DNA of 64,000 nucleotides from Chryseomicrobium sp. FSL W7-1435 (GTDB taxonomy: Bacteria; Bacillota; Bacilli; Bacillales_A; Planococcaceae): assembly GCF_038595005.1 (NCBI RefSeq), contig NZ_CP151997.1, forward strand, positions 806,001-870,000, given 5' to 3'. Each line of letters begins with the position of its first letter. Positions within the stretch are counted from its first letter, which is position 1. Of this stretch, positions 1-64,000 are shown one piece after another. The notes beneath the pieces are model-generated. The model was not told where the DNA came from, searched no databases, and was given only the letters and a program-made list of their open reading frames with translations. The position numbers and the translations under genes are program-made.

Positions 1-98
1 AACTTTATACAAAAGCCGATAACGAGCTCTATAAAGCAAAAGAACAGGGCAGAAATCGAGTGTCCATTGCGCAACTAAAGGAAAATCCCGTATACTAA
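1..98 (+). CDS. C-terminal end of a GGDEF (diguanylate cyclase) protein, truncated by the window
   Basis: An open frame running in from the left edge encodes about 31 residues and stops with TAA at 96-98. It contains ADNELYKAKEQGRNRV, which matches the conserved C-terminal helix of GGDEF domains (A-D-x-A-L-Y-x-A-K-x-x-G-R-N-x). The catalytic GGDEF motif and any sensor domain lie outside the window, so activity (c-di-GMP synthesis from two GTP) and partner domains cannot be judged. The next gene begins about 40 bp downstream. Confidence 0.7.
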   Translation, partial: LYTKADNELYKAKEQGRNRVSIAQLKENPVY

Positions 99-140
99 GA
101 AGGTTATAGAGAAAACCATCCAATGAAAAGAGGGCTTGAG

Positions 141-560
141 ATGACCGAACAGGCAGGAGTTCCGATTCAGCTGAAGATTATGTCAACCTTCAAACATCCC
201 GGCAGTAAAATGACCCAGGAATACCAACGTGCTAACGGCTCTATGTACTTTAAAGACCAAAAGAGATTTCTGCGCTTTGAAGAACGGACTGAAGAAGTCA
301 CCCAGACGCTCGTAAAATTTGAAGGGTCAGGAGGCTATATTCGGCGACGCGGTATTGCCGATATGCGAATTGAATTCGAACTAGGGCAAAAGACAAAAGG
401 ACACTACACGATGCATGGCCACACGATGCCACTCGAAGTGTATACCAGTAGAATCATCCATACACTGGGGCATGATCGCATCGAATATTCTTTATTCCAA
501 GACGACCAAAAAATGGGCGATTACACAATCGACTATCACTATACGGAGGTAACTGAATGA
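141..560 (+). CDS. ywiB: YwiB-family protein (DUF1934)
   Basis: Small soluble beta-rich protein of about 139 residues, matching the DUF1934/YwiB family that sits directly before argS in Bacillales; its biochemical role is not known. I prefer the ATG at 141, preceded by AGAGGGC, over an in-frame ATG at 123 that has no Shine-Dalgarno sequence. Its TGA overlaps the argS ATG (ATGA), so the two are probably translationally coupled. No signal peptide or membrane segment is visible. Family assignment rests on position, length and general sequence character. Confidence 0.75.
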
Positions 561-2221
561 ACGCTGTAGAACAACTTCAACAATCCATTAAAGACACTTT
601 GCTTAAAGCTGTCGAAGCAACAGGTTTAGCAGGAGAGCACACTGTCGATATCCACCTAGAAGCGCCACGTGACAAAGCAAATGGTGATTTTGCCACGAAC
701 GTTGCCATGCAATTGACGAAAATCGCAAAACAAAATCCACGTGCTATTGCTGAACAAATCCTCGAAAAATTAGAAACAGAAGGTACATCAATCGAGTCTG
801 TAGAGATTGCAGGTCCTGGTTTCTTGAACATCCGCACAAAAAAAGACTACTTACAGCAAGTCGTGAACATGGCATTCACAGCAGGCTCTGCTTTCGGACG
901 TTCTGATACGGGCGCAGGTGAAAAAGTGCAAGTCGAGTTCGTTTCGGCAAACCCAACTGGAGATTTACACTTAGGCCACGCACGCGGAGCTTCTGTTGGA
1001 GATTCTCTGTGCAATGTGTTAGATTTTGCAGGCTACGATGTCAGCCGTGAATATTACATCAATGACGCCGGGAACCAAATTCATAACCTAGCACTATCAC
1101 TTGAAGCACGCTACTTCCAAGCGCTAGGACAAGAACGTGACATGCCAGAAGACGGGTATCACGGTCAAGACATTCAAGATATGGCAGCACAACTTGCCTC
1201 AACCGATGGCGATAAGTACGCCAACCTTACTGACGAAGAACGTTTCGAATTCTTCCGAAGCTATGGACTACAAAAAGAACTTGAAAAATTACAGACAGAC
1301 CTTGCTGATTTCCGCGTACATTTTGACGTGTGGTTCTCAGAAACTTCTCTTTATCAAAATGGGAAGATTGATGTGGCACTGGATAAACTGCGTGCAAACG
1401 GCCATATCTATGAAGAAGATGGAGCAACTTGGTTCCGCTCAACAACGTTTGGCGATGACAAAGACCGCGTGCTGATTAAGCAAGGCGGCAGTTACACGTA
1501 TTTAACGCCAGACCTTGCGTACCACGAAGACAAGATCAATCGTGGTTTTGAAAAACTCATCAACATTTGGGGAGCTGACCACCATGGTTATATTCCACGT
1601 ATGAAAGCAGCGATTCAAGCACTGGGCTATGATCGCGACACGCTTGAAGTCAGCGTCATCCAAATGGTTCAGCTGTATAAAGACGGCGAGAAGATGAAGA
1701 TGAGCAAACGTACGGGGAAAGCCGTAACGATGCGTGAATTAGTAGAAGAAGTGGGTCTAGACGCTGTACGTTATTTCTTCGGTATGCGTTCAGGCGATGC
1801 TCATATGGACTTTGACCTGGACTTAGCTGTTTCGCAGTCCAACGAAAACCCAGTGTACTATGCACAATATGCGCATGCCCGCATTTGCTCGATTTTGCGT
1901 TCTGCGGAAGAGCAGTCTCTACCGGCTTCAGTTGAAAACTTACATCTACTGAGCGATGAAAAAGAAGTAGATTTAATGAAAAAGATTGGTGACTTCCCAC
2001 AAGTCGTGGCAGACGCTGCAAAACTACGTTCTCCACACCGTGTGGCAACATACATCCAAGATTTAGCTGCTCAGTTCCACAGTTTCTACAATGCTAACAA
2101 AGTATTGGACTTAGAAGCGAAAGAATTGTCGGCGGCACGCCTAGCCTTGATTTCGGCAGCGCGTCAGACGATTAAAAATGCCCTGAAATTATTAGGGGTT
2201 TCCGCGCCAGAAAAAATGTAG
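557..2221 (+). CDS. argS: Arginyl-tRNA synthetase
   Basis: Class I aminoacyl-tRNA synthetase charging tRNA-Arg with arginine in the cytoplasm. The 554-residue protein has the N-terminal Add-1 tRNA-binding region (about 1-100), the HIGH-type motif in HLGHARGA, a KMSK-type signature in KMKMSKRTG, and a C-terminal helical DALR anticodon-binding domain ending in [22 protein letters not shown] Shine-Dalgarno at 545-550 lies in the end of ywiB, with the ATGA overlap implying coupling. The gene is full length and followed by a B12 riboswitch belonging to the next operon. Confidence 0.97.
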
Positions 2222-2237
2222 TACTCTATAGTTAATA

Positions 2238-2477
2238 CAACAAGGTGCTCAAGTAACGGATTGCTTGAGGTAAAAGGGAAGCTGGTGAAAGTCCAGCACG
2301 GTCCCGCCACTGTAAACGACTTCGGTCGTAAGTCAGGAAACCTGCCTTGTTGAATGCGCCGTGAACCTACGAGGATGGGTTGGTGTAAGTCACCTTTGCC
2401 CATGCGTCTTTGCATGCAATTTTAGCCGACTTATACCTATTTTTACCCGTCTTCCTGTAGTGGAAGGCGGGTTTTTT
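2238..2477 (+). promoter_or_regulatory. Cobalamin (AdoCbl) riboswitch with terminator expression platform
   Basis: The leader contains the B12-box-like segment AAGTCAGGAAACCTGCC (2333-2349) and the conserved core GGTCCCGCCACTGTAA. A closing P1 helix pairs CAACAAGG (2238-2245) with CCTTGTTG (2345-2352). Downstream, CCCGTCTTCC/GGAAGGCGGG (2446-2471) followed by six T forms an intrinsic terminator just before the binding-protein gene. The arrangement predicts that bound adenosylcobalamin favours termination and shuts off the uptake operon. This fits the genes that follow; the exact antiterminator pairing was not worked out. Confidence 0.93.
2446..2477 (+). terminator. Riboswitch-controlled intrinsic terminator
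   Basis: A 10-bp stem (CCCGTCTTCC with GGAAGGCGGG, one G-T wobble), a 6-nt loop and a run of six T. It sits between the cobalamin aptamer and the first gene of the uptake operon, so it is the likely regulated terminator. Confidence 0.85.
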
Positions 2478-2502
2478 ACATACACAGAAATGGGGAAAAA
2501 CG

Positions 2503-3468
2503 ATGAAAAAATGGATGGGTTCACTTTTAGCAGCAACATTGGTACTAACAGCCTGCACTGAGCAGCAAGAAACAGCACCACAAGAAACGGCACCACAAGA
2601 ATCACAACAACAAGCTGAGACAGAAGAAGTCGCGTTTCCATTGACTGTCACAGACGCAGTCGGCAATGAAGTGACACTCGAAGAGGCGCCAGATGCTATT
2701 ATCTCGATGATTCCAAGTAATACAGAAATCCTCTTTGCATTAGGATTTGAAGAAGAAGTTGTGGGAGTTACAGATTATGACAACTACCCAGAAGCGGCAG
2801 CTACGAAAGAAAAAATCGGTGCGTTCGAATTTAATATTGAAAAGATGACAGCACTGCAACCAGATTTGATCTTAGCTCATGAATCTAGCTGGTCAACAGC
2901 AGAAGCTGGGCTGCAGCCTTTGCAAGATGCAGGTGTGCCAATCTTTGTCGTAGGCAATGCGATGAGTTTTGACGAGACGTATGAAACGATTGAAGCTATT
3001 GGAGAAGTCACAGGTGCTTCAGAACAAGCGACGACAATTGTAGAAGACATGCAAGCACAAGTCGATGCAATCGCAACAAAACTTGAAGATGTTGAACAGC
3101 AAAAAACCGTGTTCATCGAATCATCAGGTGATCCGGAAATCTATACAGCTGGCCAAGGAACACTTATGCAAGAACTATTGGACCGAATCAACGCTGAAAA
3201 CGTTGTCGCAGATCAAGAAGGCTGGCTGATGATGAACTCAGAAGAAATCGTGTCACGCAATCCTGATGTCATTTTATTAACATATAACTATATTGAAAAC
3301 GCGGTGGACGCTGTGAAAACACGTCCAGGCTTTGACCAAATCACAGCAGTTCAGCAAGATGCTGTCATCCAAGTCAATGAAGACATCACGACTCGTCCGG
3401 GACCCCGTCTTGCGCTTGCTTTAGAAGAGCTTGCAAAAGCTGTTTATCCGGAAGTTATGAATGACTAA
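2503..3468 (+). CDS. btuF: Cobalamin/corrinoid ABC transporter substrate-binding lipoprotein
   Basis: A 321-residue lipoprotein: positively charged start MKKWMGS, hydrophobic stretch and lipobox LTAC with the lipidated Cys near residue 18. A low-complexity Q/E/T linker (QETAPQ repeats) follows, then a two-lobed periplasmic-binding fold of the BtuF/FecB class (DAVGNEVTLEEAPDAIISM... IPSNTEILFALG). It should capture cobalamin or cobinamide outside the membrane and hand it to the permease. The substrate is inferred from the upstream B12 riboswitch and the CbiZ and PduO partners, since siderophore-binding homologues look alike. It overlaps the permease gene by 8 bp. Confidence 0.88.
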   Translation: MKKWMGSLLAATLVLTACTEQQETAPQETAPQESQQQAETEEVAFPLTVTDAVGNEVTLEEAPDAIISMIPSNTEILFALGFEEEVVGVTDYDNYPEAAATKEKIGAFEFNIEKMTALQPDLILAHESSWSTAEAGLQPLQDAGVPIFVVGNAMSFDETYETIEAIGEVTGASEQATTIVEDMQAQVDAIATKLEDVEQQKTVFIESSGDPEIYTAGQGTLMQELLDRINAENVVADQEGWLMMNSEEIVSRNPDVILLTYNYIENAVDAVKTRPGFDQITAVQQDAVIQVNEDITTRPGPRLALALEELAKAVYPEVMND

Positions 3469-4456
3469 ACGCCCATTCGGGTGGATTGTATCCGTTTTGC
3501 TGTTACTCGCCTCTATCTGGCTAGGTATCTCAATTGGTGCCGTCAGTATTCCGTTAGATACGCTGTGGGGAGGGAGTGAGGATGCAACTGCCACCACCAT
3601 CGTCTGGAACATTCGTATGCCTCGCGTCTTCTTAGCAGCGCTTGTAGGTGCAGCTCTAGCAGTTGCAGGTGCAGCATTTCAAGCTTTACTCAAGAACCCT
3701 CTTGCAGATCCCTACACACTGGGGGTCTCGTCGGGAGCGTCAGTCGGAGCTGTGGCGACCATCTTCTTTGGCCTTTCTTTACCGGTCATTGGGATGTACA
3801 CATTGCCTCTACTTAGCATGGTGGGGGCCATTACGACGCTAGTACTTGTTATCTCATTCGCACGCATGATTGATCGCTCACTTCGCATGGAAACCATTAT
3901 TCTAACAGGGATTATTGCAAGTTCGTTTTTCGGCGCCATGATATCTTTGATGATTGCCCTGACAGGGGAAGAACTGCGTCAGATTATCGGTTGGTTACTG
4001 GGGAGTGTGGCGCTTCGGACGTGGACCCATGTTCAAATGATTGTGCCATTTGTCGCCATTGCAGGCATATGGTTACTCGTTCGAGTACGTGATTTAAATG
4101 CCTTACAATTAGGCGAAGACCGCGCACATCACTTGGGTGTCAACGTGTCACGGGTAAAAAAGGAAGTGTTGATCGCAGGCTCGATGCTGACTGGTGCAGC
4201 AGTAGCTGTTTCTGGAACGATTGGTTTTGTCGGACTTGTTGTGCCCCACATGGTACGTCAGTTGTTTGGCGCTGACAACCGTCACGTCTTGCCACTTAGC
4301 ATGATCAATGGTGCGACTCTGCTCATTTTATGTGACCTTGTCGCCCGCACAATCATTGAGCCAACAGAGTTGCCGATTGGGGTCATGACAGCATTCATCG
4401 GGGCACCTGTCTTTGCGTGGATTTTCTTCCGTCAACGTCGAAAGGGTGTGAAGTAG
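3461..4456 (+). CDS. btuC: Cobalamin ABC transporter permease (FecCD family)
   Basis: A 331-residue polytopic membrane protein of the BtuC/FecCD family with about nine to ten hydrophobic segments. Conserved family features include GAALAVAGAAFQALLKNPLADP, LGVSSGASVGA, GTIGFVGLVVPH and the C-terminal LPIGVMTAFIGAPVFAWIFF. Two copies form the translocation pore for the corrinoid. The start lies within the end of the binding-protein gene (8-bp overlap), and the stop is followed immediately by the ATPase start, so the three genes are tightly coupled and riboswitch controlled. Confidence 0.92.
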   Translation: MTKRPFGWIVSVLLLLASIWLGISIGAVSIPLDTLWGGSEDATATTIVWNIRMPRVFLAALVGAALAVAGAAFQALLKNPLADPYTLGVSSGASVGAVATIFFGLSLPVIGMYTLPLLSMVGAITTLVLVISFARMIDRSLRMETIILTGIIASSFFGAMISLMIALTGEELRQIIGWLLGSVALRTWTHVQMIVPFVAIAGIWLLVRVRDLNALQLGEDRAHHLGVNVSRVKKEVLIAGSMLTGAAVAVSGTIGFVGLVVPHMVRQLFGADNRHVLPLSMINGATLLILCDLVARTIIEPTELPIGVMTAFIGAPVFAWIFFRQRRKGVK

Positions 4457-5920
4457 ATGTTACGAGTCGAACACATGACAGGAGGCTATTCGCACCCGGT
4501 TGTAAAGGATGTATCGTTTACAGTTAAACCAGGACAGATTTTAGGGATTCTTGGACCGAATGGGAGCGGTAAATCAACGCTGTTAAAATTGGTCAGTGGC
4601 CTTTTAACTGCTTCCGCTGGGGAAGTCTATATTGATGACAGGGCCATGAGTAACTATAAATCTAAAGAATTAGCTCGCAAGATGGCCGTACTTCCACAAT
4701 TACCTCCGCAAAGCTTTGGCATGACTGTGAAAGAAGCTGTTTCGTTAGGACGTTATCCGCATCAACAAGGCTTGTTTTCAAGTTGGAAAACAGAGGATGA
4801 AGAAGCGGTTATGCAAGCCATGCAAATTACGCAAGTCATCCCGTTTGCACAACAAGAAATCACCACACTTTCTGGTGGGGAACAGCAGCGCGTGTTTGTT
4901 GCACAAGCCCTAGCGCAACAAGCCGACTTATTGCTTCTTGATGAGCCGACGAATCATCTAGATATTGCGCATCAAAAGCAGTTATTGGATACATTAAAAA
5001 GTCATGTGCAGACGCATCAGACAGCTGTCGTCAGTGTCTTTCATGATATCAACTTAGCTTCCCTTTATTGCGACCATCTGCTCCTACTAGAAAAAGGGCG
5101 TGTTTCTGCCTACGGAGAACCTCATGAAGTCGTGGAAAAAGCGACTCTTGAAAGTGTTTATGAGACGCGGCTTGATGTGGCGGCGCACCCAGTCGAACCA
5201 AAGCCCCAAATGACCCTCTTGCCACATGACACAAAGGATACGATTTTCCATGTCACAGCGAAAGACATCTCAGTGCTAGACGATGCTGTAGTGCTACATA
5301 ATGAACGACCAATGCGCGTCGTCTCATCGGCTGTTCTCAATCCAGGATTCGGATGGTACCGGACCATTGTTAACCGACAAGTCTCCCCAACCTACAACGT
5401 CAACAATGTTGAGGAGGAGGTAAAGCAATTCGCTCGAGAACGAAGTTGGATTCCTACGGAAACTGTTATGCAATTAACGGCCGTTAATGTAAAAGGTGCA
5501 GTGATTCAGGAGTACACCGCCTCCTTTGGCAGTATCGTTATCCTGGTCACGGCAGGTATCGGGAACGCACTTGACGTGTCACGGGCACATGAAGTGCAGT
5601 CTCTACCAGCGATTGGTACAATCAATACATGGATCCTCGTCAATGGGAATTTGTCGGACGAAGCCTTTATTGAAGCCATGATGACAGCGACTGAAGCCAA
5701 AACAAAAGCACTTGCAGAAGAACAAGTTCTCGACAAGCGTACACAGACGCTTGCAACAGGAACGCCAACAGACAGTCTAGTCGTTGCTGCCACCCAGCAA
5801 GGAGCGGATCTTCCCTACGGAGGACCTGTAACTGAGCTCGGAAAATTGATTGGAAAAGGTGTCGTTGAATGTACACGCCAAGCGATTCGCTACTACAGAC
5901 AGTCACAAGGGGAGGACTAA
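4457..5920 (+). CDS. btuD: Cobalamin ABC transporter ATPase fused to CbiZ adenosylcobinamide amidohydrolase
   Basis: A 487-residue two-part protein. Residues 1 to about 255 form an ABC ATPase: Walker A GPNGSGKST, signature LSGGEQQR, Walker B LLLLDEPTNHLD, switch His in VFHDIN. Residues from about 285 match the CbiZ family, with AVLNPGFGW, ITYNVNN-type asparagines (PTYNVNNVEEE), GTPTDSLVVA and YGGPVTELGKLIG. CbiZ removes the aminopropanol arm from adenosylcobinamide, allowing salvage of incomplete corrinoids. B. subtilis YvrA is a known example of the same fusion. It follows the permease gene with no gap and precedes the adenosyltransferase by 3 bp. The protein thus couples import to remodelling. 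Confidence 0.9.
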   Translation: MLRVEHMTGGYSHPVVKDVSFTVKPGQILGILGPNGSGKSTLLKLVSGLLTASAGEVYIDDRAMSNYKSKELARKMAVLPQLPPQSFGMTVKEAVSLGRYPHQQGLFSSWKTEDEEAVMQAMQITQVIPFAQQEITTLSGGEQQRVFVAQALAQQADLLLLDEPTNHLDIAHQKQLLDTLKSHVQTHQTAVVSVFHDINLASLYCDHLLLLEKGRVSAYGEPHEVVEKATLESVYETRLDVAAHPVEPKPQMTLLPHDTKDTIFHVTAKDISVLDDAVVLHNERPMRVVSSAVLNPGFGWYRTIVNRQVSPTYNVNNVEEEVKQFARERSWIPTETVMQLTAVNVKGAVIQEYTASFGSIVILVTAGIGNALDVSRAHEVQSLPAIGTINTWILVNGNLSDEAFIEAMMTATEAKTKALAEEQVLDKRTQTLATGTPTDSLVVAATQQGADLPYGGPVTELGKLIGKGVVECTRQAIRYYRQSQGED

Positions 5921-5923
5921 CAC

Positions 5924-6496
5924 ATGAAAATTTACACGAAAACAGGGGATAAAGGACAAACAAGTCTGATCGGCGCGCGCGCTGATAAAGATGACCTGCG
6001 CATAGAAACTTACGGAACCATCGATGAAGCCAACTCTTTCATCGGAAAAGCCGTCACTGAGTTAGACCCGTCGATTTTTAAAGATATCCTACAAGACCTC
6101 GAAGCTATCCAGCATGAACTGTTTGATTGTGGAGGCGATCTGGCAGTAGTGACAAAAACGCGTCATTACAAACTAACAGATGAACCTATTGCAGTTTTAG
6201 AAACACGAATTGATGTACTGATGGAAGAAGGTCCCGCTTTAGAACGCTTCATTTTACCAGGTGGAACTCCAGCGGCTGCCACGCTTCACATTGCCCGCAC
6301 TGTCGCTCGTCGAGCAGAGCGCCAGATGGTGAGCTTGATGAAAGAGCAAGACGATGTGCCAGTCATTGTTCAAAAGTATTTAAACCGCTTGTCCGACTAT
6401 TTGTTCGCAGCAGCCCGTGTCGTCAACGCGCGTTCAAATGTTCGCGATGTGGAATACATTCGCGGTGCGAAAGTGTTTCACACTGAAAAAGAATAG
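5924..6496 (+). CDS. pduO: PduO-type ATP:cob(I)alamin adenosyltransferase
   Basis: A 190-residue enzyme that transfers the adenosyl group of ATP to cob(I)alamin, giving adenosylcobalamin. The N-terminal KIYTKTGDKGQTSLIG is the family signature (P-loop-like ATP contact), followed by the helical bundle with TYGTIDEANSFIG and the C-terminal RLSDYLFAAARVVN. Length matches the YvqK/PduO type. As last gene of the riboswitch operon it converts imported corrinoid into the cofactor form used by IcmF about 8 kb downstream. Confidence 0.94.
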   Translation: MKIYTKTGDKGQTSLIGARADKDDLRIETYGTIDEANSFIGKAVTELDPSIFKDILQDLEAIQHELFDCGGDLAVVTKTRHYKLTDEPIAVLETRIDVLMEEGPALERFILPGGTPAAATLHIARTVARRAERQMVSLMKEQDDVPVIVQKYLNRLSDYLFAAARVVNARSNVRDVEYIRGAKVFHTEKE

Positions 6497-6505
6497 AGCT
6501 ATGTG

Positions 6506-6547
6506 ATTCTCCCGTTCAGCAAATGCTGGATGGGGGATTTTTTTTTT
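6506..6547 (+). terminator. Intrinsic terminator of the B12 operon
   Basis: Stem from about TTCTCCCGTTCAGCA to TGCTGGATGGGGGATT with several G-U pairs, a short loop, then a T-rich tail (6538-6547). It directly follows the adenosyltransferase stop. Confidence 0.75.
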
Positions 6548-6899
6548 ATTAATAATCCTGCTGCTAGAACGCTATTTCCAAAGGAAGATTAGTGAAATTA
6601 ATCTACGTGGAATTTGAAATCCCTCCACCCAGAACACCATTTCCAAGGGGAGTTTCTACGAGCCTCCCCACGTCAGCCGAAAGAACAGCACTTTCGGCTG
6701 AGGTGCCTGTCCCAGGAACTATTCAGAAATTGATGACTATTCATGGTTTATGCAAGAAAAACCTTCAATCCTACGTTAAGTGTTGAATAAATATAAATTG
6801 TATTGGAATATTTTGTGGGACAGGCACTATTTGGAAGTACATCCCAAATAGAAAATTCGCCCCAAACAAACACCAATCCCTAAACCTCACCAAAAAAGC
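6548..6899. other. Gene-free stretch between the B12 operon and fadF operon
   Basis: No supported coding sequence. The stretch has two short related motifs (GCTATTTCCAAAGGAAG at about 6571 and ACCATTTCCAAGGGGA at about 6638), a small GCCGAAAG/CTTTCGGC hairpin (6676-6699), and one 127-bp palindromic element (6702-6828) with its shared right flank. The rest is AT-rich with no visible structure up to the fadF promoter. Confidence 0.7.
6702..6850. repeat. 127-bp palindromic element, GGTGCCTGTCCC end-type, copy 1
   Basis: Begins GGTGCCTGTCCC (6702-6713) and ends GGGACAGGCACT (6817-6828), nearly perfect 12-bp terminal inverted repeats exactly 127 bp apart end to end. The interior is an imperfect palindrome (TATTCAGAAATTGATGACTATTCATGG on the left; AATAAATATAAATTGTATTGGAAT on the right). 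Copy 2 at 20585 has the same length, and both share the right flank ATTTGGAAGTrCATCCCAA. GGGACAGGCACC-type ends are, to my knowledge, associated with REP-associated tyrosine transposases in Bacillales; that link is from memory. Confidence 0.85.
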
Positions 6900-6928
6900 T
6901 TGACTGAACGCTCATTCATTTTTATACT
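6900..6928 (+). promoter_or_regulatory. fadF promoter with embedded FadR-like operator
   Basis: TTGACT (6900-6905), a 17-bp spacer and TATACT (6923-6928) make a good sigma-A promoter. Overlapping the -35 and spacer is TGACTGAACGCTCATTCA (6901-6918), a palindrome with one mismatch per half site that resembles the Bacillales FadR consensus TGAATGA-N4-TCATTCA. A repressor bound there would block polymerase and be relieved by long-chain acyl-CoA in the known FadR system. The regulator in this organism is not identified; the nearby TetR gene is one candidate. Confidence 0.7.
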
Positions 6929-7009
6929 AAAACTAATACTTTCTTTCTTCGAATAGCGTTGTTATGCTTACAAGTAAGATCGAATTTCATCCTAGAGGGG
7001 GAGAAGAAA

Positions 7010-9169
7010 TTGAGTCCGTTACTAATCGCAAACTGGGTTCTATTCATCGCTGTAACTGGCTATGCCATTTACTTGTTCGCGTACTTGCTCAAAACCCGTT
7101 ATCAATTTATTCAACTCGGTAAAAAAGTAGAGTTTGAAGACAACGTAAAAGAGCGTTTGCGCAAGATTTGGGTGTATGTATTTGGACAGAAAAAATTATT
7201 GAAGGATAAGAAAAGTGGAACAATCCACGTCATGTTCTTCTACGGATTTTTACTTGTACAACTAGGGGCAATTGATTTTATTTGGAAAGGTTTGAAACCG
7301 GATTCACACTTGCCACTAGGGCCTTTGTATCCTGCGTTTACCTTCTTTACTGAAATCGTAACACTCGTTATTTTAGTAGCAGTCGTCTGGGCATTCTATC
7401 GCCGCTATGTAGAAAAGTTAACACGCTTAAAACGTGGATGGAAGAGTGGTTTAGTCCTAATCTTTATCGGAGGCCTAATGGTTTCGGTATTGATCGGAAA
7501 CGGAATGAACTTAATCTGGCACGACCATACGGGGACATGGACAGAGCCAGTAGCCTCAGCAATCGGTGCTGCGTTCAGCTTTATTGGACCAACTGCAGCC
7601 GCAGTGATTTTCTATATCATGTGGTGGGCGCATCTACTATTCCTATTAACATTCTTAGTCTATGTACCACAATCCAAGCACTTCCACTTAATCACAGGGC
7701 CAGCAAACGTCTATTACCACCGTTTAGACAACGTGGGCCGTCTACGTCCAATCAATTTTGATATAGAAGAAGACGAAGAGAATCCGGAAGCAGAAGAAGA
7801 AATGCCATCATTTGGTGTTGGTCGCATCCAAGACTTTACACAGGCACAGATGATTGACTTCTACGCATGTGTAGAGTGTGGTCGCTGTACAAATATGTGT
7901 CCAGCTTCGGGAACAGGCAAGATGCTCTCACCAATGGACTTGATCACTAAACTTCGTGATCACCTGACATTTACAGGTGCAGTCGAGACACAACAAAAAC
8001 CATGGGTACCAGCAATGGCGTTCAGCGGCACAAAAGGCAATCAGCTAGCTTTGGCTGCTGGAGCAGAGGGCGCCATCATCGGCGATATTTACAGCCCTTC
8101 ACTAATTGGTGATGTAATTACGGAAGAAGAAATCTGGGCTTGTACGACTTGTCGTAACTGTGAAGACCAATGTCCAGTTATGAACGAACACGTTGACAAA
8201 ATCATCGACCTTCGTCGTTACCTTGTTATGACAGAAGGCCGCATGGACAAGGATGCCCAACGCGCGATGACGAACATCGAAAAGCAAGGAAATCCTTGGG
8301 GCTTGAACCGTAAAGAGAAAGAAAACTGGCGCGATGCTCGTCCAGATATCGCTATTCCGACAGTAAAAGAAGCAGACAAATCAGGCGAAGGCTTTGAGTA
8401 CTTGTTCTGGGTCGGTGCGATGGGCTCGTTTGATAGTCGCTCTCAAAAAATAGCGTTGTCATTTGCGAACTTAATGAATGAAGCGGGCGTTAAATTCGCC
8501 ATTCTTGGAAATAAAGAAAAGAACTCAGGAGACACACCACGTCGTCTCGGAAATGAATTCTTGTTCCAAGAGCTTGCACAAGCCAACATTAAAGAATTCG
8601 AAAAAGCAGGCGTCACGAAGATCGTTACGATTGATCCTCATGCCTACAATATTTTCAAAAATGAATACAGTGATTTCGGCTGGTCTGGAGAAGTTCTTCA
8701 CCACACAGAAATGCTGTATGACTTAGTGAATCAAGGCCGTTTGAAACCAACTCACGCTGTCAACGAAACAATTACTTTCCATGATTCCTGTTATTTAGGG
8801 CGTTACAACGATGTCTATGATCCGCCACGTGAAATTCTAAAATCGATTCCAGGCGTCAAGCTTGTCGAGATGGAACGTAACCGTGAATCAGGTATGTGTT
8901 GTGGAGCCGGTGGAGGTATGATGTGGATGGAAGAGCATGTAGGAAATCGTGTGAACGTAGCGCGCACAGAACAAGCGCTTGCCGTGAATCCTTCCGTCAT
9001 CTCATCTGGATGTCCATACTGCTTAACGATGCTTTCAGATGGTACGAAGGCAAAAGAAGTCGAAGAAACGGTTGGTACGTACGATGTGGCAGAGCTTTTA
9101 GAGCTTGCTGTGTTTGGAGAAATGCAACCGCCTGCGACTGAAGAAGAAGTTGAGCCGGTGCTGCACTAA
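7010..9169 (+). CDS. fadF: FadF-like membrane Fe-S oxidoreductase
   Basis: A 719-residue protein beginning at TTG 7010 behind AGAGGGGGAG; an upstream in-frame ATG at 6964 has no ribosome site. The N-terminal part has about five hydrophobic segments of the NarI-like cytochrome-b type. Two 4Fe-4S motifs follow, CVECGRCTNMCP (near residue 286) and CTTCRNCEDQCP (near 377). Two CCG (heterodisulfide-reductase) modules come next, with DSCYLGR...GMCCGAGGG and SSGCPYC. B. subtilis FadF sits in a fatty-acid degradation operon with acdA, as here. It probably passes electrons from ETF or acyl-CoA dehydrogenases to quinone; this role is an inference. A terminator separates it from the thiolase gene. Confidence 0.88.
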   Translation: MSPLLIANWVLFIAVTGYAIYLFAYLLKTRYQFIQLGKKVEFEDNVKERLRKIWVYVFGQKKLLKDKKSGTIHVMFFYGFLLVQLGAIDFIWKGLKPDSHLPLGPLYPAFTFFTEIVTLVILVAVVWAFYRRYVEKLTRLKRGWKSGLVLIFIGGLMVSVLIGNGMNLIWHDHTGTWTEPVASAIGAAFSFIGPTAAAVIFYIMWWAHLLFLLTFLVYVPQSKHFHLITGPANVYYHRLDNVGRLRPINFDIEEDEENPEAEEEMPSFGVGRIQDFTQAQMIDFYACVECGRCTNMCPASGTGKMLSPMDLITKLRDHLTFTGAVETQQKPWVPAMAFSGTKGNQLALAAGAEGAIIGDIYSPSLIGDVITEEEIWACTTCRNCEDQCPVMNEHVDKIIDLRRYLVMTEGRMDKDAQRAMTNIEKQGNPWGLNRKEKENWRDARPDIAIPTVKEADKSGEGFEYLFWVGAMGSFDSRSQKIALSFANLMNEAGVKFAILGNKEKNSGDTPRRLGNEFLFQELAQANIKEFEKAGVTKIVTIDPHAYNIFKNEYSDFGWSGEVLHHTEMLYDLVNQGRLKPTHAVNETITFHDSCYLGRYNDVYDPPREILKSIPGVKLVEMERNRESGMCCGAGGGMMWMEEHVGNRVNVARTEQALAVNPSVISSGCPYCLTMLSDGTKAKEVEETVGTYDVAELLELAVFGEMQPPATEEEVEPVLH

Positions 9170-9214
9170 GTATTGCAATTGATCAGATAATTCGTTAAAC
9201 TGAACGTAACTAGA

Positions 9215-9240
9215 GGGAGTGTTGTATGCACTCCCTTTTT
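9215..9240 (+). terminator. Intrinsic terminator after fadF
   Basis: GGGAGTG (9215-9221), seven-base loop, CACTCCC (9229-9235), then TTTTT. Because it is strong, the following thiolase operon probably needs its own promoter. Confidence 0.85.
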
Positions 9241-9252
9241 ACGGAAGATAAC

Positions 9253-9278
9253 TGAGCGAGCGCTCGATAGCCTATATT
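9253..9278 (+). promoter_or_regulatory. Candidate operator and -10 for the thiolase operon
   Basis: TGAGCGAGCGCTCGATA (9253-9269) is centred on the palindrome CGAGCGCTCG and shares the GA-N-CGCTC core with the palindrome in the fadF promoter. It sits just before TATATT (9273-9278), a possible -10; no good -35 is seen at 17 bp. A shared TetR-type regulator for both transcription units is plausible but unproven. Confidence 0.45.
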
Positions 9279-9333
9279 TTTTTTCTTCTTATGTAAGCGA
9301 TTTCAAACTACTAAACACAAGGGAGACTCTACA

Positions 9334-10527
9334 ATGACAAAAACAGTTATCCTAGCAGGAGCACGTACAGCATTTGGCAAATTCGGTGGAGCACTAAGTT
9401 CACTTTCGGCATCAGATCTAGGTGGCCATGCTATTGCGGCAGCACTTCAACGTGCAAACGTTCAACCCGAGCAAGTAGACGAAGTAATTATGGGAACTGT
9501 TCTGCAAGCGGGACAAGGTCAGATTCCTTCACGTCAAGCAGCTTCAAAGGCAGGTATTCCATGGAGTGTGAAAACGGAAACGATTAACAAAGTCTGTGCA
9601 TCTGGTATGCGCAGCATCTCATTAGGTGACCAGCTTATTCGTTTGGGAGAAGAGCACATCATCGTGGCCGGCGGCATGGAGTCCATGTCCAACGCACCGT
9701 ATTACTTGCCGAAAGCAAGAGAAGGCTTCCGCATGGGAAATGCGCAAGTTATAGATGGTATGGTGTATGACGGTTTATCCTGTGCATTCCATCCAAAAAA
9801 TGTTCACATGGGTACTTACGGCAACTCAACAGCAGAGAAATTTACAATCAGTCGTGAAGAGCAAGACAAATGGGCAGCGCGCTCACACGACCTTGCATTA
9901 AAAGCTATCCAAGCGGGTCGTTTTGAAGAAGAGATTACACCAATTGAGATTCCTCAACGAAAAGGCGAGCCAGTCACTGTTGCTACAGACGAAGCTCCAC
10001 GACAAGGCACTACGGCAGAAGTACTTGCAAACTTAAAGCCGGCATTCGGAAAAGACGGGACAATCACAGCGGGCAACGCACCAGGTGTCAATGACGGTGC
10101 CTGTGCAGTCGTGTTGGCTTCTGAACAAAAAGCACAAGAGCTTGGCATCACACCACTGGGATATATTGTGGGGCATGCTGAAGTTGGAGTGGCACCAGAA
10201 GAGTTCCCACAAACACCAGGACTTGTGATCAACACACTTCTTGAAAAATACAACAAATCAATCGATGACATCGACTTGATTGAAATTAATGAAGCTTTTG
10301 CAGCGGTTGCACTTGTCAGCAATCAAATTGCAGGGCTAGATGCAGACAAAGTAAACGTCAACGGTGGCGCAGTAGCTCTTGGGCATCCAATCGGGGCATC
10401 GGGTGCACGCGTCGTCTACACACTTGCAGTAGAACTTCAAAAACGAGGCGGAGGACTTGGAATCGCAGCGATCTGTTCAGGCGGCGGTCAAGGGGATGCC
10501 ATTTTAGTAGAAGTACCTAAACACTAA
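9334..10527 (+). CDS. mmgA: Acetyl-CoA C-acetyltransferase (thiolase)
   Basis: A 397-residue type II thiolase. The nucleophilic Cys lies in VCASGMRS (Cys88), the active-site His in [10 protein letters not shown] (His351), and the second catalytic Cys in CSGGGQGDA (Cys381), with NEAFA also present. It condenses two acetyl-CoA to acetoacetyl-CoA or performs thiolytic cleavage in beta-oxidation. It heads a tight operon with a 3-hydroxyacyl-CoA dehydrogenase and two acyl-CoA dehydrogenases, so the degradative direction is likely. AAGGGAGA precedes the start. mmgA is the closest familiar name; substrate chain length cannot be read from sequence. Confidence 0.93.
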
Positions 10528-10550
10528 ACCGAAGAGAGGCGGATAAAAAC

Positions 10551-11402
10551 ATGGCAATTCAAAAAGTACTCGTCATTGGCGCAGGTCAGATGGGATCAGG
10601 AATCGCACAAGTATGTGCACAAGCAGGTTTTGACGTGAAGTTAAATGATCGTGCAGCAGAATTTTTCGAGCATGGCTTAGCAGGGATTACGAAAAACTTG
10701 GCTCGTGACGTGGAAAAAGGACGCAAGACAGAAGAAGAAAAAACAGCCATCCTTGGACGCATCACTAAATCTTTAGACATCAACGACGCACATGACGTTG
10801 ACATCGTGATAGAAGCAGCCGTTGAAAACATGGAGATCAAGCAACAAATCTTCAAACAGTTAGATGAAATCACACCAAAACACGCCATCTTAGCAACCAA
10901 TACATCCTCTCTTCCGATTACAGAGATTGCAGCTGCTACGAATAGACCAGAGCAAGTGATTGGGATGCATTTTATGAACCCAGTACCTGTGATGAAATTG
11001 GTAGAAATCATTCGTGGACTTGCTACTTCAAATGAAGTGTACACAGAAATTGAAGAGATGACGAAAAAATTAAACAAAGTGCCTGTTGAAGTGACCGACT
11101 TCCCAGGATTCGTTTCCAACCGTATCTTGATGCCAATGATTAACGAAGCCATCTATACGTTGTATGAAGGGGTAGCTACGAAAGAAGCGATCGATGACGT
11201 GATGAAGCTTGGAATGAACCACCCGATGGGACCTCTGCAACTGGCAGACTTTATCGGTCTTGATACTTGTCTCTACATCATGGAAATACTGCACGACGGT
11301 TTCGGCGACAGCAAATACCGCCCATGTCCATTACTTCGCAAATATGTGAAGGCGGGCTGGCTCGGCAAGAAATCTGGTCGAGGATTCTACGTCTACGAAT
11401 AA
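10551..11402 (+). CDS. mmgB: 3-hydroxybutyryl-CoA dehydrogenase
   Basis: A 283-residue NAD(P)-dependent enzyme interconverting 3-hydroxyacyl-CoA and 3-ketoacyl-CoA. The Rossmann motif [15 protein letters not shown] is at residues 6-20, and the catalytic His lies in [16 protein letters not shown]. The C-terminal helical dimerisation domain contains [17 protein letters not shown] and ends with [10 protein letters not shown]. Length matches the short-chain Hbd/MmgB form without an enoyl hydratase domain. It is 23 bp after the thiolase and 12 bp before the first acyl-CoA dehydrogenase, in one operon. Note that no enoyl-CoA hydratase is encoded in this cluster. Confidence 0.93.
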
Positions 11403-11414
11403 GGAGCGCTTGCT

Positions 11415-12551
11415 ATGGAATTACGATTTACAGAAGAACAAAATATGATGCGTAACATGGTACGCGAATTTGCGAAAGAAAAAATCGCGCCATTTGTTGA
11501 AAATATGGAAGCTGGTGAGTTTCCACGTGACATCTTGAAAGAGATGGGCGAACTGGGTCTTATGGGCATCACGATTCCGGAACAATACGGCGGCGCAGAA
11601 ATGGATTTCATGAGTTACATCATTGCTATCCATGAACTGTCTAAAGTGTCTGCAACAGTTGGTGTCATCTTGTCTGTCCACACTTCTGTTGGAACAAATC
11701 CCATTCTTTACTTTGGAACAGAAGAACAAAAACAAAAATACGTACCAAAGCTTGCAAGCGGTAAATACCTAGGAGCGTTCTGTCTAACAGAACCAGCTGC
11801 TGGTAGTGACGCGGGCTCATTGAAAACACGTGCTGTGAAAAAAGACGATCACTATGTACTGAACGGCTCGAAAGTGTTCATTACAAATGGTGGAGAGGCA
11901 GATGTCTACATCGTATTTGCCAATTCAGATGCTGAAAAAGGCTCTCGTGGAATTTCGGCATTTATTGTGGAAAAAGACACTCCGGGCTTTATCGTAGGAA
12001 AAGATGAACACAAAATGGGTCTTCATGGCTCTCGAACAGTCGAGCTAACGTTCGAAGACATGCGTGTTCCTTCAGAAAACTTACTTGGCAATGAAGGCGA
12101 AGGCTTTAAAATTGCCATGGCCAACCTGGATGTCGGGCGTATTGGAATTGCGGCACAAGCACTGGGGATTGCAGAAGCAGCACTTGATGAAGCTGTGGCT
12201 TATTCAAAAGAGCGCAAACAATTTGGCAAACCGATTGTCGCTAATCAAGGGATCGGCTTCAAGCTTGCTGACATGGCAACAGCGGTCGAAGCTTCTCGTT
12301 TACTAGTGTACAATGCGGCGAACTTGCGTCAACTAGGGAAACCATGTGGGCAAGAAGCCTCGATGGCTAAACTCTTTGCTTCTAAAACAGCCGTAGACGT
12401 TGCAATCGACGCTGTCCAAGTATTTGGTGGCTATGGCTACACAGAAGAATATCCCGTGGAGCGCTTGTTCCGCGATTCGAAAATTACAGAAATTTACGAA
12501 GGGACGTCTGAAATTCAGCGCCTCGTAATTAGCAAACATCTTACAAACTAA
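11415..12551 (+). CDS. mmgC: Acyl-CoA dehydrogenase (first of two)
   Basis: A 378-residue FAD enzyme introducing the alpha-beta double bond into acyl-CoA and passing electrons to ETF. Family landmarks are CLTEPAAGSDAG, FITNGGEADVYIVFA, the C-terminal [22 protein letters not shown] and IYEGTSEIQR, whose Glu is at the usual catalytic-base position. It is about 19 bp upstream of a close paralogue, suggesting duplication with different chain-length or branched substrates. Specificity (short-chain, isobutyryl or other) cannot be assigned from sequence alone. An RBS, AAGGAG, precedes it. Confidence 0.92.
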   Translation: MELRFTEEQNMMRNMVREFAKEKIAPFVENMEAGEFPRDILKEMGELGLMGITIPEQYGGAEMDFMSYIIAIHELSKVSATVGVILSVHTSVGTNPILYFGTEEQKQKYVPKLASGKYLGAFCLTEPAAGSDAGSLKTRAVKKDDHYVLNGSKVFITNGGEADVYIVFANSDAEKGSRGISAFIVEKDTPGFIVGKDEHKMGLHGSRTVELTFEDMRVPSENLLGNEGEGFKIAMANLDVGRIGIAAQALGIAEAALDEAVAYSKERKQFGKPIVANQGIGFKLADMATAVEASRLLVYNAANLRQLGKPCGQEASMAKLFASKTAVDVAIDAVQVFGGYGYTEEYPVERLFRDSKITEIYEGTSEIQRLVISKHLTN

Positions 12552-12569
12552 AAAAGGCGGGAACTAAAA

Positions 12570-13709
12570 ATGAACTTTCAACTATCTGAAGAACATGAAA
12601 TGATTCGCAAAATGGTACGTGACTTTGCAGAGAAAGAAGTAGCACCAACAGCAGCAGAGCGTGACGAGAACGAAAGCTTTGACCGTGCCCTATTCGATAA
12701 AATGGCGGAACTGGGTTTAACAGGTATTCCATGGCCAGAAGAGTACGGTGGAATCGGTTCAGATTACTTAGCATACGTAATCGCAGTAGAAGAACTATCA
12801 CGTGTTTGTGCTTCAACAGGCGTAACACTTTCTGCACATACCTCTTTAGCTGGATGGCCAGTATTCAAGTTCGGTACAGAAGAGCAAAAACAAAAATTCC
12901 TTCGTCCAATGGCAGAAGGCTCACAAATCGGAGCGTATTGCCTAACGGAGCCGAACTCTGGTTCGGATGCTGGTGGGATGAAAACAACTGCTAAATTAGA
13001 TGGCGATGACTACGTGATCAACGGTTCGAAAATCTTCATCACCAATGGCGGAATTGCAGACATTTACATCGTGTTCGCAGTAACCGATCCAGAATCAAAA
13101 CACAAAGGGACTTCTGCATTCATCGTTGAGGCTAGCACACCAGGCTTCTCCGTAGGAAAGAAAGAAAAGAAACTAGGCATTCGTTCTTCACCCACAACAG
13201 AAGTTATTTTCGACAATTGCCGCGTTCCAAAAGAAAACTTGCTTGGCGAAGAAGGCCAAGGTTTCATCATCGCTATGAAAACACTTGATGGCGGACGTAA
13301 CGGGATTGCCGCGCAAGCTGTGGGGATTGCACAAGGTGCTCTCGACGCTTCTGTGAACTACGCAAAAGAACGTGTACAATTTGGAAAGCCAATCTCGGCT
13401 AACCAAGGAATTTCTTTCAAATTGGCAGATATGGCGACAGCTACTGAAGCTTCCCGTCTATTGACGTACCAAGCAGCTTGGCTCGAGTCGAATAACTTAC
13501 CATACGGTCAAGCATCAGCAATGGCGAAATTAATGGCTGGCGACACGGCTATGAAAGTTTCAACAGAAGCTGTTCAAGTCTTCGGCGGTTACGGCTACAC
13601 GAAAGACTACCCGGTTGAACGTTTCATGCGTGATGCGAAAATTACACAAATCTATGAAGGTACGCAAGAGATCCAACGTCTCGTGATCTCGCGTAACCTG
13701 ACAAAATAA
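12570..13709 (+). CDS. acdA: Acyl-CoA dehydrogenase (second of two)
   Basis: A 379-residue acyl-CoA dehydrogenase clearly paralogous to the preceding gene. Landmarks are [29 protein letters not shown], the [20 protein letters not shown] block and [10 protein letters not shown] with the expected catalytic Glu. The B. subtilis counterpart acdA lies between fadF and rpoE, as here. Its start follows AAAGGCGGG. Together with the neighbouring thiolase, dehydrogenase and IcmF, it probably serves short or branched acyl-CoA breakdown; the substrate is an inference. Confidence 0.92.
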
Positions 13710-14351
13710 ATGACAGAGGGCAAGCACCTAGTCAAAACGTCTGTTAAAGACGAACAGTTGATTACAAAGCGCCGTCGACAAATGATTGGTGCGGGCGTCA
13801 AGCTCTTCAAAGAGAAGGGCTTTCACCGCACCACCACGCGTGAAATTGCCAAAGAAGCCGGATTTAGCATAGGCACGCTCTATGAATACATTCGCACGAA
13901 GGAAGACGTACTCTACCTTGTCTGTGACAGCATTTATGATGAAGTATTTGAACGGATTGAATCCGTTGGAGCCAAAAATGGCACATTGGATGAACTTGTT
14001 TCGGCGATTCGCTATTACTATAGCGTCATCAATGACATGCAAGATGAGTTCGTTGTCATGTATCAAGAGACAAAGTCGCTTCCAAAAGAAGCTCTTTCTT
14101 ACGTGCTCCAAAAAGAAGAAGAGATGACCGCGATTTTCCGTGGGATTCTTCAGAGTTGTGTGAAGTCAGGGGCACTGTCACTAAACGAGCGAGAGATCGA
14201 TTTATACGCACACTCCATTTTTACACAAGGCCAGATGTGGGCGTATCGCCGCTGGGCATTGCATAAAACGTATTCTATCGACGAATTTACAGACTTACAG
14301 GTAGCGTTTATCCTGCGGGGTCTGGGAGCAAAAGCAAAGGGGGAACTGTAA
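13710..14351 (+). CDS. TetR/AcrR-family transcriptional regulator
   Basis: A 213-residue regulator with an N-terminal TetR helix-turn-helix at about residues 20-65 (GVKLFKEKGFHRTTTREIAKEAGFSIGTLYEYIRTKED) and a C-terminal ligand-binding helical region. The start ATG immediately follows the stop of the second acyl-CoA dehydrogenase (TAAATG) and has no clear Shine-Dalgarno, so translation by reinitiation is likely and the exact start is uncertain. Placed between beta-oxidation genes and icmF, it may respond to acyl-CoA and act on the palindromes at 6901 and 9253. It differs from B. subtilis FadR in sequence, so I give no symbol. Confidence 0.85.
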   Translation: MTEGKHLVKTSVKDEQLITKRRRQMIGAGVKLFKEKGFHRTTTREIAKEAGFSIGTLYEYIRTKEDVLYLVCDSIYDEVFERIESVGAKNGTLDELVSAIRYYYSVINDMQDEFVVMYQETKSLPKEALSYVLQKEEEMTAIFRGILQSCVKSGALSLNEREIDLYAHSIFTQGQMWAYRRWALHKTYSIDEFTDLQVAFILRGLGAKAKGEL

Positions 14352-17300
14352 GTGGTACAAGTGGCACAAGTAGAAGTTTACCGTCCGACCAATCCTGTCC
14401 GTTTTGTCACGGCCTCAAGTTTGTTTGATGGTCATGATGCATCGATTAACATCATGCGCCGCATTCTACAAGCAAGTGGCGTAGAAGTGATTCATTTAGG
14501 ACATAACCGTTCGGTCGAAGAAGTCGTCAATGCAGCTATCCAAGAGGATGCGCAAGGAATTGCGATTTCGTCTTACCAGGGTGGACACGTTGAGTATTTC
14601 AAATATATGAAGGACCTGCTTGCTGAAAAAGGCGCACCGCATATCCGTATATACGGCGGTGGTGGCGGGGTTATCCTACCAAAAGAAATCAAGGAACTGC
14701 ACGCTTACGGAATCAGTGGCATCTTCTCACCTGAGGATGGGCGCAAGCTCGGTCTCCAAGGGATGATCAACCGCATGATTGAAGAGTGTGACGAAGCGAC
14801 GCCAGCAGAAGGTGCGCTAGCTCAGTTAGAAAAGGTCACTGTCGAAACGCCGGAGACACTGGCACGTCTTATCACAATCGCAGAAGAAGCTACTCTCACA
14901 GGGTCTGATGAAGCGAAACAATTGATTGAAGCTGCACAAGGCAAGTCTAAAGGTACGCCAGTTCTTGGTATCACAGGTACAGGTGGCGCTGGGAAAAGCT
15001 CGTTGACAGATGAATTGATTCGTCGCTTCTTATCCGAGCTTCCTGACAAGCGCGTAGCCATTCTATCGATTGATCCGACAAAGCAAAAAACGGGAGGCGC
15101 GTTACTAGGAGATCGTATTCGTATGAATGCCATCTTTAACAAGCGTGTGTTTATGCGTTCTTTAGCCACTCGTGGTTCTCGAACAGAACTGTCTGGTGCT
15201 ATTAAAGATGTACTCGATGTTGTAAAAGCAGCAGGCTATGATTTAATTATTGTAGAAACGAGTGGAATTGGCCAAGGAGACGCAGAAATCACGACAATTT
15301 CTGACCTTTCTATGTACGTGATGACGAGTGAATTTGGGGCACCTTCGCAACTTGAAAAAATCGATATGATCGATTTCGCAGATCTGATTGTGATCAACAA
15401 GTTTGAGCGTAAGGGCTCTGAAGATGCGCTACGTCAAGTACAGAAGCAGTACCAGCGCAGTCGTGAACTATGGCATGATAATTTAGATAAGATGCCTGTT
15501 TACGGAACAATCGCAAGTCAGTTCAATGACAAAGGGACGAATTCTTTGTTTGCTGCATTGCTGGCTACGATTAATGAAAAAACAGGTTCAGAGTGGGCGA
15601 CTTCGTACGAAGAATTTGCTAAAACACAAAAACAGAACGTTATTATTCCAAACGACCGCCGCTATTACTTACGTGAGTTGACGGACACGGTGCGCGGATA
15701 CCACGCTAAGTCGCAGCAACAGGTGGACTTTGCACGTCGTTTGTTCCAGTTAGAAGGAGCTCTTACGGCAGTTCAAGAAGCAGGTGGGGAAGAAGCCTTT
15801 ACTAATTCACTTGAATCCTTGATAGAAGGCGTAAAAAATGAGCTTTCTGCAGAATCTAAGCGCATTTTGGAGAACTGGGAAGCCTTGAAAGAAGCTTACT
15901 CAGGAGACGAGTTTGTCACAAAAGTACGGGATAAAGAAATCCGTACAATTCTTCGTACAGAGAGCTTATCTGGACTAAAAATTCCAAAAGTAGCGTTACC
16001 TAAATTTAAAGATTATGGTGAAATCTTACGCTGGACATACGCTGAAAACGTTCCAGGTTCATTCCCTTATACAGCGGGTGTGTTCCCGTTCAAACGTGAA
16101 GGAGAAGACCCGAAACGTCAATTCGCGGGTGAAGGAACTCCAGAACGTACGAATCGCCGCTTCCACTATCTATCAAAAGACGATACAGCTAAGCGTTTAT
16201 CCACGGCATTTGATTCCGTGACTTTATACGGGGAAGACCCGGATCACCGACCAGACATTTACGGAAAAGTCGGAGAATCTGGCGTTAGCATCTGTACATT
16301 AGAAGACATGAAAAAACTGTATGACGGGTTTGATCTTTGTGCACCATCGACGTCTGTTTCGATGACAATCAATGGCCCAGCTCCTATCATTCTAGCGATG
16401 TTTATGAATACAGCCATTGATCAACAAGTTAAGAAGCGGGAAGAGGAACTCGGACGAACACTGACAGTTGAAGAATTCACAGAGGTTCGTGAAGCTACTC
16501 TTCAAGTGGTTCGTGGGACAGTTCAAGCAGATATTTTGAAAGAAGACCAAGGTCAAAATACATGTATCTTCTCGACTGAGTTTGCACTTCGCATGATGGG
16601 CGATATTCAGCAGTACTTCATCGACCACAAAGTACGCAACTATTACTCTGTATCGATTTCGGGCTACCATATTGCAGAAGCGGGTGCGAACCCAATTTCT
16701 CAGTTGGCGTTCACGTTATCAAATGGCTTTACGTATGTTGAATACTATTTAAGTCGAGGCATGAACATCGATGATTTTGCACCAAATCTATCGTTCTTCT
16801 TCTCAAACGGTTTAGATCCTGAATACACTGTAATCGGACGCGTAGCTCGTCGCATCTGGGCAGTCGCGATGCGCGAGAAATATGGTGCTAACGAACGTTC
16901 ACAAAAACTGAAGTACCATGTCCAAACATCAGGACGCAGCTTGCATGCGCAGGAAATCGACTTCAACGATATCCGCACGACGCTTCAAGCATTGATGGCA
17001 CTGCAAGACAACTGTAACTCTCTTCACACTAATGCCTATGACGAGGCAATCACGACTCCGACAGAAGAATCTGTGCGCCGCGCGATGGCCATTCAAATGA
17101 TCATCACCAAAGAGCACGGTCTGTCGAAAAATGAAAATCCACTTCAAGGAGCTTTCGTGGTTGAAGAACTGACGGACCTTGTTGAAGAAATGGTGTTACA
17201 AGAATTCGATCGCATGAATGACCGCGGAGGAGTACTTGGTGCTATGGAAACACAGTACCAGCGCGGAAAGATTCAAGAAGAGTCGATGCATTACGAAATG

Positions 17301-17618
17301 AAGAAACACACTGGCGAATTGCCGATTATTGGTGTTAACACGTACCTCAACCCGAACCCGGCTACTGAGGACGACATCGACAACATGGAAATCGCACGTG
17401 CATCGAAAGATGAAAAAGAAACACAAATCAGTAATCTGCTTACGTTCCAAGCTACGCATGCTGATAAAACAGAGGCTGCACTCAGTCGTCTAAAAGACGT
17501 CGCCAAAACAGGTGGCAATATCTTCGAAGAGCTGATGACCACTGTTAAAGTTGCTAGCCTTGGGCAAATCACCCATGCTTTGTATGAAGTGGGCGGGCAG
17601 TACCGACGGAATATGTAA
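14352..17618 (+). CDS. icmF: Fused isobutyryl-CoA mutase IcmF (B12 domain, G-protein chaperone, mutase)
   Basis: A 1088-residue fusion starting at GTG behind AAGGGGG, directly after the TetR stop. Residues about 15-145 form the cobalamin-binding domain ([14 protein letters not shown] with the lower-ligand His). Residues about 200-420 form a MeaB-like GTPase, with P-loop GTGGAGKSS near 208 and NKFE as the guanine contact. Residues about 530-1088 form the mutase TIM barrel. IcmF interconverts isobutyryl-CoA and n-butyryl-CoA (also pivalyl or isovaleryl substrates in known members) using adenosylcobalamin, while the GTPase loads and protects the cofactor. This explains the B12 uptake and adenosylation operon nearby. 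All three modules look intact. Confidence 0.96.
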
Positions 17619-17620
17619 CT

Positions 17621-17680
17621 TTTAGATGTGGAAGGCGTTCTAACGCCTGCAACTTGATTTCGTTGAGATGGAAGTTCTTC
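17621..17680. repeat. TTTAGATGTGGAAGGCGTT element, short (empty) form, copy 1
   Basis: Begins TTTAGATGTGGAAGGCGTT two bases after the icmF stop. GGCGTT (17634-17639) and AACGCC (17642-17647) are separated by only CT, followed by TGCAACTTGATTTCGTTGAGATGGAAG. The copies at 27676 and 38303 carry an 84- to 85-bp hairpin block at this junction instead. Confidence 0.75.
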
Positions 17681-17687
17681 CCTTTTA

Positions 17688-17815
17688 GGTACCTGTGCAC
17701 CAAACAACTTAGATTATTCACTACAATTCTATAAATATGAAGGAGCAACCTTGGTACGCCAGGGTTGCTCCTTCATTTATGCACATTGTAGTGAATAGTG
17801 TGGTGCACAGGTACT
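17688..17815. repeat. 127-bp palindromic element, GGTACCTGTGCAC end-type, copy 1
   Basis: Terminal inverted repeats GGTACCTGTGCACC and GGTGCACAGGTAC(T), with a matching inner pair ATTCACTACAAT/ATTGTAGTGAAT. The centre holds a strong hairpin AAGGAGCAACC (17740-17750) / GGGTTGCTCCTT (17762-17773) that may also terminate icmF transcription. Length is 128 bp, one longer than the other copies. Confidence 0.85.
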
Positions 17816-17898
17816 ATTAAAGGCAGGGACCCCTTAAAGGTCTTGCGTACGCTCTGTCAAAATAGTACGATAATTCTATCAGACCAAGGAGGCCACTC

Positions 17899-18060
17899 AT
17901 GAAACAACTCATCATTTGGATCGTCATACTTGCACTACTTTTCACGACCGCCTTTGTCTACAATGAACAAATCGGCTCCATTCCACTGCTCATTCTTGCC
18001 TTATTTTTATTCGCAATTTGGCTTTATCTGTTGAAATCGAAAAAAAGAACAAAGAGATAG
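17899..18060 (+). CDS. Small two-helix membrane protein, unknown function
   Basis: A 53-residue reading frame with a strong Shine-Dalgarno (AAGGAGG, 17886-17892) seven bases before its ATG. It begins MKQLIIWIVILALLFTTAF and ends in a basic tail KSKKRTKR. Two hydrophobic stretches (about 3-20 and 27-46) around a short NEQIG turn predict an alpha-hairpin membrane protein with cytoplasmic ends. It lies between the icmF repeat region and rpoE and I recognise no family. The clear ribosome site is the main argument for coding. Confidence 0.6.
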   Translation: MKQLIIWIVILALLFTTAFVYNEQIGSIPLLILALFLFAIWLYLLKSKKRTKR

Positions 18061-18128
18061 TGGCATTATTTCCGTAGAATGGGTACAATGAAAGGTATGC
18101 AAACGGACAAAGAAAGGACGTTGACCGA

Positions 18129-18692
18129 ATGAATTTTCGTGAGATGACGAAAGAGCAATTACAAGAAGAATCGCTAATCAACTTAGCCTTCACTCTATTA
18201 ACCGACCGTCGCGAGGCTTTGGAGTTACAAGATCTTTTCCAAGCAATCCAAGACGTTTCAGGATATACAGACGCAGAAATGGAACAAAGAAAGCTACAGT
18301 TTTACACAGACATGAACATCGATGGTCGCTTCTTAGCAACATCTGAATACCAGTGGGGCCTTCGTGAATGGTACCCGGTAGACACGATTGAAGAAGAATC
18401 AGCGCCAACTGTAAAAGTCCGTAAAAAGAAAGCCAAAGTGGCGGATGAAGACGACATCATCGAAGACGAAGATGAACTTCTTTACGATGAAGACGAAGAA
18501 CTAGAAGAATTAATCGAAGACGATGAAGATGACGACGAAGAAGATGTCGTGTTACTTCCAGTGGACGAGGACATCGACCCAGACCTGATCGAAGACGAAG
18601 ACGAAGACGACGACGAAGAAGAATTTGATTTAGTCGACGACGAAGAGGACGATGAGGAAGACGAAGAAGATGAAGAAGACGCTAAGATCTAA
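18129..18692 (+). CDS. rpoE: RNA polymerase delta subunit
   Basis: A 187-residue protein. The N-terminal HARE-HTH/ASXL-like domain (about 1-95, ELQDLFQAIQDVSGYTDAEMEQRKLQFYTDMNIDGRF) binds core polymerase. The rest is a disordered, extremely acidic Asp/Glu tail, typical of delta, which promotes release of nucleic acid and recycling of polymerase. It lies immediately upstream of pyrG as in B. subtilis, but the pyrG promoter begins just after its stop. A possible -10 TACAAT is at about 18085. AAAGGA precedes the start. Confidence 0.93.
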   Translation: MNFREMTKEQLQEESLINLAFTLLTDRREALELQDLFQAIQDVSGYTDAEMEQRKLQFYTDMNIDGRFLATSEYQWGLREWYPVDTIEEESAPTVKVRKKKAKVADEDDIIEDEDELLYDEDEELEELIEDDEDDDEEDVVLLPVDEDIDPDLIEDEDEDDDEEEFDLVDDEEDDEEDEEDEEDAKI

Positions 18693-18700
18693 TTTCATTC

Positions 18701-18729
18701 TTGACTTCAACTCTGAATCGCTATAAGAT
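18701..18729 (+). promoter_or_regulatory. pyrG promoter
   Basis: TTGACT (18701-18706), a 17-bp spacer and TAAGAT (18724-18729), followed six bases later by GGGCTC, predicted to be the transcription start at 18736. The promoter begins nine bases after the rpoE stop. Confidence 0.75.
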
Positions 18730-18735
18730 TTAACT

Positions 18736-18817
18736 GGGCTCTCAAAAAAGAGACAACATCCAATGTGCATAATGCGCTCCCTCTGCAAAGCAGCAGGAGG
18801 GCGCTTTTTTGTTTTTA
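18736..18817 (+). promoter_or_regulatory. pyrG leader: candidate CTP-sensing reiterative-transcription attenuator
   Basis: The predicted transcript starts GGGCUCU. An intrinsic terminator follows: GCGCTCCCTCTGC (18774-18786) with GCAGGAGGGCGC (18793-18804) and a T-rich tail. In B. subtilis pyrG, low CTP makes polymerase stutter and add extra G residues at GGGC; the poly(G) pairs with a C/U-rich segment of the terminator 5-prime arm and lets transcription proceed. The same parts (GGGC start and CUCCCUC in the left arm) are seen here. The mechanism is transferred by homology. Confidence 0.8.
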
Positions 18818-18824
18818 TAAGTAG

Positions 18825-20471
<1,647 letters not shown>

Positions 20472-20485
20472 TAAGTCACATACTA

Positions 20486-20522
20486 AAAAACCGGATTCGC
20501 GATCATGCGAACCCGGTTTTTT
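20486..20522 (+). terminator. Intrinsic terminator of pyrG
   Basis: AAAACCGGATTCGC pairs with GCGAACCCGGTTTT across a short loop, followed by T residues. The symmetric A/T flanks could allow function on both strands. Confidence 0.85.
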
Positions 20523-20584
20523 GTGGTTTGAAGTAACGGCGTTTCCTGGCTTCCAAGATTTCAAGTCAATTGAGCGATTTTAAA

Positions 20585-20733
20585 GGTGCCTGTCCCATAA
20601 ACAATTCAATAATTGATGATTATTCATGGTTTATGCAAAAAAAACCCGCAACAATACGTTGGATATTGAATAACTATGAATTGTGTTGGAATAGTTTTTG
20701 GGACAGGCACCATTTGGAAGTGCATCCCAATTA
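20585..20733. repeat. 127-bp palindromic element, GGTGCCTGTCCC end-type, copy 2
   Basis: Perfect 12-bp terminal inverted repeats, GGTGCCTGTCCC (20585-20596) and GGGACAGGCACC (20700-20711), exactly 127 bp from end to end. The interior resembles copy 1 (ATGATTATTCATGGTTTATGCAA; TTGAATAACTATGAATTGTGTTGGAATAG). The right flank ATTTGGAAGTGCATCCCAA is shared with copy 1. It separates pyrG from the convergent DUF2529 gene. Confidence 0.88.
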
Positions 20734-20738
20734 GAATG

Positions 20739-21263
20739 TTACCTTAACTCGTCCTCACCAGACGTCATTTCCCGAACAGCCATCAGAACAGCCTCATAAA
20801 CAAACAAGGCAGCTAACGCATAAGGCAACACAACGCGTTCGCCCGTATCAGTAGGCAACAAACCTTTAGTGAAACCAAGAGCGACATACGTGTAGGCGAG
20901 TTCACTCAAGGCATTCTCCGCATTTGCTTTTTCAGGAGCCGTGACGCTAAACGGTATAAAAGTTTCATTCAACTGTGTTGCAAGAGCAACGGCTTCCGCC
21001 TGGTCAGCTTGTGGCGTCAAAATCCAAACCCGATCAGCTGACGTCACAGTTGACTCAGGCGTCCATTCAACCAGACGAGGGAATAAGCCGGAAGCCTCGG
21101 CATTTGTATAAACTGCTTTCATTTCACCAAAAGCGGCGAAAAAAATACGGCCTTCGCCAACAGCAGCTTGGGCCAGAAGACGTGCAGTTTCTTCAATCGC
21201 TTCTTCCTGACCTGTCGCAATGCGCTGCAAGAGACCAGAGACTTGTGTTGTTAACATTTTCAT
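20739..21263 (-). CDS. ywjG: YwjG-family protein (DUF2529)
   Basis: A 174-residue protein matching the DUF2529/YwjG family found between pyrG and spo0F in Bacillales. The middle (IFFAAFGEMKAVYTNAEASG... VWILTPQADQAEAVALATQL) looks like a SIS-type sugar-phosphate-binding fold; that fold call is tentative and no catalytic role is known. The start at 21263 is chosen because GAGGTGA lies eight bases upstream; a GTG at 21275 overlaps that ribosome site. It reads opposite to its neighbours and diverges from spo0F. Confidence 0.78.
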   Translation of the reverse strand: MKMLTTQVSGLLQRIATGQEEAIEETARLLAQAAVGEGRIFFAAFGEMKAVYTNAEASGLFPRLVEWTPESTVTSADRVWILTPQADQAEAVALATQLNETFIPFSVTAPEKANAENALSELAYTYVALGFTKGLLPTDTGERVVLPYALAALFVYEAVLMAVREMTSGEDELR

Positions 21264-21350
21264 AAGTTCTTTCACCTCAGGTCACAGTATACAGAAGGAA
21301 GGCTTTTCGTCGCAACTGCTGCCTAGCTATTCGGGTACTTCGTCATATTT

Positions 21351-21406
21351 TGTCGAAAAATTGTATTAGGAAACTTATTGAAATCTCTTCCTGTTAAGAG
21401 CATAAT
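21351..21406 (+). promoter_or_regulatory. spo0F promoter with Spo0A box
   Basis: TTGAAA (21378-21383), a 17-bp spacer and CATAAT (21401-21406) form a sigma-A-type promoter. About 27 bp upstream of the -35 is TTTTGTCGAAAAA, containing a perfect Spo0A box TGTCGAA (21351-21357). In B. subtilis spo0F is a direct Spo0A target, so the box is meaningful here despite its shortness. No sigma-H promoter was recognised. Confidence 0.65.
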
Positions 21407-21452
21407 TGTTAACAGGGGAAAATTAATCTGAATACTAAAGGAGATGGGACCG

Positions 21453-21815
21453 TTGACGCATTTGCTGATTGTTGATGATCAAATGGGTATTCGTATGTTG
21501 CTTCAAGAAGTGTTCGAACAATCGGGGTATACCGTAACAGTGGCTGCAAATGGACCAGAAGCACTTGAAAAATTTGAATCTAACACGGTAGATGGGGTAT
21601 TACTGGACATGAAAATTCCAGGGATGAACGGGATCGAAATCCTAAAACGCATGAAACAGCAGCAACCAGACATACCTGTCATGATGATGACAGCTTATGG
21701 CGAGCTGAATTTAATCGAAGAAGCCAAGAAATTAGGGGCATCTCATTACTTTATAAAGCCATTTGATATCTTTGAGGTACGCAGTGCGGTTATTGAACAA
21801 TTAAAAGCTTCTTAG
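21453..21815 (+). CDS. spo0F: Sporulation phosphorelay response regulator Spo0F
   Basis: A 120-residue single-domain receiver protein. It has the acidic pair in LIVDDQ, the phospho-acceptor Asp in LLDMKIPGMNG, the switch Thr in MMTAYG and the conserved Lys in FIKPFD. Spo0F takes phosphate from sensor kinases and passes it to Spo0B and then Spo0A. The TTG at 21453 is chosen because AAAGGAGAT ends seven bases upstream; the ATG at 21444 would overlap that site. Position between ywjG and fbaA matches B. subtilis. Its presence implies a sporulation phosphorelay, or the remnant of one. Confidence 0.9.
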   Translation: MTHLLIVDDQMGIRMLLQEVFEQSGYTVTVAANGPEALEKFESNTVDGVLLDMKIPGMNGIEILKRMKQQQPDIPVMMMTAYGELNLIEEAKKLGASHYFIKPFDIFEVRSAVIEQLKAS

Positions 21816-21824
21816 AGCAAAAAG

Positions 21825-21853
21825 GGCAGGTGTGGAAAACCACGCCTTTTTTT
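21825..21853 (+). terminator. Intrinsic terminator of spo0F
   Basis: AGGTGTGG-AAAA-CCACGCCT hairpin followed by a run of T, immediately after the spo0F stop. Confidence 0.8.
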
Positions 21854-21921
21854 GATACACTGAAGGATAGATAGCAGATCAACCAAATTCACGGCTATCA
21901 CCATTTAGAGGAGGTCCATTC

Positions 21922-22779
21922 ATGGCATTAGAATCAATGAAAGATATGCTTGAAAAAGGCAAACGCGAGGGCTATGCAGTTGGGCAATTTAACATTAACA
22001 ACCTTGAATATACACAAGCAATTCTGCAAGCAGCAGAAGAAGAAAAATCTCCAGTCATCCTAGGTGTATCTGAAGGTGCAGCACGCTACATGGGCGGCTT
22101 TAATACCGTGGTACATATGGTCAAAGGTTTAATGACTGATTTCGGTACTACAGTTCCAGTCGCAATTCACTTGGACCATGGTTCTAGCTTCGAAAAATGT
22201 AAAGAAGCAATCGATGCAGGCTTCACGTCTGTTATGATCGATGCATCTCACCACCCATTCGAAGAAAACGTAGAAACGACTTCAAAAGTTGTAGAATATG
22301 CACATGCTAACGGTGTATCAGTTGAAGCTGAGCTTGGTACTGTCGGCGGGCAAGAAGACGATATCATTGCTGATGGCGTCATCTATGCAGACCCTAAAGA
22401 ATGCCAAGAATTAGTTCAACGTACGAACATTGATTTCTTAGCACCAGCACTTGGTTCTGTACACGGTCCATACAAAGGGGAACCAAATCTTGGTTTCGCT
22501 GAAATGGAAGAAATCTCAAAACTTGCGGACCTACCACTTGTACTTCATGGTGGAACAGGGATCCCAACAAAAGACATTAAACGTGCCATCTCATTAGGGA
22601 CAGCAAAAATTAATGTCAACACTGAAAACCAAATCGCGGGGACAAAAGCTGTTCGTGATTTCTTAAATTCCGATGCAGAACAATATGACCCACGCAAATA
22701 TTTAACACCAATGCGCGACGCAATCAAAGCGTCAGTTAAAGGCAAAATGCGCGAGTTTGGAAGCGCAGGCCAAGCGTAA
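21922..22779 (+). CDS. fbaA: Class II fructose-1,6-bisphosphate aldolase
   Basis: A 285-residue zinc-dependent aldolase cleaving fructose-1,6-bisphosphate to dihydroxyacetone phosphate and glyceraldehyde-3-phosphate. Zinc-ligand and active-site motifs are visible: [31 protein letters not shown] and KINVNTE. An RBS, GAGGAGG, precedes the ATG. It is followed by a hairpin and then the transaldolase gene, giving a small central-carbon cluster typical of Bacillales. Confidence 0.96.
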
Positions 22780-22791
22780 TATTGTATCAAC

Positions 22792-22819
22792 GGGAGAAGC
22801 GTTTATTGCTTCTCCCATT
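22792..22819 (+). terminator. Hairpin between fbaA and tal
   Basis: GGGAGAAGC and GCTTCTCCC form a perfect nine-bp stem with a seven-base loop, followed by only ATTTC. The weak T-run suggests partial termination or processing/stabilisation of the fbaA mRNA. Confidence 0.6.
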
Positions 22820-22842
22820 TCACTAATTGGAGGAACTACACA

Positions 22843-23490
22843 ATGAAATTTTTTATCGATACTGCAAATTTTGACGAAATTAAAGAAGCCCACTCATGGG
22901 GAATTATTGATGGCGTAACAACAAATCCATCACTTGTAGCAAAAGAAAACATCTCGTTCCACGACCGCTTACGTGAAATTACAGCTCTAGTGGACGGTTC
23001 TGTTTCTGCAGAAGTTATTGCATTAGACGCCGAAGGCATGATCAAAGAAGGTCGTGAGTTAGCGGCGATCGCACCTAACATCACAGTGAAACTTCCGATG
23101 ACACCTGAAGGCTTAAAAGCATGTTCAGTGTTCCGCGCGGAAGGTATTAAAACAAACGTCACGCTTGTTTTTAGTGCCAATCAAGCATTATTAGCAGCAC
23201 GTGCTGGCGCGACTTATGTATCGCCATTCCTTGGACGTTTGGATGATATCGGTCATGATGGAATGGAACTGATTGCAAAGATTGCAGATATCTTTACAAT
23301 CCATGATATCGACACACAAATCATTGCTGCGTCTATTCGTCACCCGCAACACATTACAGATGCTGCTTTAAATGGTGCCCACATCTCTACGACACCATTC
23401 AAAGTGCTGCAACAACTCTTCAATCACCCACTGACTGACAAAGGGATTGAAGCATTTTTGAACGACTGGAACAACCGTCAAGCGAAGTAG
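22843..23490 (+). CDS. tal: Transaldolase (TalC/fructose-6-phosphate aldolase-like)
   Basis: A 215-residue short-type transaldolase transferring a dihydroxyacetone unit between sugar phosphates in the non-oxidative pentose phosphate pathway. [25 protein letters not shown], the Schiff-base Lys region ([12 protein letters not shown]) and [16 protein letters not shown] are family landmarks. The 215-residue size fits the compact TalC type, which includes F6P aldolases, so reaction choice is not certain. Good RBS GGAGGAA; eight bases before murA2. Confidence 0.92.
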
Positions 23491-23498
23491 GTGCTCAT

Positions 23499-24788
23499 AT
23501 GGATGTATATAAAATCAATGGCGGCAATCGCTTAAAAGGGACCATCAAAGTCAGTGGTGCAAAGAACAGTGCGGTGGCACTAATCCCCGCAACCCTTTTA
23601 GCCGATTCCCCAGTAACTATAGAAGGTCTACCTGAAATTGCGGATGTTTATATCTTAAAAGAAATTTTAGAAGAATTAGGAGCTACCGTCACATTTGAAA
23701 ATGGTGTGATGGTCGTGGATCCAACTAACATCCAGGACATGGCGTTACCGAATGGTAACATTAAAAAATTACGGGCCTCTTACTATTTAATGGGAGCGAT
23801 GCTTGGCAAGTTTGGCCACGCAGCAATCGGTCTTCCGGGAGGCTGTCACTTAGGACCTCGTCCAATCGACCAGCACATAAAAGGTTTTGAGGCGCTTGGT
23901 GCAAAAGTGACAAATGAACACGGAGCTATCTATTTGCGTACAGAACAACTGGAAGGTACCAAAGTGTATCTGGATGTTGTCAGCGTAGGTGCTACCATCA
24001 ATATCATGCTAGCAGCTGTGCGTGCCAAAGGCCGTACAATTATTGAGAATGCCGCAAAAGAACCTGAAATCATTGATGTGGCTACTCTTCTTTCTAATAT
24101 GGGTGCCAACATTAAAGGGGCAGGAACCAACATCATTCGTATTGAAGGTGTCGATGCGTTGCATGGCACGAACCACACCATCATTCCAGATCGTATCGAA
24201 GCAGGTACATTTATGATCATGGCGGCACTTATTGGTGACGGTATACTTATTGAAAATGTCATTCCTCTTCACTTAGAGGCACTAATAGCCAAGCTGCAAG
24301 AGATGGGTGTTGTGATTGAAGAGCGAGACGATTCATTGTTCATTCCACGTGTAGAGCATTTGAAGAGTGTCGATGTGAAGACGCTGGTCTACCCAGGCTT
24401 TGCCACGGATCTTCAGCAGCCGTTCACAGTGTTGATGACGCAAGCTGATGGAACATCGGTTATTACCGATACGATTTATTCGGCTCGTTTCAAACAGATT
24501 GATGAATTGCGCCGTATGAACGGAGAGGGTCGCGTCGAAGGCAGCACAGCCATCATTAAAGGGCCTACTGCGTTAGAAGCAGCAAGTGTTCGAGCAAGTG
24601 ATTTACGTGCAGGAGCAGCGCTTGTGTTGGCTGGTCTTATCGCAAAAGGGGAAACAGAAGTTCACGACATTTATCACATTGAGCGTGGCTACGGGAACCT
24701 GATTGAAAAGCTAACCGCACTGGGTGCCGATATTCGACGAGTGACGCTTGAACATGTCGAAATTAGCAATGCAGACAGCTCTTTGTAA
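23499..24788 (+). CDS. murA2: UDP-N-acetylglucosamine 1-carboxyvinyltransferase (second MurA)
   Basis: A 429-residue enolpyruvyl transferase adding PEP to UDP-GlcNAc, the first committed step of peptidoglycan synthesis and the fosfomycin target. The PEP-binding Cys lies in [11 protein letters not shown] (Cys116), and [10 protein letters not shown] carries the substrate-binding Lys-Asn pair. Position after tal corresponds to B. subtilis murAB, while the paralogue at 49828 corresponds to murAA. Only a weak ribosome site (AGGTG) is visible. Confidence 0.94.
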
Positions 24789-24835
24789 TGGTACAATAAG
24801 ACAGGTTTAGAAAACGCTTGGCAGGAGGAGAAACG

Positions 24836-25798
24836 ATGGAACGAAGTTTATCAATGGAATTAGTACGTGTAACTGAGGCGGCAGCGATTGCGTCTGCACG
24901 CTGGATGGGACGCGGGTTGAAGATGGAAGCAGATGATGCGGCTACAACCGCAATGCGTTCTGTATTCGACACAATTCCTATGGAAGGTGTCGTCGTAATC
25001 GGTGAAGGTGAGATGGACGAAGCGCCGATGCTGTATATCGGTGAAAAGTTAGGCCTAGGGATTGGCGGACCACAAGTTGATGTGGCTGTTGACCCACTTG
25101 AAGGGACCAACATCGTCGCGTCAGGCGGCTGGAATGCGCTTGCTGTTCTAGCAATTGCTGACCGTGGCAACCTACTCCATGCACCGGACATGTACATGGA
25201 CAAACTAGCGGTAGGTCCAGAAGCTGTCGGCATGGTCGATATTGATGCACCTGTCATCGATAACTTAAAGGCCGTTGCTCGTGCCAAAAATAAAGATATT
25301 CAAGACGTTGTGGCGACGATTTTAAACCGCCCACGTCATCAACAGATCATCGACGAAATTCGTGCTTCAGGTGCCCGCATCAAGCTTATCAATGACGGAG
25401 ACGTGGCAGGTGCCATTAACACGGCGTTTGATGAGACGGGTGTCGACATTTTGTTCGGCATGGGTGGAGCACCAGAAGGCGTTATCGCAGCTGTTGGATT
25501 AAAGTGTCTCGGAGGAGAAATCCAAGGACGTCTTGTTCCTCATGAAGAAGGCGAACTCGAGCGCTGCATTAAAATGGGTCTAGACGTGAACAAAGTTCTT
25601 CGCATGGAAGATCTTGTTCGTGGCGATGACGCCATCTTTACAGCAACAGGTGTAACAGACGGAGAACTTCTTCGTGGCGTTCAGTTCAAAGGTGGCTATG
25701 CAGCAACTCATACGTTGGTTATGCGTGCTAAGTCAGGAACTGTTCGGTTTGTTGAAGGCCGTCACAGCTTGAAAAAGAAACCAAATCTCGTCTTGTAA
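24836..25798 (+). CDS. glpX: Class II fructose-1,6-bisphosphatase
   Basis: A 320-residue GlpX-type enzyme removing the 1-phosphate of fructose-1,6-bisphosphate for gluconeogenesis. Landmarks are [23 protein letters not shown] (metal ligands), [10 protein letters not shown] and [13 protein letters not shown]. The ATG at 24836 has GGAGGAG in front of it; the open frame extends upstream only to a TTG with no ribosome site. It is followed by a terminator-like hairpin. Confidence 0.95.
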
Positions 25799-25809
25799 GA
25801 AATAGAAGC

Positions 25810-25843
25810 TCCGCACAGGGATAGCCTTGTGCGGGTCTTTCTA
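25810..25843 (+). terminator. Intrinsic terminator after glpX
   Basis: CCGCACA(GG)...(CC)TTGTGCGG stem followed by GTCTTTCTAT. Good stem, imperfect T-run. Confidence 0.65.
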
Positions 25844-25954
25844 TCTTGCTAGGAACTCCCTACAGAATTACTACCAAGACCCCTTCACGTTCAATCTATC
25901 TTCCAATGAAAAGTGATCCCAAAAGTAAAAAATAACTAAGAGTGTGGTGCCAAA

Positions 25955-27238
25955 ATGACCCAGCATACATTAAATGAACTGGAAAATATGACGTTAAAAG
26001 AACTTTACGAGTTGGCGAAAAGATATAAAATCGCTTCGTACAGCAAATTAACGAAAAAAGAATTGATTATCTCCATCTTGAAATCTCGTGCAGAACAAGA
26101 AGGCTTTTTCTTCATGGAAGGCGTACTTGAGATCATTTCTTCAGAAGGCTTTGGTTTCTTGCGTCCTATCAACTATTCGCCAAGTTCTGAGGATATCTAT
26201 ATTTCAGCTTCCCAAATCCGTCGTTTTGACTTACGGAACGGAGACAAAGTAACCGGGAAAGTGCGTCCTCCCAAAGAAAGCGAACGCTATTATGGCTTGT
26301 TACATGTAGAGCTTGTCAATGGGGAAGACCCAGAGACTGCTAAAGAGCGCGTTCATTTCCCAGCATTGACACCTTTATATCCGGATCGCCAATTAAAGTT
26401 AGAAACCACACCAGAACGTTTGTCTACTCGTATCATGGATCTAGTTGCACCGGTCGGCTTTGGTCAACGTGGCTTGATTGTGGCTCCGCCAAAAGCAGGG
26501 AAGACGATGCTGCTTAAAGAAGTGGCCAATGCCATCACGACCAATCATCCAGAAGCAGAACTGATTGTTCTTTTGATCGATGAGCGTCCTGAAGAGGTAA
26601 CGGACATTGAACGTTCTGTAAAAGCAGACGTTGTCAGTTCAACGTTCGATGAAGTACCTGAGAACCATGTGAAAGTAGCAGAGCTTGTCTTAGAGCGAGC
26701 GATGCGTCTTGTAGAACACAAACGTGACGTCATCATCTTAATGGATTCCATCACACGACTGGCTCGTGCGTATAACTTAGTCATTCCACCAAGTGGCCGT
26801 ACTTTGTCGGGTGGTATCGACCCAGCAGCCTTTCACCGTCCTAAGCGATTCTTCGGAGCCGCTCGGAATATTGAAGAAGGGGGCAGCTTGACGATTCTGG
26901 CAACAGCCTTAGTGGATACCGGTTCTCGTATGGATGAAGTCATTTATGAAGAATTCAAAGGAACAGGAAACTTGGAGCTTCACTTAGATCGCCAATTAGC
27001 GGAGCGTCGTATCTTCCCGGCACTGGATATTCGCCGTTCAGGTACACGAAAAGAAGAGTTGCTGATTCAAAAAGCGCAGCTGGATAAGCTATGGGCTATC
27101 CGCAAGACATTCTCAGATTCTCATGACTTTACTGAGCGTTTCATGCGTAAGCTGAAGCAGACGAAAAACAACGATGCGTTCTTTCAACAATTAGCAGATG
27201 AGATGAAGGCGCATAAAGCCAATAAAGCATCGCTTTAA
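25955..27238 (+). CDS. rho: Transcription termination factor Rho
   Basis: A 427-residue hexameric RNA-dependent ATPase that ends transcription of untranslated RNA. It has the N-terminal Rho-N helical domain ([13 protein letters not shown]), a cold-shock-like RNA-binding domain (GFGFLRP), Walker A (APPKAGKTM), Walker B ([17 protein letters not shown]) and the R-loop/Q-loop region ([11 protein letters not shown]). Its ribosome site (AGTGTGGTG) is weak. The 156-bp upstream gap has no other clear signal beyond the glpX terminator. Confidence 0.96.
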
Positions 27239-27262
27239 GACAATTTTTTTCAAATCAATGTC

Positions 27263-27291
27263 TTGAAATGCATGACAAAACATGCTATTCT
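27263..27291 (+). promoter_or_regulatory. rpmE promoter
   Basis: TTGAAA (27263-27268), 17-bp spacer, TATTCT (27286-27291). A leader of about 115 nt remains before the rpmE start. L31 leaders with autoregulatory RNA structure are known in Firmicutes, but I did not fold this one. Confidence 0.65.
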
Positions 27292-27413
27292 ATACGTTGT
27301 AAGTTTAATTATTTCTGTTACATATGTGGCTGACTCAATCGGGCCATGTAAGGTATCAGTTTTTCATAACCAACTCTGTTCCAGATGGTTCAGGGCGAGA
27401 GGAGAGAAATTAG

Positions 27414-27629
27414 ATGAAATCAGGAATTCATCCAGACTACAAAGAAGCAACAGTAACTTGTTCATGTGGTAACTCATTCAAAACAGGTTCTGTAAAAGAA
27501 AACATCAACGTCGAGTTCTGCAGCGAGTGTCACCCATTCTACACAGGACGTCAGAAATTCGCAGCAGCGGATGGTCGTGTTGATCGCTTCAACAAAAAAT
27601 ACGGTCTTAAAGAAGAGCAACAAAACTAA
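27414..27629 (+). CDS. rpmE: 50S ribosomal protein L31 (zinc-binding form)
   Basis: A 71-residue L31 with the zinc-ligand cysteines of the C+ form: TCSCGN near residue 16 and [11 protein letters not shown] near residue 36, followed by the FNKKYG C-terminus. The Cys set marks it as the zinc-replete paralogue rather than YtiA-type L31B. AGAGGAGAG is the ribosome site. It follows rho as in B. subtilis, but with its own promoter and terminator. Confidence 0.95.
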
Positions 27630-27635
27630 GAACCT

Positions 27636-27672
27636 AAATACCTGTGGGGCATTTGCCTTGCAGGTATTTTTT
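27636..27672 (+). terminator. Intrinsic terminator of rpmE
   Basis: AAATACCTG (27636-27644) pairs with CAGGTATTT (27661-27669), then further T residues; the loop itself contains a GGGGCATTTGCC segment. Confidence 0.8.
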
Positions 27673-27675
27673 AAA

Positions 27676-27817
27676 TTTAGATGTGGAAGGCGTTTGCCCA
27701 GAAATGCTTCGGGAATCAAGCGTGCGCATAGAGGCGCTCTTGCCTCTGTGTGTGCGATTGATTTTCGAATGTATTTCTAACGCCTGGAACTTGATTGCGT
27801 TAGATGTGGAAGGCGTT
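27676..27817. repeat. TTTAGATGTGGAAGGCGTT element, long-hairpin form, copy 2
   Basis: Opens TTTAGATGTGGAAGGCGTT. GGCGTT (27689-27694) and AACGCC (27779-27784) close an outer stem around a 79-bp imperfect hairpin (27700-27778) from AGAAATGCTTCGGGAATCAA to TTGATTTTCGAATGTATTTCT, with loop GAGGCG-CTCT-TGCCTC. Several pairs are G-U, so the transcript of this strand would also fold well. A second AGATGTGGAAGGCGTT ends the unit at 27817. Copy 3 at 38303 is almost identical. Confidence 0.85.
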
Positions 27818-27844
27818 CGTCGCGATTCCAATTATTCCCTCTAG

Positions 27845-27971
27845 GGTACCTGTGCACCGCACAATTCACTACAATTTTATAATTATTCACTCAAGGCATT
27901 CGTAGCGCTCAATAGATTGTATACTCTTGCAATTGTGGTGAATAAACAGAATTGTATGGTGCACAGGTACC
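27845..27971. repeat. 127-bp palindromic element, GGTACCTGTGCAC end-type, copy 2
   Basis: GGTACCTGTGCACC (27845-27858) and GGTGCACAGGTACC (27958-27971) are perfect 14-bp inverted ends; total length is 127 bp. Inside are ACAATTCACTACAATTTTATAATTATTCA on the left and AATTGTGGTGAATAAACAGAATTGT on the right. With the preceding element it fills the rpmE-tdk gap, which holds no gene. Confidence 0.88.
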
Positions 27972-28003
27972 GCTTAAAAACAACCTAAAAAAGGGGTCCC
28001 AAC

Positions 28004-28576
28004 ATGGCACAACTATTTTTCAAACACGGCGCAATGAACAGTGGGAAATCCATTGAGATTCTCAAAGTCGCGCACAATTATGAAGAGCAAAACAAACAGG
28101 TCATCATCTTTACACCAGCGATTGACACACGTGACGAAGTGGGAACAGTCGCAAGTCGCATTGGACTCAAACGCCAAGCAATCCCTGTCTATGATGAGAC
28201 GAATCTATTCGACTATGTGAAAAACCAGAACGAACGAATCTACTGTATACTCATCGACGAGGTGCAGTTCATTTCTAAAGAACAAGTTCAACAACTGACC
28301 CAAATTGTAGACGAACTTAATATTCCGGTAATGGGATTTGGTCTGAAAAATGACTTCATGAACGAATTGTTTGAAGGTAGCCGCTATATGTTGACCTATG
28401 CCGACAAGATTGAAGAAATGAAAACCATCTGCTGGTTCTGCCATCGCAAAGCGACGATGAACCTTCGCGTAGATGAAAACAAAAAGCCAGTGCGAACTGG
28501 CGCTCAAATCGTCATTGGTGGCAATGACAGCTACTATCCGGTCTGCCGGAAGTGTCATGCTAACCCACCACTTTAA
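28004..28576 (+). CDS. tdk: Thymidine kinase
   Basis: A 190-residue type II thymidine kinase phosphorylating thymidine to dTMP with ATP in nucleoside salvage. The P-loop GAMNSGKS is at residues 9-16, Walker B is ILIDEVQF, and the structural zinc site is CWFCHRKA plus CRKCH near the C-terminus. AAAAGGGG precedes the start. It follows repeat elements rather than a promoter I could recognise, so its transcription start is unclear. Confidence 0.95.
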
Positions 28577-28870
28577 CTAAATGTGAAACTCGATTCCAGT
28601 AGATGTGAAAATCCGCTCATTGTGAAAATGAGCGGTCGTTCTTTGACTGAAACGGTGGTTTATTAAGACGTAAGCCACATTTATTAGGACGAAACACGAA
28701 TTTATTCGACATAAATCAGTTTTAATGAGACCAAGTCGTTTTATGGAAACTATTTCAACCCTGCACCACACGTAATGAAACCCAAACCCTAAATTACCCA
28801 AACCCTAAATTACCCAAACCCTAAATTACCCAAACCCTTAAAAAAAACCCAAACCCCAGGAGGTGTCCTC
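28577..28870. other. tdk-prfA gap: hairpin plus 16-bp tandem repeat
   Basis: About 290 bp without a supported gene. CCGCTCAT (28613-28620) and ATGAGCGG (28628-28635) followed by TCGTTCTTTG make a weak terminator for tdk. Next comes AT-rich sequence with repeated wTTTATTrrGACrwAA-like phrases (28661-28742). A tandem array follows (28781-28839), then the prfA ribosome site AGGAGGTG. Confidence 0.65.
28781..28839. repeat. 16-bp tandem repeat (CCCAAACCCTAAATTA), 3.7 copies
   Basis: Three exact copies of CCCAAACCCTAAATTA (28781-28828) and a partial fourth (CCCAAACCCTT). It lies 30 bp before the prfA start, inside the likely 5-prime untranslated region or promoter zone. Confidence 0.95.
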
Positions 28871-29950
28871 ATGTTTGATCGCTTACAAGCCGTAGAAGAT
28901 CGCTACGACAAATTGAACGAAATGCTTTCCGATCCAGATATCGTCAACGATACCAACAAGCTTCGTACGTATTCTAAAGAACAATCTGACCTACAAGAAA
29001 CAGTCGACGCATACAGAGAATACAAAGCAGCAAACGAACAATTGGCAGAGGCCAAAGGAATGCTGGATGAGAAACTCGATGCTGACATGCGTGAAATGGT
29101 CAAAGAAGAAGTCAACGACCTAGAAAAACAAGTTCAACAACTAGAAGATCGTCTGCATGTTCTGCTCATTCCAAAAGATCCGAACGATGACAAAAACGTT
29201 ATCATGGAGATTCGTGGAGCAGCAGGTGGCGATGAGGCTGCATTATTTGCCGGCAGTTTATTCCGCATGTACAGCCGCTATGCTGAAACCAATGGCTGGA
29301 AAATCGAGATTATGGATTCTTCTCCAACAGGTCTTGGTGGCTACAAAGAAGTCGTCTTCATGATTGCTGGAAATGGAGCCTTCTCGAAACTGAAATACGA
29401 AAACGGTGCCCACCGTGTACAACGTGTTCCGGAGACGGAATCAGGTGGACGTATCCATACTTCGACAGCGACAGTCGCTTGTCTTCCAGAAGTGGAAGAA
29501 GTCGATGTTGAAATTCATGACAAAGATATCCGATTTGATGCGTACGCTTCTTCAGGTGCCGGTGGACAATCCGTTAATACGACGATGTCTGCTGTTCGAT
29601 TGACGCACATCCCGACCAATACGGTTGTAACGTGTCAGGATGAAAAATCGCAAATTAAAAACAAAGAAAGAGCTATGAAAGTTCTTCGCGCACGTGTTGC
29701 CGATAAATACCGTCAAGAAGCGCAAGCTGAATACGATGCAGTCCGTAAATCTGCTGTTGGTACAGGGGACCGTTCAGAGCGTATCCGTACGTACAACTTC
29801 CCGCAAAACCGTGTCACTGATCACCGTATCGGGTTAACGATTCAAAAACTCGATCAGATCATGGAAGGTAAACTGGACGAAATAATCGAAGCACTAACGA
29901 TTGAAGATCAAGCTGAAAAGATGGAGAAGATGAATGAAAGCACCATTTAA
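28871..29950 (+). CDS. prfA: Peptide chain release factor 1
   Basis: A 359-residue class I release factor recognising UAA and UAG. The N-terminal coiled-coil domain is followed by the peptidyl-hydrolase loop GGQ in [12 protein letters not shown], whose Gln is the target of PrmC, encoded next. AGGAGGTG sits six bases before the ATG. The gene overlaps prmC by 17 bp. The family normally has about 355-360 residues, so it is complete. Confidence 0.97.
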
Positions 29951-30791
29951 CAGCGTACAAGAGGCCCTTTTATGGGCTTCTTCTTATTTACAGGAAAATG
30001 ACCGGGAACCGAGGGCGGCGCGCTTTTATTTACAAGATCTGCTGCACTATACATCTACTGAATTAATGATGAGGCAAACCGACCAAATGACAGACGAATT
30101 ACGAGAACGCTTCAGTGAGGGAATTTATAAAATTGCCAAAGGCACGCCCTATCAATACGTCAGCGGTAGAGCAGAATTTTATGGACGCGATTTCACAGTC
30201 AGTCCAGCCGTGCTTATTCCAAGGCCGGAAACTGAAGAGTTGATCGAACAGCTGATTCGTCGTAAAAAAGAACACTTTGGAGACACCGCCGTTCGACTTG
30301 TGGATATCGGTACAGGCACGGGTTGTATTGCCACAACACTAAAGTTAGAAATGCCAGAAATAGTAGTAACTGCTGTGGATATTTCGCCACAAGCACTAGC
30401 AGTTGCAACCGCTAATGCTTCTGAACTCGATGCGGAGGTTCGCTTTTTGGAGGGGGACATGACGGCTCCTATTGAACAGCAGACATGGGACATCTTTGTT
30501 TCCAACCCTCCGTATATTGCAGCGCTAGAGAAGCAGGAAATGAACGATGTCGTACTCGATCACGAGCCGCACTTAGCCTTGTTTGCTGAAGATGACGGCC
30601 TTTACTTTTACAAAAAGATGATCAATAAACTACCACAAATTCTTGCTGAAAAAGCCATCGTCGCTTTTGAAATTGGGCATTTGCAGGGACCTGCGATTCA
30701 GCAATTACTTTCTGTTGCTTTGCCTCAGGCACGAGTTGAAGTTGTAAAAGATTTAAATGGACGCGACCGAATGGTTTTTGCAACTTTATGA
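29934..30791 (+). CDS. prmC: Release factor glutamine methyltransferase
   Basis: A 285-residue SAM-dependent methyltransferase modifying the Gln of the GGQ loop in release factors. The N-terminal helical domain is followed by the SAM motif [10 protein letters not shown] and the substrate motif SNPPYIA. The start lies inside the end of prfA, coupling the modifier to its substrate. The C-terminus ([14 protein letters not shown]) matches the family. Confidence 0.95.
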
Positions 30792-30840
30792 ATAGACTAC
30801 TAGAAAGTGGGTCATGCTGATTTCAAAGGGAGGAATCGCA

Positions 30841-31317
30841 ATGACTCATTTTCAGCGAACAGTAAAAAGACTGGATGCAGTGGAATATTTACTTTGGATG
30901 TTACTACTCGTTATGGGTGTACTACTTCTTTCAGGGCATGGTCAAGAAGAAGAACTTCGTTTTCGCGTGAAAGCAGACAATAATTCTGAACAGGCGCAAC
31001 TGGACAAAGAGCATCTTGCAAACCAGTTACTGCAGAGCTTTGAATTGCCAACGACTCCAGAGGAAGTACTCTATCCTCCGAAACGAAGTGGGTTTGGTAT
31101 TAGTCCTCAAGGTGTATATAAGAGTGTAGATGTACAGATTGGCGATGGACGAGGAGACAACTTTTGGTGTATTCTCGTAAAAAATAGTTGTTATGATGAA
31201 GAGGATGTTAAACAACCCAAATCATTTTTTGTCATGGTGTGGAAGCGGTGGTTTTCCACAGATGATGGGGATAGTTCTCCACAGGATGGGGATAAAATCA
31301 GTTTACAAGAAGGATGA
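30841..31317 (+). CDS. spoIIR: Stage II sporulation protein R, shortened
   Basis: A 158-residue protein with an N-terminal signal or membrane segment (LLWMLLLVMGVLLLSG). Two blocks resemble SpoIIR: LRFRVKADNNSEQAQLDKEH (family: RLRIxANSDSxxDQxLK) and VDVQIGDGRGDNFWCIL...C (family: GxGxGxNWWCVLFPPLC). About 40 residues of the usual middle region are absent, and the PPLC and PAGEY signatures are altered. In B. subtilis SpoIIR is secreted from the forespore to trigger SpoIIGA processing of pro-sigma-E. Position after prmC supports orthology. The start at 30841 follows GGGAGGA. Function may be reduced or lost. Confidence 0.75.
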   Translation: MTHFQRTVKRLDAVEYLLWMLLLVMGVLLLSGHGQEEELRFRVKADNNSEQAQLDKEHLANQLLQSFELPTTPEEVLYPPKRSGFGISPQGVYKSVDVQIGDGRGDNFWCILVKNSCYDEEDVKQPKSFFVMVWKRWFSTDDGDSSPQDGDKISLQEG

Positions 31318-31323
31318 CGCGAA

Positions 31324-32343
31324 ATGACAAAATGTGTGCATGTGGATAGGAATGGGGATAACACGAAAAGTTATCAACAGATTGTGGACAACTGGTTGAA
31401 GGGAGAGGTAGCCGCCTTCCCGACAGAGACGGTTTATGGACTGGGTGCGGATGCAAGAAATGCGGAAGCTGTCGCTAAAATTTTCCATGCAAAAGGTCGA
31501 CCGGCTGACAATCCATTGATTGTGCACATCGCTAGAACCCAGCAATTGCAAGGCTTTATCGAATTTGTCCCTGAAAAAGCAAAACTGGCTATGGACATTT
31601 TTTGGCCAGGACCACTGACCGCAATCTTACCTCTAAAAAAAGGGACACTTGCACCAAATGTTTCGGCAGAGTTATCCACAGTCGGTGTTCGCATGCCGTC
31701 TCATCTCATAGCTCGTGAGCTCCTTCAATTTGCCGGAATACCTATTGCCGCACCAAGCGCAAATAGCAGTGGCAAGCCTAGTCCGACGACCGCTAGTCAT
31801 GTATTAGAAGATCTAGATGGGCGAATTCCTTACATATTAGATGGCGGTCCTTCGTCAGCCGGTCTAGAATCCACAATTGTCGATTTCACAGTGGAACCAC
31901 CTGCATTATTACGTCCGGGTTCGATTACAGAAGAGATGCTCACTTCAGTCATTGGGGAAATGACAGGTGCCGGAACTTTAAAAGAACAGCAGGCACCAAA
32001 AGCTCCTGGAATGAAATACACCCACTATGCACCAGATGCACCGGTGAGGTTGGCCAACTTAGATGATCCCTCTACAAAAGGCAAATTACGCGATCTTCAA
32101 AAACAAGGGAAACGAATAGCGCTCATCGCTACGAATCGTCATCAAGCGTTGCCTCATGATGAGTTCCTTTCACTTGGTTTGACGGATGATTTACAAGTGG
32201 TCAGTAGTCAACTATTTGCTGCATTACGCGCCTGCAATAAGCTGAATGTGGACATTATCGTGGCCGAGGCTTATCCAAAAGAAGGTCTAGGACATGCACT
32301 GATGAACCGCTTAGAGAAAGCAGCCGGTGGAGCTTGGTTATAA
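31324..32343 (+). CDS. tsaC: Threonylcarbamoyl-AMP synthase (YwlC/Sua5 type)
   Basis: A 339-residue enzyme making threonylcarbamoyl-AMP from threonine, bicarbonate and ATP for the t6A37 modification of ANN-decoding tRNAs. The YrdC domain (about 15-210) contains AAFPTETVYGLGADA, KGRPADNPLIVHI and AAPSANSSGKPSPT. A C-terminal Sua5 domain (about 225-338, APGMKYTHYAPDAP) makes it the long Sua5 form. It begins six bases after spoIIR. ywlB, present between the two in B. subtilis, is absent here. Confidence 0.94.
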   Translation: MTKCVHVDRNGDNTKSYQQIVDNWLKGEVAAFPTETVYGLGADARNAEAVAKIFHAKGRPADNPLIVHIARTQQLQGFIEFVPEKAKLAMDIFWPGPLTAILPLKKGTLAPNVSAELSTVGVRMPSHLIARELLQFAGIPIAAPSANSSGKPSPTTASHVLEDLDGRIPYILDGGPSSAGLESTIVDFTVEPPALLRPGSITEEMLTSVIGEMTGAGTLKEQQAPKAPGMKYTHYAPDAPVRLANLDDPSTKGKLRDLQKQGKRIALIATNRHQALPHDEFLSLGLTDDLQVVSSQLFAALRACNKLNVDIIVAEAYPKEGLGHALMNRLEKAAGGAWL

Positions 32344-32412
32344 GATTAGCAATGAGTTTAAAGGTATAATGTAGTATAGGGAAAACCAATTACTGAAAGG
32401 GGAAGGTCAGCG

Positions 32413-32853
32413 ATGAACATCCTTTTTGTATGCACGGGAAATACGTGTCGCAGTCCAATGGCAGCTGCTATTTGGAAACAAGTCGAAGGTGTTGAAATAA
32501 AATCAGCAGGCGTTTACGCAAGTAGGGGAGCAGACATGTCTTACCATGCGCAACGTGCACTCGAAGAAAAGGGTATCGACACCCAACACGCTTCGCAACC
32601 GGTCACTCGTGAACTGCTAGAATGGGCACATCTTGTTCTGACGATGACAAACTCTCACAAACAAGCGCTTGTTCAAGCTTTTCCAGATACGAGGAGCAAA
32701 GTTTATACATATGCAGAATATGCAACCCCTGAGAATCCATTTGATATCGCTGATCCTTATGGCGGTTCGTTACAAGACTATCAATTCACGCTCTATCAAC
32801 TACAAGAACTTCAACAAAAAATACTCGTAAGACTAGCAAATGCCACCGACTGA
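32413..32853 (+). CDS. ywlE: Low-molecular-weight phosphatase, YwlE (protein-arginine phosphatase)
   Basis: A 146-residue phosphatase with the CX4-5R loop in CTGNTCRSP near the N-terminus, including the Thr that favours phosphoarginine in YwlE, and the general acid Asp in IADPYGG. YwlE reverses McsB arginine phosphorylation, which marks proteins for ClpCP. AAAGGGGAAGG is the ribosome site, and a TATAAT at 32365-32370 is a possible -10. ywlD (mntP), which precedes ywlE in B. subtilis, is missing here. Confidence 0.9.
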   Translation: MNILFVCTGNTCRSPMAAAIWKQVEGVEIKSAGVYASRGADMSYHAQRALEEKGIDTQHASQPVTRELLEWAHLVLTMTNSHKQALVQAFPDTRSKVYTYAEYATPENPFDIADPYGGSLQDYQFTLYQLQELQQKILVRLANATD

Positions 32854-32883
32854 CACAGAGCTGTGTTGATCGGTGTTTTTTTG
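32843..32883 (+). terminator. Intrinsic terminator of ywlE
   Basis: CACCGACTGACACAG pairs with CTGTGTTGATCGGTG, followed by seven to eight T. The left arm includes the last codons and stop of ywlE. Confidence 0.85.
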
Positions 32884-33036
32884 TAGAGGTTAAAAATTTG
32901 TTGAATGTATCGAAGGTCCAGAGATTCCCCTGCACAGCAAGGGTTGACAGAATTTCGCAAGGAGCCCGCTTCCACATCTAGTCTAAATAATGATATGATG
33001 AAAAAGAACAAACGATACAGAAAAGAGGGAATACAC

Positions 33037-33480
33037 GTGAACATTGCCATCTCATCCGACCACGGCGGAAACACCCTACGAAAAGAAATTGGAACACTTC
33101 TAGAAGAACTCGGCCATCAAGTCACGGACTTTGGACCCCAAACAAAAGACTCTGTCGACTACCCAGACTATGCAAAACCAGTCTGTGAAGGCGTAGCTGC
33201 TGGAGAATTTGATTCCGGGATCTTAGTCTGCGGAACAGGAATTGGAATGTCAATTGCTGCTAACAAATACAAAGGTATTCGCTGTGCACTAGTGCACGAC
33301 GTATTCTCAGCAAAAATGACAAAATGCCACAACAACTCCAACATCTTAGCGATGGGCGAACGTGTTATTGGCGCAGGTCTTGCACGTGAAATCGTTACGA
33401 CATGGTTAGCCAACGAATTTGAAGGCGGTCGTCACGAAACACGCATTAATAAAATTGCACAAATTGAATCTACCAACTAA
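33037..33480 (+). CDS. rpiB: Ribose-5-phosphate isomerase B
   Basis: A 147-residue RpiB/LacAB-family isomerase interconverting ribose-5-phosphate and ribulose-5-phosphate. It has ISSDHGG, the base-providing Cys in VCGTGIGMSIAANK, and KCHNNSNILAMGERV. The GTG at 33037 follows AAGAGGGA and aligns with the family N-terminus MNIAISSDHG. An upstream in-frame ATG would add 44 unrelated residues. It corresponds to ywlF of B. subtilis. Confidence 0.94.
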   Translation: MNIAISSDHGGNTLRKEIGTLLEELGHQVTDFGPQTKDSVDYPDYAKPVCEGVAAGEFDSGILVCGTGIGMSIAANKYKGIRCALVHDVFSAKMTKCHNNSNILAMGERVIGAGLAREIVTTWLANEFEGGRHETRINKIAQIESTN

Positions 33481-33512
33481 ACCAGGCACTTCAAAGTGAG
33501 GGAGGCGTTTTG

Positions 33513-34061
33513 ATGGAAGCGACGAAACAATGGCAAGAGCAACTGGAACACTTGCTAGAGGAACTCGAACAACTCATTGAAATCAAGCCGGCAACACTCT
33601 TTGTCGTCGGTTGCTCCACCTCAGAAGTTATCGGTAAAAAAATAGGAACGGCAGGGGCAACGGAAGTCGCAGAGGCACTTTTTGAGCCCTTAGAAGAATT
33701 TGCAAGACGAAAAGGTGTTTATCTTGCATTTCAAGGCTGTGAACATATCAATCGCGCACTTACCATGTGCCGCGAGACGGCTGAAAAGTTTCAGCTGGAA
33801 GAAGTGGCGGTCATCCCTGTCCCATCAGCAGGCGGCTCTATGTCAGCCTGTGCATATGAAAAGCTTCATGATCCTGTGGTGGTGGAACATATCCGAGCAC
33901 ATGTAGGTATTGATATTGGACAAACGTTGATAGGGATGCATTTGAAAGAAGTCGCTGTACCCGTTCGAACATCCGTGAAGATGATTGGTGATGCCATCGT
34001 CACCACGGCTACCACACGTCCTAAACTCATTGGTGGAAGACGTGCATTTTATGGAAATTAG
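33513..34061 (+). CDS. ywlG: YwlG family protein (UPF0340/DUF436)
   Basis: A 182-residue cytoplasmic protein of the UPF0340 family, always near rpiB and glyA in Bacillales and of unknown biochemical function. Conserved stretches include FVVGCSTSEVIGKKIGTAG, AFQGCEHINRAL, SAGGSMSA and the C-terminal TRPKLIGGRRAFYGN. The start at 33513 is favoured by GGGAGGCG nearby. Its stop overlaps the glyA ribosome site, suggesting one transcript rpiB-ywlG-glyA. Confidence 0.88.
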   Translation: MEATKQWQEQLEHLLEELEQLIEIKPATLFVVGCSTSEVIGKKIGTAGATEVAEALFEPLEEFARRKGVYLAFQGCEHINRALTMCRETAEKFQLEEVAVIPVPSAGGSMSACAYEKLHDPVVVEHIRAHVGIDIGQTLIGMHLKEVAVPVRTSVKMIGDAIVTTATTRPKLIGGRRAFYGN

Positions 34062-34073
34062 GAGGAACACATA

Positions 34074-35309
34074 GTGAAAAACATTCAAGCGCAAGATCAA
34101 GCTGTATTTGAAGCAATGGAAAACGAAAAAACGCGTCAGCAGGCAAACATTGAACTGATTGCCTCTGAAAACTTTGTTTCACAAGCCGTAATGGAAGCGC
34201 AAGGATCTGTTCTGACCAATAAATATGCAGAAGGGTACCCAGCGAAACGCTACTACGGTGGCTGCGAACACGTCGACGTTGTGGAAAATATTGCGCGTGA
34301 CCGCTTGAAAGAGCTATTTGGTGCAGAGCATGCGAATGTTCAGCCTCACTCAGGTTCACAGGCAAACATGGCCGTCTACATGACAGCTCTTCAACAAGGT
34401 GACACGATTTTAGGAATGAATCTTTCTCATGGAGGACACTTAACACATGGTTCTCCTGTTAACTTCAGTGGTATCCAATACAACTTCGTTGAATACGGTG
34501 TCGACAAAGAAAACGAACTAATTGATTATGAAGATGTGCGTCAAAAAGCACTAGAGCATAAGCCAAAAATGATCGTTGCCGGTGCAAGTGCGTATTCACG
34601 TACACTTGACTTCGCAAAATTCCGTGAGATTGCAGACGAAGTAGGCGCTTACTTGATGGTGGACATGGCACATATTGCAGGGCTTGTCGCTGCTGGCTTG
34701 CATCCAAATCCAGTACCTTATTCGCACTTTGTCACATCAACAACACATAAAACACTTCGCGGACCGCGTGGTGGCTTGATTCTAACAACCGAAGAATGGG
34801 CGAAAAAAATCGATAAAACGATTTTCCCAGGTATTCAAGGTGGACCATTGATGCATGTAATCGCTGCAAAAGCAGTAGCATTCGGTGAAGCGTTACAAGA
34901 TGGTTTCAAAGCTTATCAGCAACAAGTCATTGACAATGCTCAAGCACTAGCTGCAACACTTTTAGAAGAAGGCGTTCGCATCGTTTCAGGTGGCACGGAC
35001 AACCATGTCTTCCTAATTGATGTAAAAGGTCTTGGTCTGACAGGGAAAGTTGCAGAAAAAGTTTTAGATGAAGCAGGAATCACTGTTAACAAAAATACGA
35101 TTCCATTCGATCAAGAAAGCCCATTTGTCACATCAGGTATTCGTATTGGAACACCTGCCGTCACATCTCGTGGCTTTAAAGAGGAAGAAATGAAAGAAAT
35201 CGGCAAGATCATTGCGGATCTTTTGAAAAACCATGAAGATGAGGCTGCCACTGCTTCTGCAAAAGAGCGAGTAAAAGCTCTAACTGACAAATTCCCACTT
35301 TATGCATAA
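34074..35309 (+). CDS. glyA: Serine hydroxymethyltransferase
   Basis: A 411-residue PLP enzyme converting serine and tetrahydrofolate to glycine and methylene-THF, the main one-carbon source. The PLP Lys lies in [13 protein letters not shown]. Other landmarks are [24 protein letters not shown] and [15 protein letters not shown] start after AGGAGGAACACATA. A strong terminator follows, and upp comes after an inserted c-di-GMP gene. Confidence 0.97.
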
Positions 35310-35325
35310 TAGTTCGATACAATGG

Positions 35326-35357
35326 GCCACTTCTAAAAAAAATAGAAGTGGCTTTTT
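35326..35357 (+). terminator. Intrinsic terminator of glyA
   Basis: GCCACTTCT (35326-35334) pairs perfectly with AGAAGTGGC (35344-35352), followed by TTTTT. Confidence 0.88.
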
Positions 35358-35421
35358 GTCGCAATTTTCCGTAAACTGAATTTATACATAAATCCAGACT
35401 AAGCACAAGAGGAGTGCGGGT

Positions 35422-37611
35422 ATGAACCAACAAATTGACAGCAAAATGCGTGTTGAATTGCTGCATTGGATCAAGAAAATCGGTAGTCAGTTTGACACAA
35501 GCTATATCGTTCGTGATCCCAATCTCCCAGGAAAGCCCATCATTTATGTAAATGAGGCCTTCACCCGGAAAACAGGATTCAGTGCGAAGGATGTCGTCGG
35601 CAAAAGTGTATCGATTTTACATGGCAACCAGCAGTTCATCGAAAAAGAACAGCTAATTGATTCTGATTTTATTGCTCTCGGTTCCGTGCGCCGTGAAGTA
35701 CTAAATTTTTGCAAGGACGGAACGCCTATTTGGTTCGACGTCATTGGCCAAACCTTTAAAGATCCTTATAGAAACGCAGTTTATGAAGTGGCGTTCCAAT
35801 CAGATATTACCGTACAGAAACAGCAAGAAGCCATCATTGAAATGCAGGCAGAGATTTATGAGGGCATTGAAAAAGGCTATGCAATCAGCTCTTTGCTCCA
35901 AGAAATCTGTTACAAAGTAGAACAATTTCTGCCAGAAGGCTCTATGTGTAGTATCATGTATGCTAAAAACGGACAATTGTTTGCTTTAGCTTCGAACTCG
36001 CTACCAAAAGAGTACCGCGAGTTAATTCAAGGATTAGAAATTGCGCCAAACGTAGGGACATGCGGTGCAGCGGCGTATCATCAACAAGTCGTCATTACCG
36101 AAGATGTGGAGAATTCACCAAATTGGATACCTTACATTGGACAAGGGCCAAATCCATACGGTTTTAAATCTTGTTGGAGCTTTCCAATCGTCAATCATCA
36201 ACGGGAAACGATTGCTACATTTGGTGTGTACTTTAAAGAAAAATCAAGTCCCTCGAAGATGGAGATGGCCTTTATTCAAAAAATTGTTCCGCTTGTGTTG
36301 TTGGCATTCCGCAACGCGGCTTACCAAGAAAAGATCTTGCATCTTGCCTATCGCGACCAAGAGACAGAGCTGCCCAATATGAACTATTTCCACACGGAAG
36401 TAAAAGAATTAGATGAGGATGCCAATAACGGGTTTGTGGCAGTCATATCACCATTTAACTACTCTGAAATCGTCGATATGTTTGGCCGAGAGGTTGCTGC
36501 TCTTGTTTTAAAAGAGCTGGGGCAACGGTTGAATGGGATTTTAGAAGAATACACGTATGTAATGAGCCGATTTACAAGTACTACTTTGATTTTGGCGGGC
36601 AATACAAAACGAGATGATTTTCAAGATATTGTAGAATTACTATTACGCGCAGGGCATTTCCCCATCAAGATTGATCGCATGGAAATTTTCATCCCTCTCC
36701 AAATTGGCGTTGTGCCTTATGGAAAGGGAGATGACGTGTATCAACTAATCCGCCAAGCAGATTTGGCTTTATCCGAAGCACGAAAGCGTAATGGGGAACA
36801 AGTTTGTTATTACTCGCCAGAAATGGACACTTCTATCAAGAGCAATATGGAACTTCAAAGTGCCATTGAAATAGGCATTCGAGAACAAGAATTTGAAGTG
36901 CATCTGCAACCAAAAGTGGACATGGAGAGTGGCCGTATCATCAGCTTTGAAGCATTGGCGCGGTGGAACTCTAGTAAGCTCGGGTTCGTCCCACCGATTG
37001 ATTTTATTGATGCTACTGAAAAAGCAGGGAAGATTGATCAGCTTGAGCTGATTATCATTCATAAAGTACTTGCTTGGCAGGCGAAGCAAAAAGATGAAGG
37101 AAAAAAAGTCTATCAAGTGGCCATTAACATCTCTCCCAACCATTTCTATAAGGCGGGATTCTCTGAAAGTTTGTTAAGACTCTTAAGCGACTATGGTCTT
37201 CCACCTGAATCCATCTTGATCGAGCTGACCGAGAGTATTAATTTAGAAGATGTAGAGCAAGCGAAAGTGATTCTCACAGAACTTGCGAAAGCAGGAATCG
37301 ATTGCTCGATTGACGACTTCGGGATTGGCTATTCCTCGCTTAGTTACTTACATGAACTACCTATTTCGGAAATCAAACTAGACCGCAGCTTCATCTCTCA
37401 AATTCACAAAAGCGGTACGAGAGCGGTTGTGCAGACGATCATCGACTTGGCAGACAAGCTGGATATTCGAGCGGTGGCTGAGGGTATTGAGACCTATGAG
37501 CAAATGATATTATTGCGTGGGATGAGCTGCTCAGTCGGTCAAGGGTACTATTTCCACAGACCAATGCCCCTCTCCCAAATAGACGAAATAATCAAAACGG
37601 AGGAGACCTAG
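35422..37611 (+). CDS. PAS(LOV-like)-GAF-degenerate GGDEF-EAL c-di-GMP phosphodiesterase
   Basis: A 729-residue cytoplasmic signalling protein without membrane segments. Residues about 20-135 form a PAS domain of LOV type (YVNEAFTRKTGF, NFCKDGTPIWFDV, FQSDIT), but the photoactive Cys of GRNCRFLQG is replaced (GKSVSILHG, Val63). A GAF domain follows (about 150-300). The GGDEF-like domain (about 305-465) has RFTSTTLILAG where GGDEF should be, so it should not make c-di-GMP. The EAL domain (about 475-725) keeps EALARW (Glu510), ELTES, DDFGIG, KLD and AEGIET, consistent with active hydrolysis of c-di-GMP. It sits alone between glyA and upp, an insertion relative to B. subtilis. Confidence 0.88.
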   Translation: MNQQIDSKMRVELLHWIKKIGSQFDTSYIVRDPNLPGKPIIYVNEAFTRKTGFSAKDVVGKSVSILHGNQQFIEKEQLIDSDFIALGSVRREVLNFCKDGTPIWFDVIGQTFKDPYRNAVYEVAFQSDITVQKQQEAIIEMQAEIYEGIEKGYAISSLLQEICYKVEQFLPEGSMCSIMYAKNGQLFALASNSLPKEYRELIQGLEIAPNVGTCGAAAYHQQVVITEDVENSPNWIPYIGQGPNPYGFKSCWSFPIVNHQRETIATFGVYFKEKSSPSKMEMAFIQKIVPLVLLAFRNAAYQEKILHLAYRDQETELPNMNYFHTEVKELDEDANNGFVAVISPFNYSEIVDMFGREVAALVLKELGQRLNGILEEYTYVMSRFTSTTLILAGNTKRDDFQDIVELLLRAGHFPIKIDRMEIFIPLQIGVVPYGKGDDVYQLIRQADLALSEARKRNGEQVCYYSPEMDTSIKSNMELQSAIEIGIREQEFEVHLQPKVDMESGRIISFEALARWNSSKLGFVPPIDFIDATEKAGKIDQLELIIIHKVLAWQAKQKDEGKKVYQVAINISPNHFYKAGFSESLLRLLSDYGLPPESILIELTESINLEDVEQAKVILTELAKAGIDCSIDDFGIGYSSLSYLHELPISEIKLDRSFISQIHKSGTRAVVQTIIDLADKLDIRAVAEGIETYEQMILLRGMSCSVGQGYYFHRPMPLSQIDEIIKTEET

Positions 37612-37630
37612 GAAGTCTTCTCTTTTTTTT
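37600..37630 (+). terminator. Intrinsic terminator overlapping the EAL gene stop
   Basis: GAGGAGAC (37600-37607) pairs with GTCTTCTC around a short loop, followed by eight T. The upp promoter element begins immediately after. Confidence 0.8.
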
Positions 37631-37638
37631 GCTATAAT
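37630..37638 (+). promoter_or_regulatory. Extended -10 promoter element of upp
   Basis: TGCTATAAT (37630-37638) is a consensus extended -10; no good -35 is found in the T-rich sequence upstream. Confidence 0.55.
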
Positions 37639-37670
37639 AGGTCAGAATGAAACGAAGAGGAGTGAACAGG

Positions 37671-38300
37671 ATGTCAAAAGTTTTCGTATTTGATCACCCA
37701 CTGATTCAACATAAATTAACGTATATCCGCAGTGTTGAAACAGGAACAAAGGAATTTCGCGAGTTAGTCGACGAGGTCGCCACTTTAATGGCCTTTGAAA
37801 TCACACGAGACATGCCTCTTGTTGAGACGGAAGTGGAAACACCTGTAACTAAAACAAAATCCATGATCCTAGCAGGTAAAAAGATGGGGATCGTCCCAAT
37901 CCTGCGTGCAGGAATTGGTATGGTCGACGGTATTTTGAAACTGATTCCTGCTGCAAAAGTAGGTCACATTGGTTTGTACCGTGATCCACAGACATTACAG
38001 CCTGTTGAATATTACGTGAAGCTACCAGCTGACGTGGAGGAACGCGATTTTATCGTAGTCGATCCAATGCTAGCTACGGGTGGTTCAGCTATCGAAGCAA
38101 TCAACTCTTTGAAAAAACGCGGCGCAACTAGCATCAAATTCATGTGCTTAATCGCGGCCCCTGAAGGAGTCGAGCTACTTCAACAAGCTCACCCGGACGT
38201 GGATGTTTACATCGCGGCACTGGATGAAAAATTAAATGACCACGGCTACATCGTTCCTGGTCTTGGCGATGCTGGTGACCGGTTGTTTGGTACAAAGTAA
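37671..38300 (+). CDS. upp: Uracil phosphoribosyltransferase
   Basis: A 209-residue salvage enzyme making UMP from uracil and PRPP. The PRPP loop [11 protein letters not shown] and the uracil-contact C-terminus [22 protein letters not shown] are intact. The ATG at 37671, eight bases after GAGGAG, gives the family N-terminus [11 protein letters not shown]; the upstream ATG at 37647 adds eight unlikely residues. Its stop is followed directly by a repeat element, mirroring the icmF-repeat junction. Confidence 0.95.
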
Positions 38301-38302
38301 CT

Positions 38303-38444
38303 TTTAGATGTGGAAGGCGTTCGCCCAGAAATGCTTCGGGAATCAAGCGTGCACATAGAGGCGTTCTTTGCCTCTGTGGGTGCGATTGATTTTGGAATGT
38401 ATTTCTAACGCCTGCAACTCGATTGTATTTAGATGTGGAAGGCT
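38303..38444. repeat. TTTAGATGTGGAAGGCGTT element, long-hairpin form, copy 3
   Basis: Same structure as copy 2. GGCGTT (38316-38321) and AACGCC (38407-38412) enclose a hairpin from AGAAATGCTTCGGGAATCAAG (starting 38327) to ATTTCT (38401-38406). Only a handful of bases differ from copy 2 over the hairpin, mostly in the loop. A second AGATGTGGAAGGC closes the unit, as in copy 2. It begins two bases after the upp stop. Confidence 0.85.
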
Positions 38445-38592
38445 TTTTAAGGTACCTGTTTTTAAGGTACCTGTGCACGGAACAATTCCAATTATTCACT
38501 ACAAATGATTACTTATAAAAAAGCCACATTGATTTAAAAGGCTTGTATGTATAATTATAAAATTGTAGTGAATTGTGTAGTGCACAGGTACC
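38444..38592. repeat. 127-bp palindromic element, GGTACCTGTGCAC end-type, copy 3, with duplicated left edge
   Basis: The element runs 38466-38592 (127 bp), from GGTACCTGTGCAC to GTGCACAGGTACC. Its left edge is preceded by a direct duplication of TTTTTAAGGTACCTG (38445-38459 and 38460-38474). Inside are ATTATTCACTACAAATGATTA and AAATTGTAGTGAATTGTG. It ends 13 bp before the mnaA ribosome site, so it may lie within the mnaA leader. Confidence 0.85.
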
Positions 38593-38617
38593 CAAAAGGA
38601 AAATAAAGGAGATTCAT

Positions 38618-39727
38618 ATGAAAAAGTGGAAAGTCATGACCATCTTCGGCACTCGTCCAGAAGCCATCAAAATGGCACCGCTCGTGCTGGAGCTACAAAA
38701 ACAAGACGACATGGAATCGATTGTTGCTGTTTCGGCACAACACCGTCAAATGCTCGATCAAGTGTTGACGACATTCGGCATCACACCGGACTATGATTTG
38801 AACGTGATGAAGGACCGTCAGACGCTGTTTGACATTACGACTAACGTACTCCATGGTCTCAATGATGTCATGCAGCAAGCAAAGCCAGATATCGTTCTCG
38901 TCCATGGCGACACATCGACTACTTTTGTCGGAAGCCTGGCAGCATTCTATAATCAAATTGCTATCGGTCACGTGGAGGCAGGTCTTCGAACGGGCAACAA
39001 ATATTCACCGTACCCGGAAGAGATGAATCGTCAACTAACAGGTGTACTGGCTGACATTCACTTTGCTCCGACTGAAAAATCAGCGGCTAACTTACGAGCG
39101 GAAAACAAGCCGGAAGAGTGGATTGTCATTACAGGAAACACAGCTATTGATGCACTCAAAACGACAGTGCGCGAAGAGTACACGCACCCCATTCTAGATA
39201 CAATCGGCAGTGATCGCATGATTCTACTTACAGCTCACCGTCGTGAAAATTTAGGGGAGCCAATGCGTAACTTCTTCCGTGCCATCAATCGTCTTCTTCA
39301 AGCGCACGATGACATTCAAGTCGTTTATCCTGTGCACATGAATCCAGTCGTTAGAGAAATCGCTAATGAAGTACTGGGCAACAACCCACGTGTTCATTTG
39401 ATCGAACCTTTAGAAGTCATCGATTTCCATAACCTGGCGGCCCGCTCGTTTGTCATTCTGACAGACTCTGGTGGTGTGCAAGAAGAAGCACCATCACTCG
39501 GGAAACCCGTTATCGTGTTGCGTGATACGACGGAACGCCCAGAAGGCATCGATGCCGGAACGTTAAAGCTTGCTGGTTTGGATGAAGATCGCATCTTCGA
39601 ACTAACCAATGAACTATTGACGGATTCAGCAGCCTACGAAGCGATGTCCAAAGCATCCAATCCTTATGGGGACGGAACAGCATCTGCTCAAATCGTAGAG
39701 GCGCTTCGCCGTTTCCTAAATAAATAA
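38618..39727 (+). CDS. mnaA: UDP-N-acetylglucosamine 2-epimerase (non-hydrolysing)
   Basis: A 369-residue enzyme interconverting UDP-GlcNAc and UDP-ManNAc, supplying ManNAc for teichoic-acid linkage units or other surface polysaccharide. It has FGTRPEAIKMAPLVLEL at the N-terminus, VHGDTSTTF, HVEAGLRTGN and LTDSGGVQEEA. The ATG at 38618 follows AAAGGAGA; the longer upstream frame runs through the repeat element and is not used. Order upp-mnaA-atpI matches B. subtilis. Confidence 0.95.
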   Translation: MKKWKVMTIFGTRPEAIKMAPLVLELQKQDDMESIVAVSAQHRQMLDQVLTTFGITPDYDLNVMKDRQTLFDITTNVLHGLNDVMQQAKPDIVLVHGDTSTTFVGSLAAFYNQIAIGHVEAGLRTGNKYSPYPEEMNRQLTGVLADIHFAPTEKSAANLRAENKPEEWIVITGNTAIDALKTTVREEYTHPILDTIGSDRMILLTAHRRENLGEPMRNFFRAINRLLQAHDDIQVVYPVHMNPVVREIANEVLGNNPRVHLIEPLEVIDFHNLAARSFVILTDSGGVQEEAPSLGKPVIVLRDTTERPEGIDAGTLKLAGLDEDRIFELTNELLTDSAAYEAMSKASNPYGDGTASAQIVEALRRFLNK

Positions 39728-39745
39728 GAAGAAATCTGCAAGTTG

Positions 39746-39777
39746 TCCAACGGTGCTCAGGCCCCGTTGGATTTTTT
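39746..39777 (+). terminator. Intrinsic terminator of mnaA
   Basis: TCCAACGG (39746-39753) pairs with CCGTTGGA (39764-39771), followed by six T. Confidence 0.88.
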
Positions 39778-39809
39778 GTTCGACAGACTTGTGAGCAGGG
39801 TGGGGAGAG

Positions 39810-39956
39810 GAATGCCCGCGGAGCTGGATTCAATGCCCGCGGAGCTGGATTCAATGCCCGCGGAGCTGGATTCAATGCCCGCGGAGCTTGGTTCAATGCC
39901 CGCGCAATCGTATTCAATGCCCGCGCAATCGCATTCAATGCCCGAGAAAACCCAAC
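39810..39956. repeat. 21-bp tandem repeat (CAATGCCCGCGGAGCTGGATT), 7 units
   Basis: Seven contiguous 21-bp units. The first three are identical apart from the first base, the fourth has three changes, units five and six share a variant (CAATGCCCGCGCAATCG-ATT), and the seventh is degenerate. Each unit contains the palindrome CCGCGG or CCGCGC. It lies between the mnaA terminator and the atp promoter. Confidence 0.95.
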
Positions 39957-40043
39957 AATTAACCCCCAACCAAACATAACAAAACAATTATGTCCGTAAT
40001 TTGTCGAAGGCTAGTACCTTGTGATGTTTTTCACAGGAGGCAA

Positions 40044-40072
40044 TTGACATGAAATAGGCGCTATTGTATGCT
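40044..40072 (+). promoter_or_regulatory. atp operon promoter
   Basis: Consensus -35 TTGACA (40044-40049), 17-bp spacer, -10 TATGCT (40067-40072), followed by a leader of about 135 nt before atpI. Confidence 0.75.
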
Positions 40073-40215
40073 TACAAAGGATAATCATGATAGGGGTTTC
40101 ATAATGAAATCCGACTGTCAATTCCACTTTCTGCAAGCTAGCGTCTTCATTTGAGAAGCACCCCAGAACCAGCGAAAAATCGTTTCCATTCGAATCTAAA
40201 TTCAGGAGAATTCCA

Positions 40216-41326
<1,111 letters not shown>

Positions 41327-41331
41327 TATAA

Positions 41332-41613
<282 letters not shown>

Positions 41614-41748
41614 TCAATTGAAACTCGAGTGGCGGAGAGTATCCGCCATTTCCTTTATGAAACACAACCACAGAAAACAACAGAGTTTTTGTTTACTCGA
41701 TAGAAGCAAGAAAACGACGGAATAGCGTTTGAAAGGAGTGAAACAATC

Positions 41749-42270
41749 GTGTCTTTTGATTACCTTGCACTCGGGGCTGGCGCCACGGGCTTAAATACAT
41801 GGGATATCCTTGCGACATTGTTCTTCTTCATCTTATTGATGTTGCTATTGAAGAAATTCGCATGGGGTCCATTAATGGGAATCATGAACGAACGTGAGCA
41901 GTTAGTAGCGAGTGAAATCGAAGCAGCTGAAAACAGCCGTTTAGAATCACAAAAGTTACTTGACGAGCAACGTGAATTATTAAAACAAGCACGCACGGAA
42001 GCATTGGCAATCGTTGAAAACGCGAAGAAACAAGGCGATGTTTCTCGTGAAGAAATCATGACCACTGCACGTGAAGAAGCAACTCGATTAAAAGAGTCTG
42101 CTGTCCGTGAAATTGAAACAGAAAAAGCACGCGCGATTGCTGCGGTACGTGAGGAAGTTGTTTCCTTGTCAGTACTTGCTGCATCTAAAGTGCTTGAGAA
42201 AGAAGTTACGGAAGAAGATAATCGTGCATTGATCGAGGCAACGATTGCGAAGGCAGGCGAAGCGAAGTGA
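41749..42270 (+). CDS. atpF: ATP synthase Fo subunit b
   Basis: A 173-residue peripheral-stalk subunit: one N-terminal membrane helix (about 20-40, [20 protein letters not shown]) followed by a long charged coiled coil. It dimerises and binds delta at the top of F1. GTG start after AAAGGAG; its stop overlaps the atpH GTG. About 135 bp upstream have no gene. Confidence 0.94.
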
Positions 42271-42803
42271 GCAAATCTGCAGTAGCAAAACGTTATGCCA
42301 TCGCTTTATTCGAACTGGCACGAGAAAACGATACACTTGTAACGACACGTGATGACCTAAAGGAAATCAAAGCAGCTTGGCAACAAGATGCCGACGTACA
42401 AGCGTTATTCGCTTCTCCTAAACTTCCACTAGCGAAAAAGAAAGAATTGATTCGTACAGTATTCGGCTCAGCAAGTCCAGCAGTTGTTAATATGCTTCAG
42501 CTACTTGTTGAAAAGAAACGCTTGAACGAATTACCAGCCATTGTTGAAGAATTCAGTGCTTTATCAAATGATGCACAAGGAATTGCAGAAGCAACGGTCT
42601 ACTCAACACGCGCATTAACGGATGAAGAACGTGCACACATTTCTTCTGCATTTGCACAAGAAGTGGGCAAAGGTTCATTACACATCCATAACGTAATTGA
42701 CCCATCGTTAATCGGTGGTTTACGCATTCAAATTGGAAACCGCATTTACGACAACACATTAAGTTCTAAACTTACACGCTTGAAACGTAATTTGATCGGT
42801 TAA
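42267..42803 (+). CDS. atpH: ATP synthase F1 subunit delta
   Basis: A 178-residue subunit linking the b stalk to the alpha3beta3 crown. The N-terminal helical domain ([14 protein letters not shown]) and the C-terminal segment ([29 protein letters not shown]) are typical. GTG start overlaps the atpF stop by four bases (GTGA), indicating translational coupling. Confidence 0.95.
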
Positions 42804-42819
42804 TACTATAGAAATATGA

Positions 42820-44340
<1,521 letters not shown>

Positions 44341-44360
44341 GTTCGAATAAAAAACGATAA

Positions 44361-47100
<2,740 letters not shown>

Positions 47101-47110
47101 GAACCACTCA

Positions 47111-47140
47111 CCGCACTCCCGTTTGGGGGTGCGGTTTTTT
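47111..47140 (+). terminator. Intrinsic terminator of the atp operon
   Basis: CCGCACTCCC (47111-47120) pairs with GGGGGTGCGG (47125-47134), followed by six T. Confidence 0.9.
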
Positions 47141-47148
47141 GTTTTGGT

Positions 47149-47272
47149 GGAAGAGCGTGAGGGACGGAGTTTGAAAGAGCGTGAGAGCTTAAAGGAGGAA
47201 GTGTGGAAGAGCGTAAGAGCGTAAAGGAGGAAGTGTGGAAGAGCGTGAGAGCGTAAGAGCGTAAATGAGGAA
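47149..47272. repeat. Tandem array 1 after atpC (about 32-bp unit, GTGTGGAAGAGCGTAAGAGC)
   Basis: Imperfect tandem units with the phrase GGAAGAGCGTrAGAGCGTAAAGGAGGAA; unit starts at 47201 and 47233 are 32 bp apart, and the last unit has an 8-bp internal duplication (GCGTAAGA). Purine-rich on this strand and directly downstream of the atp terminator. Confidence 0.8.
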
Positions 47273-47455
47273 GTGTAAAGGGCTTGCTAGGAAGGGGCTT
47301 GAGGACTTAAGGCTTTTATGTGTAAAGGGCTTACTAGGAAGGGCTTGAGGACTTAAGGCTTTTATGTGTAAAGGGCTTACTAGAAAGGGCTTGAGGACTT
47401 AAGGGCTTTGGAGTGTAAAGGGCTTACTAGGAAGAGCTTGAGGTCATAGTTCTAA
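47273..47455. repeat. Tandem array 2 after atpC (46-47 bp unit), 4 copies
   Basis: Units start GTGTAAAGGGCTTrCTAG at 47273, 47320, 47366 and 47413 (spacings 47, 46, 47) and continue GGAAGGGCTTGAGGACTTAAGG. The last copy degenerates near 47450. No reading frame with a ribosome site is present. Confidence 0.9.
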
Positions 47456-47875
47456 CTCAGCGACGAAAGAGAGCATTAGAGCGACGAATCTCGGACTTAG
47501 AGCGAAGCAAACGACTGCTTCAGCGACGAAAGCCGCCTCCACTTGAAATAGAGCGACGAAAGAGAGCGATAGGGCGACGAACCATGAACTTAGAGCGAAG
47601 CAAACGACTGCTTCAGCGACGAAAGCCCCCGCCACTCGAAATAGAGCGACGAAAGAGAGCAATAGAGCGACGAACCGCGGACTTAGAGCGAAGCAAACGA
47701 CTGCTTCAGCGACGAAAGCTCCCGCCATTCGAAATAGAGCGTCGAAAGAGAGCAATAGAGCGACGAACCGTGAACTTAGAGCGAAGCAAACGACTGCTTC
47801 AGCGACGAAAGCCCCCGCCACTCGAAATAGAGCGTCGAAAGAGAGCAATAGAGCGAAGCAAACACCTTGATTAGC
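47456..47875. repeat. Tandem array 3 after atpC (93-bp unit), about 4.5 copies
   Basis: The marker ACTTAGAGCGAAGCAAACGACTGCTTC recurs at 47495, 47588, 47681 and 47774, exactly 93 bp apart. Each unit also contains shorter GAGCGACGAAAGAGAGC phrases. Since 93 is divisible by three and the unit lacks stops in some frames, long open frames appear on both strands; none has a ribosome site. The array ends at a truncated unit (AGAGCGAAGCAAACACC). Confidence 0.95.
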
Positions 47876-48006
47876 GGCGCAGACTCGCCATCAAAATTAA
47901 TAAATTCCTCAACAAATGATTAATCACATACTAATTTTAATTAAATAGAAAAGCTTCTATTCAAATGCATTTACTTGAGCTAAACTTATCAAAAAGGAGG
48001 ACACTT

Positions 48007-48981
48007 ATGACAGCCTATATCAAAACAAAACCGATTATCCGAGACAAACGAGATCATCTTATTGCTTTAAAACAATTAGCACTTAGAACGCCAGCAGAGA
48101 ACGTGACAGATAAAGCATTCTTTACAAAACTCTATGCTACTTCTAAAGCTGGATATGATGGAGAAGTGAAAATAGATCGTATTCTCGAGAACATTCCTCT
48201 TCCAGCACTCCATTCAATCATTCCTGACTTTCATACACAATCAAAATTTGGATCTTATTTTCAGTTTGATAGTCTAATCATCACCAATAGATATATTCTT
48301 CATTTAGAAATTAAAAATATTAGAGGTAATATAGAGTTTCAAGAGAACCCTGCTCATCTTATTCGCACATACGAAGGAGTTCAAGAAAAATTAGATTGCC
48401 CGATTCATCAACTCGCAAGAAACAGTAAAGCTTTAGAAATTATTTCAAACAACTTTGAAGTCAAACTCCCGATTTATTCTGCAATCGTATTTAGCCACTC
48501 TAACGCGAAAATAGCGTCCTACCCGCAATCAACAAAAATTCTATACAAAAATCAAATTGATTTCTTTATTGAAAAACTTAATTCCCTTCCAGAACTGTGT
48601 GAAAAAGGACAGCTTCAAAAGATTATTCGCACGTTCCATGCTTTAAATAAAAACTTTAAGGAATTGCCCCTCAGCAGTCGTTATTCTTTTGACGCAACTA
48701 AATTGGCTAAAGGGATGTTTTGTTTAGAGTGCGAAGACCAGCTGCACATTAACAGTAATTCGCGAATTTTTAATTGTACTGTTTGTGGTAATGAACAGCA
48801 TTCAATAGTGAGTGACACAATTATAAGTATGTTTAGAATTGTAAGTCCTCAATTGAAACGATCGGAAATACAAGAATTCCTAAATTACGGTTGTAAAGAT
48901 ACAATTTTACGAGCACTCAAAAAACTCCAATGCACAAAATCAGGCAGCGGCAAATTAACCAATTATTCTCTACCTAAGTAG
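48007..48981 (+). CDS. NERD-domain protein with C-terminal zinc ribbon
   Basis: A 324-residue protein with strong RBS AAAGGAGG seven bases before the ATG. Residues about 38-160 match the nuclease-related (NERD) domain: GYDGEVKIDRIL, FDSLIITNRYILHLEIKNIRG, the D-(x)n-E-x-K pattern of the PD-(D/E)XK superfamily. Near residue 240 a ribbon of two CxxC pairs (CLECED, CTVCGNEQ) suggests zinc and nucleic-acid binding. The C-terminus is helical and basic. The gene is visibly richer in AT than its neighbours and follows 0.7 kb of tandem repeats, suggesting later acquisition. NERD proteins are proposed DNA-processing factors; no specific role is known to me. Confidence 0.75.
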   Translation: MTAYIKTKPIIRDKRDHLIALKQLALRTPAENVTDKAFFTKLYATSKAGYDGEVKIDRILENIPLPALHSIIPDFHTQSKFGSYFQFDSLIITNRYILHLEIKNIRGNIEFQENPAHLIRTYEGVQEKLDCPIHQLARNSKALEIISNNFEVKLPIYSAIVFSHSNAKIASYPQSTKILYKNQIDFFIEKLNSLPELCEKGQLQKIIRTFHALNKNFKELPLSSRYSFDATKLAKGMFCLECEDQLHINSNSRIFNCTVCGNEQHSIVSDTIISMFRIVSPQLKRSEIQEFLNYGCKDTILRALKKLQCTKSGSGKLTNYSLPK

Positions 48982-49300
48982 CAAAAAATCATGAGCTATT
49001 ACAATTTTTATAAACCAATTAATGGAACGATCCCCACGTTCCCTCTCAAAAATAAAATCCCAAACACTCTTCTTCAAAACACCCTCAAATGCCAACCCCT
49101 TCCTAAAAAACCAATCAACCCCCACAAACTGACAAACCGACACGAATCATATACTAGCTAACTCGTTAGTGAAAAAGTAGAACTAGTTTGATAGACTAAA
49201 ACTTGTATTATGTAAAAAAATTCACAAGTTGGTCAAGAGCTCTCATCAAATTCTCATGTTCAGCCGATATAATAGGGAGTATGTGAAAGGAGAGAGTGCT
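48982..49300. other. Gap between the NERD gene and ywzB
   Basis: AT-rich with no supported gene. GGAACG(ATCCCCA)CGTTCC near 49023 is a small hairpin that could end the NERD transcript, though it lacks a T-run. An unusually C-rich, G-poor stretch lies between 49070 and 49140. TATAAT (49268-49273) is a probable -10 for ywzB with no clear -35. Confidence 0.55.
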
Positions 49301-49537
49301 GTGTTACTTGCTGACTTAGCGATGCAATCGATTGTTGCCATTGCTGTTCACCTATTTTTTATAGTGATTGCGTTTTATGGCCTTCAAAGTGTGCGCCTTG
49401 AACAGGTGTTCAAGAAAGGACACGTATTTCAAGTGCAGATCATGATGATTTTATTGAGTTTAGTCATCGGTACTACTGCAGGAAATTTCTTTTTACAGTT
49501 AATGAATTGGTCGTCCCAGCTACAATATTTGTTCTAA
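49301..49537 (+). CDS. ywzB: YwzB family protein (DUF1146)
   Basis: A 78-residue protein with two membrane helices (about 7-29 and 46-65) separated by a short charged loop. Size, topology and location after the atp operon and before murA match YwzB/DUF1146, whose function is unknown. The GTG at 49301 is chosen because AAAGGAGAG ends seven bases before it; the upstream open frame lacks a ribosome site and would add a polar extension. Confidence 0.8.
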   Translation: MLLADLAMQSIVAIAVHLFFIVIAFYGLQSVRLEQVFKKGHVFQVQIMMILLSLVIGTTAGNFFLQLMNWSSQLQYLF

Positions 49538-49708
49538 CTATTACTATAGTTTGACAGCATTTTTAAACTAGCAATTTCCCGGGAAATAATTTGTCGTACC
49601 ATGTTTAAGTATAACGTGCTAGGGTATCTAGAAAATAGCTGAACATTAGAGAGAGAAAACACATACTATAGTTGCAACTAGACTTGTGGAATTAGGGGAT
49701 TAAGTTAC

Positions 49709-49737
49709 TTGTCAGACTTTTCGTTTCATAGTATGAT
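49709..49737 (+). promoter_or_regulatory. murA1 promoter
   Basis: TTGTCA (49709-49714), 17-bp spacer, TATGAT (49732-49737), about 90 bp before the murA start. The 290-bp ywzB-murA gap shows nothing else definite. Confidence 0.65.
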
Positions 49738-49827
49738 GTATCTTGTGTCTTAATACCCTAATTTCAACAATTACTGTATGTGTAACCTATAGATGAAGAC
49801 CATGTCAATTTTTCGGAGGTAACTAAA

Positions 49828-51123
49828 TTGGATAAAATTATCGTCAAAGGCGGGCGCGCTTTAACAGGAAACGTAAGAGTCGAAGGAGCTAAAAATGCAG
49901 TGTTACCAGTACTTGCTGCCGCACTCCTCGCTTCAAAAGGTGTCAACACTATCAATGAAGTACCATCTCTAGCAGATGTAAATACTATCAACCAGGTTCT
50001 TCGTAGCCTGAATACAAAAATCGACTACAAACCTGAAAATAAACAGGTGATCATCGATTCGACAGCAACACTAGAAAGCGAAGCGCAATTCGAGTACGTT
50101 CGCAAAATGCGTGCATCGATTCTAGTTATGGGGCCAATCTTAGCACGTAACGGTTTTGCTCGCGTGGCATTACCAGGTGGCTGTGCTATCGGAAGCCGAC
50201 CGATCGATCAACATTTAAAAGGCTTTGAAGCTATGGGAGCAACAATCTCATTTGGACAAGGTTTCGTAGAAGCTCGTACAGAAGGTCGTCTACAAGGGGC
50301 AAAAATCTACCTCGACTTCCCAAGTGTTGGAGCAACTGAAAATATTATGACGGCCGCTGCTCTTGCAGAAGGAACAACTGTCATTGAAAATGCAGCTAAA
50401 GAACCTGAGATTGTGGATCTTGCTAACTTTATCAACAATATGGGTGGTAAAGTAAAAGGTGCCGGAACAGACGTTATCAAAATTGAAGGTGTTGCTGAAC
50501 TTACGGGTGCAGAACATTCCATCATTCCTGACCGCATCGAAGCAGGTACGTTCATGGTAGCAGCAGCGATTACACGTGGAGACGTGACAATCGAAAACGC
50601 AGTACCTGAGCATATGACAGCACTTATCTCGAAAATGCAAGAAATGGGCGTTGAAATCACTGAATCAGAAGAAGGCTTACGCATTCAAGCAAAAGGTGAA
50701 CTGAAATCAGTTGATATTAAGACAATGCCTCACCCAGGTTTCCCTACAGATATGCAGTCACAAATGATGGCTCTTATGATGACAGCCCACGGTACGGGTA
50801 TCATCACGGAAACAGTATTTGAAAATCGCTTCATGCACGTTGAAGAATTCCGCCGCATGAACGGTAACTTAAAAATCGAAGGTCGTTCAGTTATTATGGA
50901 AAACCCATCTGATTTACAAGGTGCAGAAGTTGCCGCAACAGATTTACGTGCAGCAGCAGCACTTATCCTAGCAGGACTTGTATCAGAAGGCGTAACCCGT
51001 GTAACAGAGCTTGTCCACTTAGATCGTGGATACGTAGATTTCGATAAAAAACTAGCAACATTAGGTGCAGACGTTGAACGAGTTGGTACAGAAACAGTAG
51101 AACGTGAAGTACAACCGGTCTAA
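49828..51123 (+). CDS. murA: UDP-N-acetylglucosamine 1-carboxyvinyltransferase (first MurA)
   Basis: A 431-residue MurA catalysing the first committed peptidoglycan step. The PEP-attacking Cys is in [11 protein letters not shown] (Cys119), and [10 protein letters not shown] holds the substrate-binding Lys-Asn pair. TTG start after GGAGGT. By position (before spoIID) it is the murAA orthologue, the main enzyme; the paralogue murA2 at 23499 has the more divergent [11 protein letters not shown] site. Cys in both implies fosfomycin-sensitive chemistry. Confidence 0.95.
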
Positions 51124-51157
51124 TTCCATACCTATCCCATTCTTATAACATTTCAAA

Positions 51158-51189
51158 CAGCTACCCGGCATAGGGTGGCTGTTTTTTTC
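51158..51189 (+). terminator. Intrinsic terminator of murA1
   Basis: ACAGCTACCC pairs with GGGTGGCTGT across a short loop, followed by seven T. It lies across an otherwise possible GTG start of spoIID, arguing for the later ATG. Confidence 0.85.
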
Positions 51190-51201
51190 ATAGGATGCAA
51201 T

Positions 51202-52089
51202 ATGCCAAAACTTTTGTATGTCCTCTTTATCCTATCCACAATTGCCCTTGTGTATACCTGGCCGTTGCAAAAACAACAAATTGCCAAACCCTGTACACCC
51301 GAAATCCATGTGAAAGGAGAAGCACAACCGCTTTCGCTCGATAGCTACCTTCTTGGTGTCCTTGCTGGGGAGATGCCCGCCAACTTTCCGCCTGAAGCAC
51401 TTCGCGCACAAGCCATGGCAGCCCGTACATATGTCTTGAAATCCACCGCGTTTGGGCAGAACGCCATTGATTCCACAGTAGACGCGCAAGTGTATTTGAA
51501 TGCACAACAGCGTAATGAGAAATGGGGAGCAGATACCGCCCTATTCGAAACGAAATTACAACAAGCGATTGAATCTACCAACAATCAGTTGATCACTTAC
51601 GAAGGGGAACCGATAACGGCTATGTTTTTTTCTACTAGTAATGGCTCCACAGAATCGGCTGAAAACTTCAGCGGGAATGCGTACCCGTATTTAATTCCGG
51701 TCACAAGTGCGGAGCCTGATCTTCGCCCAGCAGAAAAGCTGCTGACACTGGAGGAGTTTGCATTGACACTCGGGGTTCCAGAAACACAGATTCCTGAGTT
51801 GACGATAGTTCGCAATGAAACTGGCCGAGTCCAGCTTGTAAAACTTCCTACGCGTACGTTAACGGGAAGAGAATTTCGTACCTTATTCGAGCTTCCTTCC
51901 ACAGATTTTACGATTGAATTGACAGCGACTACAATTCAAATCCACTCTTCAGGCTACGGGCATGGGGTGGGAATGAGTCAATACGGCGCCAAAGCGATGG
52001 CAGAACAAGGTAAGGTGGCGGAAGAAATCGTAGCTCATTATTATCCGGGAACGCAGTTGGCGGTTATTCCCGGTTGTGAAAAAAAATAA
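51202..52089 (+). CDS. spoIID: Stage II sporulation protein D
   Basis: A 295-residue SpoIID/LytB-type lytic transglycosylase with an N-terminal membrane anchor (KLLYVLFILSTIALVYTW). Conserved blocks are GEMPANFPPEALRAQAMAARTY (catalytic Glu region), STSNGSTESAENF and the C-terminal SSGYGHGVGMSQYGAKAMAEQGK. In sporulation it degrades septal peptidoglycan with SpoIIP and SpoIIM during engulfment. The ATG at 51202 is chosen because the frame upstream runs through a terminator. No feature suggests inactivation. Confidence 0.9.
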   Translation: MPKLLYVLFILSTIALVYTWPLQKQQIAKPCTPEIHVKGEAQPLSLDSYLLGVLAGEMPANFPPEALRAQAMAARTYVLKSTAFGQNAIDSTVDAQVYLNAQQRNEKWGADTALFETKLQQAIESTNNQLITYEGEPITAMFFSTSNGSTESAENFSGNAYPYLIPVTSAEPDLRPAEKLLTLEEFALTLGVPETQIPELTIVRNETGRVQLVKLPTRTLTGREFRTLFELPSTDFTIELTATTIQIHSSGYGHGVGMSQYGAKAMAEQGKVAEEIVAHYYPGTQLAVIPGCEKK

Positions 52090-52146
52090 TTGCAGCCTCG
52101 TTTAAAATAATTGGTACAGGTTCACACTGAAATTGAGGTGATGAAC

Positions 52147-52800
52147 ATGAAACCGTCAATGAAAAATTCCTCCTTCATTGAAGCGACAAAAAAGAAATGG
52201 TTTTATCCGGTCGTGTACGGAGCGGCCGCCATTGCAATTGCAGGGATGGCTTGGAGTTACGATGTATGGAACACAGACGAGTCCACGCTGCCGGTGACGA
52301 CTCTCGAGGTGAATGAGGCAGGTGAGACTGTCACATTGAATCCGCCCAAGGCACAAGAGGTTCTCTCTTATCCATACGCGGATGACCTAGCAGAAGAAAT
52401 GCTCGTTATTCAGCCGTTCTATGACCTAGAAGCGACGGAAGAAGAACGCAGCAAGTCTATCATGGTATTTAACCAAACCTACTCCACAAGTTCAGGTATC
52501 ACACTTTCCAAGAGCAATGAGCCATTTGAGGTGCGTGCAGCACTTACAGGAACCGTTACAAATATCATCGAGGACGAATTTATGGGTGACGCAGTCGTCA
52601 TGTCGCATGAAAACGGCATGGAGACCTACTACCGCTCAGTGACCGAGATTACAGTCAAAGTCGGTGATGAAGTCCAACAAGGCGATATGTTGGCGACATC
52701 TAGCACTAATCACTGGAATACAACTGCAGGTAATCACTTATTGTTCGAAGTGAAAGAGAATGGTCAATATGTAAATCCAGCTAAATACATTGCATTTTAA
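52147..52800 (+). CDS. spoIIQ: Stage II sporulation protein Q (degenerate LytM/M23)
   Basis: A 217-residue protein with one membrane helix (about 20-40, YPVVYGAAAIAIAGMAW) and a C-terminal LytM-like domain (FEVRAALTGTVTNII, VVMSHENGMETYYRSV, VKVGDEVQQGDML, HLLFEVKENGQYVNPAKYI). As in B. subtilis SpoIIQ, the zinc-peptidase ligands are not complete, which fits its structural role in the SpoIIQ-SpoIIIAH channel between forespore and mother cell. It is shorter than the roughly 283-residue B. subtilis protein. GAGGTG lies six bases before the ATG at 52147. No spoIIID follows. Confidence 0.88.
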   Translation: MKPSMKNSSFIEATKKKWFYPVVYGAAAIAIAGMAWSYDVWNTDESTLPVTTLEVNEAGETVTLNPPKAQEVLSYPYADDLAEEMLVIQPFYDLEATEEERSKSIMVFNQTYSTSSGITLSKSNEPFEVRAALTGTVTNIIEDEFMGDAVVMSHENGMETYYRSVTEITVKVGDEVQQGDMLATSSTNHWNTTAGNHLLFEVKENGQYVNPAKYIAF

Positions 52801-52803
52801 CCA

Positions 52804-52832
52804 AGAGTGGCCCTTTGTGGTCGCTCTTTTTG
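52804..52832 (+). terminator. Intrinsic terminator of spoIIQ
   Basis: AGAGTGGCC and GGTCGCTCT pair around CTTTGT, followed by TTTTT. Confidence 0.75.
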
Positions 52833-52948
52833 TCGTCTATACACCAAAAATTGTTATACGTTTCGACAAAAACTATGTTAAAATTAAAAGTTGAGATACC
52901 TAAAAAACAGAGTAGAGAGATAGTTTGGGAAGGGAGACCCTGACGAGA

Positions 52949-53941
52949 ATGTTTTCAAAAGATATAGGCATTGATTTGGGGACAGCCAATGTGCTAATCC
53001 ATGTCAAAGGAAAAGGAATCGTTTTAAACGAACCATCCGTGGTAGCACTTGACCGCCAAACGCGCCGGGTCTTAGCTGTGGGGAACGAAGCGCGTCAAAT
53101 GTTAGGCCGTACCCCTGGAAATATTGTGGCGATCCGTCCTCTAAAAGACGGCGTCATTGCTGATTTTGATGTAACCGAGACCATGCTAAAGCATTTCATC
53201 AATAAACTGAACGTGAAAGGTATGTTCAGTAAGCCTCGTATCTTGATTTGCTGTCCGACCAACATCACGAGTGTGGAGCAAAAAGCCATACGTGAAGCGG
53301 CAGAAAAATCAGGAGGGAAGAAAGTATTCCTTGAAGAAGAACCAAAAGTAGCTGCAATTGGTGCTGGAATGGACATCTATCAACCTACTGGAAACATGGT
53401 AGTGGATATCGGCGGCGGCACAACCGATGTAGCTGTGTTGTCGATGGGTGACATTGTCACTTCAGAATCTATCCGAATTGCGGGAGACGTTTTCGATCAA
53501 GACATCTTGCACTATATTAAACGTGAGTATAAATTGTTGATTGGTGAACGTACTGCCGAGAATATCAAAGTAGAAATCGGCACAGTCTATCCTAATGGCC
53601 GTCATGAAACGATGGACATTCGAGGCCGTGATATGGTGACGGGACTTCCACGCACGTTGACTATCACTTCAGAAGAAATTGAAGGTGCACTTCGTGAATC
53701 AGTGGCCGTGATTGTACAGGCCTGCAAAAATGTATTGGAAAAAACACCACCAGAATTGTCGGCAGACATTATTGATCGAGGCGTGATTATTACAGGTGGC
53801 GGCGCATTGCTGCACGGGATTGATCACCTTTTAACAGACGAGCTGAAAGTACCTGTATTCTTGGCCGAGAATCCTATGGATTGCGTCGCTATTGGAACAG
53901 GTATGATTCTCGACAATATGGGAAAATCACGAAAACGCTAA
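52949..53941 (+). CDS. mbl: MreB-like rod-shape protein Mbl
   Basis: A 330-residue bacterial actin. Nucleotide-binding motifs are DIGIDLGTANVLI, VVDIGGGTTDVAV and VIITGGGALLHGI. It forms membrane-bound filaments guiding lateral wall synthesis. Called Mbl, not MreB, because of location upstream of fabZ and the MFSKDIGIDLGTANVLIHVKGKGIVLNEPSVVA N-terminal character. The ATG at 52949 lies 12 bases after AGGGAG; a TTG at 52925 would add eight residues. flhO and flhP, which follow mbl in many Bacillales, are missing. Confidence 0.92.
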   Translation: MFSKDIGIDLGTANVLIHVKGKGIVLNEPSVVALDRQTRRVLAVGNEARQMLGRTPGNIVAIRPLKDGVIADFDVTETMLKHFINKLNVKGMFSKPRILICCPTNITSVEQKAIREAAEKSGGKKVFLEEEPKVAAIGAGMDIYQPTGNMVVDIGGGTTDVAVLSMGDIVTSESIRIAGDVFDQDILHYIKREYKLLIGERTAENIKVEIGTVYPNGRHETMDIRGRDMVTGLPRTLTITSEEIEGALRESVAVIVQACKNVLEKTPPELSADIIDRGVIITGGGALLHGIDHLLTDELKVPVFLAENPMDCVAIGTGMILDNMGKSRKR

Positions 53942-53965
53942 GGACCACATAAAGGAGCACGTGTA

Positions 53966-54259
53966 ATGGATGAAGAAAAAGTAGTAACACGCAAACAGGT
54001 TAAAGCTGTGCGAGAAAAAACCACTGAGGGACAAGAGAAGATGACAGAACAAAAGCCACAAAAACCGACACGCTGGGTTCAAATTCGCTTAATCCCGATT
54101 TGGCTACGTGTTATCCTTGTTCTTCTTCTCATTGCTGGAGCTATCGCTGGTGGCTTAACAGTCGGCTACGCAATTTTAGGTGGCGGTGAAGCAACAGATG
54201 CGTTGAAGTGGGAGACCTACCAACATATTCTCGACATCATGAACGGGACGAATGAATAA
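53966..54259 (+). CDS. EpuA-family small membrane protein (often misnamed RNA polymerase beta subunit)
   Basis: A 97-residue protein with a charged N-terminus (many Lys and Glu, about 1-45), one membrane helix (about 49-71, WLRVILVLLLIAGAIAGGLTVGYAILGG) and a short external tail. It resembles the EpuA family (PF11772), which lies near mbl and fabZ in Bacillales and is often labelled DNA-directed RNA polymerase subunit beta in databases without evidence. Function is unknown; the location suggests an envelope role. AAAGGAG precedes the ATG. Confidence 0.7.
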   Translation: MDEEKVVTRKQVKAVREKTTEGQEKMTEQKPQKPTRWVQIRLIPIWLRVILVLLLIAGAIAGGLTVGYAILGGGEATDALKWETYQHILDIMNGTNE

Positions 54260-54271
54260 GGGGGATTTCAA

Positions 54272-54718
54272 ATGTTAACAACAGAACAAATTCAAGCTAT
54301 CTTGCCACACCGCTACCCATTCTTACTGGTCGATCGTATTTTAGAAATCGAAGAAGGAAAACGGGCAGTTGGTTTAAAAAATGTTTCCATCAATGAGGAA
54401 TATTTCAATGGCCATTTTCCAGGCTATCCAGTAATGCCAGGTGTATTAATTGTAGAAGCGTTAGCTCAAGTTGGGGCAACAGCTGTCTTACAAATGCCGG
54501 AATACAAAGGACGTTTAGCCTTTTTCACGGGAATCGATAATTGCCGTTTCAAACGTCAAGTCAAGCCAGGCGACCAGCTTCGCTTAGAAGTCGAATTGAC
54601 ACGCCTTCGTGGTCAAATTGGTAAAGGTCACGCCATCGCTACTGTAGACGGTGAAATCGCATGTGAAGCAGACATTCTTTTTGCAATTGGCCCTAAAGTA
54701 GAAGAATCTAAAAACTAG
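54272..54718 (+). CDS. fabZ: 3-hydroxyacyl-ACP dehydratase FabZ
   Basis: A 148-residue hot-dog-fold enzyme dehydrating 3-hydroxyacyl-ACP to trans-2-enoyl-ACP in fatty acid synthesis. [13 protein letters not shown], the catalytic His in [13 protein letters not shown] and the Glu in IVEALAQ are intact. AAGGGGG precedes the ATG. It ends the mbl-epuA-fabZ cluster with short spacing of 12 bp. Confidence 0.95.
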
Positions 54719-54872
54719 TATGCACTTCTACATAGTTAGTATGCATCCCATTTCACAATAAGAAATGGAAATGCAGGCAACAATCGTACCGAATAAAGCC
54801 TTCTTTCTGAAGCAGACTATCAGCAGTCACCTCAAACTGCGTGATGAGTCGAAACAGAAAGGAGGTTTTTTT

Positions 54873-55205
54873 ATGCGTAAACCACTTGTTGCCGTACTAG
54901 CGACTTCTCTACTTCTTGGTGCCTGCGGAACCGATCGAACGATTCCACCAGCCAATGAAACCCCTATGGAAGACGTTCGTGAAGGTGCACAAGAGATGGT
55001 TCCTGACGTCACGCCGCCTGAAACTAATGGAGATCGAGACCCCAACAATGATTTGCTACCGGATGAGCGAAACGATGTGTCTCCAACAGATCGTGACAAA
55101 AATACAGACACGGACAAAGACATGATGCGAGACCCGAACACGAATGAAGAAGACATCATGGAAGATGACATCGACATGAAGGATCGGGATAACCAGGACG
55201 AGTAA
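54873..55205 (+). CDS. Acidic Asp/Asn-rich lipoprotein, unknown function
   Basis: A 110-residue secreted lipoprotein: MRKPLVAVLATSLLLGAC gives a signal peptide with lipobox LGAC and Cys18. The mature part is low complexity, rich in Asp, Asn, Thr, Pro and Glu, and ends in DRDNQDE; it is probably disordered and could bind cations. The start follows AAAGGAGG. I recognise no family. It stands between fabZ and a palindromic repeat, with no partner gene. Confidence 0.72.
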   Translation: MRKPLVAVLATSLLLGACGTDRTIPPANETPMEDVREGAQEMVPDVTPPETNGDRDPNNDLLPDERNDVSPTDRDKNTDTDKDMMRDPNTNEEDIMEDDIDMKDRDNQDE

Positions 55206-55218
55206 ACGATTTTTTTGA

Positions 55219-55345
55219 GGTACCTGTGCACGGAACAATTCACGACAATTGTATAATTATGCTAACGACCTTGAATACTCAAGGTCGTTTTCGCATTTCT
55301 ATGCAATTGTCGTTCATAATCAGAATAGTTTAGTGCACAGGTACC
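55219..55345. repeat. 127-bp palindromic element, GGTACCTGTGCAC end-type, copy 4
   Basis: GGTACCTGTGCAC (55219) to GTGCACAGGTACC (55333-55345), exactly 127 bp. The interior palindrome includes ACGACAATTGTATAATTATGC and a central ACGACCTTGA-ATAC-TCAAGGTCGT hairpin. Unlike the other three copies of this end-type, it is not preceded by a TTTAGATGTGGAAGG element. It lies just past the lipoprotein stop and may serve as its terminator. Confidence 0.88.
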
Positions 55346-55385
55346 TCAGAGGGATATTATGGAAAAAGAAAAACGTTCTTCTGAC

Positions 55386-55823
55386 TTAAGACTCGTCTTC
55401 TTCGTCTTTCAAGGCAGGTCGTTCTTTCATCGCTTTCTCAAATCGTTGAAGAAGCGCATCGCCTTCAAAGCCATCTTCAATCAACTCCGCTAGTAAGCCC
55501 TCTGCGTACTTTCGGCGCGCTTGCTTCAACGTTCCGCGGAATAGGACAGAAATGGAATCGCCAACTTGTTTAACAGAATACGCCATCACTTCAAAAGGGG
55601 CTGGTTCGTTTTCTGGGTAGGAAATAACTACTCGCGCCTCAACGATCTCTTGTGTGGCGACTAAATCATCAAAGTAAGTCTTCAACTCTTTGATGGTAAA
55701 CAGTTCAATTGCCCAAGAGCGTGCTGAATTTTCTTGGTTGATGATGATGCCATCTTCTAAAGGAATCAATTTGGACTCGTGTTGACTAAGGATGGATGTT
55801 TCGATGACTTTAAATGTTTTCAT
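55386..55823 (-). CDS. ywpF: YwpF-like protein
   Basis: A 145-residue cytoplasmic protein matching the YwpF family, which neighbours ssbB in Bacillales. The N-terminus (MKTFKVIETSI...LEDGIIINQENSARSWAIELF) is the conserved part; the C-terminus is acidic and helical. Function is not known. GGAGG sits 11 bases before the chosen ATG; a TTG at 55844 is an alternative start. It is divergent from ssbB across a 250-bp gap. Confidence 0.75.
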   Translation of the reverse strand: MKTFKVIETSILSQHESKLIPLEDGIIINQENSARSWAIELFTIKELKTYFDDLVATQEIVEARVVISYPENEPAPFEVMAYSVKQVGDSISVLFRGTLKQARRKYAEGLLAELIEDGFEGDALLQRFEKAMKERPALKDEEDES

Positions 55824-55936
55824 AGACGTAAGAACCTCCAACACAGTGAATTTTCACAAGTATAGCACAGCGCAAAACTAATCTAAAAAAATTGACGAAC
55901 GAACCAAAATACTATTGTGTATGCCAAAATGGCCTC

Positions 55937-56001
55937 AAAATGAAATTTTCACAGCAACTTAGCAAATTATTGCAGGGAATTTGCTGTGAAAACTCTATTT
56001 T
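55937..56001 (+). promoter_or_regulatory. Two ComK-type AT-boxes upstream of ssbB, with a flanking inverted repeat
   Basis: AAAA-TGAAA-TTTT (55937-55949) and AAAA-CTCTA-TTTT (55989-56001) both fit the ComK AT-box AAAA-N5-TTTT. They lie 52 bp apart start to start, close to five helical turns, so on the same DNA face. An inverted repeat TTTTCACAGCAA (55946-55957) / TTGCTGTGAAAA (55981-55992) spans the gap. ComK sites normally have 8-, 18- or 31-bp spacers, so the 39-bp spacer is atypical. B. subtilis ssbB is a ComK-regulated competence gene. Confidence 0.55.
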
Positions 56002-56071
56002 CTCGATTTGCCAGCAAAGCTCTTTGTCCCTTATGCTGTGAATACTTTCATACAGAAGGGAGGTGAAAGCT

Positions 56072-56467
56072 GTGAACAAGGTTGCATTAATCGGTCGATT
56101 GACGAAAGATCCAGTCCTCCGCACACTCCATCAGGACGGCAGAGGCGTAACGGGCTTCAGTATGGCCGTTCCCAATGGGTACAAAAAAGATGAAGCCGAC
56201 TTCGTTACTTGTACCGTTTTTGGAAAACTGGCGGAACTGACCGTCAAGTACTGTGGAAAAGGATCTTTAGTCGGTGTGACAGGTCGACTACATACGCGGT
56301 CTTACGACAAAGAAGGCACGCGCGTCTACGTCACCGAGGTCATCGTAGAAGAAATACGATTTTTAGCAACGAAACGCAAGGAAGAACAGCCCGCTGATCA
56401 AGTAGAAGTAGCTGAAGACCGCTTTGAATTTCCTACAGAGTTTAAACCAAATACGACTCCAGTCTAA
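56072..56467 (+). CDS. ssbB: Single-stranded DNA-binding protein SsbB
   Basis: A 131-residue OB-fold protein (about residues 1-105: NKVALIGRLTKDPVL, GFSMAVPNGYKKDEADFVTCTVFGK, VGVTGRLHTRSYDKEGTRVYVTEV). It lacks the acidic DDDIPF tip of housekeeping SsbA and ends PTEFKPNTTPV, as expected for the competence paralogue that protects incoming single strands. The GTG at 56072 follows AAGGGAGGTGA; an earlier GTG at 56063 lies within that site. ComK-like boxes upstream support a competence role. Confidence 0.9.
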   Translation: MNKVALIGRLTKDPVLRTLHQDGRGVTGFSMAVPNGYKKDEADFVTCTVFGKLAELTVKYCGKGSLVGVTGRLHTRSYDKEGTRVYVTEVIVEEIRFLATKRKEEQPADQVEVAEDRFEFPTEFKPNTTPV

Positions 56468-56507
56468 TCAAACCACACATCGCCATGTGTAAGTCTTCTC
56501 TCAAGCG

Positions 56508-56540
56508 GACGCCTTTGGTATGGGGATAACAAAGGCGTTC
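56508..56540. terminator. Hairpin between convergent ssbB and SNF2 gene
   Basis: GACGCCTTTG and CAAAGGCGTTC pair around a 12-base loop. T-runs on either side are weak, so termination is only probable; it lies between two convergent stops. Confidence 0.5.
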
Positions 56541-56547
56541 GTGTTTG

Positions 56548-59214
56548 TTAGGAAAGTGACAAAAGGTCTGTCAGCTCATCATCACTTAATTCAGTGATCC
56601 ACTGACTTGAATGAATCAGTTCGTCAGATAACGACTGCTTTTGTTCAAGTAGCGCGTCAATCTTTTCTTCAATTGTTCCAATGGTTAAAAATTTATGCAC
56701 ATGCACGAACTGTTGCTGACCAATTCGGTAAGCTCGGTCCGTTGCTTGATTTTCAACTGCCGGATTCCACCAGCGATCGGCATGGATGACATGGGTAGCT
56801 GCAGTCAGGTTCAGTCCCGTTCCGCCAGCCTTGAGCGATAATAAGAAAATCGGAAACTCACTAGCCTGGAATGAAGCGACCAAATGATCACGCTGGCCTT
56901 TTGGCATACTGCCTGTCAGGAAAGGACTATCAATATCGTATAGTTCACTGAAGCAGTGCTGCAACAAGTGGCCCATCCCGATATACTGTGTGAAAATCAG
57001 ACACTGCTCTCCACGCGCAGCGATTTCACCTGCAAGCGACACGATACCCGCAAGCTTAGCAGATCGCTGAAGCATGACCTCCGCTTCATCAAACGGTTCT
57101 TTTAAATAAAGTGCAGGGTGATTACATAATTGCTTTAACTTGCTCAGCATTTTAAGAACCAACCCTTTTCGTTGAAAGCCGCTGAGATTTCCGAGCTGGC
57201 TGACGGACTCTTGAATTAACGATTCATAGAGTGCTGCCTGCTCGGTAGTCAACGCGCAATACTCTTTTTGCTCCAGCTTCTCAGGTAAATTCAACTGAAG
57301 ATCTGGATCTCGCTTCGTACGACGTAGCAAGAACGGTTGAATTTTCACTCGCAAACGGTCCTTCGCCTGTTCGTCCTCATCTCGTTCAATCGGCGCCATG
57401 TAAGTATCTTGGAACGATTTGAACGACCCCAAATACCCTTTATGAATAAAGTCAAAGATCGCCCACAGTTCGGACAAGCGATTTTCGACGGGTGTTCCTG
57501 TTAAAGCAATGTGATGCACACCACGTAATTTACGAATCGCACGTGACTGCTTGGTCTGCATATTTTTAATGTTTTGTGCTTCATCCAGTGTCACAGAACT
57601 CCAAGCAATTTGCTGAAGTGTCTCGGCATCTTGAGTGGCAATTCCGTAAGTCGTTAGAACAACATCCGCATCCGTCGTGATAACGCCACGATTGGACCCG
57701 TAATGAGTGGCAACACGAAGAGAAGGTGCAAACTTTTCAAGCTCTTTCTGCCAGTTCCCGAGAACGGATGTCGGACAGATAATGAGAGACGGCTTCTCAG
57801 CATCTTGTTCGTGAACATTCAACAAGTAGGCAATCAACTGAATAGTCTTTCCGAGCCCCATGTCATCAGCAAGAATAGCCCCAAAGGATTCACTGCGCAT
57901 AAACGCTAGCCAGTTCAATCCCAGCTGCTGGTAAGGTCGAAGCTCTGTCAGCAAGCGAGGGGAAGGCGGTACCTCTGGAAAGGCCTTTTTTTCTTGCAAC
58001 TGGTTGAGGTACGTCTCTAGAGACTGATGCAACTGGAACTGGATAAGCGGGTCATCTTCATCCTCTTCATCAGCAGCAAGTGTCAACTCGTCTGGCAGCT
58101 CTTGGAACAACAGATCCCGTACTGTCCATTCTTCTTCTTCCGAGCGGTCGAGCAACTTGCGAATTTCTTGAATCCACTGCGCATCAATTTGGAACCACTG
58201 GTCACCAGAACGAATGAAGGAACGATTTTCTTCCACCATTTGTCGGAATTGGTCTTCACTAATTTCTTGACCACCCAGAGAGAAGTTCCAGTTGAACTGA
58301 ATGATTTGTTCTAGGCCTGCAGCTGACTTATAGCGACTAGTACTGGCCGATGCGCGGACTTGCATTTTTGATTCTTTGATTTCTTTTAACCAAGCAGGTA
58401 GTACCACATCGTAACCGAATGCTTGTAGCTTCGCTAAATCGTGACGAAGGAAGTCACGGACCTGCATATCGTCAAGTCCAATAGAATAGAAAGTCTCTGA
58501 TTCTTCTTCTAAAAGAGAGACAAACGGGATGATTCCGCGCTGAAACGATGTAACAACGTCTGAGAGATGCTCCCACTTAGCAGGGAGTGCCTGTTCAATA
58601 GGAAGCGAGCGTTTTTTTAAGGCAGGAGCCCAGTAACTAGAACTACGTACACCGCGAATGACAGTTTCTAACGTCCATTCATCAGATGAATCATCTGGCT
58701 CCATTAAACGAAGCGCTACATGAATGTCTGGGTGCTGTTGGACTTTATGAATAGGCCAACCCCCATTTTTGAAATAGTCCTGTAGACTTACCAAATCATC
58801 ATATGAAAAAGCAGCTTGTCGCGCTTTCTGAAGAATAGCAGTTTCCACTATAGAAGTAACGGCTTCGTCGTCGCTAGCTGAAACATAGATGCTGTTTACA
58901 TCAAAACCGACATGTTCCCAAAGGTCTGGCTTGTTCCAAAGCGTTGCTGCCTTTGTGATGGCTTCAAAGTGTTGCACCGATTCCGCATCATGTCCATAGA
59001 ATTCATAGAGATCTGATGGGTTTGGGAGCAGGTCAATCGCGTCTAGGGAAGATAACACAAACTTTCCTTTTTGATCTTCAATGGGAAGACCGAAAAAACT
59101 GTCTCGGTGCTTGCCATATAGGGAAGTTTTTAATCGTTCGGTACTGCCAGGGCTTGATACAGCAAAGCCCCCATCAAGTTTTTCCACATAGAGTGGGATA
59201 GAAAATAGTTTCAC
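56548..59214 (-). CDS. ywqA: SNF2-family ATPase (YwqA type)
   Basis: An 888-residue protein. The N-terminal half carries the bacterial SNF2-associated region (about 280-400, FVSLLEEESETFYSIG... FNWNFSLGGQEIS). Residues about 430-880 form the SNF2 helicase core: motif I DDMGLGKT, motif II DEAQ, motif III TGTPVENRLSELW, motif V GGTGLNLT and motif VI DRAYRIGQ. Such proteins move along or remodel protein-DNA complexes; RapA-like roles at RNA polymerase have been suggested. GTG start at 59214 overlaps the stop of the upstream SWIM gene by four bases (GTGA), so the pair is co-translated. Confidence 0.9.
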   Translation of the reverse strand: MKLFSIPLYVEKLDGGFAVSSPGSTERLKTSLYGKHRDSFFGLPIEDQKGKFVLSSLDAIDLLPNPSDLYEFYGHDAESVQHFEAITKAATLWNKPDLWEHVGFDVNSIYVSASDDEAVTSIVETAILQKARQAAFSYDDLVSLQDYFKNGGWPIHKVQQHPDIHVALRLMEPDDSSDEWTLETVIRGVRSSSYWAPALKKRSLPIEQALPAKWEHLSDVVTSFQRGIIPFVSLLEEESETFYSIGLDDMQVRDFLRHDLAKLQAFGYDVVLPAWLKEIKESKMQVRASASTSRYKSAAGLEQIIQFNWNFSLGGQEISEDQFRQMVEENRSFIRSGDQWFQIDAQWIQEIRKLLDRSEEEEWTVRDLLFQELPDELTLAADEEDEDDPLIQFQLHQSLETYLNQLQEKKAFPEVPPSPRLLTELRPYQQLGLNWLAFMRSESFGAILADDMGLGKTIQLIAYLLNVHEQDAEKPSLIICPTSVLGNWQKELEKFAPSLRVATHYGSNRGVITTDADVVLTTYGIATQDAETLQQIAWSSVTLDEAQNIKNMQTKQSRAIRKLRGVHHIALTGTPVENRLSELWAIFDFIHKGYLGSFKSFQDTYMAPIERDEDEQAKDRLRVKIQPFLLRRTKRDPDLQLNLPEKLEQKEYCALTTEQAALYESLIQESVSQLGNLSGFQRKGLVLKMLSKLKQLCNHPALYLKEPFDEAEVMLQRSAKLAGIVSLAGEIAARGEQCLIFTQYIGMGHLLQHCFSELYDIDSPFLTGSMPKGQRDHLVASFQASEFPIFLLSLKAGGTGLNLTAATHVIHADRWWNPAVENQATDRAYRIGQQQFVHVHKFLTIGTIEEKIDALLEQKQSLSDELIHSSQWITELSDDELTDLLSLS

Positions 59215-60779
59215 AGTGCCAGATTTCCTTTCTCCATTTCCTGCTGAAACGCCCGCAAGCGACGGAATTTTTCGCGGATTTCCTGAACGTAGTGGTTCCA
59301 ATAAACGGTTTCATTGGCAGCCTTAGCGAGCTGCTTCATCTTTTTCATATGCCGAACAGCTTGTTTATAGCTGTCACGCTTTTTCTCATTGATTTCCCGT
59401 ACGACATTGACATGATAAATCGGCAGAAGGGCAAAAGGCGCATGTTCCTTCACGATATCTAAGCCACACGCTTCTGCATACGTTATGCCGCTTTGACAGT
59501 AGAGATGAAGGTCTGCCCAGTCTTGGTAACGCTCTTGATCAATCAACCACAAAGAATAGGGCTCAAGTGTAAAAGGAATTAACAACCGATAAAAGTGAGC
59601 TTGGCTCTCAGGAGACAACTCCAATTGGCGCTCAACATAACGCAATGTGTAAATAATACGTGATGCACGAGTATCTGTTTCGAGATGTTGCTCAATGGCA
59701 GGTAAGAGCTGTTCAAACATCTGTGTAGCCATCTCAATTTCATGTTCTTCGATAGCAAACTGAATAAGAGCTAAATAGTTGGCCACTTCTTCAGCTGGGA
59801 TGTCCTTCATTGTCTGTAAGAGACGGTCGGTCTGGCCAAGTTGGAAGTAAAACAGCTGTCGTACTTGTAACAGTGTATTGCCATCTTTTGTTTCAGAATG
59901 GGCTTCTAAAAATGCCAGCTCTTTCTCACGCGCCAATTTAGTCGTTCCGAGCTCAGACCAATAATGGGAGTACAAGGCACTACGCTGGCTGAAATAACCT
60001 TCGGCATCTGTTAACAAGTGCCGTACATACCGTTCGATCCGTTCGTAAAAAGGATCGGCGGCAAAGAAGCGATGTTGCGTGTGAAGCTGCTTAAATTGAT
60101 GTTTGAGTTCCTGCATGGTCTCGTCCAAGAAATAGCGGACGCGTCCACGTTCGTTTTCTCTGGAGAAGCTGTTAAGAGTAGGCCATAGTTTTACGAGTGT
60201 CATAAGCGTGACGCTCGTATCGAAAAGAACGTGCCACTCTCTCTCAAGTGGGCGAATTCGTTGCATTTGTCTCTTGTAATCACCCAGCGCAAACTCCATT
60301 AAGAAGAAGCTCGCTGCGTGTTCTTGCAACACCAGCTGATTCAGAAGAGTGCTTGCGTATTGTTCCCACGCGAGTGGTGTGCGATTTTTTTGGATATCTG
60401 AAATGGACTGTTGGTCAGCTTTAGAACGCCAAGCCTTTACCCATTCGCTCAAGGAATCGATATGTTGATATAAGTAAAATAAAATGGCGACTTGGTGCCG
60501 GCATTGTTTGCGGCCGCTACACGTGCATGAAGTATGTTCATAAAAAGAAATATGCACGTAGGCATCGTGAACATCGCGTACTACAAAGTCCGCTTCATGA
60601 CGAACGGGTTGATAATCGACTAGCTGGACGGCACCGTTTCGTACAAACGATTGAGCACTTCGAACAAGAGACTCGTCTTGCGCAACACCCGCAACTAAAT
60701 CCTCAGAAAGTTGTTTCATCAGTTGTTGGAGAGGCTCTTCATAAAACGTTAAAAGACGTTGAACTGTTATCCCTTTCAC
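59211..60779 (-). CDS. ywqB: SWIM zinc-finger protein (YwqB type)
   Basis: A 522-residue protein with a SWIM zinc finger near residues 80-100 (SCTCSGRKQCRHQVAILFYL, pattern CxCxnCxH), which binds DNA or protein partners. The remainder is alpha-helical and repeat-like with many Leu and Glu and no recognised catalytic motif. Pairing with a SNF2 ATPase is conserved in Bacillales (ywqB-ywqA) and suggests one complex. GTG start with weak ribosome site GGTGA. Confidence 0.85.
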   Translation of the reverse strand: MKGITVQRLLTFYEEPLQQLMKQLSEDLVAGVAQDESLVRSAQSFVRNGAVQLVDYQPVRHEADFVVRDVHDAYVHISFYEHTSCTCSGRKQCRHQVAILFYLYQHIDSLSEWVKAWRSKADQQSISDIQKNRTPLAWEQYASTLLNQLVLQEHAASFFLMEFALGDYKRQMQRIRPLEREWHVLFDTSVTLMTLVKLWPTLNSFSRENERGRVRYFLDETMQELKHQFKQLHTQHRFFAADPFYERIERYVRHLLTDAEGYFSQRSALYSHYWSELGTTKLAREKELAFLEAHSETKDGNTLLQVRQLFYFQLGQTDRLLQTMKDIPAEEVANYLALIQFAIEEHEIEMATQMFEQLLPAIEQHLETDTRASRIIYTLRYVERQLELSPESQAHFYRLLIPFTLEPYSLWLIDQERYQDWADLHLYCQSGITYAEACGLDIVKEHAPFALLPIYHVNVVREINEKKRDSYKQAVRHMKKMKQLAKAANETVYWNHYVQEIREKFRRLRAFQQEMEKGNLAL

Positions 60780-60837
60780 AGGGGTTCACCACACATTTCT
60801 AAAAGACTATCCTTCCATTATAACGTCTTTTAGGCAA

Positions 60838-60874
60838 AGAAAAAACATGGATTCGCAATTTCGCATCCATGTTG
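60838..60874 (-). terminator. Intrinsic terminator of the XRE regulator gene (minus strand)
   Basis: Read on the minus strand, AACATGGATGCG pairs with CG(A)ATCCATGTT and is followed by TTTTTTC. It lies six bases past the regulator stop. Confidence 0.85.
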
Positions 60875-60879
60875 AGTAG

Positions 60880-61284
60880 TTAAGTGATTGATTTAAGTAA
60901 ATTACGAAGCAGCTTTTCCTGCTCTTCTTTTGAAAGATCACGCAATTGCAGTAGTAAACTTCGAAAATCGTCCAATGGCAATAGTTCTTCTAGAAGAGGA
61001 GAAAACTGACCATAATAGCGACCTTGTGACTCATGTGCTTGCTCCACAAAAGACTCTGTGGACTTTCGTTTACTGGAGTCATCCGTGAGTAAATCCAAAA
61101 ACTGTTCATCTGTCAGTTGATAGGCTTTACGAATCGCAAAGACCATCTCTAGACTCGGAAGACGTTTTGAACTTTCATAACGTGACAAAGTGGCATTTGA
61201 AACCTTCAATAGCTTAGCAGCCTCATCTTGAGAAATATCTAGTTGTTCATCTCGATAAGCTTTTAATTTCTCGTGAAATTTCAC
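60880..61284 (-). CDS. XRE-family transcriptional regulator
   Basis: A 134-residue protein with an N-terminal Cro/C1 helix-turn-helix (about 5-60: DEQLDISQDEAAKLLKVSNATLSRYESSKRLPSLEMVFAI) and a helical C-terminal region (about 85-134) probably used for oligomerisation, ending KEEQEKLLRNLLKSIT. The GTG at 61284 follows AGAGGTGA; a longer upstream frame is not supported. Two TACCA-N3-TGGTA-like sites upstream suggest autoregulation and control of the divergent small gene. The target pathway is unknown. Confidence 0.82.
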   Translation of the reverse strand: MKFHEKLKAYRDEQLDISQDEAAKLLKVSNATLSRYESSKRLPSLEMVFAIRKAYQLTDEQFLDLLTDDSSKRKSTESFVEQAHESQGRYYGQFSPLLEELLPLDDFRSLLLQLRDLSKEEQEKLLRNLLKSIT

Positions 61285-61298
61285 TCGTTTCACCTCTT

Positions 61299-61359
61299 TA
61301 CCAATATGGTAAGAGTAGCTATTCTGAGCGGATGGATGTTGGTTTTTGCCAAAATGGTA
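61299..61359. promoter_or_regulatory. Paired operator-like palindromes between XRE gene and divergent gene
   Basis: TACCAATATGGTA (61299-61311) and TGCCAAAATGGTA (61347-61359) share the form TrCCA-N3-TGGTA and are 48 bp apart. They lie between the divergent starts at 61284 and 61435, where an autoregulating XRE protein would bind. Confidence 0.6.
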
Positions 61360-61434
61360 AAAAAGAAATAAAAGGGAAATGAGATGGGTTATAACCAAAT
61401 AGTAGGTAAAAATAGCTAAGAAAGAGTGATTCAC

Positions 61435-61716
61435 ATGCCACGGTATAAAACTACATTTAAACTCAACATTCCCCATTTTATGAGGTCAAATATTCAAGTT
61501 AACATCGACTTGTGTCGAGAGACGATAGACTACCCTCATTTGGAAGGATGCAAAATCTATTTGAATGAAAATTGTGATGAAATAACCTTATATACGAAGC
61601 AAAAACTAACGGATCAACAACTAAGGGACCTTCCACTTGAAAGGTTACTTATGCTTCATGATTCCGGAATTGGGTATTTTTTAAAGCCACATTCGCGGCA
61701 AAACAAAGAGAGTTAA
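61435..61716 (+). CDS. Hypothetical protein divergent from XRE regulator
   Basis: A 93-residue soluble protein with no signal peptide or membrane segment. The N-terminus (MPRYKTTFKLNIPHFM) is basic, the centre mixed, and the end basic (FLKPHSRQNKES). I recognise no family. It shares a control region containing two palindromes with the XRE gene, so it is probably regulated by it. The ribosome site (AAGAGTGA) is modest and the start could instead be the GTG at 61426. An intrinsic terminator follows. Confidence 0.6.
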   Translation: MPRYKTTFKLNIPHFMRSNIQVNIDLCRETIDYPHLEGCKIYLNENCDEITLYTKQKLTDQQLRDLPLERLLMLHDSGIGYFLKPHSRQNKES

Positions 61717-61745
61717 GGGAGAAGTAGAATTTTAGACAAAAAAAT

Positions 61746-61770
61746 AAGAGCCTTAGCATAGGCTCTTTTG
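61746..61770 (+). terminator. Intrinsic terminator after 61435 gene
   Basis: AAGAGCCT-TAGCAT-AGGCTCTTTT, a perfect eight-bp stem with T-run; flanking A residues may also allow use on the other strand. Confidence 0.82.
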
Positions 61771-61870
61771 CGGTTATTTTGTGAACTAAGATGTTTTCAT
61801 GCACATTCTTTCGGGAATATGATAAACTAGTACAAACAGAATATTCTAACAATAAAAGGAGGGGGAGAAC

Positions 61871-62314
61871 ATGCTACATGTTGAGATGATGAAACCGTTC
61901 CACACAGAAGTGAAAGACAACAAGATTCGACTCGTGTTTGCGTATCAGTATTTTTCATTACGCAAAGATGAAGAGGTATTCAGCTTCATTCCAGTCGAAG
62001 GAAAAGAGATTGTCCTAAACAGAGAGACACTTCAAGTGGAAAACTTATCAGAGGTGTTTGTGTTCCAAAAAGGCAATCGCTTTATTCGGTTACCGCTGTA
62101 CCAACTGTTACTCGTTTCCGATGTTCACGATCATTTAAAGACGCTGATTGAGCCAGTCGCTGAACAAGAAAATGATGAAGAAGTATCTGAATTGATTCAA
62201 GCGCTCGAGCGTGAAAATTTTGAACGTCTCATGGATAATGCGTTAACATTACGAGACGTCGATTTATTCTACCAATTATTAGCCAGCCAACATGACGGAG
62301 GTACCTATGTTTAA
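61871..62314 (+). CDS. IDEAL-domain protein
   Basis: A 147-residue cytoplasmic protein with a strong RBS (AAAGGAGGGGGAG). The C-terminal segment LMDNALTLRDVDLFYQLLA fits the short IDEAL domain (PF08858) found in several Bacillales proteins of unknown or regulatory function. The N-terminal 100 residues are beta-rich (HTEVKDNKIRLVFAYQYFSL) and I do not recognise them. It is monocistronic, bounded by terminators. Confidence 0.68.
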   Translation: MLHVEMMKPFHTEVKDNKIRLVFAYQYFSLRKDEEVFSFIPVEGKEIVLNRETLQVENLSEVFVFQKGNRFIRLPLYQLLLVSDVHDHLKTLIEPVAEQENDEEVSELIQALERENFERLMDNALTLRDVDLFYQLLASQHDGGTYV

Positions 62315-62326
62315 CTCAACTCAATA

Positions 62327-62370
62327 AAAAGCATCTATCTTAACGAACCGCCGTTACGATAGATGCTTTT
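62327..62370. terminator. Bidirectional terminator
   Basis: AAAAGCATCTATC (62327-62339) pairs perfectly with GATAGATGCTTTT (62358-62370). A-rich left and T-rich right arms serve the plus-strand IDEAL gene and the convergent minus-strand small gene. Confidence 0.82.
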
Positions 62371-62376
62371 ACTGTT

Positions 62377-62475
62377 TTAAAAGAATGCGTTTAAGAATAG
62401 CACGGAGAGTGTAGAGCCTATCAATCCAAATAAAATATCCCCCCAGCTAAACGACAAATCAATGAATTGCCGCAT
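62377..62475 (-). CDS. Candidate 32-residue membrane peptide
   Basis: A minus-strand frame of 32 codons reading MRQFIDLSFSWGDILFGLIG and continuing STLSVLFLNAFF. It has an AAAGGGG ribosome site at suitable spacing upstream of its ATG and ends within seven bases of a bidirectional terminator. A single hydrophobic segment (about 14-32) preceded by a short amphipathic start predicts a small inner-membrane peptide. No family is recognised; coding is supported by signal layout only. Confidence 0.5.
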   Translation of the reverse strand: MRQFIDLSFSWGDILFGLIGSTLSVLFLNAFF

Positions 62476-62621
62476 TGTAATCCGCCCCTTTCTATTACTA
62501 AAGTAGTCGTCTAACTCCTTAAAAAGTTTCAGCAGAAATTATTTACGCGTTTCTATCGGTTTAATCACGTTCCATTAGACAAAATATGCTAGAATTATCC
62601 TTATGGATGAGGAGGTCTATC

Positions 62622-63299
62622 ATGTTTTTTGAATTTCATTTTTGGCGGTATTTTTTCAACAGAGGATACCTACTAGAGAACCTAGCTGAAACTGAAACGA
62701 TTCGTGGCTTAAAGAAACGCGTTGGCTTCGTGCTAATGTCTACGATACTTTTATACATACTTATGAATATTTGGGGAATGACAACTACGTCATTGACCTC
62801 ACTATACGTACTTGGATTCCTTGATTCCTATGCGATTGCCCGCTGGATTTCCATTTTAGGGATTGTTTTATGGGCCTTGCTTTACTTTAGTTTTCACTTT
62901 TTTGGGGTTAGCCAGTTGTTGCACATCCTTACAAAAATCCCGATTCGTTTTGCGGCCATTATGCAATTGTATGTGATTGCTACATTACTTATTGAAAAAG
63001 CCGTATTATTTTTCGTCTTCGCTCTTCTTGGCTATTCGACACATCTGTCGTTCCTATCATTTGGCCCATTAGCGGCTCAATTTTTAGATCAAAGCTATTT
63101 TCATTATTTCTTTAATCAGTTCTCAGTATTTACAGGTGTCGTAATTGCCATTCAACTACAATTTTTACGACGCTTTACGACGCTATCCACACCAATCTTA
63201 TTAGCAATCCTTCTTGGGATGACCGCTATCTTTGCGGCTGTCGTTGCGCTTGTCAGCGTGCTTCCCATTGATGGCTTCCTTTCAGGAGGTGGCTTCTAA
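62622..63299 (+). CDS. Polytopic membrane protein, unknown function
   Basis: A 225-residue protein with about five to six hydrophobic segments and a charged N-terminal cytoplasmic stretch (NLAETETIRGLKKRVG). GAGGAGGT lies six bases before the ATG. The organisation recalls Yip1-type membrane proteins, but I cannot assign it. Its stop overlaps the start of an HlyD-like adaptor gene (TAATG), so the two proteins probably act together, perhaps as parts of an exporter whose ATPase lies beyond the window. Confidence 0.7.
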   Translation: MFFEFHFWRYFFNRGYLLENLAETETIRGLKKRVGFVLMSTILLYILMNIWGMTTTSLTSLYVLGFLDSYAIARWISILGIVLWALLYFSFHFFGVSQLLHILTKIPIRFAAIMQLYVIATLLIEKAVLFFVFALLGYSTHLSFLSFGPLAAQFLDQSYFHYFFNQFSVFTGVVIAIQLQFLRRFTTLSTPILLAILLGMTAIFAAVVALVSVLPIDGFLSGGGF

Positions 63300-64000
63300 T
63301 GATGCGTTTTTATACAATCGGTCTATCCATCGCCATCACGGCATTTCTAGCCGCTAACCTGATTCTAGTCTTCAAAGATGATAGCATCATTGCACGAAAT
63401 TATTACATTGATGAACATGTGCGTGTCGCAGAAGGCGATTACAAGCGTGAAATTGAAAAAGAAGCAGTCACAGTTCCTGCAACAACACTCTCCTTAACAC
63501 TCGACCGTGAGAACCTAGAAAATATGGTGGTTGAAGAGGGGGATCAAGTTGCGCTAGGTGATGCGATTGCTGTCCTTGATACAACTGACCGTGATCAACA
63601 ACGAGCTGAATGGGACGCAATGGTCGGTGCGTACCAAACCGAAATTCGCGACCTTCAAGCTGTTTTGACCACTTTACGAACTGCAAAAAGTCGTTCCAAT
63701 TCCACGACTTCGAGTACGGGACGCGCAACTTCCTCAGGTAATAGTCAAGATGAAGTCGTAGACGTCACGGTTAATCTGGACGTGGAAGTAGAAATCACAG
63801 AAGAGGCTACTTACGACAGTGCTATTGCCGCCACGGAGCAGCAGATTGCAGAAGTCGAGCGTGATCTATCTGTTGTTCAAGCCCAGCTATCTTACACGAC
63901 AGAGGACCTGCAGTTTGTGAGCCCGATCGATGGGGTAATTGAAGACATCGAAGAGTTAGAAAACCAAATTATTGTTCACGTTGTTCCAGAAGAAATGACA
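63299..64000 (+). CDS. HlyD/RND-type membrane-fusion adaptor protein, truncated by window end
   Basis: An open frame of 234 codons running off the right edge. MMRFYTIGLSIAITAFLAANLILVF is a membrane anchor. A lipoyl-like half domain follows (VVEEGDQVALGDAIAVLD), then a coiled coil interrupted by a Ser/Thr/Asn-rich insert (about 120-145), then the returning lipoyl half (FVSPIDGVIEDIEELE). This is the layout of HlyD/MacA-type adaptors in Gram-positive ABC exporters. Cargo and partner transporter are not visible. The ATG at 63299 overlaps the preceding stop. Confidence 0.78.
   Translation, partial: MMRFYTIGLSIAITAFLAANLILVFKDDSIIARNYYIDEHVRVAEGDYKREIEKEAVTVPATTLSLTLDRENLENMVVEEGDQVALGDAIAVLDTTDRDQQRAEWDAMVGAYQTEIRDLQAVLTTLRTAKSRSNSTTSSTGRATSSGNSQDEVVDVTVNLDVEVEITEEATYDSAIAATEQQIAEVERDLSVVQAQLSYTTEDLQFVSPIDGVIEDIEELENQIIVHVVPEEMT

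Follow-up and report, generated by a model that had tools for sequence, protein, structure and literature searches.

Repeat arrays with a 20-21 bp step beside NERD nuclease genes in Chryseomicrobium and other Bacillales

In plasmid iterons and centromere arrays (RepA/RepE, ParR-parC), short direct repeats are spaced by whole helical turns, and the gene of the protein that binds them is close by. Type III toxin-antitoxin loci (ToxIN) keep a nuclease inactive with a repeat RNA; the repeats, which are about 36 nt long, lie upstream only and are folded as RNA. Many sets of intergenic direct repeats were described in Beggiatoaceae, where, according to the abstract, one heptamer (TAACTGA) is used and most sets are found just upstream of start codons (PMC4679880). 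NERD is named as a subtype of PD-(D/E)xK nucleases in PMC12458937.

The present analysis concerns NERD genes and the repeat arrays that adjoin them. The arrays are associated with NERD genes and have a regular step in which a block of about ten bases is kept, the two flanks of a gene share their motif at most loci with a lattice on each side, and the motif changes with the nuclease. Searches of an open-access library turned up neither an account of arrays of this kind beside NERD genes nor a role for this NERD subfamily.

The gap between atpC and the NERD gene

The window is a stretch of 64,000 nucleotides from Chryseomicrobium sp. FSL W7-1435, whose genome is a single contig of 2.71 Mb. The neighbours of the arrays in the window are atpC, the NERD gene, a small ORF and murA (murA by reading of the ORF). 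The original prediction of three arrays stacked behind the ATP synthase operon is confirmed, since Tandem Repeats Finder (TRF) finds 32-, 46- and 93-bp units at the positions first claimed, and so is their placement 3' of the terminator-like hairpin of atpC and 5' of an AT-rich NERD gene. The features of the gap, in window coordinates, are:

47110..47135, strand +, terminator-like hairpin (intrinsic type) 3' of atpC, read in the sequence
47152..47256, no strand, 32-bp tandem array, 3.3 copies (TRF)
47273..47443, no strand, 46-bp tandem array, 3.7 copies, 92% matches (TRF)
47278-47299, 47325-47346, 47371-47392 and 47418-47439, approximate copies of the D element
47459..47881, strand +, 93-bp array with 19 AGCG.CG.A-like motifs, steps 21-21-21-30
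48007..48981, strand +, NERD gene, PF08378 match, start at the probable ATG

A lag scan of the window gives 34 rows above a threshold that was unreached by one shuffled window; many of these rows are the arrays listed here, and others are low-complexity coding DNA at about 18.5 kb. The 32-bp array has no second match anywhere in the genome (E 0.001) and may be a private duplication, perhaps outside the module proposed below.

The 46-bp units carry a 22-bp palindromic pattern, AAGNNCTTNCTAGNAAGNNCTT, called here the D element. Thirteen of 15 congeneric NERD loci contain its core, at a density of 0.47 per kb; the density is 0.018 per kb in a 400-kb sample of the window genome, where the core is confined to four lattice-bearing stretches (L103, L105, L108, and L121). 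Ten of the 80 NERD loci retained from a scan of GTDB genomes (best 80 of 84) have the D core, and since nine of them are in Chryseomicrobium or Tetzosporium, D is mainly a feature of that group.

The 93-bp array (4.3 copies, 92% matches, TRF limits 47459-47856) contains an inner lattice. Each unit is made of four AGCG.CG.A copies at steps of 21, 21, 21, and 30, with motif starts at 47459, 47480, 47501, 47522, 47552, and onward, the final two motifs (47852 and 47873) being degenerate. A check for similar arrays elsewhere in the genome had been proposed; run with a sequence model (R1, built from 23 of the 27 units then known) on four congeneric genomes, it finds ten arrays besides that of the window in two genomes. 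The total of 11 AGCGACGAA arrays is divided between the window genome (six) and C. aureum (five), with none in the remaining two genomes, and the five of C. aureum adjoin none of its NERD genes as found by search. The order 21-21-21-30 is kept in all 11 arrays, with one 20-bp step, except at the degenerate ends of the window array and of the 960k array. Spacers mostly differ between the arrays; the 977k and 988k arrays of the window genome nearly duplicate one another. Between adjacent units of the 11 arrays, 25 of 616 sites differ in the motif core, 36 of 176 at the two free motif positions, 180 of 790 in the 12-nt spacers, and 37 of 231 in the 21-nt spacer; the contrast of core and spacer is partly selected for, because the arrays were found by way of the motif. 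The two-motif pattern is present in 9 of 261 genomes of the family, including the window genome and C. aureum. A single dispersed element defined by AGCGACGAA alone was rejected, as the model matches two of the four congeneric genomes. The feature in common is the step, not the motif.

A DUF2087 gene (L065 1751-2548) adjoins one of the C. aureum AGCGACGAA arrays, and in the window genome two solo AGCGACGAA arrays have transposase-like ORFs in their vicinity (by reading; L061 2844-4043 and L063 4767-5501). Another genus of the family has long lattices whose motifs are AGCGACGG or AGCGGCG and whose steps are mostly 19-21:

L042 909-2041 (G057), long lattice
L043 1251-1593 (G080), long lattice
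L050 761-1564 (G080), long lattice

Several simpler readings of the 93-bp array were considered. The suggestion that its unit leaves both strands open in some frames is borne out in the window, with one stop-free frame per strand, and does not extend to all homologous arrays. A coding repeat was rejected, as no frame is stop-free in all 11 arrays and a lag of 20 is common in other genera. The single-contig genome and the related layouts in three other assemblies make an assembly artefact unlikely. A structured RNA element also seems unlikely, with no Rfam match at the locus (gathering score) and weak folding. Elsewhere in the window, Rfam identifies a cobalamin riboswitch at 2226-2363 and an L31-Firmicutes ribosomal protein leader at 27374-27404.

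The orthologous gap was compared in C. aureum, Tetzosporium hominis, and C. excrementi, with one genome per species. AtpC of these relatives is 96-99% identical to that of the window and is followed in each by a NERD gene. The order of D-type element or array, lattice, and NERD gene is the same in all four species, with the D units of C. aureum altered and devoid of the core pattern, and a terminator-like hairpin is present 3' of atpC in the window, T. hominis, and C. excrementi, the three species inspected. At this gap T. hominis and C. excrementi share the lattice motif AACTGCGGCAGATA; C. aureum has one of GCGAAAGT type, and the window genome has AGCGACGAA. Repeat number varies between species. 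According to TRF, the D-type array counts 3.7 units in the window (46 bp each), 5.0 in C. aureum (49 bp), and 4.0 in C. excrementi (31 bp), and none is reported for the T. hominis gap; for the lattice array the figures are 4.3 units in the window (93 bp), 2.9 in C. aureum (82 bp), and 1.9 in T. hominis (82 bp), with no second (lattice) array reported in the C. excrementi gap. All 15 congeneric NERD loci have their own lattice by eye and 13 of them by automatic scan, which misses L123 (the window locus, ORF-masked) and L124 (uneven steps).

Tandem duplication built the arrays, as had been supposed, but the accompanying idea of a purely local process with three unrelated units is unsupported, because D-type element, lattice, and NERD gene recur in order in four species with differing lattice motifs, the AGCGACGAA lattice stands at ten further places in two genomes, and lattices of the same step and other motifs adjoin NERD genes in many genera.

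NERD proteins and their arrays in other genera

The window NERD protein matches Pfam PF08378 with 43.4 bits (curated cut-off 22.1, E 5.5e-11). In this frame the longest ORF begins at 47965, and from the reading of the ribosome-binding site the probable ATG is at 48007; residue numbers count from codon 47998. The protein has a PD-(D/E)xK-like nuclease domain, four zinc-ribbon cysteines, and a winged helix. In an alignment of 69 sequences (68 locus proteins and the window protein; the protein table kept 78 of the 80 loci), residues D91, E104, and K106 of the predicted active site are invariant, as are two of the zinc-ribbon cysteines, the other two being nearly so. An AlphaFold2 model (pLDDT 95.1, pTM 0.90) has a nuclease-like fold at residues 15-196 and a winged helix at 266-327. 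Parts of the former align with PD-(D/E)xK nucleases of the Can2 and Cdn1 kind (VIA-align Z up to 8.8) and also with XisH-like proteins and McrC, and the latter aligns with winged helices including Z-alpha domains and the centromere-binding protein AspA (Z 7.3). Since VIA-align Z values of 7-9 can reflect common arrangements, the architecture is supported by these alignments and the function is not; no PDB match reaches E 0.001. The window protein has no PADLOC match at E 0.01 and no match in plasmid or phage collections at E 1e-5. Two relatives have weak PADLOC matches only, and a score of 25.4 bits for NCBIfam MAD6, against a cut-off of 460, is below a strong match to known anti-phage systems.

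The scan of GTDB genomes was made with the NERD alignment on proteins only, and its best 80 of 84 loci, in genera read as Bacillales, are not independent, because many come from related species. In these loci, a lag-21 match (at least 0.57 over 42 bases) is present in 77 of 148 gaps that adjoin a NERD gene (1.26 per kb) and in 11 of 172 control gaps from other parts of these loci (0.21 per kb), the NERD-adjoining gaps being longer on average than the controls. Pooled autocorrelation near NERD genes, over lags 5-109, has its peaks at lags 21 (z 34), 42 (26.5), 63 (16.5), and 20 (10.9), against largest values of 8.0 at lag 42 and 7.0 at lag 21 in control gaps; with z 34 at lag 21 and 10.9 at lag 20, the NERD-flanking arrays are direct repeats at whole helical turns. 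Smaller controls gave a lag 20-22 match in one of nine AtpC loci outside the genus and in one of three divergent NERD-type loci without CxxC motifs.

A lattice of step 20-22 is found in at least one flank of 70 of 79 NERD loci (one of the 80 is without a usable gap). The best step per locus is 21 in 55, 20 in 14, and 22 in one, counts that come from lattices picked by lags 20-22, so that it is the gap counts and the pooled autocorrelation that support the step without bias. The lattices form 39 motif clusters, a number that depends on the overlap threshold of 0.1. Folded by 21, the 50 profiled lattices have an identity of 0.89 across ten contiguous positions and of 0.45 across the others; with permuted positions these values are 0.79 and 0.55. 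The 93-bp array of the window is probably one case of this general pattern.

Where both flanks have a lattice (21 loci), motif sharing exceeds the 95th percentile of mismatched loci in 16 and does not in five. At least 12 9-mers are shared in direct orientation by the flanks of 17 of 66 two-flank loci, and more than 20 in inverted orientation at L168 and L175. Between loci, the motif follows the nuclease. When NERD identity is 80% or more, 11 of 12 pairs reach an 8-mer overlap of at least 0.2; the counts are three of nine at 70-80%, one of 19 at 60-70%, one of 34 at 50-60%, and none of 1756 below 50%. For syntenic pairs, an overlap of at least 0.1 was obtained for 25 of 29 at 70% or more, six of 17 at 60-70%, two of 14 at 50-60%, and none of 16 below 50%.

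Time is held constant in the comparison of T. hominis with C. excrementi; at three loci, the proteins encoded around NERD have 91-100% identity between these species. At the atp locus NERD is 97% identical and the motif is kept. At the second locus NERD is 52% identical and the downstream motif has changed with the upstream array kept, and at the third NERD is 46% identical and the motifs have changed on both flanks. The upstream motif at 134k of C. excrementi is still T. hominis-like despite the changed nuclease and downstream array, which counts against coupling. In the tabulated pairs, conservation is usually higher in the nuclease domain than in the linker, zinc ribbon, and winged helix (72, 48, 43, and 44%, respectively, in an example pair), and the partial correlations with motif similarity are 0.53 for the nuclease domain and 0.35 for the winged helix. 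The winged helix as sole specificity domain is thus unsupported, the nuclease domain correlating at least equally. No NERD pair of 70% identity or more was found at clearly different loci, so that joint inheritance and direct coupling are inseparable in the motif-nuclease match.

Solo lattices

Solo lattices outnumber NERD genes. A sample of 464 kb (the window and twenty stretches) contains 193 gaps, 11 of them with a lag-21 match; only two of the 11 (window 47.6k and L121) adjoin a known NERD gene, and two (L107 and L115) resemble AT-rich chance. Listed here are two solo lattices of the window and the lattices that share an end box:

28651..28757 of the window, strand +, solo lattice, steps 20-21, ending TTTTATGGAAACT
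39811..39944 of the window, strand +, solo 21-bp array AATGCCCGCGGAGCTGGATTC, 6.4 copies (TRF)
L100 2776-2921, L102 720-865 and 2039-2184, stretches in L103, L105, L108, L112, L120, L121 and L122, and window 28.7k, lattices with the TTATGGAAACTAAT box

The lattice at 28651..28757 matches the array at the 2549k NERD gene of the window genome in 33 of 33 bases, which are the last unit and the common end box and not motif units. A perfect 16-bp tandem repeat, ACCCAAACCCTAAATT, with 3.7 copies (window 28780-28838), is located just behind it. The array at 39811..39944 resembles, by eye, a AATGTCCGCC... array that adjoins a C. aureum NERD gene, and has no BLAST match at E 0.01. In the window genome, BLAST matches to NERD-adjoining arrays lead from L112 and window 28.6k to 2549k, and from L103 6.9k and L108 to 4k; the L103 5.5k solo lattice has none. 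Part of these matches is the common end box TTATGGAAAC. Lattices of differing motif end in a nearly identical box, TTATGGAAACTAAT, and several of them stand, by eye, close behind a terminator-like T run. The solo lattices fit dispersed sites or relics, and it is they, together with the NERD-less AGCGACGAA arrays of C. aureum, that most weaken a simple view of one array per gene.

A putative nuclease module and related systems

The regular step, the block of one helical turn, the indifference to reading frame, and the match of motif with nuclease point to recognition sites. On these sequence features, the arrays are likely to be sites for the adjacent nuclease, with one site predicted per two helical turns, and the nuclease with its recognition array suggests an undescribed module. 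Such a module would consist of a chromosomal nuclease family (NERD PD-(D/E)xK domain, zinc ribbon, and winged helix) flanked by motif arrays of 20-21 bp step, different nucleases having different array motifs. With its zinc ribbon and winged helix, the protein may contact its own array from a single side of the DNA helix. The nuclease would change along with its arrays, either by exchange in place or by rapid joint evolution, and the solo arrays may be further sites or relics. The likeliest role would be defensive or selfish, for a nuclease module that is polymorphic and is marked, tethered, or regulated by its own arrays. Tandem duplication would be how the arrays grow, not the reason for their existence. 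More tentatively, these may be widespread, undescribed hypervariable chromosomal loci, in which a NERD nuclease with its own arrays is exchanged together with the motif at fixed positions, forming a polymorphic system of self-recognition or defence whose specificity would be encoded beside the gene.

Three other explanations were weighed. It is quite improbable that the arrays are transcribed to RNA recognised by the NERD protein, as in type III toxin-antitoxin loci. Flanks of the same orientation (at least 12 9-mers, 17 of 66 loci) could both be read with the gene, and 14 of the 80 lattices, a number above chance, fold better than shuffles on the NERD-sense strand (z < -2). However, the mean folding z is -0.72 on that strand and -0.33 on the opposite one, at least two loci (L168 and L175) have inverted flanks, many arrays are downstream of the NERD gene, and the step of 20-21 fits two turns of B-DNA. 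The arrays could also be passive minisatellites, formed when the nuclease nicks near its own gene and repair duplicates the DNA; they would then be functionless, and the motif would be a cleavage site or chance. Arrays do grow through tandem duplication, and the predicted active-site residues are conserved, but the step and about ten bases in each are kept while the spacers change, an identical layout is found at unlinked loci in two species, and 16 of 21 tested flank pairs share their motif, which leaves this origin with a small probability.

An unlikely explanation that also takes in the solo arrays is that NERD and its arrays are a mobile or homing cassette, solo arrays being footprints of loss between direct repeats. 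The flanking arrays are mostly direct and solo arrays are many; replacement occurs in place, DNA identity falling and recovering close to the ends of the neighbouring genes, and the transposase-like ORFs of L061 and L063, identified by reading, are near solo arrays. Many loci, however, hold one place across species, and the plasmid and phage collections (E 1e-5) gave no match to the window protein.

If the arrays are recognition sites, dozens of natural protein-motif pairs could be read from genomes, and a code of protein-DNA specificity could be deciphered. The NERD subfamily would have a testable DNA target, many Bacillales would carry a candidate defence or selfish system, and a share of the puzzling intergenic repeats in these genomes would be accounted for.

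The NERD arrays resemble iterons and ParR-parC in that their short direct repeats are spaced by whole helical turns and have the gene of a putative binding protein nearby, and the winged helix that aligns with AspA (Z 7.3) recalls centromere systems. Unlike those arrays, they are chromosomal, stand beside a nuclease gene, are often two-sided, and belong to dozens of motif families. With ToxIN they have in common a nuclease gene with an adjacent, locus-specific repeat array; they differ from it in their 20-21 bp step, their position on either or both sides of the gene, and their apparently slight RNA structure. Like the TAACTGA repeats of Beggiatoaceae, as outlined in the abstract of PMC4679880, they form many intergenic direct-repeat sets of a short motif; the Beggiatoaceae sets use one heptamer, and that abstract names no nuclease gene. 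Among NERD (PF08378) PD-(D/E)xK nucleases, of which the window gene matches the Pfam model, the repeat arrays would be the difference, as the open-access library searched listed no paper on NERD genes that have them.
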